Source: an uncultured Eubacteriales bacterium
Lineage (GTDB): Bacteria; Bacillota; Clostridia; Christensenellales; Aristaeellaceae
DNA: 64,000 bases
Direction: 5' to 3'
NCBI GenBank assembly: GCA_902760595.1
Contig: CACWHI010000003.1
Location: 1 to 64,000, forward strand
Notes under the pieces: generated by a model
Told to the model about the DNA's origin: nothing
Database searches by the model: none
What the model saw: the letters and a program-made list of their open reading frames with translations, nothing else
Shown here: piece by piece, positions 1 through 64,000 of the stretch
Layout: each line of letters starts with the position of its first letter
How positions within the stretch are numbered: the first letter of the stretch is position 1
Program-made: the position numbers and the translations under genes

Positions 1-207
1 AACTATCTGACGCCTAAACAGTACAGAGAGTACCATGCCCTGTGACTTGTGTAGAAAACTTTCTTTCTGTGTCTACTTTATGTTGACTAGTGCATTCCGT
101 ATTGCCTTTACACGCACGCACACAGGTTTTGGGGTTGTGCAACAGCCCCTTTTTTGTTATTTCCCGGGAACACAGCGCAAAAGCGGTCAGCAGGGCTGAT
201 TCCGCTA
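1..207. other. Non-coding 3' region at window edge
   Basis: No gene was recognised here. The stretch lies downstream of the minus-strand ABC exporter and holds one clear stem-loop (131-155). The open frames crossing it are out-of-frame extensions of the exporter region or lack any ribosome binding site. Confidence 0.6.
131..155 (+). terminator. Rho-independent terminator (+ strand)
   Basis: GGGGTTGT and AACAGCCCC form a stem with a very short loop, followed by six T on the plus strand. The T tract lies on the side expected for plus-strand transcription, so it most likely ends a gene to the left of the window that converges on the ABC exporter. Confidence 0.65.
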
Positions 208-2085
208 TTATTCCAGCTGCAGCTCGTACAGCCGCTTGTAGATGCCGTTCTTCTGCAGCAGCTCCTGGTGGGTGCCGCTTTCGCGGATGCGGCCGTGGTG
301 CATGACCATGATGCGGTCGCAGTCCTGGATGGTGGAGAGGCGGTGGGCCACCATGATGGCCGTGCGGCCCTGCATGAGCCGGTGTACGGCCTCCTTGATC
401 CACTGCTCCGTCTCCGTGTCGATGTTGGAGGTGGCCTCGTCCAGGATCAGGATCTTCGGGTCGTAGGCCAGGGTGCGCGCGAAGGACAGTAGCTGCCGCT
501 GGCCGGCGGAGTAGGTCGCGCCGCGCTCGGTCACGCGCTCCGAGTAGCCGTTGGGCAGGCGCTCGATGAAGCGCGCGGCGTTCACCTCGCGGGCGGCCTC
601 GCGGATCTGTTCGTCGGTGATATCCTCGTTGAGCAGGCGGATGTTGCCGCTGATGTCGCCGGTGAACAGGAACACGTCCTGCTGCACCTGGCCGATGGCG
701 CCGCGCAGCTGTTCGCGGCTCATCTCGCGGATGTCCACGCCGTCGACGCGGATCGTGCCCTTCTGCACGTCGTAGTAGCGGCCGATCAGGTTCAGAATGG
801 AGCTCTTGCCCGCGCCGGTCGCGCCGACGAAGGCCACGCTCTGGCCCGGCTCGATCGTGAAGGACACGTCCCTCAGCACCCAGTCCTTCTCGTCGCCGGT
901 GTAGCTGAACCAGACGTGGTCGAACTCGATGCGGCCTTTGATCTCGGGCAGCAGGGTGGGATGCTCGCTGCGCGGGATCTGGGGCTTGGTGTCCAGCAGG
1001 GTGAAGATCTTTTCCGACGAGGCGATGGCGCTCTGCAGGGTGGAGAACTGCTCCGCCAGCTCCTGGATGGGCTCGAAGAAGGAGCCGATGTACTGCAGGA
1101 ACTTGAACAGCGTGCCGATGGTGATGACGCCCATAAGGGCGGTGCGGCCGCCGAAATACATGACGATGGCCAGCGCGACCACGCTCAGCATATACAGGCC
1201 GGGACGGAAGAGGGCGAACACCATCATCTCCCGGAAGCCCGCTTTGTACAGGTCGTCGTTCTTCTTTGAAAACTCCTTCAGCTTCTGCGCTTCGCAGCCG
1301 AAGACCTGGATGATCTTCATGCCCGAGAGATGCTCGCTCAGGTAGGTGTTGATGGCCGTCAGCCGCGTGCGCACCATGCGGTAGGTCTTGCGCGAGATCA
1401 GGCGGAAGATGACGGTCAGCGCCATCACCACCGGCAGCAGCACGAAGCTGTACAGGGCCAAGCGCGCGTTGAGCGCCAGCATGATGATGATCAGACCGAC
1501 GATCTTGACCGCGTTGCGGAACAGCTTGATCAGGATGTCGGTAAAGACCTCGTTGATGGATTCCACGTCGTTGGTGGCGCGGGTCACCAGCTTGCCCACC
1601 GGGGTCGTGTCGAAGAAGCGCATCGTCAGCGACTCGATATGCGCGAAGATCTCGTTGCGCATATCGTAGATGATGTCCTGGCCCATGCGCTGCATCATCA
1701 GGAACTGGAAGCGGTTGCACAGGAAGAGGCCGATCAGGGCGAGCAGGTACTTGGCGCTGGCGATCAGCACGCCCCGGAAGCGCGCGTCCGCCATCTCGCC
1801 CGCCGCCCACTCGGTACGGCCGCTGCTCAGCACGGTCTGGCTGGTCTGCCCGGTGATGAACTCGTCGATGGCGTCGCCGATGATGATGGGCCGCCAGATC
1901 TCCAGCCCGGTGGCGATCAGCACCAGCAGAAGGCATACGCAGAAGGTGCGCAGGTGCGGCTTCATGTAGCGCAGGATGCGGCGGATGGCGCTGCCCTCGT
2001 AGTGGATATGATCGTCCTGGTCGTCGCGGGACTGCCACAGGGCCTTCAGGCGGGCCTTGAGCCCGGCTTTGTTCTGCTTACTCAT
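208..2085 (-). CDS. ABC exporter half-transporter, catalytic-site subunit (TM288/BmrD-like)
   Basis: Type IV ABC exporter half: an N-terminal six-helix membrane domain (about residues 40-330) followed by a nucleotide-binding domain. Walker A is GATGAGKSS, the signature is the variant SAGQRQ, and Walker B LILDEATSNID keeps the catalytic Glu. The family exports drugs, lipids or peptides across the inner membrane. The gene overlaps the end of the upstream exporter gene by 8 nt (ATGAGTAA), so translation is probably coupled. Start chosen at the ATG preceded by AGGGAGGTGA; a GTG 9 nt upstream lies inside that Shine-Dalgarno and is less likely. With its partner it forms a heterodimer with one degenerate ATP site. 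The substrate cannot be told from sequence. Confidence 0.93.
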   Translation of the reverse strand: MSKQNKAGLKARLKALWQSRDDQDDHIHYEGSAIRRILRYMKPHLRTFCVCLLLVLIATGLEIWRPIIIGDAIDEFITGQTSQTVLSSGRTEWAAGEMADARFRGVLIASAKYLLALIGLFLCNRFQFLMMQRMGQDIIYDMRNEIFAHIESLTMRFFDTTPVGKLVTRATNDVESINEVFTDILIKLFRNAVKIVGLIIIMLALNARLALYSFVLLPVVMALTVIFRLISRKTYRMVRTRLTAINTYLSEHLSGMKIIQVFGCEAQKLKEFSKKNDDLYKAGFREMMVFALFRPGLYMLSVVALAIVMYFGGRTALMGVITIGTLFKFLQYIGSFFEPIQELAEQFSTLQSAIASSEKIFTLLDTKPQIPRSEHPTLLPEIKGRIEFDHVWFSYTGDEKDWVLRDVSFTIEPGQSVAFVGATGAGKSSILNLIGRYYDVQKGTIRVDGVDIREMSREQLRGAIGQVQQDVFLFTGDISGNIRLLNEDITDEQIREAAREVNAARFIERLPNGYSERVTERGATYSAGQRQLLSFARTLAYDPKILILDEATSNIDTETEQWIKEAVHRLMQGRTAIMVAHRLSTIQDCDRIMVMHHGRIRESGTHQELLQKNGIYKRLYELQLE

Positions 2086-3889
2086 GCGCCTCACCTCCCT
2101 TCAGGCCGGAGAGGTCGTCGGCGGGATGCTCCTCATGGAACTGCTTTTCCAGCTGCTGCTTGTCGTAGATCGAGCGGTACAGGCCGTTCAGCGCCAGCAG
2201 CTCCGCGTGGGTGCCGTACTCGGCGCGGCGGCCGTCGTCCAGCACCAGCACGTGGTCCGCGTGCTGGATGGTGGAGATGCGGTGCGCGATGATGACGGTG
2301 GTGCGCCCCTGCCGCAGCTCCCGCAGGCGCGCGAGGATCTTCTCCTCGGTATCTGTGTCGACGGCGGACAGGGCGTCGTCCAGCAGCAGGATGGGCGCGT
2401 CCTTCATCAGGGCGCGGGCGATGGAAATGCGCTGCTTCTGCCCGCCGGACACGGTCACGCCACGCTCGCCGACCACCGTAGCGTAGCCCTCGGGGAATTC
2501 CAGGATGTTCTCGTGCACCTGGGCGGCCTCGGCGGCGCGCACGACGTCCTCATGGGCCGCGTTCTCACAGGCGAAGGCGATGTTGTGCTCCACCGTGTCG
2601 CTGAACAGGAAGCTGTCCTGCGGCACGTAGGCGATGTCCCGCCGCAGCACGGCGAGGGGAATGCTTCTCAGGGGATGTCCGTCCATGGTCAGCATGTCGG
2701 GCCGCTCCGTGTCCCACAGGCGCGTCAGCAGGCTGGCCAGGGTGGTCTTGCCGCTGCCGGTGCGCCCGATGACGGCCAGGGTCTCGCCGGCTTTCACGCG
2801 GACCGAGATGTCCCTCAGCGCGGGCCGGGATTCGGCGCCAGGATAAGCGAAGGTGAGACCGTTCAGGGCGATGTCGCCCTTCAGCCCGGTGATAGCTGGG
2901 TCGCCCTCGTCACGGATGTCCGGCTGCTCGTCCAGGATGGCGCGGATGCGCTTGAGGGAGGCCATGCCCTGGGACACGCTGGACACCGCCTCGCCCACGG
3001 CGATCATGGGCCAGACCAGCATGCCCACATAGCTGTTGAAGGCCACGAACTGGCCGGGCGTGATCTGCCCGTAGATGGCCAGCCGGCCGCCGTACAGCAG
3101 CGTAGCCAGCAGGCTCAGGCCGATGATCAGCTCCAGGACGGGGATGGCGATGGCCACCAGCCGCACCACGGCCAGGTTCTTTTCCCGGTTTTTGGCGTTG
3201 ATCCTCGCGAAGGCCTTCAGCTGGGCCATCTCCTGCACGAAGGCCTTGATCACGCGGATGCCGCTGATGGATTCCTGCACCTGGTCGGTGAGCTCGGAAA
3301 ACGCCTCCTGCTTTTTCAGGAAGCGGCGGTGCATGTGCTTGCCGAAGAACACGTTGCCGATGACGATGACGATCATCGGGGCCACCGCGGTCAGCGTCAG
3401 GCGCGCGTCCACATAGGCGATCATGTTCCACAGCACCAGGATCAGCATGACGCTGGCGTCGAAGATGGTGATGACGGTCATGCCCAGCAGCCTGCGCACG
3501 GACATCAGGTCGTTGGTGAAGTGCGCCATCAGGTCGCCGGTCTTGTGCTCGTTAAAATACGCCATGGACAGGGTCTCCAGATGCGCGAACATGTCCCGCC
3601 GCAGATCCCGCTCCACGGAGCGTGCCGACCCGAACAGGAAGTACCGCCAGCCGAAGCGCCCCAGGGTGATGACCGCGCCCATGCCCAGCAGGCGCAGCGC
3701 GATGGCCCTGATGCTCTCCAGGCCGAAGCCCGTCTCCGCCCGGTTGGTCAGGCCGTCGATCAGCTCGCCGGTCAGCAGGGGCACGCCGGCATTGACCCTG
3801 TCCACGATGAACAGGGCCAGGATGCCGAGCAGGTATTGCAGCCAGTATCGGCGCAGGTAGCTGAGCGCCAATTTGAGTTCTCGGTTCAT
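2078..3889 (-). CDS. ABC exporter half-transporter, degenerate-site subunit (TM287/BmrC-like)
   Basis: Second half of a heterodimeric ABC exporter: a membrane domain over about residues 15-300, then an ATPase domain with Walker A GRTGSGKTT, canonical signature VSGGQKQR and Walker B LLLDDALSAVD. The residue after Walker B is Asp instead of the catalytic Glu. In characterised heterodimers (TM287/288, BmrCD) this marks the subunit that contributes the non-hydrolysing site, and its intact signature completes the active site of the partner. The partner, with Glu but a variant signature, is the next gene. Start ATG follows AAAAGGAA. It is first of the two-gene operon, with dtd upstream on the same strand. 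Confidence 0.93.
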   Translation of the reverse strand: MNRELKLALSYLRRYWLQYLLGILALFIVDRVNAGVPLLTGELIDGLTNRAETGFGLESIRAIALRLLGMGAVITLGRFGWRYFLFGSARSVERDLRRDMFAHLETLSMAYFNEHKTGDLMAHFTNDLMSVRRLLGMTVITIFDASVMLILVLWNMIAYVDARLTLTAVAPMIVIVIGNVFFGKHMHRRFLKKQEAFSELTDQVQESISGIRVIKAFVQEMAQLKAFARINAKNREKNLAVVRLVAIAIPVLELIIGLSLLATLLYGGRLAIYGQITPGQFVAFNSYVGMLVWPMIAVGEAVSSVSQGMASLKRIRAILDEQPDIRDEGDPAITGLKGDIALNGLTFAYPGAESRPALRDISVRVKAGETLAVIGRTGSGKTTLASLLTRLWDTERPDMLTMDGHPLRSIPLAVLRRDIAYVPQDSFLFSDTVEHNIAFACENAAHEDVVRAAEAAQVHENILEFPEGYATVVGERGVTVSGGQKQRISIARALMKDAPILLLDDALSAVDTDTEEKILARLRELRQGRTTVIIAHRISTIQHADHVLVLDDGRRAEYGTHAELLALNGLYRSIYDKQQLEKQFHEEHPADDLSGLKGGEAHE

Positions 3890-3919
3890 ACGGTTCCTTT
3901 TCGGATCGGGAGGAGAAGA

Positions 3920-4369
3920 TCAGAAGGTTTTTCTGCTGTCCAGCAGAATGGTGACCGGGCCGTCGTTGACCAGGGACACCTGCATGTGGGTGCGGAACAC
4001 GCCCGTTTCCACCGGCACGCCGGCCTGGCGGATCAGCTCGCAGGTCAGGGCGTACAGCCGGTTGGCCTCCTCCGGGCGCTCGGCGGCGGTGAAGCCGGGG
4101 CGGTTCTGCCCGCGGGCGTCACCCAGCAGGGTGAACTGGCTCACGCACAGGATCTGCCCGCCGATGTCCACCACGGAGCGGTTCATTTTCTCCTGCTCGT
4201 CCTCGAAGATGCGCAGCTTGACGAGCTTGTTGGCCATGTATTTCGCGTCGGCTTCGGTATCTCCCGTTTCCACGCCCAGGAGGACGCAGAGCCCGGCCCC
4301 GATGCGGCCGCTCTCCTCGCCTTCGGACGTGACGCAGGCTACCACGACGCGCTGAACGACTGCACGCAT
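3920..4369 (-). CDS. dtd: D-aminoacyl-tRNA deacylase
   Basis: A 149-residue protein, the usual size for Dtd. It hydrolyses D-amino acids (and mischarged Gly) from tRNA in the cytoplasm. Both family motifs are visible: SQFTL around residues 77-81 and NDGPVT at 135-140. The reading frame is open further upstream, but MRAVVQRV matches the family start and its ATG sits 6 nt after AAGGAGGT. It lies between serA and the ABC exporter on the same strand; a 70-nt gap to serA leaves it unclear whether they share a transcript. Confidence 0.95.
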   Translation of the reverse strand: MRAVVQRVVVACVTSEGEESGRIGAGLCVLLGVETGDTEADAKYMANKLVKLRIFEDEQEKMNRSVVDIGGQILCVSQFTLLGDARGQNRPGFTAAERPEEANRLYALTCELIRQAGVPVETGVFRTHMQVSLVNDGPVTILLDSRKTF

Positions 4370-4439
4370 GAGTGACCTCCTTTTCGCAGGAAAAGCCATC
4401 CGACGAAAAGCCGGATGGCAGAAATGGATGAAGGGAACG

Positions 4440-5606
4440 TTACGGCATCAGCAGCCGCACGCGGTAGACAGCTTCCAGGGCATCGATGGCGCTCATCACC
4501 GCGCCGCTGGGCTTGTCGCTCAGGTCGAGCACGGTATAGGCGTAGGCGCCGCGGGACTGGTTGACCATGTTCTCGATGTTCAGGCCCGCCTCCGCCAGCG
4601 CGCCGGTGACGGAGCCGATGACGTTGGGGATGTTCTGATGCAGCACGGTGAGGCGCGGCATGGTGACGGCGCCCAGCTTGCAGTTGGGATAGTTGACGCT
4701 GTTCACGATCTCGCCGCGGAGCAGGTAGCCTTCGATCTGCTCGGCGATCATGCGCACGCAGTTGTCCTCGCTCTCCGGGGTGGAAGCGCCCAGGTGGGGC
4801 AGGAACACGGTGTTCTTGACGTGCATCAGCGCCGGCACGGGGAAGTCGGAGATGTAGGCGCGCAGCTGGCCGTTGTTCAGCGCGTCGGCCAGGGCCTGGC
4901 TGTCCACCAGAGCGTCGCGGGCGAAGTTCAGCAGGGCCGCGCCGTGCTTCATCTGCTCCAGGGCCGCGCTGTCGATCATCTTGCGGGTGCCGTCCGTCAG
5001 CGGGATGTGCAGGGTCACGTAGTCGGACTCGCGCAGGACCTCGCTCACGTCGGTGGAATGGCGTACGGAGCGGGAAAGGCTCCAGGCATGGTCCACGGAG
5101 ATGTAGGGGTCGTAGCCCAGCACCTTCATGCCCAGGGAAGCGCCCACGTTGGCCACCAGCACGCCGATGGCGCCCAGGCCGATGACGCCCAGGGTCTTGC
5201 CCTTGAGCTCGGGGCCGACGAACTGCTTTTTGCTCTTTTCCACCAGCTTCGTCAGGTCGGGATCGTCCGCGTTGTCCAGCGTCCAGCGGATGCCCTCGGA
5301 TATGCGGCGGGAGCCCAGCAGCAGGCCGGCCACTACCAGCTCCTTGACGGCGTTGGCGTTCGCGCCGGGCGTGTTGAACACCACGACGCCGTTCTCGGCC
5401 ATCTTATCCAGGGGGATGTTGTTCACGCCGACGCCCGCGCGGCCGACGCACAGCCAGCTTTCCTCAACGGGCAGGTTCAGCATGTCCGCGCTGCGCACGA
5501 TCACCGCGTCCGCCTGCTCGGCCTCGGGGCTGACCAGGTACTTGTCCCCGGCCAGGATGTCGCGGTAGACGGGGGAGATGGGGTTCAGCGTTTTGATCTT
5601 AAACAT
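4440..5606 (-). CDS. serA: D-3-phosphoglycerate dehydrogenase, short form with ACT domain
   Basis: A 388-residue NAD-dependent dehydrogenase for the first step of serine synthesis. It has the D-2-hydroxyacid dehydrogenase fold with a dinucleotide-binding motif GLGAIG, a FNTPGANANAVKEL segment, and the catalytic His region PHLGAST. A C-terminal ACT domain (about residues 315-388, starting QNIPNVIGSV) is where this family commonly senses serine. The start ATG overlaps the serC stop by one base (TGATG), so the two are translated together. This is the compact type without the intervening allosteric domain. Confidence 0.95.
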   Translation of the reverse strand: MFKIKTLNPISPVYRDILAGDKYLVSPEAEQADAVIVRSADMLNLPVEESWLCVGRAGVGVNNIPLDKMAENGVVVFNTPGANANAVKELVVAGLLLGSRRISEGIRWTLDNADDPDLTKLVEKSKKQFVGPELKGKTLGVIGLGAIGVLVANVGASLGMKVLGYDPYISVDHAWSLSRSVRHSTDVSEVLRESDYVTLHIPLTDGTRKMIDSAALEQMKHGAALLNFARDALVDSQALADALNNGQLRAYISDFPVPALMHVKNTVFLPHLGASTPESEDNCVRMIAEQIEGYLLRGEIVNSVNYPNCKLGAVTMPRLTVLHQNIPNVIGSVTGALAEAGLNIENMVNQSRGAYAYTVLDLSDKPSGAVMSAIDALEAVYRVRLLMP

Positions 5607-6682
5607 CAGGCATTCTCCTTCTCAAAGGCCTTCATGAAGGCGCACAGCGCCTGCACGCCCTCGATGGGCATGGCGTTGTAGATGCTGGCCCTGAGGCCGC
5701 CCACCAGGCGGTGGCCCTTCAGGCTGACCAGGCCGGCCTTGGCCGCCTCGGCCACGAACTTCGCGTCCAGCTCCGGACTGGGAGTGGTGAAGGTCACATT
5801 CATGCGGGAGCGGCTGCCCGGCTGCGCCGTGGGCCTGTAGAAGCCGCTCTGGTCCAGCGTTTCATACAGGATGCGCGCCTTTTCGATGTTCACCTTTTCG
5901 ATGCCGGCCACGCCGCCCTGGGCCTTGAGCCACTTGAGGCAGAGGCCCATCATGTATACCGCGTAGGTGGGCGGGGTGTTGAGCATGGAGCCCTTCTCCG
6001 CCTGCAGCGTCCAGTTGAATACCTTGGGGCATAAGGGAGAGGGATGGCCCAGCAGGTCGTTGCGCACCACCACCACGGTCAGGCCGGCGGGGCCGATGTT
6101 CTTCTGCGCGCCCGCGAAGATGACGCCGAACCTGTTCACGTCGTAGGGCTCGGAGAGGATGTTGCTGGACATGTCGGCCACCAGCGGCACCTTGCCCGTA
6201 TCCGGGATGCTGGGATAGCGGGTGCCGAAGATGGTGTTGTTGGTGCAGATGTAGAAGTAATCCGCGTCAGGATTGACCATGTCCTTCGTGATCTCGGGAA
6301 TATAGGTGTAATTGTCCTCCCGGGAGGAGGCCGCACAGCGGATCTCGCCGTAGGCCTTGGCCTGGCTGAGCGCGCCGTGGGCGAAATTGCCGGTGTCCGC
6401 GTAGTCCGCGGTGGTCTTGAGCAGGTTCAGCGGCACGGCCGCGAACTGGCCGGTGGCGCCGCCCTGCAGCAGCAGCACCGTATAGTTATCCGGGATCTGC
6501 ATGAGCTCCCGGAGCAGAGAAATGGCTTCGTCAAAAATGGCCTGGTAGCCCTTGGAACGGTGGCTCATCTCCATCACGGACATGCCGGTTCCCTGGTAGC
6601 TCAGCATTTCGGCGGCGGCAGTCTCCAGCGCCTGCTGCGGCAGCATGGCGGGACCCGGCGCGAAATTATACACTCTTTCCAT
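5606..6682 (-). CDS. serC: Phosphoserine aminotransferase
   Basis: A 358-residue PLP enzyme converting 3-phosphohydroxypyruvate and glutamate to phosphoserine, the step after SerA. It opens with the family signature ERVYNFAPGPAMLP and carries the PLP-lysine region AGAQKNIGPAG. The start chosen is the ATG preceded by AGGAGGAATCGCAC; an upstream in-frame start would add 13 non-homologous residues. serC and serA form a tight operon. Its predicted promoter lies inside the terminator of the preceding amidase gene. Confidence 0.95.
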   Translation of the reverse strand: MERVYNFAPGPAMLPQQALETAAAEMLSYQGTGMSVMEMSHRSKGYQAIFDEAISLLRELMQIPDNYTVLLLQGGATGQFAAVPLNLLKTTADYADTGNFAHGALSQAKAYGEIRCAASSREDNYTYIPEITKDMVNPDADYFYICTNNTIFGTRYPSIPDTGKVPLVADMSSNILSEPYDVNRFGVIFAGAQKNIGPAGLTVVVVRNDLLGHPSPLCPKVFNWTLQAEKGSMLNTPPTYAVYMMGLCLKWLKAQGGVAGIEKVNIEKARILYETLDQSGFYRPTAQPGSRSRMNVTFTTPSPELDAKFVAEAAKAGLVSLKGHRLVGGLRASIYNAMPIEGVQALCAFMKAFEKENA

Positions 6683-6726
6683 GTGCGATTCCTCCTGTTC
6701 CGACCGCCTGAAGACGATCAAGAGCT

Positions 6727-6755
6727 ATTGTACAGCAAAAAAACAGCCCGTGCAA
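6727..6755 (-). promoter_or_regulatory. Predicted serC-serA promoter
   Basis: On the minus strand TTGCAC (6750-6755) and TACAAT (6727-6732) are separated by 17 nt. The -35 half overlaps the stem of the amidase terminator at 6737-6766. Confidence 0.6.
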
Positions 6756-6766
6756 CAGGCGGGCTG
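6737..6766 (-). terminator. Terminator of the amidase gene
   Basis: On the minus strand a CAGCCCG/CGGGCTG stem is followed directly by seven T. It lies 41 nt after the amidase stop codon. Confidence 0.8.
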
Positions 6767-6806
6767 CATGGAAATGTATTAAAAATGCATAAAATGCGGA
6801 AAAAGC

Positions 6807-8138
6807 TTATCGGTGCGGCCTGTACGGCTCCAGATCGCCCCGGACCACGCGGACCAGGCCGTTCACGATGCCGCGGGCGATCTTGATCTGGTAGTCGGAG
6901 GTGGTCAGGATCCAGTCGTTGGCGGGGGTGGAGAGGAAGCCGCATTCGATCAGGAAGGTGACCATCTTGGCGTAGTTGCTCCCCACGAACTGGTCGGACA
7001 TGCGCACGCAGCCGCCGCGAACCCGGGTGGAGGCCACCATCTCGTCGGCGATGGTCTGGGCGGTGTCGCGGTAGCGCTCGATGGGCATGAGCGATCTGGC
7101 ATAGGGGGAACGCGACGGCCCGTAGACATATACGCCGTTCTGCGTGTGGTCGGACGAATTGTTCAGGTGGATGCGCAGGAAGTAATCGGCGTTCTGCGCG
7201 TTGGCGTACTCCGCGCGCTCCATATTGGTGACGGAGACCTCCTCCTCCCAGCGCGTCATCACCACCTCGGCGCCGGCTTCGCGCAGCAGGCGGCAGAGGT
7301 GATAGGAAATCTCCAGCACCGCCACGGATTCCTTGCGCTGGGTCTTATTCCCCTGGGCCATCGTGGAGTTGCCGCCGGAGACGAGCTTGTCGCTGCCGGG
7401 ATACTGGTAGACCCTGCCGCCGTAGACCGGCAGCGCCTGGTGGCCAGGATCGATGCACACCTTTACGCCGTGGAGCGGCCCCTCCGGCGCGGTCTCGCCC
7501 GCGTCGATCGGGGAGAAGAGGGTCCGGACGTCCCCCTTGGCGAGGGTGCGCTCATTCAGCGATTGCACGGTCACCGTGACCAGGTCGCGCGGATACACGC
7601 ACCGGAGGGGAACGGTGCAATCGAACACTCCGTTTTCCGCTTCATTCAGGGTAAAGCGCATGTTCTGGACGGCGGACGATATCCTGACGATCACCTGATG
7701 GTGCCCCGGCGCGGTGAAGCGGATGCCGACCGCCTTGTCGCCCGGGATCAGGGTGAGATCGGTCACCTTCCTGACGGCGTCGCGGTCCGGATTGATCCGT
7801 TTGACGGCCTCGGGCTTCAGGGGCAGATTGGCCTTTTCAACGACGAGCCCTGCCGGGGTGCTGACTTCTACGCGCGCGTTCTGTTTTACCGGCTGCTTCA
7901 TCAGCGGCACGTCGCCGGTATAGCGGCCCTCGTCGCCCGGCAGCACCAGCGTGCCGGATTCGCTGCCCGTGCAGTACCTGAGCAGCATGTATGGCAGCTC
8001 GCTGGTGAACTCAAAGTGAAAGCCGCCCTCCGTCTGGGTCAGGCTGACGGCGGCAGAAGCGCTGGAGGCCCGCAGGCCGAGGCAGGCCAGCAGCGCGAGC
8101 AGTATGGCGGCAGCACGATAGGAATAGCGTCCATACAT
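6807..8138 (-). CDS. Exported N-acetylmuramoyl-L-alanine amidase (Amidase_3)
   Basis: A 443-residue exported cell-wall hydrolase. Residues 1-29 form a signal peptide ending near SASA. The middle part (30-220) looks like beta-rich domains without a recognised motif. The C-terminal half is an Amidase_3 catalytic domain, with VCIDPGHQ giving the first zinc ligand, RIHLNNS containing another His, and FLIECGFLS holding the catalytic Glu. This family is zinc-dependent and cleaves the lactyl-L-Ala bond of peptidoglycan. GGGAG lies 8 nt before the ATG. It has its own terminator, so it is probably a single-gene transcript. Confidence 0.9.
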   Translation of the reverse strand: MYGRYSYRAAAILLALLACLGLRASSASAAVSLTQTEGGFHFEFTSELPYMLLRYCTGSESGTLVLPGDEGRYTGDVPLMKQPVKQNARVEVSTPAGLVVEKANLPLKPEAVKRINPDRDAVRKVTDLTLIPGDKAVGIRFTAPGHHQVIVRISSAVQNMRFTLNEAENGVFDCTVPLRCVYPRDLVTVTVQSLNERTLAKGDVRTLFSPIDAGETAPEGPLHGVKVCIDPGHQALPVYGGRVYQYPGSDKLVSGGNSTMAQGNKTQRKESVAVLEISYHLCRLLREAGAEVVMTRWEEEVSVTNMERAEYANAQNADYFLRIHLNNSSDHTQNGVYVYGPSRSPYARSLMPIERYRDTAQTIADEMVASTRVRGGCVRMSDQFVGSNYAKMVTFLIECGFLSTPANDWILTTSDYQIKIARGIVNGLVRVVRGDLEPYRPHR

Positions 8139-8461
8139 GGCAGAAACTCCCGTTTTCCCAATAAGAGGCCGTTGCGCATTATAAAGAACAGCCAGCTTTT
8201 GAGCATTTGTACAACAGTATATATCACAAACGCCGATCTGATGTCAAGAAGCGGATCGGGCGCCGTTTTTGCGACGCTGTCTTCCGGCGCTCCGCGGGTT
8301 GCGTTTCCTGAAAATGTGTTATAGACTGGTGATCAGACGCATCTTGGTGGCGCGTTTGTGCGCCTTGGCGTCGAAGTGCTTGCGCTTGAGGCGGATTTCC
8401 GTAGAATGGGTGACGCGGCCGGCAAGGGCCGCTGAAACCTGAACGGAAGGAAGACGAGCCT
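8139..8461. other. Divergent intergenic region, amidase / flavodoxin-fold operon
   Basis: About 320 nt between divergently transcribed genes. A minus-strand TATAAT (8178-8183) is a plausible -10 for the amidase, without a convincing -35. The predicted promoter of the rightward operon is at 8380-8407. A short basic reading frame on the minus strand (about 8319-8400) has no start codon and was not accepted as a gene. Confidence 0.5.
8380..8407 (+). promoter_or_regulatory. Predicted promoter of flavodoxin-fold/LytTR operon
   Basis: TTGCGC (8380-8385) and TAGAAT (8402-8407) with a 16-nt spacer, 54 nt before the first start codon. The TTGCGN/TAGAAT pair resembles the promoter before the M16 peptidase. 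Confidence 0.4.
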
Positions 8462-8950
8462 ATGAAAGCCATCATTCACGATCTCGGAACGGAACAGAAC
8501 ATGCGGCTGCGCGCCGCCGCGGATCTGGTGATCTGCGCGGATGGCCGGTACGCGCCCTGCCAGGGCTGCTTCCGGTGCTGGACAAGGCATCCGGCCGCCT
8601 GCGTCCTGAAGGACGAGCTGCGGGAGGTCTGCAGGGTGCTCGGGATGTGCGAGGACATGACCGTCGTCACCGCAAACCTGTACGGCGGGTACAGCCCGGC
8701 GGTGAAGAACCTGCTGGACAGGAGCATCGGCCTGTCGACGCCCCTCAGCACGTACCGGGGCGGGCAGATGCACCATACGCTGCGGTACGGCAGAAAGGGG
8801 CGGTTTCACGTGATCGCCTACGGAACGTTCACTGAGGCGGAAAAGCAGGCGCTGCGGCTGATGGCGGAGAGCAACGCGGTCAATATGGGGTTCCGGGAGC
8901 ACAGCGTCGCCTTTTGCGCGGACGCGGAGGAAGCGGGAGGGCAGGCATGA
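8462..8950 (+). CDS. Flavodoxin-fold / NADPH-dependent FMN reductase-like protein
   Basis: A 162-residue cytoplasmic protein resembling the flavodoxin-like FMN-reductase family. It has a Cys cluster CQGCFRCW with a further Cys, as in iron-sulfur-flavoprotein-type members, and the segment TANLYGGYSPAVKNLLDRS, which corresponds to the flavin-contacting loop followed by the 'xxKNLLDR' helix. It opens a four-gene operon with overlapping junctions; its TGA overlaps the next ATG (ATGA). The electron donor and acceptor are unknown. GGAAGGAAG precedes the ATG. Confidence 0.75.
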   Translation: MKAIIHDLGTEQNMRLRAAADLVICADGRYAPCQGCFRCWTRHPAACVLKDELREVCRVLGMCEDMTVVTANLYGGYSPAVKNLLDRSIGLSTPLSTYRGGQMHHTLRYGRKGRFHVIAYGTFTEAEKQALRLMAESNAVNMGFREHSVAFCADAEEAGGQA

Positions 8951-9720
8951 TGAGCGGCACCGTACTGATCAACTGCAGTCCCAAGCGCCGGCTGAGCGCC
9001 TCGGGCTTCCTCGCGCGCTGCGCCGCCGGACTGATCCGCGGAGAGAAAAGGGTGCTCCAACTGCGGACGCCCGCAGACCATCCCGCGATCCTGGAGGCGA
9101 TCCGGACCGCCGAAAAGGTCGTGTTTGTCACTCCGCTGTATGTGGACAGCCTTCCCTCGCACGTGCTGCCGTTCATGCAAAAAATGGAGGCCTGCTGCCG
9201 GGAGAACCGGCTCCGGCTGAAGGTCTACGCCATCGCCAACAACGGCTTTATCGAAGGCCGCCAGAACGAGCCCCTGATGCGGGTGATGGAAAACTTCTGT
9301 GCGCGCAGCGGGCTTACGTGGTGCGGCGGCCTGGGCATCGGCGGCGGCGTGATGCTGAATGTGGAGCGCATTATGCTGACGGTGCTGCTCGGACTGACGG
9401 CCCTGAACGTCGTGCTGCGGGCCGCTCAGGGCGAAAGCCCCTGGGAGCCGCTCCGCTCCTTCGCCGTCAGCGCCGGAGAGCTGCTCCTGCTGGCCTGCGG
9501 GATCATTGCCCTGATGCTCCGTCTGGCATATCATGTGAACCGGGGCACGGACGCCGGCAAGCGCTATACGCGCATCATGGTGCCCTCCTTCCTTTTCATC
9601 CTGTTCGCGGATATCTTTTTTACAGTCGTATCCGTGCTGCAGGGCGGCATTTTCCGGGGCTGGCTCTCCCGGCTGAAGCCCACGGGCGGCTGCGAGCCGG
9701 CTGTCAGCGGTAAGCAATAA
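8947..9720 (+). CDS. Flavodoxin-fold protein with C-terminal membrane segments
   Basis: A 257-residue protein. The first ~140 residues are flavodoxin/FMN-reductase-like: TVLINCSPKRRLSASGFL resembles the phosphate loop, and VVFVTPLYVDSLPSHVLPFMQKME the middle strand and helix. The rest contains about three hydrophobic segments (near residues 140-165, 180-205 and 220-243), so the enzyme appears tethered to the membrane. It starts at an ATG overlapping the upstream stop by 4 nt; an adjacent second ATG is possible. The operon also encodes a LytTR regulator and a DUF3021 membrane protein. Function unknown. Confidence 0.7.
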   Translation: MMSGTVLINCSPKRRLSASGFLARCAAGLIRGEKRVLQLRTPADHPAILEAIRTAEKVVFVTPLYVDSLPSHVLPFMQKMEACCRENRLRLKVYAIANNGFIEGRQNEPLMRVMENFCARSGLTWCGGLGIGGGVMLNVERIMLTVLLGLTALNVVLRAAQGESPWEPLRSFAVSAGELLLLACGIIALMLRLAYHVNRGTDAGKRYTRIMVPSFLFILFADIFFTVVSVLQGGIFRGWLSRLKPTGGCEPAVSGKQ

Positions 9721-9748
9721 TACTCACGTACCAAAAGGAGTAAAGAGC

Positions 9749-10186
9749 ATGCGGGTCCGATTTGAACAGGTGGACGCCAGGGAAAAGGAGCAGGCGCTGA
9801 TCCGGGCGATGGAGAAAACCCCGGACATCCTGAACGCCATCGATCTGCTGGAAAACGGCGCCGGCGGCATTGCGGTGATCCGGGACAGGAGCACCTGGTT
9901 CTGCCGGCTGACGCAGATCTATTACATCGAGTCCGTGGATAAGCGCACCTTTGTCTATACCAGGGACGACTGCTTCGAGTGCCGGGACCGCCTGTACGAA
10001 CTGGAGGAAAAGCTGGGCATGTACCATGTGCGCGTCTCGAAGTCCATGATCGTGAACCTGCGGAAGATCCGGAATGTCAGCGCGGAGCCGGGAGGCAGGA
10101 TGGTCGCCGTCCTCCTGAACGGAGAACGGGTGATCATTTCCAGAAGCTATGTCAGGGAGATCAAAAGGAGGCTTGGGATCCTGTGA
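9749..10186 (+). CDS. LytTR-type DNA-binding regulator
   Basis: A 145-residue transcription factor. The N-terminal ~45 residues are a short non-receiver region, and residues ~50-145 form a LytTR DNA-binding domain (IYYIESVDKRTFVYT, then FECRDRLYELEEKL, FHRV-like YHVRVSKSMIVNLRKI, ending IISRSYVREIKRRL). Standalone LytTR proteins without a receiver domain are commonly paired with a DUF3021 membrane protein in Bacillota, and such a gene follows here with a 4-nt overlap. AAAAGGAG lies upstream of the ATG. It probably regulates its own operon. Confidence 0.9.
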   Translation: MRVRFEQVDAREKEQALIRAMEKTPDILNAIDLLENGAGGIAVIRDRSTWFCRLTQIYYIESVDKRTFVYTRDDCFECRDRLYELEEKLGMYHVRVSKSMIVNLRKIRNVSAEPGGRMVAVLLNGERVIISRSYVREIKRRLGIL

Positions 10187-10617
10187 GCGGAGCGAAAAAG
10201 ATCTTTGTCCAGAGTATGATGATTTCCACCGGCATCCTGTTCCTGAACGGTATCCTGGCGGTATTCCAGCACTTTTCAGGAGGCGGCAGCGATATGGTGC
10301 TTCAGTGGTATCATCCCATCACTATCATCCTGACCGGAGTCTTATGCGCCCTGCCGACCCTGCTGCTCACGAACCGGGACCAGTGGGACAGGAAGACATT
10401 TGCGCGCAGGATCGCCCTGCATTGCCTGGCGCTGTATGCGGTGGTGATCGGCTTGGGCTGGCTGTGCCAGTGGTACACGGATCCGGCGGGATTCTTCGGC
10501 GTGAGCGCCGTGTTCTTCCTGGTCTACGCCTTCGTGTGGCTTTCGAGCCATTGGCTGGACAAGCAGGACGAGAAGAAAATCAATCAGGCGCTGGACGGTA
10601 TCCGCGATCCTGATTGA
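10183..10617 (+). CDS. DUF3021 family membrane protein
   Basis: A 144-residue integral membrane protein with four hydrophobic segments (about residues 10-28, 43-60, 75-95 and 103-122) and a charged cytoplasmic tail. This matches DUF3021 proteins, which in many Bacillota sit directly after a LytTR regulator and probably control it. It starts at GTG, overlapping the LytTR stop by 4 nt (GTGA), with AAAAGGAGG about 11 nt upstream. The paired layout supports a membrane-sensor and regulator unit; the signal is unknown. Confidence 0.85.
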   Translation: MSGAKKIFVQSMMISTGILFLNGILAVFQHFSGGGSDMVLQWYHPITIILTGVLCALPTLLLTNRDQWDRKTFARRIALHCLALYAVVIGLGWLCQWYTDPAGFFGVSAVFFLVYAFVWLSSHWLDKQDEKKINQALDGIRDPD

Positions 10618-10747
10618 CTTGTGTCAGGACGTTTTGTCTGCCAGGGGGCAGGATCTCCGCGTATAAACCTATTGTCAGCGGTCGCCTGCGGCGTGCGCAT
10701 CTGTTGCGCTGCGCCGCGGCGCCTGCGCAAATGCGGCATGGGGTCCC

Positions 10748-10776
10748 TTGCGTCTTTTTGAAATCGGTTGTAGAAT
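10748..10776 (+). promoter_or_regulatory. Predicted promoter of M16 peptidase gene
   Basis: TTGCGT (10748-10753) and TAGAAT (10771-10776) with a 17-nt spacer, 40 nt before the start codon. Confidence 0.5.
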
Positions 10777-10815
10777 GGGGACCGATGCCGCGCATCAAGG
10801 AGGTTTACTGTCCCA

Positions 10816-13800
10816 ATGAACATGTTGAAAAAGTGCTTATCTGTCCTGATGGCCGTGCTGCTGCTGTTCGGCGCGGCCGGCGCGCTGGCCCAGCCGGCTG
10901 AAGCGGATGATCCGACGGGCCTGCCGGAGGTCGGCGACGTGGTCTGCGGCTTTGAGGCCAAGGAGATCCGCGAGTTTGCCCTCGTCGGCGCCCAGACAGT
11001 GCTGTTCGAGCATCAGCGCACCGGCGCGAAGCTCATGTATATCGCCAACGACGATACCAACCGTGTGTTTGACCTGACCTTCCTGACCAGGCCGACGGAC
11101 AACACGGGCCTGCCACACGTCTTCGAGCATTCCACGCTGGACGGCAGCAAGAAGTACCCGTCCAAGACGCTGTTTTTCAACCTGAGCTATCAGACCTACA
11201 ACACCTATATGAACGCTGAGACGCACAGCATGATGACCTCGTACCCCATCGCGTCCCTCAGCGAGGCGCAGCTGCTGAAATATGCCGACTTCTATACGGA
11301 CAGCTGCCTGAACCCCATGGTGATGGAGGACGAGAGCATCTTCCGTGAGGAGGCCTGGCGTTACCGCCTGGAGAGCATGGATGCCCCGCTGACCATCGAG
11401 GGCACGGTGTATTCCGAAATGCTCGGCGCGACCACGCTGGGCCGCGAGGCCACCTTCAACGGCTACCGCGCCGCGTTTCCCGGCTCCGTCGTGGGCCTGG
11501 AGCAGGGCGGCGACCCGGACTACATTCCCGACATGACCTGGGAGAGCCTGAAGAATTACCACGACCTGTACTACCATCCCTCGAACTGCATCGCCTACCT
11601 GTACGGCCAGTTTGAGGATTACACCGCCTTCCTCAGGCTGCTGGACGAGGCCTTCGCGCCCTTCGAAAAGAAGGACCTGGCCTTTACGGACAGCGGCTAT
11701 ACGCCGATCACCGAACCGGTGACCGTCAGCGTCGGCTTCCCCATGGCGGCCGGCACGGATACGGCGAACCAATCGGAGATCGAATACTTCTTCGTCTGCC
11801 GCGGCTTGCGCGACGACCAGCGGGAGCAGATGGTCATGAACACGCTGACCGACCTGCTGAACGCGGAAACGTCCCCGCTGATGATCGCGCTCAAGCGCGC
11901 GCTGCCCACCGGCAGCTTCTCCTGCTTCATCGACACGACCGCGCCGGACGACGCCATCGTGTTCACCGCGGAAAACGTGAACCGGGAGGACGCCGAGACG
12001 TTCCGCGCCACGGTCGACGAGGCGCTCGCCCAGATCGCCGAGCAGGGCTTCAACACGGACATGGTGGACGGCGTGACGGCCGGCCTGGCCATCTCCACCC
12101 GCCTGATCGGCGAGAACTCCGACGTCGGCGTCTCCCTGATCCCGACCCTGGCGTACTACTACGCGACCAGCGGCAACGCCTATAACTATCTGGACTATGT
12201 GGCCGCGCTGGACAACCTGAAGGCCTGGAACGAAGAGGGCCTGTACCGCGAGGGCATCCGGAAGTGGCTGGTCGGCAGCAGAACCACCGCGCTGGCGACG
12301 ACCTATCCCGAGCCCGGCCAGAAGGAAGTGAAGGACGCCGCGCTGGCGGAAAAGCTGGCCGCCGTCAAGGCCGCCATGACCGAGGAGGAGCTCCGCGCCC
12401 TGGTCGAGCAGAGCAGCGCCAAGGCGGAAGAGGAGGATACCTCCGCCATGGTGGCGCGGCTGCAGGCCGTGACGGTCGCCTCCCTGCCCGAGGAGTATAA
12501 GGAATACGACGTGAGCGATACGACCGGCGAGGATACTGTCCGCCGCGTCACCGCGGAGGCGGATGTGGACGGCATCGGGCGCGTGGCCCTGTTCCTGGAC
12601 GCGTCCGGTCTGCCGCAGGAGGAGATCCACTGGCTCCAGCTGTACGCGCAGCTGCTCGGCGACCTGAACACCGCCGGGCACGCGAAGGAAGAGCTGGACG
12701 TGCTGTCGAGCCGTTACCTGTACAGCCGCGATATGCGGGTGTCCCTGATCGGGAATCAGAACGCCTTCAAGCCCTACCTGCGCCTGGGCTGGATCGGCAC
12801 GGACGAGGATCTGGCGACCGGCTATGATCTGATGTACGAGCTGGCCTTTGAGACCGATTTTGCCGACGAGCGCCTCGCCGAGCGCGTCTCCGCCCTGCGG
12901 GCCGAGCTGCGCAGCACCATCAACGCCGGCGCGTACAGCATCCTGCTGTACAGATCGCTCGCGGTCTCCAACCCCATGTTCCGTTATTACAATTACCTGA
13001 ATTTCCTGGATTACTACGCCTTCCTGGAGACCGTGGAGGCCCAGATGCAGGCCGGGCCCGAGGCCGTGACCGCCAGGCTGCGGCAGGTCCAGACGGCGCT
13101 GCGCAACCGGTATCACGCCATCGCCGTCTATACGGGAAGCGAGGACGGCATTGCTGAAAACGCGCCGCTGGCGGACGCCTTTATGGCGAAGCTGGACAGC
13201 GCGCCATTTGAGGCCGCTGAATACGACCTGCCCGTTCCGGCCCGGCGCGAAGCGCTGATCGTGGACCAGCAGGTGCAGTACAACAGCCTGATCGCGGATT
13301 ATGCCAGCCTGGGCATGGACGAGTACCACGCGGGCCTGGACGCGGTGATGTCCCTGGTGGGAGACGTCTTCCTGATGCCGCAGCTGCGTGACCAGTACGG
13401 CGTGTACACGCCCATGGCCGGCGCCGTGACAGACGGCGGCGTGTACCTGCTCGCCTACCGCGACCCCAACATCCGTCAGACCTTCGCGGTGTACGACGGG
13501 CTGGCGGAGCAGCTGCGCGGCTACCAGGTGAGCCAGGAGACGCTGGACGGATATATCATGTCCGCCTATGCCGGCTACGCCAAGTCCACCGGTGAGCTGA
13601 CCAGCGCCATGAACGCCGTCATCAGCCTGCTGAACGGCGAGCCCCAGGACAGGCAGCTGCAGTACATGCGCCAGCTGAAGTCCGTGACCCCGGAGACCAT
13701 GGAGCGGGCGGCGGACATGTTTGAGAAGCTGAGCGCCAACGGCGTCCGCGCCACGGCCGGCAGCGCCGCGGCGATCAACGCGAACAGCGACCTGTATGAC

Positions 13801-14235
13801 GTGATCCTGAACCCCTTCAACGCGCAGGATATGACGCAGGTCGTACTGGACGATGTGAAGGAGGGCCAGCCGCACTACGAGGCCATGCGCTTCGCGTTTG
13901 AGAACGGCCTCATGGGCCTGCAGGGGGAGAACACCTTCGGCGCGGACGCGCCGGCCACGGTGGGCGACCTGTACGCCGCCATCTACGTCATGATCGGCGG
14001 CGAGTACGCGCCGGAGGAGGCGTACAACGGCGTCATCGAATACGGCCTCGCGCCCGCGGAATACGCGTTCGACGCCATCGTGACCCGCGCGATCTGCGAT
14101 GGAGTGTTCGGCGACTTCGCGGATATGATATTCGGCGTGAAAATGCCCGCGCTCTCCGAAGGCGAGGCCGACGACACGCCCGTGACCCGCGGTGAGCTCG
14201 CGGAACAGATCAAGTTCCTTTCTGAAGCGGAATAA
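10816..14235 (+). CDS. Exported M16C (presequence-protease-like) metallopeptidase
   Basis: A 1139-residue exported zinc peptidase. A signal peptide covers residues 1-26 (MNMLKKCLSVLMAVLLL, cleavage near ALA-QP). The inverted zinc motif HVFEH is at residues 101-105, and a downstream EGTVYSEM segment (about 195-202) resembles the Glu-containing region of PreP. The length fits the two-half clamshell of the M16C subfamily plus an extra C-terminal ~110 residues that resemble degraded S-layer-homology repeats (FENGLMGLQGENTFGADAPA and later TPVTRGELAEQI). It probably degrades peptides outside the membrane. AAGGAGGT lies 11 nt before the ATG. Confidence 0.88.
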   Translation: MNMLKKCLSVLMAVLLLFGAAGALAQPAEADDPTGLPEVGDVVCGFEAKEIREFALVGAQTVLFEHQRTGAKLMYIANDDTNRVFDLTFLTRPTDNTGLPHVFEHSTLDGSKKYPSKTLFFNLSYQTYNTYMNAETHSMMTSYPIASLSEAQLLKYADFYTDSCLNPMVMEDESIFREEAWRYRLESMDAPLTIEGTVYSEMLGATTLGREATFNGYRAAFPGSVVGLEQGGDPDYIPDMTWESLKNYHDLYYHPSNCIAYLYGQFEDYTAFLRLLDEAFAPFEKKDLAFTDSGYTPITEPVTVSVGFPMAAGTDTANQSEIEYFFVCRGLRDDQREQMVMNTLTDLLNAETSPLMIALKRALPTGSFSCFIDTTAPDDAIVFTAENVNREDAETFRATVDEALAQIAEQGFNTDMVDGVTAGLAISTRLIGENSDVGVSLIPTLAYYYATSGNAYNYLDYVAALDNLKAWNEEGLYREGIRKWLVGSRTTALATTYPEPGQKEVKDAALAEKLAAVKAAMTEEELRALVEQSSAKAEEEDTSAMVARLQAVTVASLPEEYKEYDVSDTTGEDTVRRVTAEADVDGIGRVALFLDASGLPQEEIHWLQLYAQLLGDLNTAGHAKEELDVLSSRYLYSRDMRVSLIGNQNAFKPYLRLGWIGTDEDLATGYDLMYELAFETDFADERLAERVSALRAELRSTINAGAYSILLYRSLAVSNPMFRYYNYLNFLDYYAFLETVEAQMQAGPEAVTARLRQVQTALRNRYHAIAVYTGSEDGIAENAPLADAFMAKLDSAPFEAAEYDLPVPARREALIVDQQVQYNSLIADYASLGMDEYHAGLDAVMSLVGDVFLMPQLRDQYGVYTPMAGAVTDGGVYLLAYRDPNIRQTFAVYDGLAEQLRGYQVSQETLDGYIMSAYAGYAKSTGELTSAMNAVISLLNGEPQDRQLQYMRQLKSVTPETMERAADMFEKLSANGVRATAGSAAAINANSDLYDVILNPFNAQDMTQVVLDDVKEGQPHYEAMRFAFENGLMGLQGENTFGADAPATVGDLYAAIYVMIGGEYAPEEAYNGVIEYGLAPAEYAFDAIVTRAICDGVFGDFADMIFGVKMPALSEGEADDTPVTRGELAEQIKFLSEAE

Positions 14236-14241
14236 AAAGAC

Positions 14242-14281
14242 CGGAGGGGCTGCTGCGCATCGCCGCGCGGCGGCCCCTCCG
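14242..14281 (+). terminator. Strong GC-rich stem-loop after M16 gene
   Basis: A 16-bp stem (14242-14257 with 14266-14281, two G-T wobbles) begins 7 nt after the M16 stop. There is no T tract, so it may be a weak terminator or an mRNA 3' stabiliser with read-through into the next gene. Confidence 0.5.
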
Positions 14282-14301
14282 TATGGTTTGAGGGCTTGCT
14301 T

Positions 14302-14904
14302 ATGACTGTTGATTCTCTTGTCCTGGGCCCGCTGGGGACCAACTGCTACATTCTTTCCGCCGCGCCTGACGGCGACGCGGTGGTGATCGACCCGGCCTCC
14401 AGGCCGGAGCGCATCCGGGAGGCGCTGGCGGGCCGCAGGGTGGCGGCTGTGCTGCTGACGCACGGGCATTTCGATCATACGGGCGCGCTCTCCGCGTTTG
14501 AGGGCTGCCCGATCTATATCCACCGCCTGGACGCGCCGATGCTCGGCGATCCGTACCTGAGCGTGGCGCAGATCGTGCACGACCGCAAGCCGCGGCCCGC
14601 GGCCACGGATATGCTGGAGGACGGGGATGTCCTTCACCTGGCGGGGCTCGAGATCCATGTGGTGCACACCCCGGGGCATACGCCCGGCGGCGTCACCTAC
14701 CGGATCGGGAACGCGCTGTTCACGGGCGATACGCTGTTCCAGGGCTCCTGCGGCCGCACTGATTTTCCCGGCGGCAGCTGGGAGACGGAGCAGCGCTCCA
14801 TCCGGCGCCTGCTGTCGCTGCCGGGAAATTATACCGTCTATCCCGGGCACGGCCCGCAGACGACCCTGGCCGCGGAGCGGCCGCTCTATCTCACCGGTGA
14901 TTGA
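14302..14904 (+). CDS. MBL-fold metallo-hydrolase (glyoxalase II-like)
   Basis: A 200-residue cytoplasmic hydrolase of the metallo-beta-lactamase fold. The metal-binding motif HGHFDH is at residues 54-59, with further ligands in VHTPGHTPGG, FTGDTLF and YPGHG. Small stand-alone members of this clade act on thioesters such as hydroxyacylglutathione or related substrates; the exact substrate cannot be assigned. The ATG is preceded by GAGGG with a 7-nt gap; a TTG two codons earlier is less likely. Its 3' end overlaps the convergent exported-protein gene by 14 nt. Confidence 0.88.
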   Translation: MTVDSLVLGPLGTNCYILSAAPDGDAVVIDPASRPERIREALAGRRVAAVLLTHGHFDHTGALSAFEGCPIYIHRLDAPMLGDPYLSVAQIVHDRKPRPAATDMLEDGDVLHLAGLEIHVVHTPGHTPGGVTYRIGNALFTGDTLFQGSCGRTDFPGGSWETEQRSIRRLLSLPGNYTVYPGHGPQTTLAAERPLYLTGD

Positions 14905-15763
14905 CGTTCCACTGATGGTATTCGGGATTATCCGTTGACTCGACCGTGCCGTCCGTATACCGCACGCTCTTGACCGCTATGTAAATATAATAGATTTCGT
15001 TATAAGGATTCGTCAGCGGGATATCCGGCGTTTCCACCGTCTCATAGGGCTTGACCTTCTTGCTGAAGGAGATCACGTTCTTGGCGCTGTTCTGGTTGCC
15101 GAATTCGTCGCAGGTATAGGATATGATTTCGTAATCGTGGACGGTTTTGCTTTGATGCGTGTTCTTGACCCGGACCTGGATGCCCATTCGCCTGGAGCTG
15201 ATCCAATGGAACCCGGTCGAGTTTTCATCCAGCACGACCAGGGAAACGCCCTGTCGGGGCGTCGCGGTCGGTCTGGGCGTCGCGGTCCTGCGCGGGGTGG
15301 GCGAAGGCGTCCTGGTCGGCTGGGCGGTCGGCCGCGGCGTAGGGACAGGGGTCGGCGTCGCAAGCTCTACGTATTCCTCGGCGGTGCCTGAAGGATAAAC
15401 AAGAACAGCCCTGGCTTCCGCGAACATGTATTCAAAGGTAAAATCGGCGTCCTTGTAGCGCAAATCCGCCTTGAAGGCTCCGTTATCATTGCTGTAGCCC
15501 TTGATCTCGCAGCCATACTCGCCGATATAGCGGCTGAAGGCGTCGAAATCGGCTGAGGTGACGCCCTTGAAGGTCACGCGTCTGCCGCCGTCCGGCAGCT
15601 GCTCCTGGCTGTCCGGCGCGCGCTTCACGATGGCGGACATGCTGGGAAGCGTCGTGAACAGGTTGGTGAACGAGGGAAACAGGCCTTCGGCCAGCGAGGT
15701 CGCCGTCACAGCGAAAATGATCAGAACGGCGCACAAGGTCAGCGGGAATCGTTTTTTGTCCAT
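14891..15763 (-). CDS. Exported protein with Pro/Thr-rich linker
   Basis: A 290-residue protein, family not recognised. A signal peptide (residues 1-25, ending SLA) is followed by an N-terminal domain to ~130, then a linker of about 35 residues made of TPxP and TPRPTA repeats, then a C-terminal beta-rich domain (about 170-290). That domain contains RVKNTHQSKTVHDYEI and IYIAVKSVRYTDGTVES, reminiscent of FxLYD-like or immunoglobulin-like surface domains. AAGGGGGGT precedes the start. Its end overlaps the MBL gene convergently by 14 nt. Confidence 0.75.
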   Translation of the reverse strand: MDKKRFPLTLCAVLIIFAVTATSLAEGLFPSFTNLFTTLPSMSAIVKRAPDSQEQLPDGGRRVTFKGVTSADFDAFSRYIGEYGCEIKGYSNDNGAFKADLRYKDADFTFEYMFAEARAVLVYPSGTAEEYVELATPTPVPTPRPTAQPTRTPSPTPRRTATPRPTATPRQGVSLVVLDENSTGFHWISSRRMGIQVRVKNTHQSKTVHDYEIISYTCDEFGNQNSAKNVISFSKKVKPYETVETPDIPLTNPYNEIYYIYIAVKSVRYTDGTVESTDNPEYHQWNVNHR

Positions 15764-15938
15764 AACAGGTACCCCCCTTTTTTAAATGGACCGGTTTGCG
15801 TCGGCAGTGCTTTCGTCAAACGTTTTTCTTCTGTGCCAGGAGCAAAATGCTGTTTCTTATGCACAGAATATACCATCAAACCAGGGGACCTGTCAATCGG
15901 AATTTCGCGGCTGAACTGAATAGGTGTTTCGCCGAGTA

Positions 15939-16622
15939 TCAACCCCGCGATAACACCACCCGGAGGGAGTCGCTGAGGCGCTGGTGGCGGATGCGCGTGG
16001 CGTCGAAGTGCACGCTGGTGAAGGCTAACTGCATGATGGGGCCGGTGGCGAAGGCACAGATCAGCGTGCCGATGCCCACGGGACCGCCGAGCAGCCAGCC
16101 GATCAGCGTGGCGGCGCTGAGCAGGGTGATGCTCACCGCGCCGATCGGTACGCGCCCGGCGCGCTTGGCCAGCCCTACCAGCAGCGTGTCGCGCGGGCCG
16201 CAGCCCAGGGAGGCCGCCATGTAGGCGTACTGGGTATAGCCCATGATGAACAGCCCGGCGATCATCACCGGAATGCCCGTCAGCGGGGAGCGGCACGGCG
16301 GCACCAGGCGGATCATGTTGAAGAAATCCACCGCCTTGCCCACGACCACGGCGTCGATGAACATCGCCAGGCCGATAGGCTCGCGCAGCAGGATATCGAT
16401 CAGCAGGATGGTCAGGGACACGGCGATGGACGCCGTGCCGTACAGGATGCCCAGGCTGCGGGAGAACCCTAAGTTCAGCACGTCCCAGGGCCCCGCGCCG
16501 ATGTTCGCCTGTATGGTCAGGTAGACGCCGAAGCCGTTCACGAACAGGCTGGCTGCCGCCAGCAGCATATGGAGAACGATGGCTGTGGGCGTGCTGTTCT
16601 GGCGCAGATCAGAGCGGTCCAT
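15939..16622 (-). CDS. YczE/YitT-like multi-pass membrane protein
   Basis: A 227-residue membrane protein with about six hydrophobic segments. The motif GAGPWDVLNLGFSR after the first helix and the related GCGPRDTLLVGLAKR later show an internal duplication typical of the YczE/YyaS family (uncharacterised, possibly transport). The start chosen is the ATG 9 nt after GAGGGGG; an ATG at 16631 directly abuts that site and is less likely. It is probably co-transcribed with the flavodoxin-fold gene upstream, 14 nt away. Confidence 0.8.
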   Translation of the reverse strand: MDRSDLRQNSTPTAIVLHMLLAAASLFVNGFGVYLTIQANIGAGPWDVLNLGFSRSLGILYGTASIAVSLTILLIDILLREPIGLAMFIDAVVVGKAVDFFNMIRLVPPCRSPLTGIPVMIAGLFIMGYTQYAYMAASLGCGPRDTLLVGLAKRAGRVPIGAVSITLLSAATLIGWLLGGPVGIGTLICAFATGPIMQLAFTSVHFDATRIRHQRLSDSLRVVLSRG

Positions 16623-16636
16623 GTCAAACATCCCCC

Positions 16637-17281
16637 TCAGTCCTCGCACTGGGCGAGGGCTTTTCCTTTCTCGAAGGCTGTCCGGCGTTCCTGAGGGAAT
16701 ACCGTTTCATGGCGCAGGCGCTTGGCCTCCGGATCGAACATGGTCCAGGGCCAGTCCGTTTTGCCGTAATCCCTGAGCTGCAGCGTATCGCCGCTCACCA
16801 GCAGCTCCGTCGGCCCCACGAAGCGGCTGAGGGTCTGCTGGTAATTGGCGAGCAGGCTCATATAGGCCGTGTCCGGCGCGTTGCTGGTCATGATCAGCAG
16901 CACGGGCACGGGGCGGCTGTTGCAGCAGGGCTCCTCCATGTTATAGGTCAGGTTCTGAAAGATCAGCCGCTCGTACAGCGCGCGGAAGGAGGCGGTCAGC
17001 TCGCCCAGGTAATTGGGGGAGCCGATGATCAGCCCGTCCGCCCCGCGGATCGCGTCCAGTACGGGCTGAAGTCCGTCCCGGCAGACGCAGCGGCCCCTGT
17101 TCGCCTCGCGTTTGCAGCCGAAGCAGGAAACGCAGCCTGTGTATTTTTCCAGCCGGAAAAGGTCAAAACGTTCGGTCACGGCGCCCGCGGCTTCCGCGCC
17201 GGCGGCGGCCTCGGTGATCAGGGTATCGGTATTCCAGCCCCTGCGGGGCCCGGCGTTGACGACGACGATCCTTTTGCTCAT
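16637..17281 (-). CDS. Flavodoxin family / NADPH-dependent FMN reductase-like protein
   Basis: A 214-residue flavin-binding protein. VVVNAGPRRGWNTDTLI is the phosphate-binding loop, CVSCFGCKREANRGRC a Cys cluster as in iron-sulfur flavoproteins and related reductases, and DGLIIGSPNYLGELTASFRALYERL the second flavin loop and helix. Such proteins carry FMN and serve as electron carriers or reductases in anaerobes; the partner is unknown. GGAAGC precedes the ATG. It is the first gene of a two-gene operon with the membrane protein. It is distantly like the flavodoxin-fold genes at 8462 and 8947. Confidence 0.85.
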   Translation of the reverse strand: MSKRIVVVNAGPRRGWNTDTLITEAAAGAEAAGAVTERFDLFRLEKYTGCVSCFGCKREANRGRCVCRDGLQPVLDAIRGADGLIIGSPNYLGELTASFRALYERLIFQNLTYNMEEPCCNSRPVPVLLIMTSNAPDTAYMSLLANYQQTLSRFVGPTELLVSGDTLQLRDYGKTDWPWTMFDPEAKRLRHETVFPQERRTAFEKGKALAQCED

Positions 17282-17410
17282 ACCATTGCTTCCTCCGTGT
17301 GTGATCAGAAGATGATTATAGCACGATACGGACGGGTGAGAAGCAAAAACAGAAAAAGAACAGGCCTATCCGGCGCGGTTGTAAAAATCCTCCGGGAGGC
17401 GCGAATTTCT

Positions 17411-17439
17411 TTGACGAACGCCGGCGTTTGTGGTATGCT
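17411..17439 (+). promoter_or_regulatory. Predicted deoD promoter
   Basis: TTGACG (17411-17416), 17-nt spacer ending TGG, TATGCT (17434-17439). The expected start point (about 17446) falls just before a stem-loop (GCGTCAC/GTGACGC, 17448-17465) followed by CTTTT, so the leader starts with a small terminator-like hairpin. Confidence 0.65.
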
Positions 17440-17506
17440 TGTCCAGAGCGTCACGCCTGTGACGCCTTTTACGGACGACAGAAGCGATAGTGGGAGGAAA
17501 ATCATT

Positions 17507-18205
17507 ATGGCGACGCTGCATAATACCGCGAAACCCGGCGATTTTGCCAAGACGGTGCTGATGCCCGGCGACCCGCTGCGGGCGCGCTTCATCGCGGAAA
17601 ACTTCCTGGACAACCGCGTGCTGGTCAACGACGTGCGCGGCATTCAGGGCTATACCGGCGAGTACAAGGGCAAGCGCGTGTCCGTCATGGCTTCCGGCAT
17701 GGGCATGCCTTCCATCGGCATCTATTCCTATGAGCTGTACCATATGTACGACGTGGATAACATCATCCGCGTCGGCTCCGCCGGCCTGATCGACAAGGGG
17801 CTGAAAATCCGCTCCGTCCTCGCGGCGATGAGCGCCTACTCCAACTCCAGCTACGGCGCGCAGTTCGGGTTCCGCGGCAACCTGGCCCCCTGCGCCTCCT
17901 ATGACCTGCTGAGCAGGGCGGTGGAAGCCGCGAAGGCGCGCAACGTGAACATCCACGTCGGGCCGGTCTATTCCTCGGATACCTTCTATGACGAGGATCC
18001 CCAGAACGAGATCCTGGAGCGCATGGGCGTGCTGGCCGTGGAGATGGAGGCCTACGCCCTGTACCTGAACGCCGCCCGCGCGCGGAAAAACGCGCTGGCG
18101 CTGCTGACGATCTCCGACAACCCCTACACCGGAGAAAGCTGCACCGCGCAGGAAGTCCGCGAGACCTTCACCCAGATGATGGAGATCGCGCTGGAGATCG
18201 CCTGA
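17507..18205 (+). CDS. deoD: Purine nucleoside phosphorylase, DeoD type
   Basis: A 232-residue hexameric-type nucleoside phosphorylase that cleaves purine (deoxy)ribonucleosides with phosphate for salvage. The family start HNTAKPGDFAKTVLMPGDPLRA is present, with the phosphate site MGMPSIGIYSYEL, the VGSAGLI loop, the EMEAYALYLNA ligand segment and SDNPYTGE containing the catalytic Asp. Length is normal. The start ATG follows GGGAGG by about 9 nt. Three genes for exported proteins follow within short gaps (25, 23 and 25 nt) and may be on the same transcript. Confidence 0.96.
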   Translation: MATLHNTAKPGDFAKTVLMPGDPLRARFIAENFLDNRVLVNDVRGIQGYTGEYKGKRVSVMASGMGMPSIGIYSYELYHMYDVDNIIRVGSAGLIDKGLKIRSVLAAMSAYSNSSYGAQFGFRGNLAPCASYDLLSRAVEAAKARNVNIHVGPVYSSDTFYDEDPQNEILERMGVLAVEMEAYALYLNAARARKNALALLTISDNPYTGESCTAQEVRETFTQMMEIALEIA

Positions 18206-18230
18206 CGCTTTTGATTTGAGGTAACGATAT

Positions 18231-19283
18231 ATGAAAAAACTGATCAATCTCCTGTGCCTGGCGCTGTGCCTGTGCCTGGCCGTGCCGGCGCTCGCCGCGC
18301 CGCACCGCGACCGCAGGACCGTGACGGACCTGAGCGAGGAGCTGGAGACAGCCGTATCCCTGTTCGGCGGCGCCTCGCTGCTCAGGGACGTGTACGAGCT
18401 GAAGGAGGGCGAACCGGTGCCCCAGGCGCTCGAAGAGGGCGCGCTGCTGGTGGGCTTTGGCCGGCACCTGCTGCCGAACCTGGACGGCGACGCCACCGAC
18501 GGCAAGGAGACCGCAGACGCCGCGGCGCTCTCCGGCCTGCTCGGCCAGCTGTTCACGGGCGAGACCGCCGTGCCGGAAACGCCCAGCTGCCCCTGTATCA
18601 CCCGCGAGGGCGACAAGCTGACCTTCGATATTACGGACGTGGACGTGGAATCCGCCGGCGGGGCGTATATCTTCTCCGCCTGGCAGGACGACCGGCGCGT
18701 CACCGTGCTGGCGGACCTGTACAGCGCGATCTCGTATTTCGGCGAGGACGTGGAGCTGATCTCCGAGGAATACATCCTCTGGATCCGTACGGCGCAGTTC
18801 GTGCTCGAACGGGACGAGGCCGCGGCGCTGGGCTACCGCCTGGTGTCCATGGTCAGCTATCCGGACTGGCTGGACGGCGCGGTCAACGAGTGGGAGCTGA
18901 CCCTGGGCGAGGACTATGAGGTCAACCTGCCCACCTTCTTCCGCCTCGCCTCCTCCGAGGACGGGACGGACACCTATGCCGCCGAAGGCCTGGACGCTTC
19001 GCTGACGATCCAGACGCTGCCCGCGTCCGGTCAGGACCCGCTGTCCGCGGCCCGGGAGGAGTACGCCGCCGCGCATCCGGACGCCTCGATCGTGATGGAG
19101 CCGGATCTCAGCTACTTTACGGCGGAGACGGACGGCATGTATGTGATGTATGTGGTGCCCGAGGAGGCGGACAGCCTGCACGTCCTGACGCTCACCTTCC
19201 CCAGCGAGCGCCAGTACGAATTCTCCTTCTACGGCGAGATCATCCGCAATTCCTTCTACTGCGAAGGAATGGGATTAGGTTGA
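18231..19283 (+). CDS. Exported protein of unknown function
   Basis: A 350-residue protein with a clear signal peptide (MKKLINLLCLALCLCLAVPALAA). The mature part is acidic. No catalytic motif was recognised. The C-terminal third (from about residue 235) reads as a small lipoprotein-like domain common in Bacillota exported proteins, ending SERQYEFSFYGEIIRNSF. It lies between deoD and the phosphodiester glycosidase gene on the same strand with short gaps. TTTGAGG precedes the ATG. Confidence 0.7.
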   Translation: MKKLINLLCLALCLCLAVPALAAPHRDRRTVTDLSEELETAVSLFGGASLLRDVYELKEGEPVPQALEEGALLVGFGRHLLPNLDGDATDGKETADAAALSGLLGQLFTGETAVPETPSCPCITREGDKLTFDITDVDVESAGGAYIFSAWQDDRRVTVLADLYSAISYFGEDVELISEEYILWIRTAQFVLERDEAAALGYRLVSMVSYPDWLDGAVNEWELTLGEDYEVNLPTFFRLASSEDGTDTYAAEGLDASLTIQTLPASGQDPLSAAREEYAAAHPDASIVMEPDLSYFTAETDGMYVMYVVPEEADSLHVLTLTFPSERQYEFSFYGEIIRNSFYCEGMGLG

Positions 19284-19306
19284 ATATTTGCTTCTGAGGT
19301 TGATCC

Positions 19307-20194
19307 ATGAAAAGAATCGTTTCCGCGTTTCTGTGCCTGGCCCTTTGCCTGACGGGCGTGTGCGCCCTTGGTGAGGGAAGCTGGGGCCAGGAGCCGCTAT
19401 GCTTTACCGGCGATGTGTACGCCTCCTACGATGACAGCGCGATGCCGGACGGGCACCTGAAGATCGCCATCAAGTATGTGGATGAGCGGCCCGCCCGGGA
19501 GCGCCAGTATTTCATCTGCGATATCCAGGTGAAATCGCCCGACGCCCTGACCACCGCGTTTTTTAACCCCGGCAACATGAAAAAGACCGGTCTGCTGGAG
19601 GATATCGCCAAAAACAACCAGGCGGTGCTGGCGGTGAACTGCGACTTCTGCGGCGACCACGACAGCGGCGTCATCATCCGCAACGGCCAGCTGTACCGGG
19701 CGGAAAAGACCTATAAGCTGGATATGCTGATGATCGACGGCGACGGAAACTTCGCGCTGCACAACGGCAACCGCAAGCAGGACGACGTGAAGGCGCTGGC
19801 GCAGCAGCTGCTCAGCCGCGGCATCGTGCACACCATCGAGTTCGGCCCCGCGCTGGTGGAGAACGGGCAGGCCCTGTCCTTCAAGACCAAAACGGACAAC
19901 GACAACAAGTACGTGATCTCCACGCGCTCCAGCCAGCTGGAGTCCCGGACCGCCGTGGGCCAGATCAGCCCGCTCCACTATGTGATCATCGTGGCGGACG
20001 GCACCCGGAAATCCAACGGCAACTGGGACGGCTATTCCCTGCAGGAGCTGCAGCAGATGTTCTTGGACTGCGGCGCCCAGACCGCCATCAATCTGGACGG
20101 CGGCGGCTCCACCAAGCTGTATTTCTACGGCCAGGTCATCAACCGGCCGACCAGCTCGTCCCGCCAGGTCAGCGACGCGCTGATTTTCAAATAA
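19307..20194 (+). CDS. Exported phosphodiester glycosidase (NAGPA family)
   Basis: A 295-residue protein with a signal peptide (1-21). The body matches the phosphodiester glycosidase / DUF2233 family: AVNCDFCGDHDSGVIIRNGQLYR in the middle, FGPALVENG, and the hallmark NLDGGGSTKLYF near residue 262 with following DALIF. Human NAGPA removes GlcNAc from phosphodiester-linked glycans; bacterial members are exported and probably act on exopolysaccharide or wall glycans. Its neighbours are exported proteins including a CapA-like one, in line with an envelope polymer role. CTGAGG lies before the ATG. Confidence 0.85.
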   Translation: MKRIVSAFLCLALCLTGVCALGEGSWGQEPLCFTGDVYASYDDSAMPDGHLKIAIKYVDERPARERQYFICDIQVKSPDALTTAFFNPGNMKKTGLLEDIAKNNQAVLAVNCDFCGDHDSGVIIRNGQLYRAEKTYKLDMLMIDGDGNFALHNGNRKQDDVKALAQQLLSRGIVHTIEFGPALVENGQALSFKTKTDNDNKYVISTRSSQLESRTAVGQISPLHYVIIVADGTRKSNGNWDGYSLQELQQMFLDCGAQTAINLDGGGSTKLYFYGQVINRPTSSSRQVSDALIFK

Positions 20195-20219
20195 ATACGA
20201 TACATAAGGGGTCTTTTTC

Positions 20220-21854
20220 GTGGATCAGTGCCGCCGTATCCTGATTGTTCTGATGGTCATGTCGCTGCTCTGCCTCTCTGTCCCGGCCGGGACGGAAGGG
20301 GCAGAGGATTCTGATGTTCCGGCGGAAACGGCGGAGCCTCAGCCCACGCCGGAAGCCGGCGCGGCTTCGCCGGAGCTTGAGGAGATCGAGGAAGAGATCG
20401 AAGACGCCGAGGCTGCCGAAGAGGCCGCGGAGGAGGCGGAAGCCGCCGAGGAGACGGAGGGAGAAGCGCCCGCCGAGGAGGTCCTCTGGTACGGCCGCGT
20501 CAAGCTGGCGAAGAGCGCTTCCCTCGCCCTCCGCGAGACCATGACCACCGGCAACGTCTACACTGCCACCGGCAGCGCGAAGAAGGGCGAGATCGTGGCG
20601 GTGCTCGGCGAGGTCCAGCAGTGGGTCTATGTCCGTGCCAGGGACGGCGAGGGCTATATGCTGAAGAAATTCCTCGTGAAGGCGGAGCCGGGCGAGGAGA
20701 CCGAGCCGGAGCCGACGCCCACGCCGAAAAAGGAGGACGGCCCGTATCTCCCGGCGGACGAGACGCCCTTCGAGCCCACCACCTACCTGGATACCCGCGC
20801 CGCCTTCCCTGAGGAAGAGGGCGAGGCCCAGAAGGTGCTGCTTTCCTTTATCGGGGACGTGACGCTGGGCTGCAACGAGAACGCCCACGCCAGCAACCGC
20901 TCCATCGACGCCTATGTGAAGAAGTACGGCTACGACTATCCCTTCCGCAAGGTGCGCTATATCCTGGAGCAGGACGACCTGACCATCGCCAATGTGGAGG
21001 GCACCTTCCACAGCGACACCTCGGGCCTGACTCCGCAGACCAAGAAGGCCTACAATTTCCGCGCCACGCCCGACTATGTGGAAATCCTGAAGCAGGGCAG
21101 CGTGGAGGCTGCGGCGCTGGGCAACAACCACACCATCGACTACGGCGAGCCCGGCTTTACCGAGACCATGGCGACCCTGGAGCAGGCCGGCATCGAATGG
21201 TTCGCGAACACCGAGTTCAGCGCGAAGAGCTATATCTTCGAGCATCAGGGTGTCCGGATCGGGCTGGTCAGCTGCTACGTATCCCACTGGGTCATCAACA
21301 ACGGCGAGCACATCTCGGAGATCAACGCCACTATCGAGGATGTGAAGGCCCAGGGCGTGGACGTGCTGATCGCGTATATGCACGGCGGCGTGGAGTACGA
21401 AAAGGTGCACGACACGCACCAGGTGCGCTTCGCCAAGTATTTCATCAGCAAGGGCGTGGACATCGTGATCGGCAGCCACCCGCACATCCTGCAGGGCTGC
21501 GAGATGATCGACGGCGTGCCCGTGTTCTACTCGCTGGGCAATTTCGTGTTCGGCGGGAACTTCCAGTTCTTCAACAAGCGGCACAGCACCAACCTGCGCT
21601 ATACGGCCATCCTGCAGTGCGCTCTGTCCTTTGACGAGAACCACAATTACCTGGGCTGCCGGTTCAATATCATCCCCTGCCGCCTCGGCGCGGACTCCAT
21701 GGTCAACCAGTACCAGCCCTATCCCGTCACCGGCGATGAGGCGGACGCGGCCCTCGCTCAGATCCAGCTGGACACCAACAAGTTCTGGCGGATCGACAAC
21801 GTACAGCCCGATATCGGCGCGATGCAGGCGTTCATCCCCGCGAAAAAGAAATAA
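20220..21854 (+). CDS. Exported CapA-family protein with SH3-like domain
   Basis: A 544-residue protein: N-terminal signal segment (about 7-24), an extremely acidic Ala/Glu stretch (about 50-85), an SH3-like domain (about 88-160, ending VYVRARDGEGYMLKKFL), a Pro/Thr linker, then a CapA (poly-gamma-glutamate synthesis) domain from ~205. CapA motifs are visible: SFIGDVTLGCNE, ANVEGTFHS, ALGNNHTIDYG, AYMHGGVEY and IGSHPHILQG; the fold is metallophosphatase-like. It starts at GTG after AAGGGG. It follows two other exported proteins and has its own terminator. Confidence 0.88.
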   Translation: MDQCRRILIVLMVMSLLCLSVPAGTEGAEDSDVPAETAEPQPTPEAGAASPELEEIEEEIEDAEAAEEAAEEAEAAEETEGEAPAEEVLWYGRVKLAKSASLALRETMTTGNVYTATGSAKKGEIVAVLGEVQQWVYVRARDGEGYMLKKFLVKAEPGEETEPEPTPTPKKEDGPYLPADETPFEPTTYLDTRAAFPEEEGEAQKVLLSFIGDVTLGCNENAHASNRSIDAYVKKYGYDYPFRKVRYILEQDDLTIANVEGTFHSDTSGLTPQTKKAYNFRATPDYVEILKQGSVEAAALGNNHTIDYGEPGFTETMATLEQAGIEWFANTEFSAKSYIFEHQGVRIGLVSCYVSHWVINNGEHISEINATIEDVKAQGVDVLIAYMHGGVEYEKVHDTHQVRFAKYFISKGVDIVIGSHPHILQGCEMIDGVPVFYSLGNFVFGGNFQFFNKRHSTNLRYTAILQCALSFDENHNYLGCRFNIIPCRLGADSMVNQYQPYPVTGDEADAALAQIQLDTNKFWRIDNVQPDIGAMQAFIPAKKK

Positions 21855-21865
21855 CGGGTCACAAT

Positions 21866-21891
21866 GGGCGGACACGGTTCCGCCCTTTTTT
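21866..21891 (+). terminator. Terminator after capA-like gene
   Basis: Stem GGGCGGA/TCCGCCC with a six-base loop followed by six T, 12 nt after the stop. Confidence 0.9.
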
Positions 21892-21896
21892 GGCCC

Positions 21897-21925
21897 TTTT
21901 CAAACGTGTTCTGTTATGGTAAAAT
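21897..21925 (+). promoter_or_regulatory. Predicted rubrerythrin promoter
   Basis: TAAAAT (21920-21925) preceded by TATGG, an extended -10, with a weak TTTTCA (21897-21902) 17 nt upstream. Confidence 0.45.
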
Positions 21926-21982
21926 GTGTCCGGAGACAAAGAAGCGGCCAAGGCCGCTGTACAAGACAAGGAGGAAAAGAAT

Positions 21983-22525
21983 ATGAAGTGGATTTGCAAG
22001 GTTTGCGGTTATGTGTACGAAGGCGAACAGCCCCCGGAAAAGTGCCCGGTGTGCAAGGCACCCGCGTCCAAGTTTGAACAGCTTGCGGAAGAGCGCGTCT
22101 GGGCCGCGGAGCATGTGGTCGGCGTCGCGAAGGGGCTTGATCAGCGCATCATTGACGGACTGCGTGAAAACTTCAACGGCGAGTGCTCTGAGGTCGGTAT
22201 GTACCTGGCCATGAGCCGCGTCGCATTCCGCGAGGGCTATCCCGAGATCGGCGAATACTGGAAGACCGCCGCGTTCGAGGAAGCGGATCACGCCAGCCGC
22301 TTTGCCGAAATGCTGGGCGAAGTCGTGACCGACTCCAGCGAAAAGAACCTGGCCATGCGCGTGGAAGCCGAATGGGGCGCCACCGAGGGCAAGACCGAGC
22401 TGGCCAAGCTCGCAAAAGAACTCGGCTACGACGCCATCCATGACAGTGTGCATGAAATGGCGAGGGACGAGGCGAGGCACGGAAAGGCCTTCGCTGGACT
22501 GCTGAAGAGGTACTTCGGGAAATAA
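21983..22525 (+). CDS. Reverse rubrerythrin (N-terminal rubredoxin domain)
   Basis: A 180-residue protein that reduces hydrogen peroxide in anaerobes. Domain order is reversed relative to classical rubrerythrin: a rubredoxin-type Fe(Cys)4 site (C5, C8, C21, C24) first, then a ferritin-like di-iron domain with ligands in [19 protein letters not shown] and the final ExxH (E163, H166). AAGGAGGAAA precedes the ATG. The last 18 codons (E163-K180 plus stop) are duplicated twice downstream with synonymous changes only, so this 3' end appears to be a site of repeated insertion. Its own terminator follows the stop. Confidence 0.95.
22469..22525 (+). repeat. Rubrerythrin 3'-end repeat, copy A (in gene)
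   Basis: The functional copy: codons for E163-K180 and TAA of the rubrerythrin gene. It encodes [18 protein letters not shown], which includes the last di-iron ligands ExxH. Confidence 0.9.
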
Positions 22526-22536
22526 GAACCTGCATT

Positions 22537-22570
22537 GGGAGACGGGATTTTCTCGTCTCCCTTCGGTATT
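22537..22570 (+). terminator. Terminator-like hairpin after tail copy A
   Basis: GGGAGACG/CGTCTCCC stem (22537-22544 with 22554-22561) followed by TTCGGTATTT, 11 nt after the rubrerythrin stop. Confidence 0.65.
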
Positions 22571-22575
22571 TCGCA

Positions 22576-22920
22576 ATGAACATCAAGCGCATCGTCAAAT
22601 GGGCCGTTCCCTTATTTGTGCTTTTATATTTCCCGCTCATGTTTTACATGGGCGTCATGGATTATCATGCACACACTGATGACCCTTTTACCATCATGTT
22701 CGGAGTACCCTGCGCGATCTGTTGCATCATAGGCTGCTTCCTGGCGCTGAAGCGGAAAGAAAGCGGTCTTGCAGTTGTGTGTGCTTTAGCAGCTGCATCT
22801 TGCGTCTTCTTCTGCTATTGGATATATCGCATTCCTTTCTGTACAATGTGTGAGCCAATCGACAGGAACCATCTTGGATTCATGTTGGAACCATTTGCAG
22901 ACAAGTTCTATGGTCCATAA
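22576..22920 (+). CDS. Small membrane protein, cassette cargo 1
   Basis: A 114-residue protein with about three hydrophobic segments (about 8-29, 44-58 and 65-85) and several Cys. Family not recognised. Base composition is clearly AT-richer than the neighbouring genes, suggesting transfer. It lies between copies A and B of the rubrerythrin 3' end, starting only 15 nt after the stem of the rubrerythrin terminator. No Shine-Dalgarno is visible before the ATG, so expression is uncertain; a leaderless or downstream-promoter arrangement is possible. Confidence 0.6.
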   Translation: MNIKRIVKWAVPLFVLLYFPLMFYMGVMDYHAHTDDPFTIMFGVPCAICCIIGCFLALKRKESGLAVVCALAAASCVFFCYWIYRIPFCTMCEPIDRNHLGFMLEPFADKFYGP

Positions 22921-22928
22921 ATTACAAC

Positions 22929-22985
22929 GAAGCTCGACACGGCAAGGCGTTCGCAGGACTGCTCAAGCGGTATTTCGGGAAGTAA
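22929..22985 (+). repeat. Rubrerythrin 3'-end repeat, copy B (detached)
   Basis: 57 nt encoding exactly the last 18 residues of rubrerythrin plus TAA, in an open frame with no start codon. It differs from copy A at 10 of 18 sense codons, all synonymous. Similarity starts abruptly at the Glu codon (two bases earlier at most). Confidence 0.92.
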
Positions 22986-22995
22986 TCTTCCATCG

Positions 22996-23020
22996 TGTGG
23001 CGGGGCTTCCCGCCACATTT
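22996..23020 (+). terminator. Terminator-like hairpin after tail copy B
   Basis: TGTGGCGGG/CCCGCCACA perfect 9-bp stem with a 4-nt loop, then TTT, 11 nt after the copy B stop. It is unrelated in sequence to the hairpins after copies A and C. Confidence 0.65.
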
Positions 23021-23048
23021 CATATTCCCGGTGAAGCGAGGTGGCGTA

Positions 23049-23540
23049 ATGCGTTTTCAATCCATTAACAGATTGCGGGATTTTGAGTTTCATGATTCCA
23101 TGTGGTCACTGGCTGATTGCGATTCCGCGTCTTTTGCATTCGATGTAACAGCGCTGAATCTTCATCAGGACGCGCCGCAGAATCCTGAAAGCTGCGATAT
23201 GGAAATCGAAAACGCGTGCGTCTTCTTCGTCGAGTTCCGCCTGGCTGTTTATGAACCAGGCGTGGCCTGGACAACCGACGCTTCGGGAAAATCCTGCCCC
23301 ACTGAGCCGCGAAAGACGTACACTGGCGACGAAGCCATCGCGCTGTTTCAGCTTGAGGCTAAGCATGGAATCTGGGTCTACGCTTTGGAGCAAACCGATA
23401 CCGGTGAATGGGTTTTGTCAGGTTGTGGGGAAGAACCCTATTTTGAAGTCAGGTTTTCCTTCGATCAAGTCGTGATCGAATGGGATGCTTTCCGCCGCCC
23501 TGCCTGGTATGTTCTCCGTTCGCGTGGTATTGAGGCTTGA
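23049..23540 (+). CDS. Cytosolic protein of unknown function, cassette cargo 2
   Basis: A 163-residue soluble acidic protein without signal peptide or membrane segment. It resembles small hypothetical proteins with an N-terminal FHDSMWSL segment followed by LNLHQDAPQNP and DMEIENACVFF; I cannot name a family. The start is the ATG after GAGGTGG; an in-frame upstream GTG lies in the preceding terminator. The TGA stop overlaps the first bases of tail copy C. Composition is closer to 50% GC than the flanking genes. The size and isolated setting would fit an immunity- or defence-type accessory gene, but nothing proves that. Confidence 0.65.
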   Translation: MRFQSINRLRDFEFHDSMWSLADCDSASFAFDVTALNLHQDAPQNPESCDMEIENACVFFVEFRLAVYEPGVAWTTDASGKSCPTEPRKTYTGDEAIALFQLEAKHGIWVYALEQTDTGEWVLSGCGEEPYFEVRFSFDQVVIEWDAFRRPAWYVLRSRGIEA

Positions 23541-23595
23541 AGCCCGGCATGGCAAGGCCTTCGCCGGCCTGCTGAAGAGGTATTTCGGGAAATAA
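23539..23595 (+). repeat. Rubrerythrin 3'-end repeat, copy C (detached)
   Basis: 57 nt encoding the same 18 residues plus TAA, differing from copy A at 8 sense codons, again all synonymous. It begins within the stop codon of cargo 2. Confidence 0.92.
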
Positions 23596-23623
23596 GATCC
23601 ACTGGATATTTCAAGGCTTACAT

Positions 23624-23655
23624 AGGGTGACATCGAAGGGTGTCACTCTTTTTTG
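23624..23655 (+). terminator. Terminator after tail copy C
   Basis: AGGGTGACA/TGTCACTCT stem (one G-T pair) followed by seven T. It is the best terminator of the three and probably the original rubrerythrin terminator. Confidence 0.8.
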
Positions 23656-23773
23656 TTGCTATTGCTTGTACTATTCCCTTTCTGGCCCCTCCTTTATGCC
23701 CGGACTTGTACTTTTCTCATCTTGTACCAATTTGGCAGAGCCATTATCACATGATATGACGCTCTCCGAAGTA

Positions 23774-23940
23774 ATACTAATCTCTGGTAAAACCGCTAAA
23801 TCTTGCACGTGTCTTTGACGCTTGCTCAGCGTCACCCACCCTCACCGTACCAACGGGTACGCTTTCGTGCTCGTGCGTGTTCCTTGATCAAACGCCAAAT
23901 CCACGCACAATCTTTTAGCATTTTTACCAGATATTAGTAT
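23774..23940. repeat. Palindromic repeat family 1, copy 1 (167 bp)
   Basis: Imperfect palindrome starting ATACTAATCTCTGGTAAAA and ending with the inverse (TTTTTACCAGATATTAGTAT). Inside are two small hairpins, GACGCT/AGCGTC and CGTACC/GGGTACG. No open frame with a ribosome site. It is nearly identical to the copy at 24316-24476 apart from a 6-nt length difference and a few substitutions; the size and terminal inverted repeats fit a MITE-like element. Confidence 0.8.
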
Positions 23941-23968
23941 AAAACGCTTGATCCGTGCAAGTTTTGTC

Positions 23969-23997
23969 TTGAACAAATCCGTGATTTGTGCTATATT
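23969..23997 (+). promoter_or_regulatory. Promoter of small membrane protein gene
   Basis: TTGAAC (23969-23974), 17-nt spacer, TATATT (23992-23997), 38 nt before the ATG. Confidence 0.7.
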
Positions 23998-24034
23998 TTG
24001 CTAAACCAAAATGAAATCACGAGGAGGTCATACT

Positions 24035-24316
24035 ATGTTTGACAACATCGGAGGCAAAATCAAGAAGCTGGCAAAGATCATCTGCTGGATCGGCATCATC
24101 CTGTCCGTCATCACCGGCATCGCGGCCATCGCGTCCGGGAACAGCATGGTCAGGGTCAACGGCAGCTATACCAGCGTTTCCGGCGTGGCCGCCGGCATCA
24201 CGATCATTATTATCGGCTGCCTGGCATCCTGGATCGGCTCTTTCTTCACCTACGGCTTCGGCCAGCTGATCGAGAATACGGACGCCATCCGCGAAAACAC
24301 GCAGCGCATGAACTGA
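24035..24316 (+). CDS. Small two-helix membrane protein
   Basis: A 93-residue protein with two hydrophobic segments (about residues 14-34 and 50-76) and a short polar tail. It resembles unnamed Bacillota membrane proteins and gives no functional clue. A strong GAGGAGGT precedes the ATG, and a good promoter lies upstream. The gene is bracketed by direct copies of the 165-bp palindromic repeat; the second copy begins at the A of its TGA stop. Confidence 0.75.
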   Translation: MFDNIGGKIKKLAKIICWIGIILSVITGIAAIASGNSMVRVNGSYTSVSGVAAGITIIIIGCLASWIGSFFTYGFGQLIENTDAIRENTQRMN

Positions 24317-24476
24317 TACTAATCTCTGGTAAAACCGCTAAATCTTGCACGTGCCTTTGACGCTTGCTCAGCGTCACCCACCCTCACCGTACCTGCGGGT
24401 ACGCTTTCGTGCGGGTTCCTTGATCAAACGCCAAATCCACGCACAATCTTTTAGCATTTTTACCAGATATTAGTAT
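24316..24476. repeat. Palindromic repeat family 1, copy 2 (161 bp)
   Basis: Same element and same orientation as copy 1, with the same terminal inverted repeats. It starts exactly at the last base of the upstream gene's TGA (TGATACTAATC). Copies 1 and 2 are direct repeats flanking a promoter plus one gene. Confidence 0.8.
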
Positions 24477-24498
24477 GAGCGCTTTTTCCTTGACACAG

Positions 24499-24528
24499 GG
24501 GCTGTTGCGCATTGCCTGGCAACAGCCC
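24499..24528 (+). terminator. GCTGTTGC-type hairpin before ybjQ-like gene
   Basis: GGGCTGTTGC/GCAACAGCCC perfect 10-bp stem with a 10-nt loop. Only two T follow, so it may be a weak terminator or a leader hairpin of the next gene. Confidence 0.45.
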
Positions 24529-24578
24529 TTCATGAAATGCGGAAAACTGCCGCAGGGCAGACAAGAGGGAGGATAGGT

Positions 24579-24890
24579 ATGCTTATCGTGACGACGGAGA
24601 CCGTCAGCGGAAAGGAACTGGAAACGCTCGGCATGGTGAGGGGAAGCACCATTCAGACCGTGAACGCCTTCAGGGACATCGGCGCGGGCCTGAAGACCCT
24701 GGTGGGCGGTGAATTGAAGAAGTATAACGAAATGATGGACAATGCGCGCTCCATCGCCACGGAGAGAATGGTGGACGAGGCGAAACGCCTCGGCGCGGAC
24801 GCCATCGTCGGCGCGCGCTACGCCACTTCCTCGATCATGCAGAGCGCGGCCGAGGTCATGGCCTACGGAACGGCGGTCAAGTACAAATAA
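24579..24890 (+). CDS. YbjQ/UPF0145 family protein
   Basis: A 103-residue cytoplasmic protein of the YbjQ (heavy-metal-binding-like, DUF74) family: VTTETVSGKELETLGMVRG at the start, GGELKKYNEMMDNARSIATERM in the middle, and GADAIVGARYATSSIM near the end. The family forms pentamers and has no settled function. The ATG follows GAGGGAGGAT. It is probably monocistronic; the exported phosphoesterase follows 63 nt later. Confidence 0.92.
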   Translation: MLIVTTETVSGKELETLGMVRGSTIQTVNAFRDIGAGLKTLVGGELKKYNEMMDNARSIATERMVDEAKRLGADAIVGARYATSSIMQSAAEVMAYGTAVKYK

Positions 24891-24953
24891 CGGAGAGGTT
24901 TTTTGCAGCACCGGCTTCAAACCCGCCGTTCACTGAAAGCTGAGGAAACGCAC

Positions 24954-26120
24954 ATGAAAAAGCTGTTGGCCGTCACACTGGCGCTGATCCTGCTGTCGTC
25001 CGCGGCGCTGGCGGATTCGTCGATCTTTGTGGCTACCGACCGCCATCACCACTATGAGACGCTGACGGTGGAGGAGCCTGCCGAAGCGCAGGATGCAGAA
25101 GCGCGCCCGGAGGCCGATCCTCCGCCGGACGGAGAGGCTCCGCCGGAAGGCCTGAAACGGCCCCGGAAGAAGCGGTACCCGGTCTATGACGAAAACGGGA
25201 GCCTGATCTGGCATAACGATCTGACGGCCATCCTGAGGCTGGCCGCTGAGGACGGCGCGGCGCCTGAGTTCGTCCTTCTCGGCGGAGACAACGTCGGGGA
25301 AGGCAGCGACAGGTCTCGGGACGAGACCGGCTATCCGATGGGAGCGCCGTTCTTTTCCATGACCGCGATCGACGCGCAGGTGCGGGCGGTATTCGGGGAC
25401 GGCCCCAGGACGCTGTATACCTATGGCTCCCATGACATCAACACGACGGACCGCTATGAGGATGTGTTTTTCTCCGGACCGGTCGCCGGCAACGGCTATT
25501 ACATTTATGGGATTACCTTTTCACAGATGATCCATGACACAGACCGGCAGGCGGAAAAGTACGGGGGGAAGGACGCTGCTGACTCACGGGGCCTGTCCGC
25601 CCAGACTGCCAGCCACCTGTTCCTGTCCTGGGTGAGAAGCCTGGACGATCACCTGCCGATCGTGGTCATGTCCCATGTCCCGCTGCACGCGCACAGAGGG
25701 GATAATCTCGGCGCGTGGACGTGGACGAAGGCGCTGAATGCCGCCGCTGAGGATCACGACGTGATCTTCCTCTGGGGCCACAACCATACGACGGAGGCAA
25801 AGGAAGAGGACAAACAGCTCGAACGCGCGCACTACCTGCTTTTGCCCGGAGACAGGCTGACGGCCCAGACCTGGGAACCGGACGCGGAGGGCAAGGCTGT
25901 GGGAAGCAGAACGCGGCTGTCCGAAGACGAAAAAGAGGTCCGCGAGCTGGTGGCGCAGACGGAAACGCTGCGGTTCCTGTACATGAACGCGGGGTATATC
26001 ACCAACGGCGTGGGCACCCTCATCACCTTTGAAGACGGCCGGATCCGTGTGAAGCGCTACGCGCTCAGGGAGGAAGAACAGACGGAGCCGTTTGAATACG
26101 AGCTGTACTGGAACGAATAG
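24954..26120 (+). CDS. Exported metallophosphoesterase-like protein
   Basis: A 388-residue protein with a signal peptide (about 1-21, ending ALA). After an acidic Pro-rich stretch (about 38-70) comes a calcineurin-like phosphoesterase fold: FVATDRHHH near the mature N-terminus, LLGGDNVGEG (GGDN metal motif), YGSHDIN (in place of GNHD), SHVPLHAH and LWGHNHTTE (GHxH). The first motif is degraded to D-R-H, so activity is likely but not certain. The substrate is unknown; it acts outside the membrane. Confidence 0.82.
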   Translation: MKKLLAVTLALILLSSAALADSSIFVATDRHHHYETLTVEEPAEAQDAEARPEADPPPDGEAPPEGLKRPRKKRYPVYDENGSLIWHNDLTAILRLAAEDGAAPEFVLLGGDNVGEGSDRSRDETGYPMGAPFFSMTAIDAQVRAVFGDGPRTLYTYGSHDINTTDRYEDVFFSGPVAGNGYYIYGITFSQMIHDTDRQAEKYGGKDAADSRGLSAQTASHLFLSWVRSLDDHLPIVVMSHVPLHAHRGDNLGAWTWTKALNAAAEDHDVIFLWGHNHTTEAKEEDKQLERAHYLLLPGDRLTAQTWEPDAEGKAVGSRTRLSEDEKEVRELVAQTETLRFLYMNAGYITNGVGTLITFEDGRIRVKRYALREEEQTEPFEYELYWNE

Positions 26121-26173
26121 AACGGCTGCGGTTAAGGAAATGGACAAGAATCGACTTTTCTGCTTAAACTGAC

Positions 26174-26202
26174 TTGAAACTTTCGTGATACAGTGATACA
26201 AT
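26174..26202 (+). promoter_or_regulatory. Promoter of cation/proton antiporter gene
   Basis: TTGAAA (26174-26179), 17-nt spacer, TACAAT (26197-26202), close to consensus. Expected transcription start near 26209. Confidence 0.75.
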
Positions 26203-26208
26203 GCAGCA

Positions 26209-26252
26209 CGGCTGCCGCGGGAAGAATGCGCGGCAGCCGCGCATTGTTTTTT
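26209..26252 (+). terminator. Promoter-proximal hairpin with U tract, possible attenuator
   Basis: Two mutually exclusive stems: CGGCTGCCGCG (26209-26219) with CGCGGCAGCCG (26229-26239), or AATGCGCGG (26225-26233) with CCGCGCATT (26237-26245). The second is followed by GTTTTTTT and is a typical intrinsic terminator, located immediately after the predicted transcription start and 24 nt before the antiporter ATG. Confidence 0.6.
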
Positions 26253-26275
26253 TGAAGGGAAGCGTTCTGTTTACC

Positions 26276-27589
26276 ATGCAAACTCTCTTGTTGGTCGCTT
26301 TTGCGCTGTTCGCGGGCCTGCTGATGACCCGTCTGTTCGTCAAATTCCGCCTGCCGGACGTCACCGCCTACCTGGTCACCGGCGTGCTGATCGGCCCCTG
26401 CGTGCTGGGGCGGCTGGGTATCCCCGGCCTGGGCTTCCGCACCTTTGAGGAAGTGGATTCCCTGAGCCTGATCAGCGATGTGGCCCTGGGCTTCATCGCG
26501 TTCGCCATCGGCCATGAGTTCCGCCTGTCCGCACTCCGGCAGACCGGCAGGCAGGCCACCGTCATCGGGATCCTGCAGGCGGTCATCACCACCATCGTCG
26601 TGGATATCGCGCTGATCGCCACGCATTTCGCCATGCCGGACCTGGTGAGCCTGCCCGTGGCCATCACCCTGGGCGCGATCGCCGCCGCTACCGCCCCTGC
26701 CGCGACGCTGATGGTCGTACGCCAGTATAAGGCCAAGGGCCCCGTTACCGACGTGCTGCTGCCGGTGGTCGCCCTGGACGACGCGGTGGGCCTGGTGGTG
26801 TTCGCCGTTTCCTTCGGTATCGCGCAGTCTATGATGAACGGCTCGGTCAATACCCTGGCGCTGATCATCGAGCCGCTGGGGGAGGTCATCTTGTCGCTGG
26901 TGCTCGGCGCGGTGGTGGGCCTGGGCCTGACCTACCTGGAACGGTATTTCCATTCGCACCGCAACCGCAACGCCCTGATCGTGGGCAGCGTCATCCTGAC
27001 CGTGGCGCTGAGCCAGCTCAAATTCCGGCTCAGCGCGTTTGAGTTCGGTTTTTCCTCCCTGCTGGTGTGCATGATGCTGGGCACCGTGTTCTGCAACCTG
27101 TGCCCCCTGAGCGAGGACCTGATGCTGCAGGCGGACCGCTGGTCCGGCCCCGCCATCACCCTGTTCTTCGTGCTCAGCGGTTCGGCGCTGCAGTTCGAGG
27201 TGTTCGCGCAGCCGGCGGTCATCCTGATCGGCGTCATTTTTATTGTCGCGCGCTCCCTGGGCAAGTATATCGGCGCGCGCTTCAGCGCAGACCTGGCCCA
27301 CAGCTCCGCGACCGTGCGCAAGTACCTGGGCATCACGCTGCTGCCTCAGGCCGGCGTGGCGCTGGGCATGTGCACGACGGCTTACCGTGTGATGGGAGCC
27401 GAAGGCTTGCTGATCCGCAGCATCATCCTGTTCTCCGTGCTGGTGTATGAGCTGATCGGCCCGAGCCTGACCAAGATGGCCCTGACCCGCGCCGGCGACA
27501 TCCAGACCGAGCCGGAGGAGGTCAGGAACCGCCGCCAGAAGCAGCTGGCGCAGATCGACAAGCCTGTGCCTCCGAAATTCGATCACTGA
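26276..27589 (+). CDS. Cation/proton antiporter, CPA2 family
   Basis: A 437-residue integral membrane protein with about 12 hydrophobic helices, resembling the KefB/NapA-type monovalent cation:proton antiporters. LPDVTAYLVTGVLIGP and the core LDDAVGLVVFAV fit the family; LDDA holds the Asp pair of the ion site. There is no C-terminal TrkA-N or universal-stress domain, only a basic tail of ~30 residues. It is probably involved in Na+ or K+/H+ exchange. The ATG lacks a close Shine-Dalgarno (GAAGGGAAG is ~16 nt away). The leader holds a possible attenuator. Confidence 0.9.
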   Translation: MQTLLLVAFALFAGLLMTRLFVKFRLPDVTAYLVTGVLIGPCVLGRLGIPGLGFRTFEEVDSLSLISDVALGFIAFAIGHEFRLSALRQTGRQATVIGILQAVITTIVVDIALIATHFAMPDLVSLPVAITLGAIAAATAPAATLMVVRQYKAKGPVTDVLLPVVALDDAVGLVVFAVSFGIAQSMMNGSVNTLALIIEPLGEVILSLVLGAVVGLGLTYLERYFHSHRNRNALIVGSVILTVALSQLKFRLSAFEFGFSSLLVCMMLGTVFCNLCPLSEDLMLQADRWSGPAITLFFVLSGSALQFEVFAQPAVILIGVIFIVARSLGKYIGARFSADLAHSSATVRKYLGITLLPQAGVALGMCTTAYRVMGAEGLLIRSIILFSVLVYELIGPSLTKMALTRAGDIQTEPEEVRNRRQKQLAQIDKPVPPKFDH

Positions 27590-27600
27590 TGTGAGACGGA

Positions 27601-27642
27601 ACGCCCGCGATCTTCCTTGACCGGAACGCCGCGGGCGTTTAT
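27601..27642 (+). terminator. Antiporter terminator
   Basis: ACGCCCGCG (27601-27609) pairs with CGCGGGCGT (27630-27638), followed by TTATAAT. Its loop and right arm contain the next gene's promoter. Confidence 0.75.
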
Positions 27643-27645
27643 AAT
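27617..27645 (+). promoter_or_regulatory. Promoter of lipoprotein gene, nested in terminator
   Basis: TTGACC (27617-27622), 17-nt spacer, TATAAT (27640-27645). The -35 lies in the terminator loop and the -10 directly follows its stem. Confidence 0.75.
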
Positions 27646-27675
27646 GGGCCTGACCTCACAGAGGGAGGCGAACGG

Positions 27676-28014
27676 ATGAGGAAAGTATGGCTGCTGGCGC
27701 TGTGCCTGGCGGCGCTGCTGGCGCTGTCCGGCTGCGCGGCCGCCCGGGAGGTCGTACGCCACAAGACCGTGGCCATGTTTACGGATTCAAAGCTGCCGGA
27801 GGCGGACGTCGCGCGGATGATCGACTTCGCGGTGGACCTGAGCTACTGCGATTTTTCCGGCACCCGGGAGGATATCCGTGACCCGGAGGCCCTGGCGCTG
27901 TGGGAACGGTACCTGCCCGACGCGGTCTTTACCTATTACCTGAAGGGCGCGCTGGCGGAAAAGCCCTGGAATATGAACCATTATGATTTCGGCACAGGGG
28001 CCGTGGCAAAATAA
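27676..28014 (+). CDS. Small lipoprotein of unknown function
   Basis: A 112-residue protein with a lipoprotein signal peptide; lipobox LSGC places the lipidated Cys at about residue 20. The mature part is a short mixed domain with no recognised motif. GAGGGAGG precedes the ATG and a near-consensus promoter lies upstream. It is followed by an exported protein gene after 89 nt. Confidence 0.72.
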   Translation: MRKVWLLALCLAALLALSGCAAAREVVRHKTVAMFTDSKLPEADVARMIDFAVDLSYCDFSGTREDIRDPEALALWERYLPDAVFTYYLKGALAEKPWNMNHYDFGTGAVAK

Positions 28015-28103
28015 TTTTCATGTAATTGCAACAAACCCGTGTCCTGTCTCGTCTATATCATTGAGACCACGGAATGTGTATTGATGGAAGGGAGTAACGC
28101 ACG

Positions 28104-29039
28104 ATGAAAAAATTCCGCTTTGCCATGCTGCTGACAGCCATTCTCCTGACGGCCGCGCTTGCCGCCTCCGCCCTGCCGGAGCCGATCCTGGGCGAGGTAT
28201 ACGACGCAGGCAGGACGCTGCTGTTTGATACTACGAATGTGACGCTGAACGGCACGGCGCAGTTCTCGCTGGACGGGGAGCGCTTCAAGACGGTCAACGC
28301 CCGCTATGTGCAGGACGATGTGAATTCCTACTGGAAATATCAGCTGCTGACGCCACGCAAGAACGGCCAGGGCGACCGCGAGAGCGGTTATACGGTCATC
28401 GCCAACGGCTCTTATCTGTATACGGCTGACGCCTATTATCCCGGCACCTACCGCGAGGGCTACGACAGCAGCGAGCAGAACACGCTGGTGCGCCGGTCCG
28501 CGCTGATGGACCAGGCGGTGGAGCTGGCAGGAGTCGCGATCTCCGCCGCGGAGCCGCTGCTGGGCGAGGACGCGGTGCAGGTCGTGACGGAGAACCATAC
28601 CGGCAAGGTGGTGCGCGTGATGCTGGATGAAGGCAGCGTCACCCCGCTGAGCAAGGCCGCCTTCAACCTGTGCGCGCTGCAGGTGATCCGCCGGGCGATC
28701 GAGCCGGTGGATTATGACCTGCTTCCGGAGACTGAAACCTATCCGTACCAATATGTGAGCCTGTCCAAGGGCATCCTGGCGTTAACGAGCCGCTATGACC
28801 TCCGCAGCCTGGATGTGACCGTGACGCTGGACGGCAACGGCCGCATCAGGGGCCTGTCCGGCGCCGTATCCGTGGAGCTGGTGATGGAGCCGGGCCTGAC
28901 GCTGAACGATGAGGCGCAGCCCCATATCCTGGACTGCAGCTTCAGCGTGACGGCGGCCGAGTACGGCACGAGCAAGGTGGAAAAGTTCGATCCCGAAAAG
29001 AACGGCCTGGTGCCGCAGTACACGCTGTACGGCGAGTGA
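28104..29039 (+). CDS. Exported protein of unknown function
   Basis: A 311-residue protein with a signal peptide (about 1-22). The rest is predicted beta-rich: FDTTNVTLNGTAQFSLDGERF at the start of the mature part, then a long region ending in strand-forming LSGAVSVELVME and CSFSVTAAEYGTSKVEKFDP. It recalls LolA-like or 'outer membrane lipoprotein-sorting'-type folds, but I cannot confirm this. GAAGGGAG precedes the ATG. It is convergent with the Ogg-type glycosylase gene, 10 nt apart. Confidence 0.7.
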   Translation: MKKFRFAMLLTAILLTAALAASALPEPILGEVYDAGRTLLFDTTNVTLNGTAQFSLDGERFKTVNARYVQDDVNSYWKYQLLTPRKNGQGDRESGYTVIANGSYLYTADAYYPGTYREGYDSSEQNTLVRRSALMDQAVELAGVAISAAEPLLGEDAVQVVTENHTGKVVRVMLDEGSVTPLSKAAFNLCALQVIRRAIEPVDYDLLPETETYPYQYVSLSKGILALTSRYDLRSLDVTVTLDGNGRIRGLSGAVSVELVMEPGLTLNDEAQPHILDCSFSVTAAEYGTSKVEKFDPEKNGLVPQYTLYGE

Positions 29040-29049
29040 CGGATTTCTG

Positions 29050-29868
29050 TCATGTGCCCCTGTTCCTGTACTCGTTGAACATGTACTGCTGATAGACGCC
29101 GTTGTACGGCCGGTAGCGCTCCATCGGGTAGCCCTGGGGATACTCGCGGTCCAGGACCCGGCGGATCCATACGTCCACCGGAAAGGCGTCCAGCTGGTGC
29201 AGGCCGAACAGCGCCGCGCAGCTGGCCACCTTGGGACCGACGCCCGGGAGGGCGGTCAGCGCCTCGATGGCCGCGTCCGCCGACACGTTCCGCAGCCGGC
29301 TGAAACACAGCGTGCCCTCTGCCGCCGCGCGCGCGGCTTCGCGCACGTACCGGCAGCGGTAGCCCAGCCTGCAGGCGGCCAGATCCTCGTCTGAAAGCCG
29401 GAGAATGGCCTCGGGCGTCGGAAATGCGCGATAGCTTCCGTTTTTGTCTGTCTTCTCTTCTCCCGCCATATCGCAGAGCAGCCCGATGCTCCTGCGGATG
29501 GCGGGGATGTTTTTATTCTGGGAGATGATGAAGCTGACAAGCGCCTCCCACGGCTCCTGCCGCAGGATACGGATGCCCCGGCCGTGCCCGCAGGCGCGGA
29601 ACAGGAAAGGATCCTCTTCGCGGCTGATCCTGGCGCGGATGGCGCGATAGCTCTCGCCGAGGTCGAAGTAATCATACCAGACGGCGCGGAATTCCGCTTC
29701 GTCGCAAGAAAGCCGGAAATCGCCGCCGCCCAGGGCGCTGACTTCAACACGGTACCCGTCGTGGATGATCCGGTAGGCGGCTTCGCCGACGGGCTCCCAG
29801 CGGAAGCACTGCCCGCTTTCGGCGATCAGGCGCAGGTCGAAATCGTCATCAGGATGGAAGATCATCAT
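29050..29868 (-). CDS. 8-oxoguanine DNA glycosylase/AP lyase (Ogg type)
   Basis: A 272-residue DNA repair enzyme that removes 8-oxoguanine and nicks the abasic site. The N-terminal OGG_N domain (GQCFRWEPV) is followed by the HhH-GPD domain: LTALPGVGPKVASC contains the catalytic Lys (K213) and FPVDVW the activating Asp (D232). The start is the first of two adjacent ATGs, 10 nt after AAAGGA; the frame extends upstream without homology. Convergent with the preceding exported protein and divergent from rpsU. Confidence 0.92.
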   Translation of the reverse strand: MMIFHPDDDFDLRLIAESGQCFRWEPVGEAAYRIIHDGYRVEVSALGGGDFRLSCDEAEFRAVWYDYFDLGESYRAIRARISREEDPFLFRACGHGRGIRILRQEPWEALVSFIISQNKNIPAIRRSIGLLCDMAGEEKTDKNGSYRAFPTPEAILRLSDEDLAACRLGYRCRYVREAARAAAEGTLCFSRLRNVSADAAIEALTALPGVGPKVASCAALFGLHQLDAFPVDVWIRRVLDREYPQGYPMERYRPYNGVYQQYMFNEYRNRGT

Positions 29869-29995
29869 GGCGGAGGGTCCTTTCTGTTTTGTCAGGGTGT
29901 TTCGTGGACAGGATACCACGAAGGAGGGAACGGGTCAATGAGAATCGACTGGCGCTGAAGGCAAATCCGCGTGCTGTAACAAATTGAAAAAAGAG

Positions 29996-30024
29996 TTGAC
30001 GCTTTGCCCTGAAAGCGCTATAAT
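29996..30024 (+). promoter_or_regulatory. rpsU promoter
   Basis: TTGACG (29996-30001), 17-nt spacer, TATAAT (30019-30024). Confidence 0.85.
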
Positions 30025-30096
30025 ACACATACGGTCGCCAATCCGCTGTGGAAAACAGCGATGTCCAGGCGAGAGTGGCGAAGGGAGGGAAACAAG

Positions 30097-30264
30097 GTGT
30101 CTGAGATCCGGATCAAGGAGAACGAGTCTCTGGAAAGCGCGCTGAAGCGCTTCAAGCGGCAGAGCTCGGGAGTGCTGGCCGAGGTTCGCAAGCGCGAGCA
30201 TTACGAAAAGCCCAGCGTCAAGCGCAAGAAGAAGGCTGAAGCGGCCCGCAAGCGTAAGTATTAA
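30097..30264 (+). CDS. rpsU: 30S ribosomal protein bS21
   Basis: A 55-residue basic protein of the small ribosomal subunit: [21 protein letters not shown], then a charged tail rich in Lys/Arg ([14 protein letters not shown]), as in the family. It starts at GTG preceded by AAGGGAGGGA, giving the expected length; an upstream ATG in frame would add 12 unrelated residues. Near-consensus promoter and clear terminator make it a single-gene transcript with a leader of about 65 nt. Confidence 0.95.
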
Positions 30265-30283
30265 TAAGGTCTATGGTTCCTTT

Positions 30284-30309
30284 CCCGCCTCGTTGTGAGG
30301 CGGGTTTTT
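30284..30309 (+). terminator. rpsU terminator
   Basis: CCCGCCTC/GAGGCGGG stem followed by five T. Confidence 0.92.
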
Positions 30310-30399
30310 GATTGCGCCGGAGCCGTACTGCGCGAAACTGTGAAAATGAAGATGGATTCTCGTTTTTCGGGGGAAAAAGTACTGAAAAATGGAATGTAA

Positions 30400-32496
<2,097 letters not shown>

Positions 32497-32589
32497 CGGA
32501 GTGACGAGTGAGGAGGTAGGAGTGAGGAGTTCAGGAAGAAACTCCTCGCCTGAGGCTCGGAGTTTCGTGCTTTGGATTGGGGGCTGCTT

Positions 32590-33261
32590 ATGAAGCAATT
32601 TGTCGGACTGTTTGCGGTCAGCCTTGTCATTTTCCTTTTGATGCCGATGGTTGCCAGCGCGGACTTGGGCGCGGATGCCCGCAGACTGATGCTGGAAAAA
32701 GGGAAAAGCATGACTGCCGAGATGGTGGAATGCGCCAATTTGGATGCTTATGTCAAATCCTTCCTCGACGGGAGCAGTTATGAGGAAGGCGCGGAGAGAA
32801 TCGTCAGTGACATCAAAAAAGCGGATTGGAGTGAATGTCACGGCGGGACGGTGTACGTGATCCGCGACGAAGCAGTAATAAGCATGTTAAAAACCATCGG
32901 GGCTTTGAATCAGGAAATCTCACCGCGAATGCGTGCTAAAGCGATTAGCGAATTGGTGGAAGGCTTTCATGGCACGATTGCGATGGAAACCGGCGCTGAG
33001 TTTATGACTGCAGCTACCATGCTGAGTGTTAAAGACGCTTTTGTCTCAGACTGTGTTTTTCCGGCAAATGCATTCGTGTATTTACGGTACTCCGAATTTG
33101 ATGTGCTGTGCCGATTCCAACAGTTTGACGGCGGCGTCATTACAGCCAAGCTTTTTCCCGTTCCTGCGGACAGTGAGGAAATTCTGAAGCAGCATCTGAA
33201 GATAAAAGGCTTTCTCGGATTCATGATGAGTCTCTCTGATGAATATCCTCTGGAGGGATGA
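32590..33261 (+). CDS. Exported protein, tandem paralogue 1
   Basis: A 223-residue protein with a signal peptide (about 1-24, ending ASA). Family unknown. It is homologous along its length to the next gene: both have VKS/VKL followed by a short loop, then ADWxxxxxGTxYV, a helical middle, a hydrophobic VYLRYSEFDVLCRF-like strand and a conserved VPVPAD near the end. This copy is AT-richer than its paralogue. It lies in the insert between gyrB and gyrA. Only weak ribosome-site sequence (GGGGGCTGCTT) precedes the ATG. Confidence 0.68.
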   Translation: MKQFVGLFAVSLVIFLLMPMVASADLGADARRLMLEKGKSMTAEMVECANLDAYVKSFLDGSSYEEGAERIVSDIKKADWSECHGGTVYVIRDEAVISMLKTIGALNQEISPRMRAKAISELVEGFHGTIAMETGAEFMTAATMLSVKDAFVSDCVFPANAFVYLRYSEFDVLCRFQQFDGGVITAKLFPVPADSEEILKQHLKIKGFLGFMMSLSDEYPLEG

Positions 33262-33262
33262 G

Positions 33263-33922
33263 ATGCGAAACATAACGAAAGCGATCGTGTTTCTGCTCTG
33301 CATTGCTTTTGCCTTGCCCGCTTCTGCGGAGCTGAGCGAGGACGTGAAGGCAGTGCTGCTGGAGCGCACGGAAGCGCTGACGGCGCTGATGGCCGAGGCA
33401 GCTGACAGCGAAGCTTATGTCAAACTGTATGTGGGTGAGAACAGCCAGGTGCTGGAAACGATCCGCAAGATCGGCTCGGCGGACTGGGAGCAACGTGGAA
33501 AGGGCACGGCTTACGTGCTGGGCGGCGGAGCGATCGAGGCCTTTGTATCCGCTTCGGGCGTCAAGCTGGATGATTTTTCGGACAGTCTGCAGGCGAAGGT
33601 CCGGCAGGCTGTGGCCGGCTCCATCCCGATGGCGGCGGTCAGTCCCTCGGGGGATGCCTTCATCGCCGCTGCTGCGGCGCTGCGCTCCGGCACGGTATTT
33701 GTGGCGGACGAGCCCTTCCCGGAATACGTACTCGTCTTTCTCGCGTACAGCGGGGATTACGGCGTTCTGTGCTCCTTCGTCAGGGGCGAGGGCGGCGCCG
33801 TGTCCGCCAGCCTGGTGCCTGTTCCCGCGGACTGTGAGAGCCGGCTGAGGCAGGTGATGGGCTTCGGAGGCCTGCTCGGCAAAACGGAAAGCCTGTATGA
33901 GGAGTATGCGCTGGCTGAGTAA
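33263..33922 (+). CDS. Exported protein, tandem paralogue 2
   Basis: A 219-residue protein with a signal peptide (about 1-21). Paralogue of the preceding gene, with ADWEQRGKGTAYVLGGGA and VPVPADCESRLRQ in matching positions. GC content is higher and like the host genes. The start ATG lies one base after the upstream stop triplet and 6 nt after GGAGG. Function unknown; it probably works with its paralogue and possibly with the kinase-like gene that follows. Confidence 0.72.
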   Translation: MRNITKAIVFLLCIAFALPASAELSEDVKAVLLERTEALTALMAEAADSEAYVKLYVGENSQVLETIRKIGSADWEQRGKGTAYVLGGGAIEAFVSASGVKLDDFSDSLQAKVRQAVAGSIPMAAVSPSGDAFIAAAAALRSGTVFVADEPFPEYVLVFLAYSGDYGVLCSFVRGEGGAVSASLVPVPADCESRLRQVMGFGGLLGKTESLYEEYALAE

Positions 33923-33955
33923 CACTGTTTGACCATGGACGAAAGGAGGCGACGT

Positions 33956-35077
33956 ATGCAGGCGCTGCAGCGCTGGACGCAGTACACCGTCATGCACCTG
34001 GACCGACGTGTCGCCTCCATCCGCAGCGATGGGACGTGCACGGTATACGCGCCGGCCTTCATGCCATGGAACCTGGTTCTGGAGCAGGCGGCGGAAATGG
34101 ACGCCCGGGTGAACAACCTGAACAATTTCTATTATTGGTGCGCCTCCCGGGTACTGACGCTGGAAAGGAAGTACGCTAAGGAGATCCTGAACAGCATTGG
34201 AATGAAGCAGGCGGCGACGGACCGCGAGCGGGCGGAGATCGCCCTTAGCTATCACTGCGTCACCCTGACGGACGTCTACTGGGTGAGGGGATACCGGGAG
34301 AGGCTCGGCTACGACGAGATCAGCCTCTATGATCATTCCCTGTCTGACGCCTTCGTGGATGTGAGCCTGCGGGGCAGGGCGCTGACTGCGCAGAACGCCG
34401 AGCTGCTGCCCGTCCGGGATACCGCCGGCGACGTATCGACATTAGGCGCTGCGCCGAAGGCCTGGATCCGCCGGGAGGGGAAGTTTCTGCTGCTCAAGGA
34501 AGGCGATCCTGGACAGGTGGAAGCGGAGCTGCTGGCCAGCCGGGTCGCGCGGTGCTTCGACGTCCCGCAGGTCTTGTATGAGCCCTGGGAATATGAGGGA
34601 CAGCCGGTCAGCGTGAGCCGCCTGATGACCTCCCGGGAGCGCAGTATTGTCCCGATGGAGCACGCGGAGATCTGGGCCGCGAACCACGGGACGGATATCT
34701 ACTGCCTGGCGAGGAGGATCGACCCACGCGGCTACTGCATGATGAACATCGTCGATTACCTGGTGGGCAACACGGACCGGCACTGGGGCAACTGGGGCTT
34801 CCTGATGGATAACCGCGCCAACAAGCCGATCTCCCTGTTTCCGCTGATGGATTTCAACCAGGCCTTCCAAAGCTATGACACGCTGGAGGGCACCCGGTGC
34901 CTGACTGTTCCCGGCAGCGTGAGCCAGCAGGATGCCGCCCGGGACGCCGTCCGGCAGGTTGGCCTGAACCAGACGGCGGAGATCCGGCGCGAATGGTTCC
35001 ATGACCCCGCCCGATGGGCAATGTTCCAAAACCGACTGAACGTATTGTGCACCCAAGAAATACACCCCCAAAAGTAA
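33956..35077 (+). CDS. HipA-like protein kinase
   Basis: A 373-residue protein whose C-terminal half resembles the HipA/PI-kinase-like fold: LLLKEG (Lys 181) would bind ATP, GNTDRHWGNWGFL (D274, N279) is the catalytic loop as in HipA NxDRHxxN, and LMDFNQAF (D299) is the metal-binding DFG equivalent. The first ~150 residues are specific to this group. HipA phosphorylates tRNA synthetases, but this protein has no HipB partner beside it, so a toxin role is not shown. The start is chosen at the ATG behind AAAGGAGG, seven codons after an alternative ATG. Confidence 0.75.
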   Translation: MQALQRWTQYTVMHLDRRVASIRSDGTCTVYAPAFMPWNLVLEQAAEMDARVNNLNNFYYWCASRVLTLERKYAKEILNSIGMKQAATDRERAEIALSYHCVTLTDVYWVRGYRERLGYDEISLYDHSLSDAFVDVSLRGRALTAQNAELLPVRDTAGDVSTLGAAPKAWIRREGKFLLLKEGDPGQVEAELLASRVARCFDVPQVLYEPWEYEGQPVSVSRLMTSRERSIVPMEHAEIWAANHGTDIYCLARRIDPRGYCMMNIVDYLVGNTDRHWGNWGFLMDNRANKPISLFPLMDFNQAFQSYDTLEGTRCLTVPGSVSQQDAARDAVRQVGLNQTAEIRREWFHDPARWAMFQNRLNVLCTQEIHPQK

Positions 35078-35100
35078 AAGTCTTCTGAAAGATGAGGGGT

Positions 35101-35148
35101 GCAGGGGAGAAGGAAACGCTTCTTCAGAAGAGTTTCCTTCTCCCCTGC
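35101..35148. repeat. 17-bp perfect inverted repeat before gyrA
   Basis: GCAGGGGAGAAGGAAAC (35101-35117) and its exact complement (35132-35148) with a 14-nt loop that itself can pair. There is no T tract on either side. It forms a very stable hairpin in any transcript entering gyrA. Confidence 0.8.
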
Positions 35149-35175
35149 AAAACCCCCGCACGAAAGGAAAAAGCT

Positions 35176-37707
35176 ATGCCCAGTGAGATCAACGATCGCC
35201 TGCTGCCTGCCGACCTTGAAACGGAGATGAAGACCTCGTTCATCGCGTACGCGATGGCGGTCATCATCAACCGCGCGCTGCCGGACGTGCGCGACGGCCT
35301 GAAGCCGGTGCACCGGCGCATCCTGTTCGACATGAACGAGCTCGGCATGACGCCGGACAAGCCCTTCCGCAAGTCCGCGCGTCTGGTGGGCGACGTGCTC
35401 GGTAAGTTCCACCCCCACGGCGACGCGTCCGTGTACGACGCCATGGTGCGCCTGGCGCAGGACTTCTCCATCCGCTACCCGCTGGTGGAGGGCCAGGGCA
35501 ACTTCGGCTCCGTGGACGGCGACGGCGCGGCGGCCATGCGTTACACCGAGGCCAGGATGAGCAAGATCTGCACCTATATGATGCAGGACATCGACAAGGA
35601 CACCGTCGATTTCATGCCCAACTTCGACGAGACGCTGATGCAGCCCACGGTGCTGCCCTCGCGCTTCCCGAACCTGCTGGTCAACGGCAGCCAGGGCATC
35701 GCGGTCGGCATGGCCACCAATATCCCGCCGCATAACCTGCGCGAGGTCATCAACGGCGCGATCTGCCTGATCGACAACCCGGACGCGACCCTGGACGACC
35801 TGATGGAGCACATCAAGGGCCCCGACTTCCCGACCGGCGGCGTGATCCTGGGCCTGTCCGGCGTCCGCGAGGCGTACTATACCGGCAAGGGCCATATCAC
35901 GGTCCGCGCCAAGAGCGAGATCGAGGACATGGGCCACGACCGCGCGCGCATCGTCGTGACCGAGATCCCCTACATGGTCAATAAGGCCCGCCTGGTGGAA
36001 AAGATCGGCGAGCTCGTGCGCGAAAAGCAGGTGGAGGGCATCAGCGACCTGCGCGACGAGTCCGACCGCAACGGCATGCGTATCGTCATCGAGCTCAAGA
36101 AGGATGTGCAGCCCGCCGTCGTGATGAACTACCTGTACAAGCACACCCAGCTGCAGGACACCTTCGGCGTGAACATGCTCGCCCTGGTGGACGGGCATCC
36201 GCGCGTGCTGAGCCTGCGCGACGTGCTGTACTACTATATCCGCCACCAGGACGACGTGGTCACCCGCCGCACCCAGTACAACCTCGAGAAGGACCGCGCC
36301 CGCGCGCATATCCTCGAGGGCCTCTTGAAGGCGCTGGACAATATCGACGAGGTCGTGCACATCATCCGCACCAGCAAGGATACCGGCGCCGCCAAGGAAA
36401 ACCTGATGGCGCGGTTCGATTTCTCCGATAAGCAGGCCCAGGCCATCCTGGATATGCGCCTGGCCCGCCTGACCAACCTGGAAAGCGACAAGCTCCAGGC
36501 CGAATACGACGAGATCGAGGCCGATATCGCGTACCTGGAAGGCCTGCTGGCGGACAAGAGCAAGCTGATGGCCGTGATCAAGGACGAGCTGACGGTGATC
36601 CGCGACAAGTTCGGCGACGACCGCCGCACGGAGCTCTCTCCCGTGGAGGGCGAGATCGACGTGGAGGACCTGATCGCCGTGGACGACATGGTGGTCACCC
36701 TGACCCACTTCGGCTACGTGAAGCGCATTTCCAAGTCCGTGTACCGCGCCCAGAACCGCGGCGGCAAGGGCGTCAGCGGCATGACGACGCGCGACGAGGA
36801 CTTCGCGGAGCAGATCTGCGTCGTGAACACACACCAGGACGTGATGTTCTTCACCAACCTGGGCCGCGTTTACATGCTGCGCTGCTACCAGATCCCCGAG
36901 GCCGGGCGCACCGCCCGCGGTACCGCGATCATCAACCTGCTGCAGCTCACGACCGGCGAGAAGGTCACCACCATGCTGCCGCTGCCCAAGGAGGGCGACG
37001 GCTACAGCCTGATCATGGCCACCAAGGGCGGCTATATCAAGAAGACGGATCTCGAGGAGTTCCGCAACCTGCGTAGGATGGGCCTGTTCGCCGTCACCCT
37101 GATGGAGGGCGACGAGCTGGTGGGCGTGCGCCTGTGCCGGGAGGGCGATACCCTGCTGATGGGCACCCGCAACGGCCGCGCCATCCGCTTCAGCACCGGC
37201 GACGTGCGCACCATGGGCCGCATGGCCCGCGGCGTGCGTTCCATGCGCCTCGGCGAAGGCGACCAGGTGATCGACCTCTGCGTGATCGAGGAGGGCGGCC
37301 TGGTGCTGAATATCACCGAGAACGGCTACGGCAAGCGCACCGACCCTGAGCTCTACCGCGAGCAGAGCCGCGGCGGCATGGGCGTGAAGGCCATGGCCCT
37401 CACCGATAAGACCGGCCCGCTGACCGCGCAGCTGATCGTGCATGAGGAGGAGGATATCCTGCTGATCACGGACGACGGCACGATCATCCGTATGCCGGTG
37501 AGCAGCATCCGCGTCTGCGGCCGTGTGGCCCAGGGCGTGCGCCTGATGCGCGTGGGCGACGAGCGGCGCATCATTTCCGTCTGCCGCGCCGAGGCCGAGG
37601 AGCCGGATGCCCCGGCGGAGCCCGCTGCCTCCGCGGACGATATGCCGGACACCCTGTATGAAACCACGGAGGACAGCTCCGGATCTGAAACCGAACCCGA
37701 GATCTGA
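35176..37707 (+). CDS. gyrA: DNA gyrase subunit A
   Basis: An 843-residue breakage-reunion subunit of gyrase. Catalytic Tyr is Y123 in [10 protein letters not shown]; the quinolone-resistance region reads [12 protein letters not shown], with Ala 84 where E. coli has Ser 83. The C-terminal beta-pinwheel contains the GyrA box QNRGGKG, which marks gyrase rather than topoisomerase IV. An acidic tail follows. The ATG follows AAAGGAAAAAG. Unusually it is separated from gyrB by three genes of unrelated function. Confidence 0.96.
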
Positions 37708-37733
37708 AGAAATAATAAAGGAGAATGACCGCA

Positions 37734-39173
37734 ATGGCAGACAAGAAGCAGGAGTTTGTAACTCATATCACGCCCCGTGACAAGGACTTTTCCCAGTGGT
37801 ATACGGACGTGGTCACCATGGCCGACCTGATGGATTACACCCCGGTGCGCGGCTGCATGGCCATGAAGCCCTACGGCAACCGCATCTGGGAGCTGATCCG
37901 CGAGGGGCTGGACCGCCGCTTCCAGGAGACAGGGCACGAGAATGTGTCCATGCCCATGCTGATTCCCGAAAGCCTGCTGCTGAAGGAGGCCGAGCACGTG
38001 GAGGGCTTCGCGCCCGAGGTCGCGTGGGTCACCCAGGGCGGCACCGAAAAGCTGCAGGAGCGGCTGGCCGTGCGCCCCACCAGCGAGACCATTTTCTGCA
38101 CCATGTTCGCCAAGTGGGTCGAATCCTGGCGCGATCTGCCGCTGAAATATAACCAGTGGTGCTCCGTCATGCGCTGGGAAAAGACCACCCGTCCCTTCCT
38201 GCGCACCGCGGAATTCTGGTGGCAGGAGGGCCACACCGTGCACGCCACCGCCGAGGAGGCGGAGGAGGAGACCATGACCATGCTCAACGTGTACCGCGAT
38301 TTCGCGGAGCAGGAGCTGGCCATGCCCGTGTTCTGCGGCCAGAAGTCCGATAAGGAAAAGTTTGCCGGCGCCCGCGCCACTTATTCCATCGAGGCTATGA
38401 TGCAGGACGGCAAGGCCCTGCAAGCGGGCACCTCTCACAACTTCGGCACCAACTTCTCCGTGCCCTTCAACGTCCAGTACCTGAGCAAGGAGGGTAAGCT
38501 GGAATACTGCCATGAGACCAGCTGGGGCGCCTCCACCCGCCTGATCGGCGCCATCATCATGACCCACGGCGACGAGCGCGGCCTGAAGCTGCCGCCCGCC
38601 ATCGCGCCTTACCAGGTGGTGCTGGTGCCTGTGGCCGCGCACAAGGGCGGCGTGCTTGAAAAGTGCGCCGAGGTGGCGGAAGAGCTCCGCAAGGCCGGCC
38701 TGCGCGTGAAGCTGGACGACCGCGACAACGTGTCCCCGGGCTTCAAGTTCAACGAGTGGGAGCTCAAGGGCGTGCCCGTCCGCGTGGAGATCGGCCCGCG
38801 TGACATCGAAAAGGGCGCTGCCATGGTCTGCCGCCGCGATACGTTCGAAAAGGCGTCGCTGCCGCTGGAGGGCCTGGGCGAGACGCTGGTGAAGATGATG
38901 GACGATATCACCGCCAACATGTTCAGGGTCGCGGACGAGTTCCGCAAGGCCCACACCAAGGATGTTTTCAATATGGATGAGCTGGGCGAGCAGGTCAACG
39001 GCGGCTATGCCCGCGCCATGTGGTGCGGCGACCGCGCCTGCGAGGACGAGATCAAGAACCGCTTCAGCGCCACCTCCCGCAACATGCCCTTCGACCAGAC
39101 CCCCATCGGCGAGACCTGCGTCTGCTGCGGGAAGAAGGCTAATAAGGTCATGTACTTCGCGAAGGCGTACTGA
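37734..39173 (+). CDS. proS: Prolyl-tRNA synthetase, eukaryote/archaeal-like type
   Basis: A 479-residue class II synthetase charging tRNA-Pro. It lacks the large editing insertion of the long bacterial type and matches the archaeal/eukaryotic-like form: motif 2 around RWEKTTRPFLRTAEFWWQEGHT, motif 3 HGDERGLKLPPAIAP, and the C-terminal domain ending ETCVCCGKKANKVMYFAKAY with a Cys pair of the zinc-like fold and a terminal Tyr, as is typical for this group. The ATG at 37734 lies 10 nt after AAGGAG; an ATG 9 nt upstream is too close to it. Short gap to gyrA. Confidence 0.95.
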   Translation: MADKKQEFVTHITPRDKDFSQWYTDVVTMADLMDYTPVRGCMAMKPYGNRIWELIREGLDRRFQETGHENVSMPMLIPESLLLKEAEHVEGFAPEVAWVTQGGTEKLQERLAVRPTSETIFCTMFAKWVESWRDLPLKYNQWCSVMRWEKTTRPFLRTAEFWWQEGHTVHATAEEAEEETMTMLNVYRDFAEQELAMPVFCGQKSDKEKFAGARATYSIEAMMQDGKALQAGTSHNFGTNFSVPFNVQYLSKEGKLEYCHETSWGASTRLIGAIIMTHGDERGLKLPPAIAPYQVVLVPVAAHKGGVLEKCAEVAEELRKAGLRVKLDDRDNVSPGFKFNEWELKGVPVRVEIGPRDIEKGAAMVCRRDTFEKASLPLEGLGETLVKMMDDITANMFRVADEFRKAHTKDVFNMDELGEQVNGGYARAMWCGDRACEDEIKNRFSATSRNMPFDQTPIGETCVCCGKKANKVMYFAKAY

Positions 39174-39197
39174 TTCATAAAGCGTTTGGGCGGCCTC

Positions 39198-39253
39198 TTG
39201 ACTTGCCAGTGGCTTCCCCTTATAATGCAGATGGTTAACCAGCTTAGCTAACC
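39198..39253 (+). promoter_or_regulatory. Promoter and possible operator of toxin-antitoxin pair
   Basis: TTGACT (39198-39203), 17-nt spacer, TATAAT (39221-39226). An inverted repeat GGTTA (39233-39237) and TAACC (39249-39253) follows at the transcription start, where an autoregulating antitoxin would be expected to bind. Confidence 0.65.
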
Positions 39254-39275
39254 CAACTGCGAAAGGAGGCTGGCA

Positions 39276-39533
39276 ATGACGACGGTCAGTATGTTCGAGG
39301 CAAAGACCAATCTTTCAAAGTACGTCTCTTCTGTCGCGGATAAAAAGGAGCCGTATGTCGTCATTTCCCGCAATGGAAAGCCGGTGGCGAAGATTGTTCC
39401 GTTTGCGGAGGATTGCTCGCGGCGTATCGGTATCGCGGCGGGAAAACTGCCGCAAATGGCCGACCTTGAGGAATTCAACGCCATCGATGCGGAGATCGGG
39501 GAAGACTTTTACGGAAAGGGTGCATTGAGATAA
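39276..39533 (+). CDS. Phd/YefM-family antitoxin
   Basis: An 85-residue antitoxin: the N-terminal Phd/YefM DNA-binding fold (TTVSMFEAKTNLSKYVSSV, EPYVVISRNGKPVAKIVP) and a C-terminal toxin-binding tail. This class represses its own operon and neutralises the partner nuclease. GAAAGGAGG precedes the ATG. The TAA stop overlaps the presumed start of the PIN toxin; a single base makes it TAA rather than the TGA expected in an ATGA overlap. Confidence 0.9.
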   Translation: MTTVSMFEAKTNLSKYVSSVADKKEPYVVISRNGKPVAKIVPFAEDCSRRIGIAAGKLPQMADLEEFNAIDAEIGEDFYGKGALR

Positions 39534-39937
39534 AGCTGCTTCTGGATACGCATGCGCTCATCTGGGCGCTGACTGACGATCCGCGTTTGTCGGAAGCCGC
39601 AAGAGAAAGTATCCTCTCTCCGGAAAACACCATCTATTACAGTACGGCTTCCCTCTGGGAAATAGCGATCAAAAATCAGAAGGCGCCGGACCGGTGCCCT
39701 TATAACGAAAAAGACGTAGAACGCTTTTGCGAGAAGGCGGGCTTTCTGCCGATGAGCATCCGGAACGAATATGTGACAGGATTGCGTGAGCTCAAAGTCA
39801 GACCGGGACGCTGTCTCAGGAACTATGATCCGTTTGTCCGGATCCTTCTCAGCCAGGCCAGGGCGGAAGGCTGCCGGCTGATGACGCATGACGCGAACAT
39901 GGCGAACTATCAGGAAGATTGTATTTTTGTGATATAG
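39530..39937 (+). CDS. PIN-domain toxin (VapC-like) with apparent ATA start
   Basis: A 135-residue PIN nuclease if started where the family starts, [M]KLLLDTHALIWAL. Acidic active-site residues are visible: D in LLLDTH, E in SLWEIAIK, and D residues in the C-terminal part (NYDPFVRILL, THDANM). No ATG, GTG or TTG exists at the expected position: the codon is ATA (39530-39532), within AGATAAAG. The first usable codon, TTG at 39587, would remove the first active-site Asp. GGAAAGGG lies about 10 nt upstream of the ATA. The gene is therefore either translated from a rare start or silenced. Confidence 0.75.
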   Translation: MKLLLDTHALIWALTDDPRLSEAARESILSPENTIYYSTASLWEIAIKNQKAPDRCPYNEKDVERFCEKAGFLPMSIRNEYVTGLRELKVRPGRCLRNYDPFVRILLSQARAEGCRLMTHDANMANYQEDCIFVI

Positions 39938-39948
39938 GAGTGTAGTCT

Positions 39949-40701
39949 ATGGGCACCGAAAGCAAAAACAAGGAAGAACAGCGCCGGGAGCTGAACGGCA
40001 TCACCTATTTCGACCGCGGGCGGCTGACCGGGCGCGACGGAAAGCGGTACGACCGGTTCGCCATCCAGACCCACTTCATCGAGGTGGGGGAGGACCAGGC
40101 GGAGCTGGTGAAGCGCTATGTGCTGCCGCTGTACCAGAAGGGCGACGTGCTGGCCTTCGGCGCGAAGGTCATGGCCATGTGCACGAAGAACGTGCGCACC
40201 AAGGAGCAGGTGCATCCGGGCTTCTGGGCCAAGGCCCTGTCCCGCCACGCCAGCGAGACCAAGGCGGGCATCGGCATGCACGACGCCTATAAGCTGCAGC
40301 TGGCCATCGACATGGTCGGCGCGCCGAAGGTGGTGTTCGCCTCCGTCGCGTCAGCGGTCACCAAGCTGTTCGGCGTGCACGGCGTGTTCTATAAGATCGT
40401 GGGCCCCGGCGTGGCCGGCATCGACGGCTTCTATTACCGGTCCTCCTTCGACCGTTACAAGGACCTGGCCCTGATCAACAACGAGAATCCCGTGGAGCTC
40501 TGCGACGCGCTGGAGAAGGCCACCGGTGTGCCCGTGGTGCTGATGGACGCGAACGACATCGACCAGAACCAGCTGGGCAAGTGCTCTGATTTTCCGCTCA
40601 GCGACGACCAGATCCAGGACGCGCTGAAGGACAATCCCTCCGGGCAGGGCGGCGAGCTGACGCCCTTCATTCTGATCCGGCCTGTTGAGGCGAACGCATG
40701 A
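39949..40701 (+). CDS. F420-0:gamma-glutamyl ligase-like (CofE-like) protein
   Basis: A 250-residue protein with the CofE-like fold found in many Bacillota that do not make F420. Segments QTHFIEVGEDQAELVKRYV, GDVLAFGAKVMAM, and VVLMDANDIDQNQLGK fit the family. True CofE adds glutamate to F420-0; the substrate in this lineage is unknown. AGGAG lies 8 nt before the ATG. Its end overlaps the PHP-hydrolase start by 4 nt (ATGA), so the two probably act together. Confidence 0.75.
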   Translation: MGTESKNKEEQRRELNGITYFDRGRLTGRDGKRYDRFAIQTHFIEVGEDQAELVKRYVLPLYQKGDVLAFGAKVMAMCTKNVRTKEQVHPGFWAKALSRHASETKAGIGMHDAYKLQLAIDMVGAPKVVFASVASAVTKLFGVHGVFYKIVGPGVAGIDGFYYRSSFDRYKDLALINNENPVELCDALEKATGVPVVLMDANDIDQNQLGKCSDFPLSDDQIQDALKDNPSGQGGELTPFILIRPVEANA

Positions 40702-41489
40702 TCAACGGCAAATACCTCTACGAGACGCACATGCACACGATGGAGGCCAGCAAGTGCTCCGATTCCCCGGCCCGGGAGTATATCGCCCGCTACCGCGATT
40801 TCGGATACGACGGCATCATCATCACCGATCACTTCTATCATGGCAATACCTGCGTGGATCGTTCGCTGCCCTGGCCGGAGTTCGTCCGGAGGTTCTGCCT
40901 GGGCTATCACCATGCCCGCGAGGAGGGCGAACGGCAGGGCTTTCCCGTCTATTTCGGCTGGGAGGAGAACTTCCGCGGCGACGAATTCCTGGTCTACGGC
41001 CTGAACGAGCAGTTCATGCTGGCGCACCCGGAAATGACCTCCTGGACCCGCGCGGAGCAGTATGAGGCCGTGCGCGCCGCCGGCGGCTGCGTGGTGCAGG
41101 CGCACCCCTTCCGGGCCCGGGATTATATCCGGGATATCTGGCTGTCGCCGTATTTCGTCGACGGCATCGAGGGCGTGAACGCCACCAATGAGGACCCCTG
41201 GAATACCCTGGCGCTGCGCTATGCCGCGTCCCTCCGTCTGCCTGTCACCGCCGGCTCAGACAACCACCACGTCACGACGATGCGCCGTGAGGTGCTGGCG
41301 GGCGTGCTTTTCGACGAGCCGCTGACCGGCAGCGATGATTACGCGCGCCGCATCCTGAACGGCGACAGGATCGAGCTGTACCTTCCGCACGATCCCCTCC
41401 CGTATACGCCGGACATCACGCCGGACAAGCCGGTCTACTGGCTGGAAAGAGACGGCACATCGGTGCCCGGAAGAACCGTGGCGGACTGA
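40698..41489 (+). CDS. PHP-domain metallohydrolase
   Basis: A 263-residue protein of the PHP phosphoesterase superfamily. The metal ligands of the family are visible: YETHMHTMEASKCS (HxH), IIITDHFYHGN (TDH), AHPFRAR, and GSDNHH near residue 195. Members include histidinol phosphatase-like and nucleotide phosphoesterase enzymes; the substrate is not known. Translation is coupled to the CofE-like gene. A truncated palindromic repeat begins at the A of its TGA stop. Confidence 0.85.
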   Translation: MINGKYLYETHMHTMEASKCSDSPAREYIARYRDFGYDGIIITDHFYHGNTCVDRSLPWPEFVRRFCLGYHHAREEGERQGFPVYFGWEENFRGDEFLVYGLNEQFMLAHPEMTSWTRAEQYEAVRAAGGCVVQAHPFRARDYIRDIWLSPYFVDGIEGVNATNEDPWNTLALRYAASLRLPVTAGSDNHHVTTMRREVLAGVLFDEPLTGSDDYARRILNGDRIELYLPHDPLPYTPDITPDKPVYWLERDGTSVPGRTVAD

Positions 41490-41566
41490 TACAAATCTCC
41501 GGTAAAACCGCTAAATCTTGCGCGCGTCTTTGACGCTTGCTCAGCGTCACCCATCCTCACCGTACC
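41489..41566. repeat. Palindromic repeat family 1, truncated copy 3
   Basis: The left half only (78 bp) of the element at 23774 and 24316: terminal sequence, CGGTAAAACCGCTAAATCTTG, and the GACGCT/AGCGTC hairpin, ending at CGTACC. It starts at the stop codon of the PHP gene just as copy 2 does at its upstream gene. The right arm is missing. Confidence 0.8.
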
Positions 41567-41579
41567 TTGATATGATCAT

Positions 41580-41613
41580 AAAGGCTGTTGCCAGACGATG
41601 GACAACAGCTTTT
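41580..41613 (+). terminator. Terminator after PHP gene
   Basis: AAGGCTGTTG/CAACAGCTTTT stem (one bulge) with a 12-nt loop followed by a T-rich run. Confidence 0.7.
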
Positions 41614-41624
41614 ATTGATTTTGC

Positions 41625-41653
41625 TTGACAAGTATGAAAACATTTGATACAAT
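41625..41653 (+). promoter_or_regulatory. Promoter of peroxidase-ohrR operon
   Basis: TTGACA (41625-41630), 17-nt spacer, TACAAT (41648-41653), nearly consensus. Confidence 0.85.
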
Positions 41654-41662
41654 TAAATTGTA
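41648..41662. promoter_or_regulatory. OhrR-type operator overlapping the -10
   Basis: TACAATTAAATTGTA is a perfect 7-bp inverted repeat around one base and matches the known OhrR operator core (TACAATT-AATTGTA). It contains the -10 hexamer. A weaker TAAAT/ATTTA repeat follows at 41665-41675. An OhrR-like regulator is encoded in the same operon. Confidence 0.82.
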
Positions 41663-41689
41663 CTAAATGATTTAAGAGAGTAAGCAGCA

Positions 41690-42235
41690 ATGGCGAGCAT
41701 TTATGATTACAGCGTACCGAACACGAAGGGCGAAGAAGTGAAGCTGGCGGATTACGCGGGCAAGGTGATCCTGGTGGTCAACACGGCGACCGGCTGCGGC
41801 TTCACGCCGCACTACAAGGACCTGGAAAGCATGTATGAGAAGTACCATGACCAGGGCCTGGAGATCATCGACGTGCCCTGCAACCAGTTTGCGGGCCAGA
41901 CCCCCGGCACCGACGACGAGATCCATGAGTTCTGTACGCTCAAGTACCACACCCAGTTCCCGCAGATGAAGAAGTCCGACGTCAACGGCGAGAATGCGCT
42001 GCCGCTGTACACTTATCTCAAGTCCCAGAAGGGCTTCGAGGGTTTCGGCAAGGGACCGGCCGCGCTGGCGATGGGCCTGATGCTCAAGAAGATCGACAAG
42101 AATTACAAAGAGAACCCGGACATCAAGTGGAATTTCACCAAGTTCGTGGTGGACCGTCAGGGCCAGGTCGTCGCCCGCTTTGAGCCCACCGCCGGCATGG
42201 CCGACGTAGAAAAGTGCGTGGCGGCGCTGCTGTGA
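41690..42235 (+). CDS. Glutathione peroxidase family thiol peroxidase
   Basis: A 181-residue peroxidase of the GPx family, with Cys instead of selenocysteine. The peroxidatic Cys is C36 in NTATGCGFTPHY; VPCNQFAGQ (C64) and C82 in EFCTLK are in the region of the second Cys used by thioredoxin-dependent members; WNFTKF contains the active-site Trp and Asn. In anaerobic Bacillota the reductant is more likely thioredoxin than glutathione. It is first in an operon with ohrR under a peroxide-type operator. Its TGA overlaps the regulator's GTG start by 4 nt. Confidence 0.93.
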   Translation: MASIYDYSVPNTKGEEVKLADYAGKVILVVNTATGCGFTPHYKDLESMYEKYHDQGLEIIDVPCNQFAGQTPGTDDEIHEFCTLKYHTQFPQMKKSDVNGENALPLYTYLKSQKGFEGFGKGPAALAMGLMLKKIDKNYKENPDIKWNFTKFVVDRQGQVVARFEPTAGMADVEKCVAALL

Positions 42236-42663
42236 GCGAGCCGCGGGATGAAGCCCTGCGCCTGAGCAACCAGCTCTGCTTCCCGCTCTACGCGGCCGCG
42301 CGCAAGGTGACGGGGCTGTACCAGCCCTATCTCCAGCCGCTGGGGCTGACCTATACCCAGTATGTGACCCTGCTGGTCCTCTGGGAGGAGGATGGGCAGA
42401 GCGTCAGCGCGCTGGGGGAAAGGCTGTTCCTGGACAGCGGTACTCTGACGCCGTTGCTGAAAAAGCTGGAGCAGCGCGGCCTGGTCAGGCGCGAGCGCTC
42501 CAGGGAGGATGAGCGCGTGGTCCTGGTCCGCCTGACGGATGAGGGACGCGCGCTCAAGGAACAGGCCCGGGAGATCCCGATGAAGGTCGGCAGCTGTATC
42601 CAGCTTTCGCCCGAGGAAACGCTCAGCCTGTATCAGACATTATACAAACTCCTGAATCAGTAA
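42232..42663 (+). CDS. ohrR: MarR/OhrR-family organic-peroxide sensor
   Basis: A 143-residue winged-helix repressor. LSNQLCFPLYAAARKVTGLYQPYL contains the conserved reactive Cys (C16) of OhrR, and LGLTYTQYVTLLVLWE, LYLDSGTLTPLLKKLE (recognition helix) and the wing RSREDERVVLV fit OhrR closely. Oxidation of the Cys by organic peroxides releases it from DNA. It starts at GTG overlapping the peroxidase stop (GTGA). It probably represses its own operon through the palindrome at 41648-41662. The usual target, ohr, is not adjacent. Confidence 0.9.
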   Translation: MSEPRDEALRLSNQLCFPLYAAARKVTGLYQPYLQPLGLTYTQYVTLLVLWEEDGQSVSALGERLFLDSGTLTPLLKKLEQRGLVRRERSREDERVVLVRLTDEGRALKEQAREIPMKVGSCIQLSPEETLSLYQTLYKLLNQ

Positions 42664-42665
42664 AG

Positions 42666-42711
42666 AACACCGCCGGTCCGCTCCGCGTATGAGGGAGGGA
42701 CCGGCGGTGTT
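42666..42711. terminator. Bidirectional terminator between ohrR and SDR gene
   Basis: 14-bp perfect stem AACACCGCCGGTCC/GGACCGGCGGTGTT, two nucleotides after the ohrR stop and 9 nt before the convergent SDR stop. Modest T content follows on each strand. Confidence 0.7.
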
Positions 42712-42720
42712 TCATCATTG

Positions 42721-43467
42721 TCAGTAGGGACTGTCGAAATCCCGTTCAGCCTTGGCCACAGCGTCCTCCAGGCTCATGCCGGCGAAGTGCTGCGCGCCTA
42801 AATTGCGGCCGGACTTTTTGTCGTCCACGAATACGCCGACCACGATGCCGGGGATCGCGCTCTCCGGCGCGTTCGGCGCGTGGCTGCCGCCCAGGTCGGT
42901 GCGGCACCAGCCCGGATCGGTCAGGTTGATCATCACGTCCGTGCCCTCCACCTTGGAGCCTAAATCGATGGTGATCTTGTCCAGCGCGGCCTTGCTGGCG
43001 GAATACCCGGCCTGGCACACGTCCAGCGCGATGCCGCTGGTGGTGTTCAGGATGCGTCCGGACCCCCTCGCGATCATCTTCGGCATGAAGTGATAGCAGA
43101 TCATCGCCGGCGCGATCGTATTCACGCGGAAGCTGACCTCATAGTCCTCCACGGGCGTGGCGAAGTAGTCCGTCCGGTAGGCGATCTGCAGCCCCGCGTT
43201 GTTGAGCACGATGTCCACGTCCACGTTCATCCGGTCGATCTCGTCCAGCATGCGGCGTACGGCGTCCAGGTCGTTCAGCTCCGCCTCTACGGCGTAAGCC
43301 TGGACGCCCATGGCCCTGACCTCAGCCAGCACTTTTTCAGTGTGCGCCAGCTTCCGGCTGTGCAGGATCAGGTTGCAGCCCTGCTCGGCCATGAACTTTG
43401 CCGTCAGATAGCCGATGCCCCTCGCCGCGCCGGTGACCAGCGCCCATTTGTTTCGCACCTGATACAT
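42721..43467 (-). CDS. Short-chain dehydrogenase/reductase
   Basis: A 248-residue classical SDR using NAD(P). Cofactor motif TGAARGIG at residues 12-19, NNAG at 89-92, a Ser in LNTTSGIALD and the catalytic YSASK at 155-159. Substrate not inferable. The start is the ATG after GAGAGGTT; the frame runs further upstream through the operator palindrome, which is unlikely to be coding. It faces the ohrR gene convergently. A 31-bp dyad lies directly in front of it. Confidence 0.88.
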   Translation of the reverse strand: MYQVRNKWALVTGAARGIGYLTAKFMAEQGCNLILHSRKLAHTEKVLAEVRAMGVQAYAVEAELNDLDAVRRMLDEIDRMNVDVDIVLNNAGLQIAYRTDYFATPVEDYEVSFRVNTIAPAMICYHFMPKMIARGSGRILNTTSGIALDVCQAGYSASKAALDKITIDLGSKVEGTDVMINLTDPGWCRTDLGGSHAPNAPESAIPGIVVGVFVDDKKSGRNLGAQHFAGMSLEDAVAKAERDFDSPY

Positions 43468-43482
43468 GATAAACCTCTCGGT

Positions 43483-43513
43483 GACAAATCCTAAGTACCA
43501 CTTTGGATTTGTC
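43483..43513. promoter_or_regulatory. 31-bp dyad, likely operator of the SDR gene
   Basis: GACAAATCC and GGATTTGTC frame an inner AAGT/ACTT around ACC; 13 of 14 pairs match. It lies 15 nt upstream of the SDR start codon, between any promoter and the ribosome site, and could be a repressor site or an mRNA hairpin. Confidence 0.55.
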
Positions 43514-43540
43514 ATAGAATGATATTTCAAAATATGAAAC

Positions 43541-43563
43541 AGGGGCTGCCAAAGGCAGCCCCT
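43541..43563 (-). terminator. Terminator of the opp operon
   Basis: AGGGGCTGCC/GGCAGCCCCT 10-bp stem with a 3-nt loop, followed on the minus strand by GTTTCATATTTT, 15 nt after the oppA stop. Confidence 0.75.
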
Positions 43564-43577
43564 GCGCTCAACTCACC

Positions 43578-45338
43578 TTACTTGGTGGTGCAGTACATGA
43601 AGTACTTGTAGCCCAGCGGGTTCGCGAAGAAGCCCTGCACGTTCTCGGAGATCATGTAGATGTCCGTGTAGTAGTACAGCGGGGTGATGGCGCCGGTGCT
43701 CATCAGCAGGTCCTCGGCGGCGTGCATCATGCCGTAGCGGGCTTCCTTGTCTCCGCAGCTCTTGATGGCGGCGATAGCGGCGTCATAGGTCTCGGCCCAG
43801 GTGCCGTTCTCAACTTTCACATCAACGCCGTAGGGGGTCAGGTCGATGGAGTAGATCTTGGCTTCCGCGTTGGCGCCCTTGCCGAACTGGGAGTCATTGT
43901 TGCCGGAGTTGGAGACCCACATATCCAGGAAGGAGATAGGATCGTTGTAGTCCGCCAGCCAGCCGTTGCGGGCGACGGTGTAGTCGCCGGCCTTACGGGT
44001 GTTCAGGAAAGTGTTCCACTCCTGGTTGGTCAGGTTCATAGTGATGCCGATGCCGGCGAACACGCTCTGCAGATACTCACCGATCAGCTTGTGGCCGTCG
44101 TTGGTGTTGTAGAGGTATTCGATGGTCGGGAAGTTGGTGAACTTGCCGGAGGCTTCGTCATAGGTGTAGTACTTCTTCAGGGTCTCGATGGCGGCGTCCC
44201 AGTTGGCCTCGTAGGCGTCCTCGGACACGTTCCAGTAACCGGCGTATTCGTCAGAAGGACCGGCGACTTCATAGAACTGCTTGGCACCGTCGGCGTCCGT
44301 CAGACCCAGCGCGACGAAGGAGGAGGCGGGCTGCTGGCCGGCCTGGCCGATCTCGGTCACGATGTAGTTGCGGTCGAAGAGCAGGCCCAGAGCAAAGCGG
44401 ATCTCAGCGCGCGCCTTTTCGGCGTCGTCACCGGTCAGCTCGCAGCCTTCGGGCAGGATGTTGGCGTTCACGTTCCAGGACACATAGTAGGTGCCCATCT
44501 GGGAACCGACGAAGAACTCAGTGGGATACTGAACCTTCAGGTTGGCGATCTCAGCGGTGGGGACGTCATCGATCATCACCCAGTCGCCGTTCTGGTAGTT
44601 GGCCAGCATGTTGTTCGCGTCATCGGAGAGGAAGAAGTTGATCTCGTCTACGGTGATTTCGTCAGCCTTGAAGTAGTTGGGGTTCTTGGTCAGGGTGATG
44701 ACGGAGTTGTGCTCCCAGCCGGTCATGGTGTAGGCGCCGTTGCTCACATAGGAGGCAGGATCGGTGGCCCAGGCTTCGTTGGCAACCACGTCCTCACGGA
44801 TGGGCAGGAAGGTGGGGAAGGAGAGCAGTTCGTTCCAGTAGGAAACGTCGTTGTTCAGGGTTACGACCAGGGTCTTGTCGTCGGTGGCTTCGACGGCCAG
44901 ATTGTCCGGATAGCCCTTGACGACTTCGAACATGTAGCCATAGTCAGCGCCCAGCGCGGTAGAAGCGGCGCGCTTCCAGGCGAACTCGAAATCCTTCGCG
45001 GTCAGATCCTTGCCGTCAGACCACTTAACGCCGTCCACCAGAGTGTAGGTGTAGGTGGCGGTGCCGTCCTCATTGATCACGGCGGCGGGCAGATCGGTGG
45101 CGAGGTCAGGCACGATGTTCAGCGCGCCGTTCTCGTCCTTGGCCCACTTGCTCAGACCAGAGAAGAGGTGAATGATCAGGGTGGCGCCATCGACCGCGGA
45201 GTTCAGGGCGGGATCGAGGGTGTCAGGCTCGGAGGCGATGCAGACATTCAGGGACGTCTTGGCAGCTTCCGCATTGGTCACGGCGACGCAGGACAGCATC
45301 ATCATGACAGCCAGCATGAGTGCAAACAGCTTTTTCAT
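43578..45338 (-). CDS. oppA: Peptide ABC transporter substrate-binding protein
   Basis: A 586-residue exported solute-binding protein (SBP family 5) for oligopeptides. Signal peptide at residues 1-23; a Cys after MLS could be a lipobox, but the context (MLSC then AEA) fits it poorly, so anchoring is unclear. SBP_5 features: EPDTLDPAL near the N-terminus, DGVKWSDGKDLTAKDFEFAWKR, LSFPTFLPIREDV, GAYTMTGWEHN, and GWLADYNDPISFLDMW. AGGAGG precedes the ATG. It is last in the opp operon; a small hairpin precedes it. Confidence 0.93.
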   Translation of the reverse strand: MKKLFALMLAVMMMLSCVAVTNAEAAKTSLNVCIASEPDTLDPALNSAVDGATLIIHLFSGLSKWAKDENGALNIVPDLATDLPAAVINEDGTATYTYTLVDGVKWSDGKDLTAKDFEFAWKRAASTALGADYGYMFEVVKGYPDNLAVEATDDKTLVVTLNNDVSYWNELLSFPTFLPIREDVVANEAWATDPASYVSNGAYTMTGWEHNSVITLTKNPNYFKADEITVDEINFFLSDDANNMLANYQNGDWVMIDDVPTAEIANLKVQYPTEFFVGSQMGTYYVSWNVNANILPEGCELTGDDAEKARAEIRFALGLLFDRNYIVTEIGQAGQQPASSFVALGLTDADGAKQFYEVAGPSDEYAGYWNVSEDAYEANWDAAIETLKKYYTYDEASGKFTNFPTIEYLYNTNDGHKLIGEYLQSVFAGIGITMNLTNQEWNTFLNTRKAGDYTVARNGWLADYNDPISFLDMWVSNSGNNDSQFGKGANAEAKIYSIDLTPYGVDVKVENGTWAETYDAAIAAIKSCGDKEARYGMMHAAEDLLMSTGAITPLYYYTDIYMISENVQGFFANPLGYKYFMYCTTK

Positions 45339-45371
45339 GGTTTGTTCCTCCTGTAAAGATTTTTATTCATG

Positions 45372-45388
45372 AATGCGCAAAACGCATT
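45372..45388 (-). other. Intercistronic hairpin oppF-oppA
   Basis: AATGCG/CGCATT stem with a 5-nt loop in the 58-nt gap before oppA. No T tract, so a processing or stability element for the abundant binding-protein message is more likely than a terminator. Confidence 0.4.
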
Positions 45389-45396
45389 GATGAAGC

Positions 45397-46377
45397 TTAG
45401 TTAATCTCCTTCACGCGGTGGCAGGCGACGAAGTGGTCCTTGGAGACCTCTTCGAAGGCCGGCATGCTCTCCGCGCAGGCCGGCGTCGCGAAGCGGCAGC
45501 GGGTGCGGAAGGGGCAGCCGGAGGGCGCGTTCAGTGGGCTGGGAATGTCGCCCGTCAGCACGATGCGCTTATTGGCGCGCGCCGTCTTGGGGTCAGGCAT
45601 GGGCACGGCGCTCAGCAGGGACTGGGAGTAGGGATGCAGCGGATGCTTGTAGATCTCCTCCGCGTCCGCCAGCTCCACCATCTTGCCCAGGTACATGACC
45701 GCGATGCGGTCGGAAATGTGCCGCACCACCAAGAGGTCGTGGGCAATGAACAAGTAGGTCAGGCCCAGCTTGTCCTGCAGGTCGTCGAACATGTTGATGA
45801 CCTGCGCCTGGATGGATACGTCCAGGGCGGAGACGGGCTCGTCGCAGACGATGAACTCGGGGTTGACTGCCAGGGCGCGGGCGATGCCGATGCGCTGGCG
45901 TTGGCCGCCGGAAAACTCATGGGCGTAGCGGGAGGCGTGCTCGCTGTTCAGGCCCACATAGCCCATCAGCTCCAGTACCCGGTCCTCGCGCTCTTTCTTC
46001 GTCTTGTACAGCTTGTGCACATCCAGGGGCTCCGCCACGATGTCGGAGACCGTCATGCGCGGGTTCAGCGAGGAGTAGGGGTCCTGGAAAACCATGGTGG
46101 CCTTGCGGCGGAACTCACGCAGGGACTCCCTGCTCTTGATCTCCTGGCCGTCATAGATCACCTGGCCGCCGGTTGGCGTATACAGGTGCAGGATGCTCCG
46201 GCCCACGGTGGTCTTTCCGCAGCCGGATTCGCCTACCAGGCCCAGGGTCTCGCCTTTGCGGATGCTGAAGGACACATCGTCCACAGCCTTCAGGGGCTTC
46301 GAGCGGAAGAAGCCCATGTTGATGTCAAAGTACTGTTTGAGGTTCCTGACTTCGAGGAGCGTTTTATTTTCAGGCAT
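45397..46377 (-). CDS. oppF: Peptide ABC transporter ATPase OppF
   Basis: A 326-residue ATPase of the oligopeptide importer. Walker [10 protein letters not shown], signature [15 protein letters not shown], Walker [13 protein letters not shown]. The C-terminal oligopeptide/dipeptide extension contains [15 protein letters not shown], a Cys motif typical for OppD/F. It overlaps oppD by 8 nt. It pairs with OppD as the ATP-driven motor under the OppBC channel. Confidence 0.95.
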
Positions 46378-47383
46378 GGTCAGCGCTCCTTTCCAGAGTG
46401 ATGTTTCCCGCTTCGACGCCGTCCTTGATGTTCATCCAGCAGCGGCTGATCTGTTCGTCGTTCATGCGCATTTCTTCCGGACGCTCGCTCAGGCAGATCT
46501 TCATGGCATGATCGCAGCGCGGGGCAAAGGGGCAGCCCTTGGGCATGTTCAGCAGGTCGATGGGGGTGCCGGTGATGGGCTGCAGGCGCTGGCCGTTGTT
46601 CTCATCCCGGGGGATGGAGCGCAGCAGGCCCTTGGTGTACTCATGATGCGGATGGTAGAAGATGGCGTCTGCCGTGCCGCGCTCGCAGATGCCGCCCGCG
46701 TACATGACGATGATTTCGTCGCACATCTGGGCGACCACGCCCAGGTCGTGGGTGATCATGATGATGGCCATGCCCAGCTTCTTCTGCAGGTCCTGCATCA
46801 GCTCCAGGATCTGGGCCTGAATGGTCACGTCCAGGGCGGTAGTGGGCTCGTCGGCGATCAGGATGTCCGGCTCGCAGGCCAGCGCCATGGCGATCATGAT
46901 GCGCTGCCGCATGCCGCCGGAGAGCTCGTAGGGGTACTGCTTCAGGCGCTTTTCAGGCTCGTTGACGCCCACCAGCTGGAGCATTTCCAGGGCGCGGTCC
47001 CGGGCCTGCTTCCGGTTGCGGTCCGTGTGCAGGGTGATGGCCTCGATCAGCTGATGCCCCACGGTGTAGGTGGGATTCAGGGAGGTCATGGGATCCTGGA
47101 AAATGATGGAGATCTTGTTGCCGCGCATGTGGCGCAGGGTGCGCTCGTCGGCGCCCACCAGCTCCTGGCCGTCCAGCTTCACGCTGCCGCCCACGATTTT
47201 ACCGGTGGGGGCCAGGATCTGCATGATCGAATAGGCCGTCACGGACTTGCCGGAGCCGGATTCGCCCACGATGCCCAGCACCTTGCCGTGGTCCAGGTTG
47301 AAGGATACCCCGTCCACCGCTTTGACCTCGCCTGCGTCCGTAAAGAAGGAGGTGCGCAGGTCTTTGACTTCCAATAGTGACAT
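46370..47383 (-). CDS. oppD: Peptide ABC transporter ATPase OppD
   Basis: A 337-residue ATPase. Walker [10 protein letters not shown], signature [15 protein letters not shown], Walker [13 protein letters not shown] and the C-terminal [15 protein letters not shown] extension, characteristic of OppD. It is followed by oppF with overlapping ends and preceded by oppC after 31 nt. Confidence 0.95.
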
Positions 47384-47414
47384 ATCCTGTAATAACCTTT
47401 CAGTGTCTGTGCGC

Positions 47415-48473
47415 TCAGGCGTTGAGCTTGGGGTCGAAGGCGTCGCGCAGGCCGTCGCCGAACAGGTTCAGCGACAGCACGATCAGGCAGATGACCACCG
47501 CGGGGATGACCAGGCGGTAGGTGTAGGACGTGATGCCGTTCAGCGCGTCGGAGGCCAGGGAGCCCAGGGAGGGCATGGGGGCGTTGACGCCCAGGCCCAG
47601 GAAGGAGAGAAAGCTCTCCGTGAAGATCGCATTGGGGATCTGCAGAGCCGTGGAGATGATGATGACGGAGATGCAGTTGGGCAGCAGGTGCTTTTTGATG
47701 ATCCAGCTGCCGCTGGCGCCCGTGGCCTGGGCAGACAGCACGTATTCCTGCTCGCGCAGGGACAGAATCTGGCCGCGGATCAGGCGGGCCATGCTGACCC
47801 AGTACAGCAGGCCGAAGACGATGAACATGGAGATCACGTTGGAGCCGATTTTGGCGAAGATGGTGCCCTCCACGTTGAGGGTGCGGCCCAGCACGACCGA
47901 CAGCAGGATGATGACCAGCATATCCGGCAGGGAGTAGATCATATCCACGATGCGCATGATGATGATATCCACCTTGCCGCCGAAATAGCCGGCGATGGAG
48001 CCGATGGTCATGCCGATGATCAGCACGATGATGCTGGCGAAGAAGCCCACAGCCAGAGAGATGCGGGTGCCGTAGACCACGCGGATGAAATAATCGCGGC
48101 CGTGGGAGTCGGTGCCGAAAATGTGGGGGAAGACCTTCTCGCCCGCTGCGATGCGCTTGAGCTCCGTCTTTCCGTAGGTGAAGGGCTGCAGGTTGTTAAA
48201 GGAGCTGTCCGCCGGCTTGCCGGGGCGGACGCCCAGCATGGCGTCGTAGGAGTAGGGCCAGAAAAGGGGCAGCAGGATGGAGGACAGGGTCACCACGATG
48301 ATGATGATCAGGCTGGCCGTGGCCACCTTGTTCTTCATGAGGCGCTTGCAGCCGTCCTTGAAAAAGGTGCTGGAGGGGCGCATCTGGGAGATGTATTCCT
48401 TTTCGGCCTCCGTGGCTGGACGGAAAGCGTCCGGGTTCAGGTGCATGCTGAAGGGCTTGTTGGCATTAAACAT
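47415..48473 (-). CDS. oppC: Peptide ABC transporter permease OppC
   Basis: A 352-residue membrane permease: an N-terminal cytoplasmic segment and OppC_N region, a first helix (about 53-75), a periplasmic-type loop with HIFGTDSHGRDYFIRVVYGTRISL, then five helices with the permease EAA loop (AQATGASGSWIIKKHLLPN). It forms the channel with OppB. The stop of oppB lies 18 nt upstream. Confidence 0.94.
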   Translation of the reverse strand: MFNANKPFSMHLNPDAFRPATEAEKEYISQMRPSSTFFKDGCKRLMKNKVATASLIIIIVVTLSSILLPLFWPYSYDAMLGVRPGKPADSSFNNLQPFTYGKTELKRIAAGEKVFPHIFGTDSHGRDYFIRVVYGTRISLAVGFFASIIVLIIGMTIGSIAGYFGGKVDIIIMRIVDMIYSLPDMLVIILLSVVLGRTLNVEGTIFAKIGSNVISMFIVFGLLYWVSMARLIRGQILSLREQEYVLSAQATGASGSWIIKKHLLPNCISVIIISTALQIPNAIFTESFLSFLGLGVNAPMPSLGSLASDALNGITSYTYRLVIPAVVICLIVLSLNLFGDGLRDAFDPKLNA

Positions 48474-48491
48474 GTTCGCTTCCCGCCTCCT

Positions 48492-49421
<930 letters not shown>

Positions 49422-49502
49422 GAAAGATCCTCTATCTTTGAGCCGCACATGACGGCAAATTCAATACGACAGAACAATATTATTGCTCCGCCAGACAGGG
49501 TT

Positions 49503-49530
49503 ATTATACGCGAATCAGTTTGAGATGCAA
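49503..49530 (-). promoter_or_regulatory. Promoter of the opp operon
   Basis: Minus strand TTGCAT (49525-49530), 16-nt spacer, TATAAT (49503-49508), about 82 nt before oppB. Confidence 0.65.
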
Positions 49531-49624
49531 TTAAAATACGATTTTTATACAAATAAAGAACATTGATACAAGAGACGTGTTGAGAAAAAAACGCCAATTA
49601 AATGGACAAAGAGAAGCGGTTTTG

Positions 49625-50176
49625 TCACGCCTGAGGACCTTGTTGATGCTCTCCCGTTCCCTTTTCCTCCGCCTCGAGCCGCTCCAGCACTTGCCGCAGG
49701 TCGTCCATCGTCACGCCCGGGGGAAGCTGGATATCGGAGGGGGTCTCTTTATCGGCTGTTGCCGCCCGTTCCTTCCGGGTCCGTGTCAGCGCGCGCAGCC
49801 AGAGGATCCCATCGATCACGATCACGGTGATATTGATCGTGAGGACCGTGTAGCGCTCCAGGTCAAAGCGGGTGGCGGCGTTCCCGCTCAGCCAGAAGAA
49901 ATACCAGCATCCGCTGAGCAAAAGCGGCAGGAAGCTCACGAAGGGCCCCGGCGCCTTCCTGCCCCAGTGCCGGGCCGAGGCGCGCGCCAGCACCGCCACG
50001 GTCAGCAGGATCGCCGCCAGCCCGAACGGGCCGACGTAGCCCAGCAGCGCGCCCGGAGGCCCGAACGCCCTGTCGCACGCGCGCACAAAGCTTTCCACGT
50101 AAAAGGGCATATAGCCGTACGGATATCTCTCCAGCGCCTGCGGCAGCCAGGAAAGGAGCTTCAGCACATCGTTCAT
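49625..50176 (-). CDS. Membrane protein of unknown function
   Basis: A 183-residue protein with an amphipathic N-terminus, three or four hydrophobic helices (about 37-60, 68-90 and 103-125) and a charged C-terminal tail (residues ~130-183) ending in a predicted short coiled region (MDDLRQVLERLEAEEK). Family not recognised. The start is the ATG after GAGGAGG; the frame extends upstream past the ribosome site without support. It is divergent from the hybrid histidine kinase gene. Confidence 0.75.
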   Translation of the reverse strand: MNDVLKLLSWLPQALERYPYGYMPFYVESFVRACDRAFGPPGALLGYVGPFGLAAILLTVAVLARASARHWGRKAPGPFVSFLPLLLSGCWYFFWLSGNAATRFDLERYTVLTINITVIVIDGILWLRALTRTRKERAATADKETPSDIQLPPGVTMDDLRQVLERLEAEEKGTGEHQQGPQA

Positions 50177-50256
50177 ATATGATCCCTCCTCGCTTGATCC
50201 CACAGGGGGATTATACCAGATAGGGCACGGTCTGAAAAGGGAGTTTTGTTTTTTCC

Positions 50257-50285
50257 TTGATAATATCCCGATTTCCGTATATAAT
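50257..50285 (+). promoter_or_regulatory. Promoter of hybrid histidine kinase gene
   Basis: TTGATA (50257-50262), 17-nt spacer, TATAAT (50280-50285), giving a leader of about 90 nt. Confidence 0.8.
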
Positions 50286-50384
50286 GGACAGGTGGAAATA
50301 CCGCACATCTGAATCGGGAAGAACCGCGCGGATACGCGTGGGACGGGATAGAAACAAGTCCGGAAACGCTGGAGGCAGGATGTC

Positions 50385-53300
50385 ATGAAGGGCAGGAACA
50401 ATCATACGGTCATCGTCGCCGCCGTCGGCGGCGTGGTCGTGATGCTGATCCTCGTGCTGGGGACGATGTGGATGGGCCAGATCGCGAGGCGGGACACGGA
50501 AAACGCGGTGCGCTCCGTCTCCCTGCTCTACCTGGACGAGCTGGCCGGCCGCCGCGAGCAGGTGGTCACGGAAAACCTGCAGGACCGCATCGCCGACATG
50601 CAGACCGCCCTGGAGCTGATGACCGACGACGACCTGAAGGACACCGCGTCGCGGCAGGCCTACCAGTCCAAGATGAAGCGCCTGTTCAACCTGGAGCGCT
50701 TCGCGTTCGTGGATGAGGACGGCCTGATCTACACCTCCACCGGCACCGAGCGGGATATCGGGCAGTACGGGTTCGATCACCGCAGCCTCTCCGGCCCGGA
50801 GATCTCCATCAAAAACCTGGAAACGGCGGACAAGCGTGTGGTCATCGCTCAGCCTGTCGCCCGGCAGTTCGAGGGCCGGAGGCTGACGGTGTGCTTCATG
50901 GAGATCGACATGCGGGAGATGCTCTCCGGCGTGTCCATGCAGGCGCAGGAGGGCGGCGCGACCTTCTGCAATATCTATACCAGCGGCGGCGTGGCCCTGA
51001 GCAACACGGTGCTCGGCGGCCTCGCGGTGGAGGATAACCTGCTTTCCGCCATGCGCAACGCGGTCTTTGAGCCCGGCTACTCCTACGACAGCTTCCAGGA
51101 CGATTTCCGCCAGCTCCGGCGCGGCGTGGTCTCCTTTGAGTACAACGGCATCCGCGAGACGCTCTCCTACGTGCCTGTGGATGGTACGGACTGGCTGCTG
51201 ACCTACCTGATCCGCGAAAGCGTGATCAGCGACCAGATCAGCGGCATTTCGGACGGCATCATCCGCCGCAGCATATTCCAGTCCATCCTGACGGTGCTGG
51301 CGCTGGTGGGCGTCTTCGTTTTCCTGTTCATCCAGATGCGCAAAAACGCGCAGCTGCGGCTGGAGCGGGAGACCGCGGATACCGAGAACCGCGTCCGCCA
51401 GCAGGCGCTGGAGCAGCGCCTCGCCCTCCAGGAGAAGATCATCGAGGAGGAGAAGCACCGCACCCAGCAGGATCAGATGATCACCGCCATGGCCTCCGAC
51501 TACCGCACGGTGTACCACGTGGATCTGGAAAGCGACGAGGCCATGTGCTACCGCGCCGACCCGGACGACCACGTCCAGACGCCGGTGGGCGTTTCCTTCC
51601 GCTTCCATGAGCGCTTCTCCTGGTACGCCGAGCACTGCGTGGATGAAAAGTACCGCGAGGGCTTCCTGAAATTCATCGATCCGGATTTCCTGCGCCGGGA
51701 GCTTTCCCGGGAGAAGATCGCGGTGTACCGCTATCTGGCGCACCGGGATGGAAAGGAATACTATGAAATGATCCGCGCGGCGGATGTGCAGCACGCGGCG
51801 GACCGCGGCGACGGTAATGTCAGCGCCGTGGGCCTGGGCCTGACCATCATCGACGCGGAAATGCGGCAGACTCTGATGCAGCAGCAGGCCCTGCGTGAGG
51901 CGCTGGGCGCCGCGGAGCAGGCCAGCAAGGCGAAAACGGCTTTTCTTTCCAACATGAGCCACGAGATCCGCACCCCCATGAACGCGATCATTGGCCTGGA
52001 CAATATCGCCCTGGCGGACGAGTCGATTTCGCCGGCTACGCGCGAGCAGCTGGAAAAGATCGGCACCTCCGCCCGCCACCTGCTGAGCATTATCAACGAT
52101 ATCCTCGACATGAGCCGCATCGAGTCCGGCAAGATGGTCCTGAAGAGCGAGGAGTTCTCCTTCGGCAAGATGCTCTCCCAGGTCAATACCATTATCAGCG
52201 GGCAGTGCCGGGACAAGGGCCTCCACTACGAGTGCCGCTTGAAGGGCCCGGTGGCGGATTACTATATCGGCGACGATATGAAGCTGCGCCAGGTGATGAT
52301 CAACATCCTGGGCAACGCCGTCAAGTTCACCCCGGAGGGCGGCAGCGTGACGCTGGAGGTGGAGGAAACGGCCCGCTACGGCGGGAAATCCACCCTACGG
52401 TTCACGTTTAGCGATACGGGCATCGGCATGAGCCCGGAATTCCTGCCGAAGATCTTCGAGGCCTTCACCCAGGAAGATACCACCGCCACCAACCGCTTCG
52501 GCAGCACCGGCCTGGGCCTGCCGATCACCAAGAGCATCGTGGAGATGATGAACGGCAATATCTCCGTAGAGAGCGAGAAGGGCAAGGGCACCGTATTCAC
52601 CGTCGTGGTGACGCTCCTGGATTCCGACCGCGTGAAGGACGCGGACAGCGGAAACGGCCTCCGTCCGGAGGAGCTGTGCGTGCTGGTGATCGACGACGAC
52701 CCGATCGCCTGCGAGCACGCGCAGGTAGTGCTGGGCCAGGTGGGCGTCAGCTGCGAGAAGGCCCTCTCCGGCGAGGAAGGCCTGGAGATGGTGCGCCTGC
52801 GCTGCGCCCGACAGGAGCCTTATAACCTGATCCTGGTGGACTGGAAAATGCCGGACATGGACGGTGTGGAGACCACCCGCCGCATCCGCGCCGTCGTGGG
52901 CCATGACACGCCCGTCATCATCCTGACCTCCTACAGCTGGGACGAGATCGAGCAGGAGGCGAAGGCCGCCGGCGTGGACACCTTCGTGGCCAAGCCGCTG
53001 TTTGCCGGCACTGTGATGGACGAGTTCCGCGAGGCCTTCAGCAAAAAGAACGCGAAGCTGCTGCACGAGACTGCAGACCTGGCCGGCCGGCGCGTGCTGC
53101 TGGCCGAGGACGTGGACGTCAACGCGGAGATCATGACCATGGTGCTGTCCATGCGCGATATGGAGGTGGACCATGCGGAAAACGGCCGCATCGCCGTGGA
53201 AAAGTTCGCCGCGAGGGAGCCGGGCTATTACGCCGCCGTGCTTATGGACATGCGCATGCCCGAAATGGACGGCCTGGAAGCCACCCGCCGCATCCGCGCC

Positions 53301-53465
53301 ATGGACCGCCCGGACGCTAAGACCATTCCGATCATCGCGCTGACCGCCAACGCCTTTGACGAGGACGTGCAGCGCAGCATGCAGGCCGGCCTGAACGCGC
53401 ACCTGAGCAAGCCCGTGGAGCCGGAGGTGCTGTTCCGGACGCTCGAAGGCTTTTTGGCGCGCTGA
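50385..53465 (+). CDS. Membrane hybrid sensor histidine kinase with two receiver domains
   Basis: A 1026-residue sensor kinase. A membrane helix (about 8-29) is followed by an extracellular Cache-like sensor (about 35-300), a second helix (about 303-325), a coiled linker, a PAS-like region (about 365-490) and the kinase core: HisKA FLSNMSHEIRTPMNAI (phospho-His H526) and HATPase with ILGNAVKFTPEGG, FSDTGIGMS and GSTGLGLPI. Two receivers follow, with phospho-acceptor D819 (LVDWKMPDMDG) and D955 (LMDMRMPEMDG). There is no HPt domain or separate output gene beside it. It is probably monocistronic. Confidence 0.93.
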   Translation: MKGRNNHTVIVAAVGGVVVMLILVLGTMWMGQIARRDTENAVRSVSLLYLDELAGRREQVVTENLQDRIADMQTALELMTDDDLKDTASRQAYQSKMKRLFNLERFAFVDEDGLIYTSTGTERDIGQYGFDHRSLSGPEISIKNLETADKRVVIAQPVARQFEGRRLTVCFMEIDMREMLSGVSMQAQEGGATFCNIYTSGGVALSNTVLGGLAVEDNLLSAMRNAVFEPGYSYDSFQDDFRQLRRGVVSFEYNGIRETLSYVPVDGTDWLLTYLIRESVISDQISGISDGIIRRSIFQSILTVLALVGVFVFLFIQMRKNAQLRLERETADTENRVRQQALEQRLALQEKIIEEEKHRTQQDQMITAMASDYRTVYHVDLESDEAMCYRADPDDHVQTPVGVSFRFHERFSWYAEHCVDEKYREGFLKFIDPDFLRRELSREKIAVYRYLAHRDGKEYYEMIRAADVQHAADRGDGNVSAVGLGLTIIDAEMRQTLMQQQALREALGAAEQASKAKTAFLSNMSHEIRTPMNAIIGLDNIALADESISPATREQLEKIGTSARHLLSIINDILDMSRIESGKMVLKSEEFSFGKMLSQVNTIISGQCRDKGLHYECRLKGPVADYYIGDDMKLRQVMINILGNAVKFTPEGGSVTLEVEETARYGGKSTLRFTFSDTGIGMSPEFLPKIFEAFTQEDTTATNRFGSTGLGLPITKSIVEMMNGNISVESEKGKGTVFTVVVTLLDSDRVKDADSGNGLRPEELCVLVIDDDPIACEHAQVVLGQVGVSCEKALSGEEGLEMVRLRCARQEPYNLILVDWKMPDMDGVETTRRIRAVVGHDTPVIILTSYSWDEIEQEAKAAGVDTFVAKPLFAGTVMDEFREAFSKKNAKLLHETADLAGRRVLLAEDVDVNAEIMTMVLSMRDMEVDHAENGRIAVEKFAAREPGYYAAVLMDMRMPEMDGLEATRRIRAMDRPDAKTIPIIALTANAFDEDVQRSMQAGLNAHLSKPVEPEVLFRTLEGFLAR

Positions 53466-53483
53466 TTTGTCTGAAAATTGTTG

Positions 53484-53512
53484 TGGACAATTCCGGATGA
53501 CTGTGCTATAAT
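53484..53512 (+). promoter_or_regulatory. rpmE promoter
   Basis: TGGACA (53484-53489), 17-nt spacer, TATAAT (53507-53512). Confidence 0.7.
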
Positions 53513-53579
53513 CGCTTTTGCGGCTCATAGAGTGCCAGTTTATGAATCCGCTATCGACCTATGAAAGAGGTGAAATGGC

Positions 53580-53777
53580 ATGAAAGAAAAGATCCACCCG
53601 AAGTACAACAAGTGCATCGTCCGCTGCGTGTGCGGTGCCACCTTCGAGACCGGTTCCACCAAGCCGGAGCTGCGTGTCGAAATTTGCTCCAAGTGTCATC
53701 CTTTCTACACCGGCAAGCAGAAGCTGGTGGATACCGGCGGACGCGTCGATCGCTTCAAGAAGCGTTTTGGCATCTGA
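53580..53777 (+). CDS. rpmE: 50S ribosomal protein bL31, zinc-binding (C+) form
   Basis: A 65-residue ribosomal protein. Cys residues at KCIVRCVCG and [11 protein letters not shown] form the zinc site that marks the C+ paralogue. The ATG follows GAAAGAGGTGAAATGGC. It starts the conserved rpmE-DUF1385-prmC cluster. Confidence 0.96.
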
Positions 53778-53878
53778 GCAAATATTTGAGAAGTCGGCAG
53801 TGCGCCCGGCTTCTTTTTCGATTAAAGCAGATTGTGTCATATATGGGACGCAATTGTGGTAAAAGGGGGCTAACTGTG

Positions 53879-54877
53879 ATGGCTGAAGAAAAAAGACCGG
53901 TGGATATCGGCGGACAGGCTGTGCTGGAGGGCGTGATGATGAAGGGCCCGGAGGCGATCGCCATTGCCGTCCGGCGCGACAACGGGGATATCGTCGTCAG
54001 CCGCGAGACGTACGAACCGCTCAGCAAAAAGCACCCGTGGATGGGTAAGCCGTTCATCCGCGGCGCGGTCAGCTTTATCACCATGCTCGGCCAGGGCATG
54101 AAGGTGCTGGATAAGTCCTCCCAGATGCTGGGCGTGACAGAAGAAGAGCCCACGAAGTTTGAAAAATGGCTGGCCGCCAAGCTGGGCAAGGGCGTGGACA
54201 AGGTGGTCATGGGCGTGGCGATGGTGCTGGCCGTGGCGCTGTCCCTGGGCCTGTTCGTGCTGCTGCCCAACGTACCCACCCGCCTGCTGACGGAGGCGGG
54301 CTGGTCGCCGCTGGGCGTGAACCTGATGAGCGGCCTCATCCGCACGGTGCTGCTGATCGCCTATATCTGGGCGGTGGGCAAGGTGCCGGATATGCGCCGT
54401 ACCTTCCAGTATCACGGCTCGGAGCACAAGACGGTGTACTGCCATGAGGCGGGGCTGCCCCTGACGCCCGCCAACGCGCAAAAGTTCTCCACCCTGCATC
54501 CGCGCTGCGGCACCAGCTTTATCCTGATCACCTTCATCCTGTCCATCATCCTGTACACCACCATCGACTATATCATCCTGGCGCTGACCGGCTTCAACCT
54601 TTCCTCCAACTACCTGGTGAAGGTGCTGAGCCGCATCCTGCTGCTGCCCCTGGTCACCGGCGTCAGCTATGAAGCGCTCAAGGGTCTGGCGCATTCGGAA
54701 ACGAAGGTGTGCCGCATGCTCCGCTGGCCGGGCCTGCAGCTGCAGCGCCTGACCACCCGCCAGCCCACCGACGAGATGTGCGAGGTGGCCATCGCCTCCA
54801 TGAACGCCGCGCTGAACGGCCTGCCGGAGGGGACGAAGACGCCCGAGGGCTGGGTGATCCTGCCCAAGGCCGCATGA
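53879..54877 (+). CDS. DUF1385 family membrane protein (YqhQ-like)
   Basis: A 332-residue protein of the DUF1385/YqhQ family. The N-terminus DIGGQAVLEGVMMKGPEAIAIAVR and the His/Cys-rich core FQYHGSEHKTVYCHEAGLPLT followed by LHPRCGTSF are hallmark motifs. About four hydrophobic segments lie around residues 110-130, 150-170, 215-240 and 255-275. Its role is unresolved; the gene commonly neighbours rpmE and prmC. The ATG follows AAAAGGGGG; the stop overlaps the prmC start by 4 nt (ATGA). Confidence 0.9.
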   Translation: MAEEKRPVDIGGQAVLEGVMMKGPEAIAIAVRRDNGDIVVSRETYEPLSKKHPWMGKPFIRGAVSFITMLGQGMKVLDKSSQMLGVTEEEPTKFEKWLAAKLGKGVDKVVMGVAMVLAVALSLGLFVLLPNVPTRLLTEAGWSPLGVNLMSGLIRTVLLIAYIWAVGKVPDMRRTFQYHGSEHKTVYCHEAGLPLTPANAQKFSTLHPRCGTSFILITFILSIILYTTIDYIILALTGFNLSSNYLVKVLSRILLLPLVTGVSYEALKGLAHSETKVCRMLRWPGLQLQRLTTRQPTDEMCEVAIASMNAALNGLPEGTKTPEGWVILPKAA

Positions 54878-55704
54878 CGGCGCGGGAAGCGGTGCGCGGG
54901 GCGGCTGCCCGCCTGAGCGGGGCGGGAGTGCCTGATCCGCGGCTGGACGCGGAATACCTGCTGGCCGAGCTGCTCGGCCTCACCCGCCTGCGCCTGATCG
55001 CGGACGGGGACAGGGAGCTGACCGCAACGGAGATACAGGCATACGAAGCATGGCTCGCCCGCCGGGAGCGGCGCGAGCCATTGCAGTATATCCTGGGTAC
55101 CCAGCCCTTTATGGGCTGTATGCTGGCCGTGAGCCCCGCCGCGCTGATCCCGCGGGCGGACACGGAATGCCTGTGCGAGGCGGCGCTGGAGGCGCTGCGC
55201 CCCGGAATGCGCGCGCTGGACCTGTGCACCGGCACCGGCGCGCTGGCCATTGCGCTGAATACCCATTGCCCGGGAGCGGAGATATGCGCCTGCGACCTGA
55301 GCGCCGAAGCGCTGGCGCTGGCAAAGCGCAACGCGGCGGCGCTGGACGCGGAGATCCGCTTTTATCAGGGGGATCTGTTCGCCCCGCTCGCGGGCCAGCG
55401 CTTCGACCTGATCGTCAGCAATCCCCCCTACATCCCGCGCGGGGAGCTGCCGGGCCTCCAGGCGGAGGTGCTGTACGAGCCGGCGATGGCGCTGGACGGC
55501 GGGGAGGACGGCCTCGACTTCTACCGCCGGATCGCCGCGGAAGCGCCCGCGTGCCTGACGCCGGGCGGCCGGCTGATGCTGGAGATCGGCAGCGGCCAGG
55601 GCCGGGCGGTGTCCGACCTGCTCAGCGGCAGCGGATTCTCGGAAATAAGAATCCAGCCCGATCTGGCCGGGCTGGACAGGGTAGTTACCGGAAAATACGA
55701 ATGA
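54874..55704 (+). CDS. prmC: Release-factor glutamine methyltransferase
   Basis: A 276-residue SAM-dependent enzyme that methylates the GGQ glutamine of release factors. A helical N-terminal domain is followed by the Rossmann fold with LDLCTGTGALAIAL (SAM loop) and the catalytic NPPY at residues 183-186. Translation is coupled to DUF1385. Unlike the common order, prfA does not follow here; the next gene is dacA on the opposite strand, its stop codon directly abutting (TGATCA). Confidence 0.94.
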   Translation: MTAREAVRGAAARLSGAGVPDPRLDAEYLLAELLGLTRLRLIADGDRELTATEIQAYEAWLARRERREPLQYILGTQPFMGCMLAVSPAALIPRADTECLCEAALEALRPGMRALDLCTGTGALAIALNTHCPGAEICACDLSAEALALAKRNAAALDAEIRFYQGDLFAPLAGQRFDLIVSNPPYIPRGELPGLQAEVLYEPAMALDGGEDGLDFYRRIAAEAPACLTPGGRLMLEIGSGQGRAVSDLLSGSGFSEIRIQPDLAGLDRVVTGKYE

Positions 55705-57159
55705 TCAGGTGAAATAGCGCTCCTGCGGCTCGATGTTGCGGATGCGCTTTTTCTTTTTCGTCTTGCGGTGGCGCAGGCGGCGGATGAAGCGGATGATCAG
55801 GATGATCGCCAGCAGCGGCAGGATGATGTAGAACAGCGCGAATTCAAAGGTCAGGCGCGGGAAGGGATTTCCGTCCGCCTCGGTATAGGCGATGATGTCC
55901 TCGATGGTCGGGGCCAGCTGCGGCCTTCTGGCGATGGAGCGGGTGGCCAGCAGCTCGTATACCGTGGGCTTGCCCTCGTCGTCGTAGTAGGTCAGCCTGC
56001 CCATCACCTCACCCTCCTGGATCGGGGCGCTGAAGGCACGGGTGTATTCGGTGATGGTGATGTCGTTCAGGTGGCGGGACAGGTAGTCGATATTGCTCAT
56101 GGAGGTGACGATCCTGTCGCTTCCGGTGCTTTCGCTGCTGACCTTGTGCAGGGCCAGGGTGAGCTTGCCCAGGTTGCTGTCCGTCAGGGCGTAGTGCGCG
56201 ATGTCCACCACGCGCGGGTTGCGGGTGTACAGGTCGGAAATGCTGATGCCCTTGAACTGGGTGAAGCCGTATTCCAGCAGCTTGATGGTGTCGGTGTAGC
56301 GCGCGGTGTCCGAGCGGGCGTGGAACACACAGGCGATCAGCGTCACGCCGTCGCGCTCCGCCGCGCCAATGTAGCAGTAGCCGGCCGCGCTGTGGTTGCC
56401 GGTCTTGATGCCGATGCCTTCGGGGTAATAGGTCTCGGCGTTGTCCGCGGTGTTGCGCATGAAGCGGTTGTTGGTATACAGCGTGCGCGCCTTATAGATG
56501 TTGTCCTCGGGCATGTCGTAGCTGTCGCGCCGGACGATGTCCCGGAAGGTCGCGTTCTGCATCGCCATCCGGGCGATGGTGGCCATGTCGCGCGCGGTGG
56601 AATAGTGGTTCTCGTCGTGATAGCCGTGCGCGTTGACAAAGTGCGTGGCGGTGCAGCCGAAGTTCTCCGCGGCGGTGTTCATCAGGTCCGTAAAGGCCGG
56701 AATGGAGCCGGACACGGTTTCGGCGATCACGTTGGCGCCCTCGTTGCCTGAACGCAGCATGGTCGCATAGATCACGTCCTCAAAGCGCAGCGTCTCGCCG
56801 TAGCTCAGCGGGATCGTCGAGGAGTCCGAGGCGATATCCATCGCGGACGCGCTGACGGTCACCTGCCGGTTGGGATCGTTGAGCATGATGCCCAGGTAGG
56901 CGGTCAGGATCTTTGTGGTGGAGGCCGGGTAGATCCGGGCGTCCGCGTTTTTTTCAAAAATGACCTCGCCGGTGTCCGCCTCGATCAGGATCGCGGAGCT
57001 GCCGGACAGGTGGTCCGGCAGCAGGTTCTGCGGATAGCTCGGGTCGTAATCCGCCTGCTGCGCGAACGCGGCGGTCGGAAACGCGCCGAGCGCCAGCAGC
57101 GCCGCGATAAGTACGGCGGCCAGGGCGTAAAGCCGGCGGGCCAGTGATCGTTCGTTCAT
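55705..57159 (-). CDS. D-alanyl-D-alanine carboxypeptidase
   Basis: A 484-residue penicillin-binding protein of the DacA/DacF class (peptidase S11), trimming pentapeptide side chains of peptidoglycan. Signal peptide at 1-33. Active-site motifs: S80-TTK83 in YPASTTK, SGN at 137-139, and KTG at 252-254. A C-terminal beta domain is followed by a transmembrane helix (about 440-462) and a basic tail rich in Arg/Lys, so the enzyme is anchored by its C-terminus. Its predicted transcript begins with a hairpin. Confidence 0.94.
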   Translation of the reverse strand: MNERSLARRLYALAAVLIAALLALGAFPTAAFAQQADYDPSYPQNLLPDHLSGSSAILIEADTGEVIFEKNADARIYPASTTKILTAYLGIMLNDPNRQVTVSASAMDIASDSSTIPLSYGETLRFEDVIYATMLRSGNEGANVIAETVSGSIPAFTDLMNTAAENFGCTATHFVNAHGYHDENHYSTARDMATIARMAMQNATFRDIVRRDSYDMPEDNIYKARTLYTNNRFMRNTADNAETYYPEGIGIKTGNHSAAGYCYIGAAERDGVTLIACVFHARSDTARYTDTIKLLEYGFTQFKGISISDLYTRNPRVVDIAHYALTDSNLGKLTLALHKVSSESTGSDRIVTSMSNIDYLSRHLNDITITEYTRAFSAPIQEGEVMGRLTYYDDEGKPTVYELLATRSIARRPQLAPTIEDIIAYTEADGNPFPRLTFEFALFYIILPLLAIILIIRFIRRLRHRKTKKKKRIRNIEPQERYFT

Positions 57160-57198
57160 GTTGCTCCGATTTCGGTTTCAGAGGATAACAGAATACAA

Positions 57199-57229
57199 GG
57201 GCTGCTGCGGCATCGCGCGCAACAGTCCC
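57199..57229 (-). terminator. Hairpin between fumarase operon and dacA
   Basis: On the minus strand GGGACTGTTGCG pairs with the CGCAGCAGCCC region (mismatched), followed by TTGTATTCTG. It lies after the fumarase genes but also directly downstream of the dacA -10, so it could terminate the first or form the 5' end of the second transcript. Confidence 0.5.
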
Positions 57230-57232
57230 TGT

Positions 57233-57261
57233 ATTATATCAGATAGACGCGCCTTTGGCAA
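57233..57261 (-). promoter_or_regulatory. Promoter of dacA-like gene
   Basis: Minus strand TTGCCA (57256-57261), 17-nt spacer, TATAAT (57233-57238). Confidence 0.7.
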
Positions 57262-57290
57262 ATAGGACTGAAATCAGTTTTACATTCGGA

Positions 57291-57839
57291 TCAGGCCTGC
57301 GCCTCCGGGAATACATTCCCATACGAATCGGCCAGCACGACGGCGGGAAAGCCCTCCAGGGTCAGCAGGCGGATCGCCTCGGACTGCAGGTCCGGGAAGG
57401 CGATCAGCCCGGAGGCGGTGATGTGCCGCGCGAGCAGGGCCGCCGCGCCGCCCACCGCGCCGAAATAGACGGCTTTCTCGCGCCGGAGCGCGTCCAGGAC
57501 GGGCCGGGTGCGCGCGCCCTTGCCGATCATGCCCTTGAGGCCTAAGGCCAGCAGGCGCGGGGCATAGGCGTCCATGCGATAGCTGGAGGTGGGGCCGGCC
57601 GCGCCGATGGGCTTTCCCTCCGGCGCGGGGGAGGGCCCTACATAGTAGATGCACTGGCCCCGCAGCGGAAGGGGCAGCTCCTCGCCGCGGTCCAGCATTT
57701 CCACCAGCCGCTTGTGGGCGGCGTCGCGCGCCGTATAGCACGGCCCGGTCAGGCGCACGGTCATCCCGGCGCGCAGCGAGGCGACGGCTTCGTCTGTCAG
57801 GGGCAGGCGGATATCGATGGGTACTCCGATCGTGTTCAT
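57291..57839 (-). CDS. fumB: Fumarate hydratase class I, beta subunit
   Basis: A 182-residue C-terminal subunit of the two-subunit Fe-S fumarase (or a related tartrate/mesaconate hydratase). PLTDEAVASLRAGMTVRLTG at the start, IYYVGPSPAPEGKPIGAAGPTSSYRMD and MIGKGARTRP match the family. It works with the alpha subunit encoded just upstream, interconverting fumarate and malate. The substrate within the family is not certain. 16 nt separate the two genes. Confidence 0.9.
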   Translation of the reverse strand: MNTIGVPIDIRLPLTDEAVASLRAGMTVRLTGPCYTARDAAHKRLVEMLDRGEELPLPLRGQCIYYVGPSPAPEGKPIGAAGPTSSYRMDAYAPRLLALGLKGMIGKGARTRPVLDALRREKAVYFGAVGGAAALLARHITASGLIAFPDLQSEAIRLLTLEGFPAVVLADSYGNVFPEAQA

Positions 57840-57855
57840 GATGTTCTCTCCGTGA

Positions 57856-58701
57856 TCAAAGGGTCGTTTCAGCGTGGCGCGAGGCGTGGCAGCAGATGTT
57901 CACGGCGACCGGCAGGCCCGCGATGTGGGTCGGCGCGGACTCGATCGCCACGTTGAGGACGGTGGTGAGGCCGCCGTAGCCCGCCGCGCCGATGCCCAGC
58001 GCGTTGATGGCGTCCAGCGCGCGATTCTCCAGGTCGGCGTAGCGCGGGTCTGGGTGCCGCTGGCCCAGGGGCCGGGCGGTGGCGTGCTTGGCCATCAGCG
58101 CGGCCTGCTCAAAGTCTCCGCCGATGCCTACGCCCACCACGATGGGCGGGCAGGGGTTCGGCCCCGCCAGCCGGGCGGTCTCGACGATGTAGATGAACAC
58201 GCCCTGCTCGCCGGCGGAGGGCGTCAGCATCCCGACGCGGGACATGTTCTCGCTGCCGAAGCCCTTGGCGATGGCGAGCAGGCGCACACGGTCGCCCGGC
58301 ACGATGGAGGCGTGGATGATCGCGGGACAGTTGTCCAGCGTGTTCCTGCGGTCGAACAGGGGATCCGCCACGACCGATTTGCGCAGCAAGCCCCGCACAT
58401 AGGCTTCGCGCACGCCGGCGTTGACCGCGTCGGTGAACTGGCCGCCCGTGAAGTGCACCTCCTGGCCCACCTCGGCGAACAGCACCGCCATCCCCGTGTC
58501 CTGGCAGATGGGCAGGCCGTCCTCGCGGGCGCAGTCGTAGTTATCCACCAGCTGCTCCAGGGCGTAGCGGGCAGCGGGGGAGGTCTCGGCGTCCCGCGCG
58601 GCTTCCATCGCCTGGCGGATGTCCGGCGCGATCTCGCGGTTGGCCTTCAGGAATAATTCGGTGACCGCCGCCTGCAGCGCGGCGCAGGAAATCTCTCTCA
58701 T
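57856..58701 (-). CDS. fumA: Fumarate hydratase class I, alpha subunit
   Basis: A 281-residue N-terminal subunit carrying the [4Fe-4S] cluster: Cys in LPICQDTGM, GPNPCPPIVVG and in the C-terminal VAVNICCHASRHAE. The class is oxygen-sensitive, in line with an anaerobe. The start ATG follows GAGGATAAGC; the open frame extends further but into a region lacking homology. It lies 11 nt after tmcAL and likely shares its transcript. Confidence 0.91.
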   Translation of the reverse strand: MREISCAALQAAVTELFLKANREIAPDIRQAMEAARDAETSPAARYALEQLVDNYDCAREDGLPICQDTGMAVLFAEVGQEVHFTGGQFTDAVNAGVREAYVRGLLRKSVVADPLFDRRNTLDNCPAIIHASIVPGDRVRLLAIAKGFGSENMSRVGMLTPSAGEQGVFIYIVETARLAGPNPCPPIVVGVGIGGDFEQAALMAKHATARPLGQRHPDPRYADLENRALDAINALGIGAAGYGGLTTVLNVAIESAPTHIAGLPVAVNICCHASRHAETTL

Positions 58702-58712
58702 ATCGCTTATCC

Positions 58713-59894
58713 TCACTCTGACAGGATGATGGGGGACTGCTCGTACAGGCTGGCCGCCTGTCCCGCGCCGAGGCTCCACAGAAGCTCGGCCCGGGCGTCG
58801 TCAGCCAGGTAGGCCTTGCCCCTGGCCGGCTTGGTGACGAGGGGAAGGGCGGCCCGTTTCCTGATCTCGCTCAGCAGGGGCCGTGCGGATTCCCTGAAGC
58901 CCAGCAGGCGCAGGTGGTCCGGAGTATCCGGCTGGCTGCCGGGCCGGAACCCGAGCAGGAGCTGATTGAGCCAGCGCCGGAGCGCGGCGCGGGTGTAGCG
59001 GCGCGTCTTGAGCCGGTCCAGCAGCTCCTCCGTGCTGGCGGGATGCCCGCTCAGCGCCCTGACCAGCCGGTTTTCAAGCCCCTCGCCGTGCGGCGCGCAG
59101 GCGGCGAGCTCGTAATGAGACGCGGTGTACAGGCGGTAGAACAGGGCCTGGGTCAGCGCTTCGGGGCGGCAGAGCCGTCCGGCGGAGACGCATTCCCGGA
59201 TGATGGCGGCGGAGGCCGCCGGCACCTCCGCCAGCGCCAGATCAGGCTCGCCGCGCAGGATCAGCTCCCGGATAGCGCTGGAGGGCAGCGGGGAACCGGT
59301 GCCGCCGGGACCGGTACTGCGGCTGCCCTGGCGCTGGACGAACACGGGCCGGACAGCGGAGGCGGTTTTTTCGAGGGCGCGGAGGTAGGCCACGGCAAGG
59401 ATATTGTTCGGCGTGCCCAGCATGCCTGCGGGGACCCCGCAGGCGGCTTCCAGGGCTTCCGCCTGCGCCTGGGGATAGGGAAGGCCCGCGTCCAGGCCGC
59501 CGCGGAGTGTCTCCCGGAAGGCGGGCGGCTCTTCGTTCAGGCAGGCGGCGGCCCGCCTGAGCGCTTCGCTGTCGCCAGCGCTTTCGCACCCAAAGGCCTG
59601 GTGGGTGACCACCCCGAGGGCGTTCAGCAGCGTTATGCCGCCCAGGGCGAACCGGTCTGCCGCGGCGCAGGCAAAGCTCACCGGCAGCGCGAATACCGCA
59701 TCCGCCCCACACGCCAGCGCCATCCGCGTGCGGTCCCGGGTGGAAAAAAGCCCCGGCGCGCCGCGCTGCAGGAAGGCGGAGCTGAGCACACAGACCACAT
59801 AATCGCAGCCCGTCTGCCGCCTCGCCTCCTCGATCAGCCGCAGGTGTCCCCGGTGAAACGGGTCGAACTCCGCGATGATGCCACAGACCTCCAG
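58713..59894 (-). CDS. tmcAL: tRNA(Met) cytidine acetate ligase, apparent CTG start
   Basis: A 393-residue nucleotidyltransferase-fold protein (formerly DUF795/YlbM) that makes N4-acetylcytidine at the wobble base of elongator tRNA-Met. VCGIIAEFDPFHRGHL contains the HxGH motif (H14, H17); TPNNILAVAYLRAL and GSPLPSSAIREL match the later motifs. No ATG, GTG or TTG lies in frame between the conserved start and the upstream palindromic repeat. CTG at 59894-59892 gives LEVCGIIAE and stands 7 nt after GGGGG of GGGGGTGATC, a near-perfect Shine-Dalgarno. The only upstream alternative is a GTG inside the repeat. Confidence 0.88.
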   Translation of the reverse strand: MEVCGIIAEFDPFHRGHLRLIEEARRQTGCDYVVCVLSSAFLQRGAPGLFSTRDRTRMALACGADAVFALPVSFACAAADRFALGGITLLNALGVVTHQAFGCESAGDSEALRRAAACLNEEPPAFRETLRGGLDAGLPYPQAQAEALEAACGVPAGMLGTPNNILAVAYLRALEKTASAVRPVFVQRQGSRSTGPGGTGSPLPSSAIRELILRGEPDLALAEVPAASAAIIRECVSAGRLCRPEALTQALFYRLYTASHYELAACAPHGEGLENRLVRALSGHPASTEELLDRLKTRRYTRAALRRWLNQLLLGFRPGSQPDTPDHLRLLGFRESARPLLSEIRKRAALPLVTKPARGKAYLADDARAELLWSLGAGQAASLYEQSPIILSE

Positions 59895-59914
59895 ACGATC
59901 ACCCCCATCTATTG

Positions 59915-60079
59915 TATTGCTCCACCAATTAATGCGTGAAGCTGGATTCGGCAGTATAAGGGGTGGGAGACAAGAAACGGAAGCGCAGGCGTACCTGTAG
60001 GTACGGCAAGCTTTCGTGACGCAGTATACCACCCCTTATACTGCCGAAGATGGTTCAGGAATTAGTTGGTGGAGCAATA
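59915..60079. repeat. Palindromic repeat family 2 (165 bp)
   Basis: Terminal inverted repeats TATTGCTCCACCAATTAAT and its complement (one mismatch), an inner TTCGGCAGTATAAGGGGTGG with its exact complement, and a central GTACC/GGTAC hairpin next to CTTTCGTG. Length and layout recall family 1 at 23774 but the sequence differs. It ends five nucleotides before the tmcAL ribosome site. Confidence 0.82.
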
Positions 60080-60335
60080 GTAGCAGTTATTCAGTCGAGA
60101 AGTAAAGAGGGACATGCCGAGGGGAGTACAGAGGGGAAACGCCCTCTGTTCAAATTCGCAGCGGCGACAGGAAATACCGTTGGGGGCGGCGGAGCCCGCC
60201 GCGCCCAGTGGGCGATGAAGGTTGGTGGAGCCGCAATGAGGCACAGAGCGCGTAGCGCGACAATGCCGAATTGAGGAGTAGGGGGGACGACCCCCATGCG
60301 GTGCCTGTTCAGTCATAGACTGAACAGGCACGATT
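60080..60335. other. Structured non-coding stretch between repeat and membrane-protein gene
   Basis: About 255 nt without a supported gene. It includes CAGAGGG/CCCTCTG, a GGGGGG-GACGA-CCCCC motif and, at 60301-60331, a perfect 13-bp hairpin GTGCCTGTTCAGT/ACTGAACAGGCAC. A minus-strand open frame over it (about 90 codons, low-complexity PHGG..RPPYSS) looks like the spurious frames that recur in repeats of gut Clostridia, as far as I recall. Confidence 0.5.
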
Positions 60336-60350
60336 ATTATACACGGACGC

Positions 60351-60379
60351 TTGCGATTTTGGCAAGCATCCTATATAAT
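60351..60379 (+). promoter_or_regulatory. Promoter of membrane protein-rsuA operon
   Basis: TTGCGA (60351-60356), 17-nt spacer, TATAAT (60374-60379), 34 nt before the ATG. Confidence 0.7.
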
Positions 60380-60412
60380 ATGACCGTATTTTGACGAGGG
60401 AGAAAGGGAACG

Positions 60413-61243
60413 ATGCAGAAACAGGAATGGATGAACGGGAAGAACCTCGCCTCATGGGCAGGGCTGAGCCTGCTTTTCGTGGTGACGCGCGGGCTGCTGG
60501 CGCTGCCGTGGATGCTGATCGCGATCCCCCGCAACAACGACCTGACGACGGTCCTGCGCTGTGCCGCCACGCTGGTGATCTGGGCGCTGATCGTGCTGCC
60601 GGAGCACCGCTTCCACTGCTGGGCCATCATGCGCATGAACGGGGAGGACACGGGCCGCTATTCCTACTGGCGGGCGATCCGCCACGGACTAGTCCGTTTC
60701 CTGCACGTGAGCTGGGCGGCGGTCCCGGCCATCGCGCTGGCGCTGCTGCTGTATTATACGCTGACCAGCAGCATCGGCGCGCTGAGGATCCTGAAGGATA
60801 TCGGCTCCATCACGAACCTGGTCGGCATCAAGACCCATGGGTACGACGCGGGCCTGGGCATCATCATGGCCGCGCTGGCGATCTTCCTGGCGGTGCTGAT
60901 CGTGCGGTGGTACGTACATACGCCCTGCGACTATCTCGATCGGCTGAAGCCCATGTATAAAGCGTCGTTCGACGGCCTGACGCTGCGCAATTTCCTGCTG
61001 GCGGCGGCGGCCTACGTACTGTGGGCGCTGATCCTGGTCCTGTTCCTGCGCGCGAAGGTCAGCGGCGCGAAGGGCCTCATGCAGAAGGCCAGCAAGGCGG
61101 TGTCGGCGCTGCAGGAGATGGCGACGCACCGGGAATTCCGGCTGGAGATGGGCTTGGTGCTGCTGCTCGTCTACTGCCCGCTGTGGTGCGTGCGCAAGCA
61201 AGGCGCGGCAAAGGCCGCGGCCAATCTGCGGGATGCGTCTTGA
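60413..61243 (+). CDS. Membrane protein of unknown function
   Basis: A 276-residue protein with about five to six hydrophobic segments (about 13-37, 47-62, 96-118, 145-166, 190-215 and 243-257). It resembles poorly defined Bacillota membrane proteins with a conserved Trp-rich start. GAGAAAGGGAACG precedes the ATG. Its 3' end overlaps the pseudouridine synthase start by 11 nt, so the two are coupled. Confidence 0.75.
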   Translation: MQKQEWMNGKNLASWAGLSLLFVVTRGLLALPWMLIAIPRNNDLTTVLRCAATLVIWALIVLPEHRFHCWAIMRMNGEDTGRYSYWRAIRHGLVRFLHVSWAAVPAIALALLLYYTLTSSIGALRILKDIGSITNLVGIKTHGYDAGLGIIMAALAIFLAVLIVRWYVHTPCDYLDRLKPMYKASFDGLTLRNFLLAAAAYVLWALILVLFLRAKVSGAKGLMQKASKAVSALQEMATHREFRLEMGLVLLLVYCPLWCVRKQGAAKAAANLRDAS

Positions 61244-61937
61244 CGCCCTGCTCACGCGCCTGGGCCTGGGGAGCCGCAGCGAGGTCCAGCGGCTGATCCG
61301 GCGCGGCGCGGTGACGGTCGGCGGCAGGGGGATCCGCGTTCCCGGTGAGAATGTTCAGCCCGGCGCGCTGCTGACGGTGGACGGACAGGCGGTCGACAGC
61401 CGGGTCGAGCGCACCCTGATGATGTATAAGCCCGCCGGCGTGCTGACCGCGGCGCGGGACCCGAAGGCGGCGACGGTCATGGAACTGCTGCCGCCCGTCT
61501 GCACAAGTCTGGAGTGCATGCCCGTGGGACGGCTGGACAAGGATACGACCGGCCTGCTGCTGCTGACGACGGACGGCGAGCTGGCGCACCGGCTGATCTC
61601 CCCGAAGCGGGAGATACGTAAGGTTTATTTGGCGACGGTGGACACGCCGTTCATCCCGGAGGACGTGTCCGCGTTCGCGCAGGGGCTCGCGCTCAGCGAT
61701 TTTACCGCGAAGCCGGCGCTGCTGGAGATCGTGGATGAACACACCGCCCGCGTGACGGTGACGGAGGGAAAATATCATCAGGTGCGGCGCATGCTGGCGG
61801 CCCGCGGGCATGACACGCTGGCGCTGCACCGGGAACGGGTCGGCCCGCTGGCCCTGGATCCCGCGCTGCGGCCGGGGGAGACGCGGGAACTGACGGAAAC
61901 GGAGCTGTCCGGGCTCAGACAGGCGGTGGATCTGTAA
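61233..61937 (+). CDS. 16S rRNA pseudouridine synthase, RsuA family
   Basis: A 234-residue enzyme: an N-terminal S4 RNA-binding domain (RLDALLTRLGLGSRSEVQRLI) and a catalytic domain with the family motif GRLDKDTTGLLLL, where D102 is the nucleophile. KYHQVRRML is the downstream conserved motif. It isomerises a uridine in rRNA; the exact site in this clade is not certain (RsuA acts on U516). The next gene, a methyltransferase, starts 2 nt after its stop. Confidence 0.93.
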   Translation: MRLDALLTRLGLGSRSEVQRLIRRGAVTVGGRGIRVPGENVQPGALLTVDGQAVDSRVERTLMMYKPAGVLTAARDPKAATVMELLPPVCTSLECMPVGRLDKDTTGLLLLTTDGELAHRLISPKREIRKVYLATVDTPFIPEDVSAFAQGLALSDFTAKPALLEIVDEHTARVTVTEGKYHQVRRMLAARGHDTLALHRERVGPLALDPALRPGETRELTETELSGLRQAVDL

Positions 61938-61939
61938 GC

Positions 61940-62524
61940 ATGGCAGAACAGTATTTCGCGAAGCGCCCCAGTGCCGAGAGCCGGCCTGTGGAGATCGAAT
62001 ATACCTATCGCGGGCACACCGTGCGCCTGACGACCGACAGCGGCGTCTTTTCGCGCGGCGAGGTGGACGAGGGCTCCGCGCTGCTCCTGAACAGCCTGCC
62101 GGCGCTGACGGGCAGCGTGCTGGACCTGGGCTGCGGCGCGGGCGTGATCGGTGTGTGCGTGGGCAAGGCGAACCGGGTCGAGCTCACGCAGAGCGACGTG
62201 AACGAGCGCGCCCTGGCGCTGACGCGGGAGAACCTGGCCCGCAACGGCGTGGCCGGGACCGTGGTGGAAAGCGATGGCTTTTCCGCGCTGAGCGGCGCCT
62301 TCGATACCATCCTGACCAATCCGCCGATCCGGGCGGGAAAGGCCGTGATCTACCGGATGTTCGCGGAAGCGAAGGAGCATCTGGCCGCAGGCGGCGCGCT
62401 CTATCTGGTCATCCGCAAGCAGCAGGGCGCCGAAAGCGCCAAAAAGTACCTGGAGACGCTCTTTTCGTCGGTCGAAATGATCGAGCGGAAAAAGGGATAC
62501 TGGATCCTGAAGTGTGAAAGGTGA
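61940..62524 (+). CDS. Class I SAM methyltransferase, RsmC/YbxB-like
   Basis: A 194-residue methyltransferase: SAM-binding LDLGCGAGVIGV and the catalytic-loop NPPIRAGK, which resembles the NPPFH/NPPIR of RsmC-type rRNA guanine-N2 methyltransferases. SRGEVDEGSALLLNSLP precedes the SAM motif as in that family. Likely target is 16S rRNA, in line with the neighbouring pseudouridine synthase. No close ribosome site beyond GCATGG; translational coupling to the upstream gene is likely. Confidence 0.85.
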   Translation: MAEQYFAKRPSAESRPVEIEYTYRGHTVRLTTDSGVFSRGEVDEGSALLLNSLPALTGSVLDLGCGAGVIGVCVGKANRVELTQSDVNERALALTRENLARNGVAGTVVESDGFSALSGAFDTILTNPPIRAGKAVIYRMFAEAKEHLAAGGALYLVIRKQQGAESAKKYLETLFSSVEMIERKKGYWILKCER

Positions 62525-62528
62525 AAAC

Positions 62529-63701
62529 ATGAGATTTGACAAGGCTTTTTTCGACGCCGGGCTGGACCGCCGGGGCACGGACTGCGAGAAGTGGGACGAC
62601 CGTGCGGTGGTGGATGAGAATACGGTGCCGCTGTGGGTGGCGGATATGGATTTCCGCTGCGCGCCGGCCATCGGCGAGGCGCTGGCCCGCCGGGCGGCGC
62701 ATCCCTGCTATGGCTATACCATGAGCGGAGAAGCGGACGCCGGGGCGGCGCTCGCCTTTTTGGAAAAGCGGCACGGGCTCAGCCTGGAGCCGGCGGATAC
62801 GCTGATGCTGCCCTGCGTGGTGACGGGCCTCAAGCTCTTCGTGCGCTGCTTCACCGCGCCGGGAGAGCGCGTGGCGATCCTGACCCCGGTCTACGGCCCC
62901 TTTACCTCGGCGATCGAGCTGAACGGGCGGACGGCTGTGCGCGTGGCGCTGGTCCGGGGCGGGGACGACCGATACCAGATCGATTTTGAGCAGCTGGAGG
63001 CGGCCTTCCGCTCCGGCGTGCGCGTATTGCTGATGTGCAGCCCGCACAATCCCGTGGGCCGCTGCTGGACGGAGGCGGAGCTGACCCGCCTGCTGGAGCT
63101 CACCCGGCGGTACGGCGTGAAGCTCTGTGTGGACGAGATCCACGCGGAATTCGTGTTCGCGCCGCACCGCTTCGTGTCCATCCTCTCCCTGACGAAGCCG
63201 GAGGACGAGGTGGTGTGCCTGATGAGCGCCAGCAAGACCTTCAACATTGCCGGGCTGCAGCAGGCGACCGCCCTGACCCGGCAACATACGCTGCTGGACG
63301 CCATGCGCCGGGAAAGCGAGGCAGCCGGCGTGGTGACGGGCAATATCTTTGCGCTGGAGGGTACCCACGCGGCGTGGACGGAGGGCGAGGCCTGGCTGGA
63401 CGGGCTGATGGACTACCTGACCGGGAACCTGCAGCTGCTCGGCCGGCTGCTCAAGGAAAACCTGCCCTTCGCGCGGATGAGCCCGGTGGAGGCGACCTAC
63501 CTGGCCTGGCTGGACCTGCGGGCCTACGACGGCTCCTGCGCCCGCATGGAGCAGAAGTGCCGCCGCGCCGGGGTCGCGCTGACCTCGGGCACCTTCTTCG
63601 GCCCCGAGGGCGAGGGCTTCATGCGCCTCAACTTCGGCTGTCCCGCGGCGCAGCTGACCGAGGGCGTCAAACGGCTCAAAAAAGCGCTGAATCAGGCGTA
63701 A
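62529..63701 (+). CDS. MalY/PatB-type PLP-dependent C-S lyase/aminotransferase
   Basis: A 390-residue PLP enzyme of the aminotransferase class I/II fold, MalY/PatB group. DRRGTDCEKWDD and VPLWVADMDFRCAPAI at the N-terminus are hallmark for the group; CSPHNPVGRCW and MSASKTFNIAGLQ contain the PLP-site Asn and Lys. Characterised members cleave cystathionine or cysteine. AAAGGTG lies before the ATG, 4 nt after the methyltransferase stop; an upstream in-frame start falls inside that gene. Confidence 0.92.
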   Translation: MRFDKAFFDAGLDRRGTDCEKWDDRAVVDENTVPLWVADMDFRCAPAIGEALARRAAHPCYGYTMSGEADAGAALAFLEKRHGLSLEPADTLMLPCVVTGLKLFVRCFTAPGERVAILTPVYGPFTSAIELNGRTAVRVALVRGGDDRYQIDFEQLEAAFRSGVRVLLMCSPHNPVGRCWTEAELTRLLELTRRYGVKLCVDEIHAEFVFAPHRFVSILSLTKPEDEVVCLMSASKTFNIAGLQQATALTRQHTLLDAMRRESEAAGVVTGNIFALEGTHAAWTEGEAWLDGLMDYLTGNLQLLGRLLKENLPFARMSPVEATYLAWLDLRAYDGSCARMEQKCRRAGVALTSGTFFGPEGEGFMRLNFGCPAAQLTEGVKRLKKALNQA

Positions 63702-63730
63702 TGATCAATGAGTGATAAGGAGATATGAAA

Positions 63731-64000
63731 ATGGACCGTGAAATGATCGAAAAGGTATTGACGGAGCTGGAACAGCCGATGATCGACACCCTGCGGACGC
63801 TGGTGCGCATTCCGTCCGTGAAGGATGCGCCGCAGCCCGGCGCGCCCTTTGGCAAGCCGGCGCGCGAGGCGCTGGACAAGGCGCTGGAGATCTGCGCCGG
63901 GCTGGGCTTCGACTGCGCGAACATCGACGGCTACGCCGGCCACGCGGACCTGGGCGAGGGCACGACTCAGGACGCCCTGGCGGTCCTCGGCCACCTGGAC
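63731..64000 (+). CDS. M20-family dipeptidase (PepV-like), 5' part
   Basis: The first 90 codons of a peptidase; the rest is beyond the window. The text MIDTLRTLVRIPSVKDAPQPGAPFGKPAREALDKAL and the final AVLGHLD (the HxD metal motif of M20 enzymes) match PepV-like dipeptidases. The start at 63731 places AAGGAG 8 nt upstream; an ATG at 63725 in frame is only 2 nt from it. Confidence 0.85.
   Translation, partial: MDREMIEKVLTELEQPMIDTLRTLVRIPSVKDAPQPGAPFGKPAREALDKALEICAGLGFDCANIDGYAGHADLGEGTTQDALAVLGHLD

Follow-up and report, generated by a model that had tools for sequence, protein, structure and literature searches.

A Phd/YefM-PIN toxin-antitoxin module with a probably inactivated toxin and an intact antitoxin

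Introduction

The module described here has its closest known counterparts among characterized VapBC systems. Mycobacterium tuberculosis VapBC5 (3DBO) shows the same pairing, a PF02604 antitoxin with a PF01850 toxin (PMC5086665). VapC5 carries all four acids of the PIN active site (Asp26, Glu57, Asp115 and Asp135), whereas in our toxin the third is valine and the start codon is ATA. Shigella flexneri VapC (3TND; active-site variants 5ECD and 5ED0) belongs to the same PIN fold family and its Asp98 corresponds to residue 103 of our toxin, but its antitoxin is of a different class and the sequence similarity is weak (E=0.006). Asp98 is an acidic active-site residue of the Shigella enzyme (PMC3384007). 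In Haemophilus VapC1, changes at the equivalent Asp99 abolish toxicity (PMC4229260); according to work that this paper cites, the D99N protein still binds VapB1 as well as the promoter.

Degeneration of chromosomal toxin-antitoxin modules is already documented (review, PMC10305079). In those modules the toxin is lost and the antitoxin persists, as at our locus; they degenerated by deletion or frameshift, whereas here the start codon has gone and one active-site residue is replaced. The locus is a new example of an already known type, a switched-off toxin gene that is beginning to decay. Its best relative, a PIN/Phd module from the same taxonomic family (G011, L078), has the same gene order, with a toxin 59% and an antitoxin 65% identical to ours. 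Unlike ours, the G011 module has an ATG in a TGATGA junction, a strong Shine-Dalgarno sequence and Asp103.

Results and Discussion

A two-gene Phd/YefM-PIN module is inserted between two conserved genes. We analysed a 64,000-nucleotide stretch of DNA (the window), which lies on contig 3 of a 2.67-Mb source genome in 63 contigs. The insert (39174..39948, plus strand; ~775 bp) lies between the prolyl-tRNA synthetase gene proS (37725-39173) and a conserved gene that is weakly F420-ligase-like (39949-40701). It encodes an 85-aa Phd/YefM antitoxin (39276..39533, plus strand; PF02604 PhdYeFM, E=2e-11) and a PIN-domain toxin frame of 135 codons without stop or frameshift (39530..39937, plus strand; PF01850 PIN, E=1e-10). 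Both Pfam classes score over cut-off and the frames overlap, which places the pair among Phd/YefM-PIN (VapBC-like) type II modules. The genome contains a second PIN module (paralogue C22, G000:C22:18384-18776), whose toxin is 45% identical, starts with ATG and keeps the DPFDR motif intact; a third PIN-domain gene lies at G000:C1:47506-47835. The product of the downstream flanking gene scores 19.4 bits against F420 ligase (PF01996), below the cut-off of 25.

The toxin frame carries ATA where its relatives start with ATG or GTG. The antitoxin frame ends GGT GCA TTG AGA TAA, and the ATA (39530..39532, plus strand) overlaps its stop codon (TAA, 39531-39533); the whole junction (39519-39539) reads GGTGCATTGAGATAAAGCTGC. 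From 39530 the toxin frame continues ATA AAG CTG CTT CTG GAT ACG CAT, or IKLLLDTH. In this frame no ATG, GTG or TTG follows the upstream stop (39467) until a TTG at 39587, where initiation would drop the LLLDTH motif, including the first catalytic Asp. With only ATA before 39587, the gene lacks the canonical start expected of a translatable type II toxin.

Comparison with homologues, some from the same taxonomic family and others from elsewhere among bacteria, points to the loss of an ordinary start. The aligned codon is ATG in 26 and GTG in two of the 28 closest relatives, mostly in an ATGA overlap with the antitoxin stop. More broadly, 101 of 103 distinct (non-redundant) homologues have a canonical start at -10 to +3 codons, the exceptions being the window copy and one Sodalis copy. 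Because ATG or GTG occupies the aligned codon in all 28 closest relatives, usually overlapping a TGA antitoxin stop, an ancestral canonical start at this codon is well supported by the alignment. The nearest group (G011, G036, G138, G001 and G053) has the junction TGATGA, two bases away from the AGATAA of the window; AGATGA, the ancestor implied by an earlier note on this DNA, is a possible intermediate and is absent among these nearest relatives. The overlap geometry of the two frames is common to the window and its relatives. The earlier note had placed the ATA at these same coordinates over the antitoxin's AGA TAA, proposed that it replaced an ATG lying over a TGA stop, and held that the antitoxin still ends normally; the coordinates and the normal antitoxin end are confirmed, the relatives support the lost ATG, and the 85-aa antitoxin frame is intact. 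The Sodalis copy (Sodalis sp. dw_96, L044:2001), the only other homologue of the 103 without a nearby canonical start, is probably another decaying copy.

The toxin's Shine-Dalgarno region is weak. The stretch CGGAAAGGG (39512..39520, plus strand) pairs with the anti-Shine-Dalgarno at -7.4 kcal/mol, a value matched or bettered at 16% of random window positions. Pairing is stronger in 26 of 28 close relatives (-8.3 to -14.0 kcal/mol), most of which have GGAGG. Because the relatives' GGAGG partly doubles as antitoxin coding sequence, this weakness counts as supporting evidence only.

An otherwise invariant catalytic residue of the toxin is replaced. Alignment with homologues places GTC (Val; 39836..39838, plus strand) at residue 103, the position of the catalytic Asp of the DPFDR motif, a residue that all 105 homologues compared retain. 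Across an alignment with 34 relatives, it is the sole departure of the window toxin from the fully invariant positions. Asp6, Glu44 and Asp121 of the PIN active site are present, and the valine leaves the set of four acids incomplete. A family-profile search of the PDB aligned the residue 103 column with Asp98 of Shigella VapC 3TND (E=0.006, a weak similarity), and the same alignment includes a deposited variant chain with Asn in that column. The profile was required, as a PDB search with the toxin sequence alone returned no matches; 3DBO was not among the matches of the profile search. Since the invariant catalytic Asp is replaced by Val, we predict by homology that the toxin protein, if translated, is not a nuclease. 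A single-sequence structure model of the toxin was set aside (mean pLDDT 42.5).

As judged from sequence, the lesions are restricted to the toxin side, with the promoter, the antitoxin ribosome-binding site and the antitoxin frame preserved. We place the damage there because the antitoxin shows no departures at positions at least 90% conserved among relatives and a near-consensus promoter stands upstream. This sigma-70-like promoter, TTGACT-17-TATAAT (39198..39226, plus strand), is assigned by consensus match only, with 11/12 matches and 0.5 such sites expected in shuffles. The antitoxin's Shine-Dalgarno sequence, AAAGGAGG upstream of 39276, is strong (anti-Shine-Dalgarno pairing -11.9 kcal/mol). 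Directly 3' of the -10 box lies an imperfect inverted repeat, GGTTAACCAGCTTAGCTAACC (39233..39253, plus strand), which palindromes overlap and which is a possible operator bound by the antitoxin.

Very probably, then, the locus is an acquired Phd/YefM-PIN (VapC-like) type II module whose toxin has been inactivated, with antitoxin, promoter and antitoxin ribosome-binding site preserved. It would have arrived by horizontal transfer, in the space between proS and the gene that follows. Loss of the toxin start codon would leave no useful amount of protein being made, and replacement of catalytic Asp103 by Val would, by homology, deprive any toxin produced of nuclease activity. Two independent routes, translation and catalysis, would thus have detoxified the module and made the toxin an early pseudogene, and either lesion would make the other nearly neutral. 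A toxin with lesions relative to intact relatives, beside an intact antitoxin, is the pattern of a degenerate (detoxified) module. As a counterpoint to decay, the toxin frame is open over 135 codons and one invariant position is changed, so decay is slight. The earlier note had envisaged silencing by one G-to-A change. Silencing stands, but the single-base picture does not, given two junction differences from TGATGA, the weak toxin Shine-Dalgarno and Asp103Val. The locus offers a clean, well-bounded natural case of an acquired toxin disarmed by few changes with its antitoxin intact, and its lesson is to check the active site alongside a missing start codon before proposing non-canonical initiation.

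It is unlikely that the module has instead turned regulator. Such a module would combine the intact antitoxin, acting as autoregulator, with a trace of catalytically dead PIN partner made from a near-cognate codon. It would be kept for co-repression of the operon, for protection against related toxins, or for the transcription and ribosome-binding signals that it carries for the downstream gene. Retention of the antitoxin as protection against related toxins, putative here, is a testable idea. The co-repressor version, in which a dead toxin made at low level is kept as antitoxin partner and the pair is a domesticated regulator, draws on VapC1 D99N, reported in work cited by PMC4229260 to be non-toxic while retaining binding to VapB1 and to the promoter. 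The intact antitoxin, promoter and possible operator are consistent with it, as is a toxin otherwise well conserved. However, the toxin's start codon and Shine-Dalgarno are both degraded and no relative shows this combination of features, and we consider co-repression improbable.

Low-level translation of an active toxin is less probable still. ATA and ATT are near-cognate start codons, and low-level initiation at such codons is possible, here at ATA (39530) or ATT (39524). The earlier note had suggested real initiation at ATA as a way of keeping toxin levels low. By that account, ribosomes do start on the toxin at ATA (or ATT 39524), though very rarely, through termination-reinitiation at the ATAA overlap, and this would be a device that keeps active toxin scarce. 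The open frame, the overlap geometry conserved with relatives, the residual Shine-Dalgarno-like stretch ~9 nt upstream and the near-cognate nature of both codons all speak for it. Yet genuine ATA initiation should be conserved in relatives or backed by a proven product, and comparison of homologous loci, one of the checks that the earlier note had named, found none with ATA at the aligned codon. The toxin's Shine-Dalgarno is also weaker than that of nearly all relatives, and with the catalytic Asp gone, active toxin is not expected. The suggestion thus finds no positive support, its product would lack a catalytic residue, and we regard it as very unlikely. A pattern scan for ATAA followed by an LLDTH-like stretch, covering 396 genomes of the order, returned three other ATAA matches. 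These did not include a PIN toxin preceded by an antitoxin gene, and on reading we dismissed them as chance.

A separate homologue is a better candidate than the window for near-cognate initiation. This PIN homologue, from a Fibrobacteres MAG (L025:2001), has CTG at the expected start in a CTGA overlap with the antitoxin stop, and its catalytic acids are intact. We did not accept it as a second near-cognate case, given an in-frame TTG three codons downstream.

That the bases at 39532 and/or 39837 were misassembled or miscalled, or belong to a minor strain variant, is very unlikely: the source is a 63-contig draft of 92% completeness, but start, Shine-Dalgarno, Asp103 and altered junction would all have to be wrong in one gene beside a clean antitoxin, and base-call error could account for one lesion but not comfortably for all of them.

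The gain of the module appears recent, because neighbouring genomes lack the insert and its composition is foreign. Four genus mates (G004, G005, G003 and G006) have no module at proS, which is followed by the downstream gene within about 10-18 bp; G001, G002 and G007 carry other sequence 3' of proS. GC content is 0.521 in the insert versus 0.621 in the window, and GC3 is 0.62-0.64 in the insert genes versus 0.89-0.91 in the flanking genes. Most simply, the module would have been gained on the source lineage after its split from G004 (proS dS 0.37).

Inactivation of the toxin is probably recent as well. Had the toxin been unconstrained along the whole branch since the split from G004, its 405 bases should have collected several stops or frameshifts, and the frame has none. 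For the toxin compared with its closest homologue, synonymous sites are saturated (dS 2.3), and dN/dS is uninformative on the time since start loss. We found no close relatives in viral contigs, and plasmid records held only relatives below 60% identity, with no sister copy by which to date the changes.

The 3' end of the module may have become useful to its neighbour. The toxin stop lies within ATAGGAG (window:39932-39949), which looks like the Shine-Dalgarno sequence of the F420-ligase-like gene. Where relatives lack the insert, the downstream gene carries its own GGAGG directly 3' of proS. The module's tail, and possibly also its promoter, may now serve the downstream gene, and the dead toxin could be deleted more slowly for that reason.
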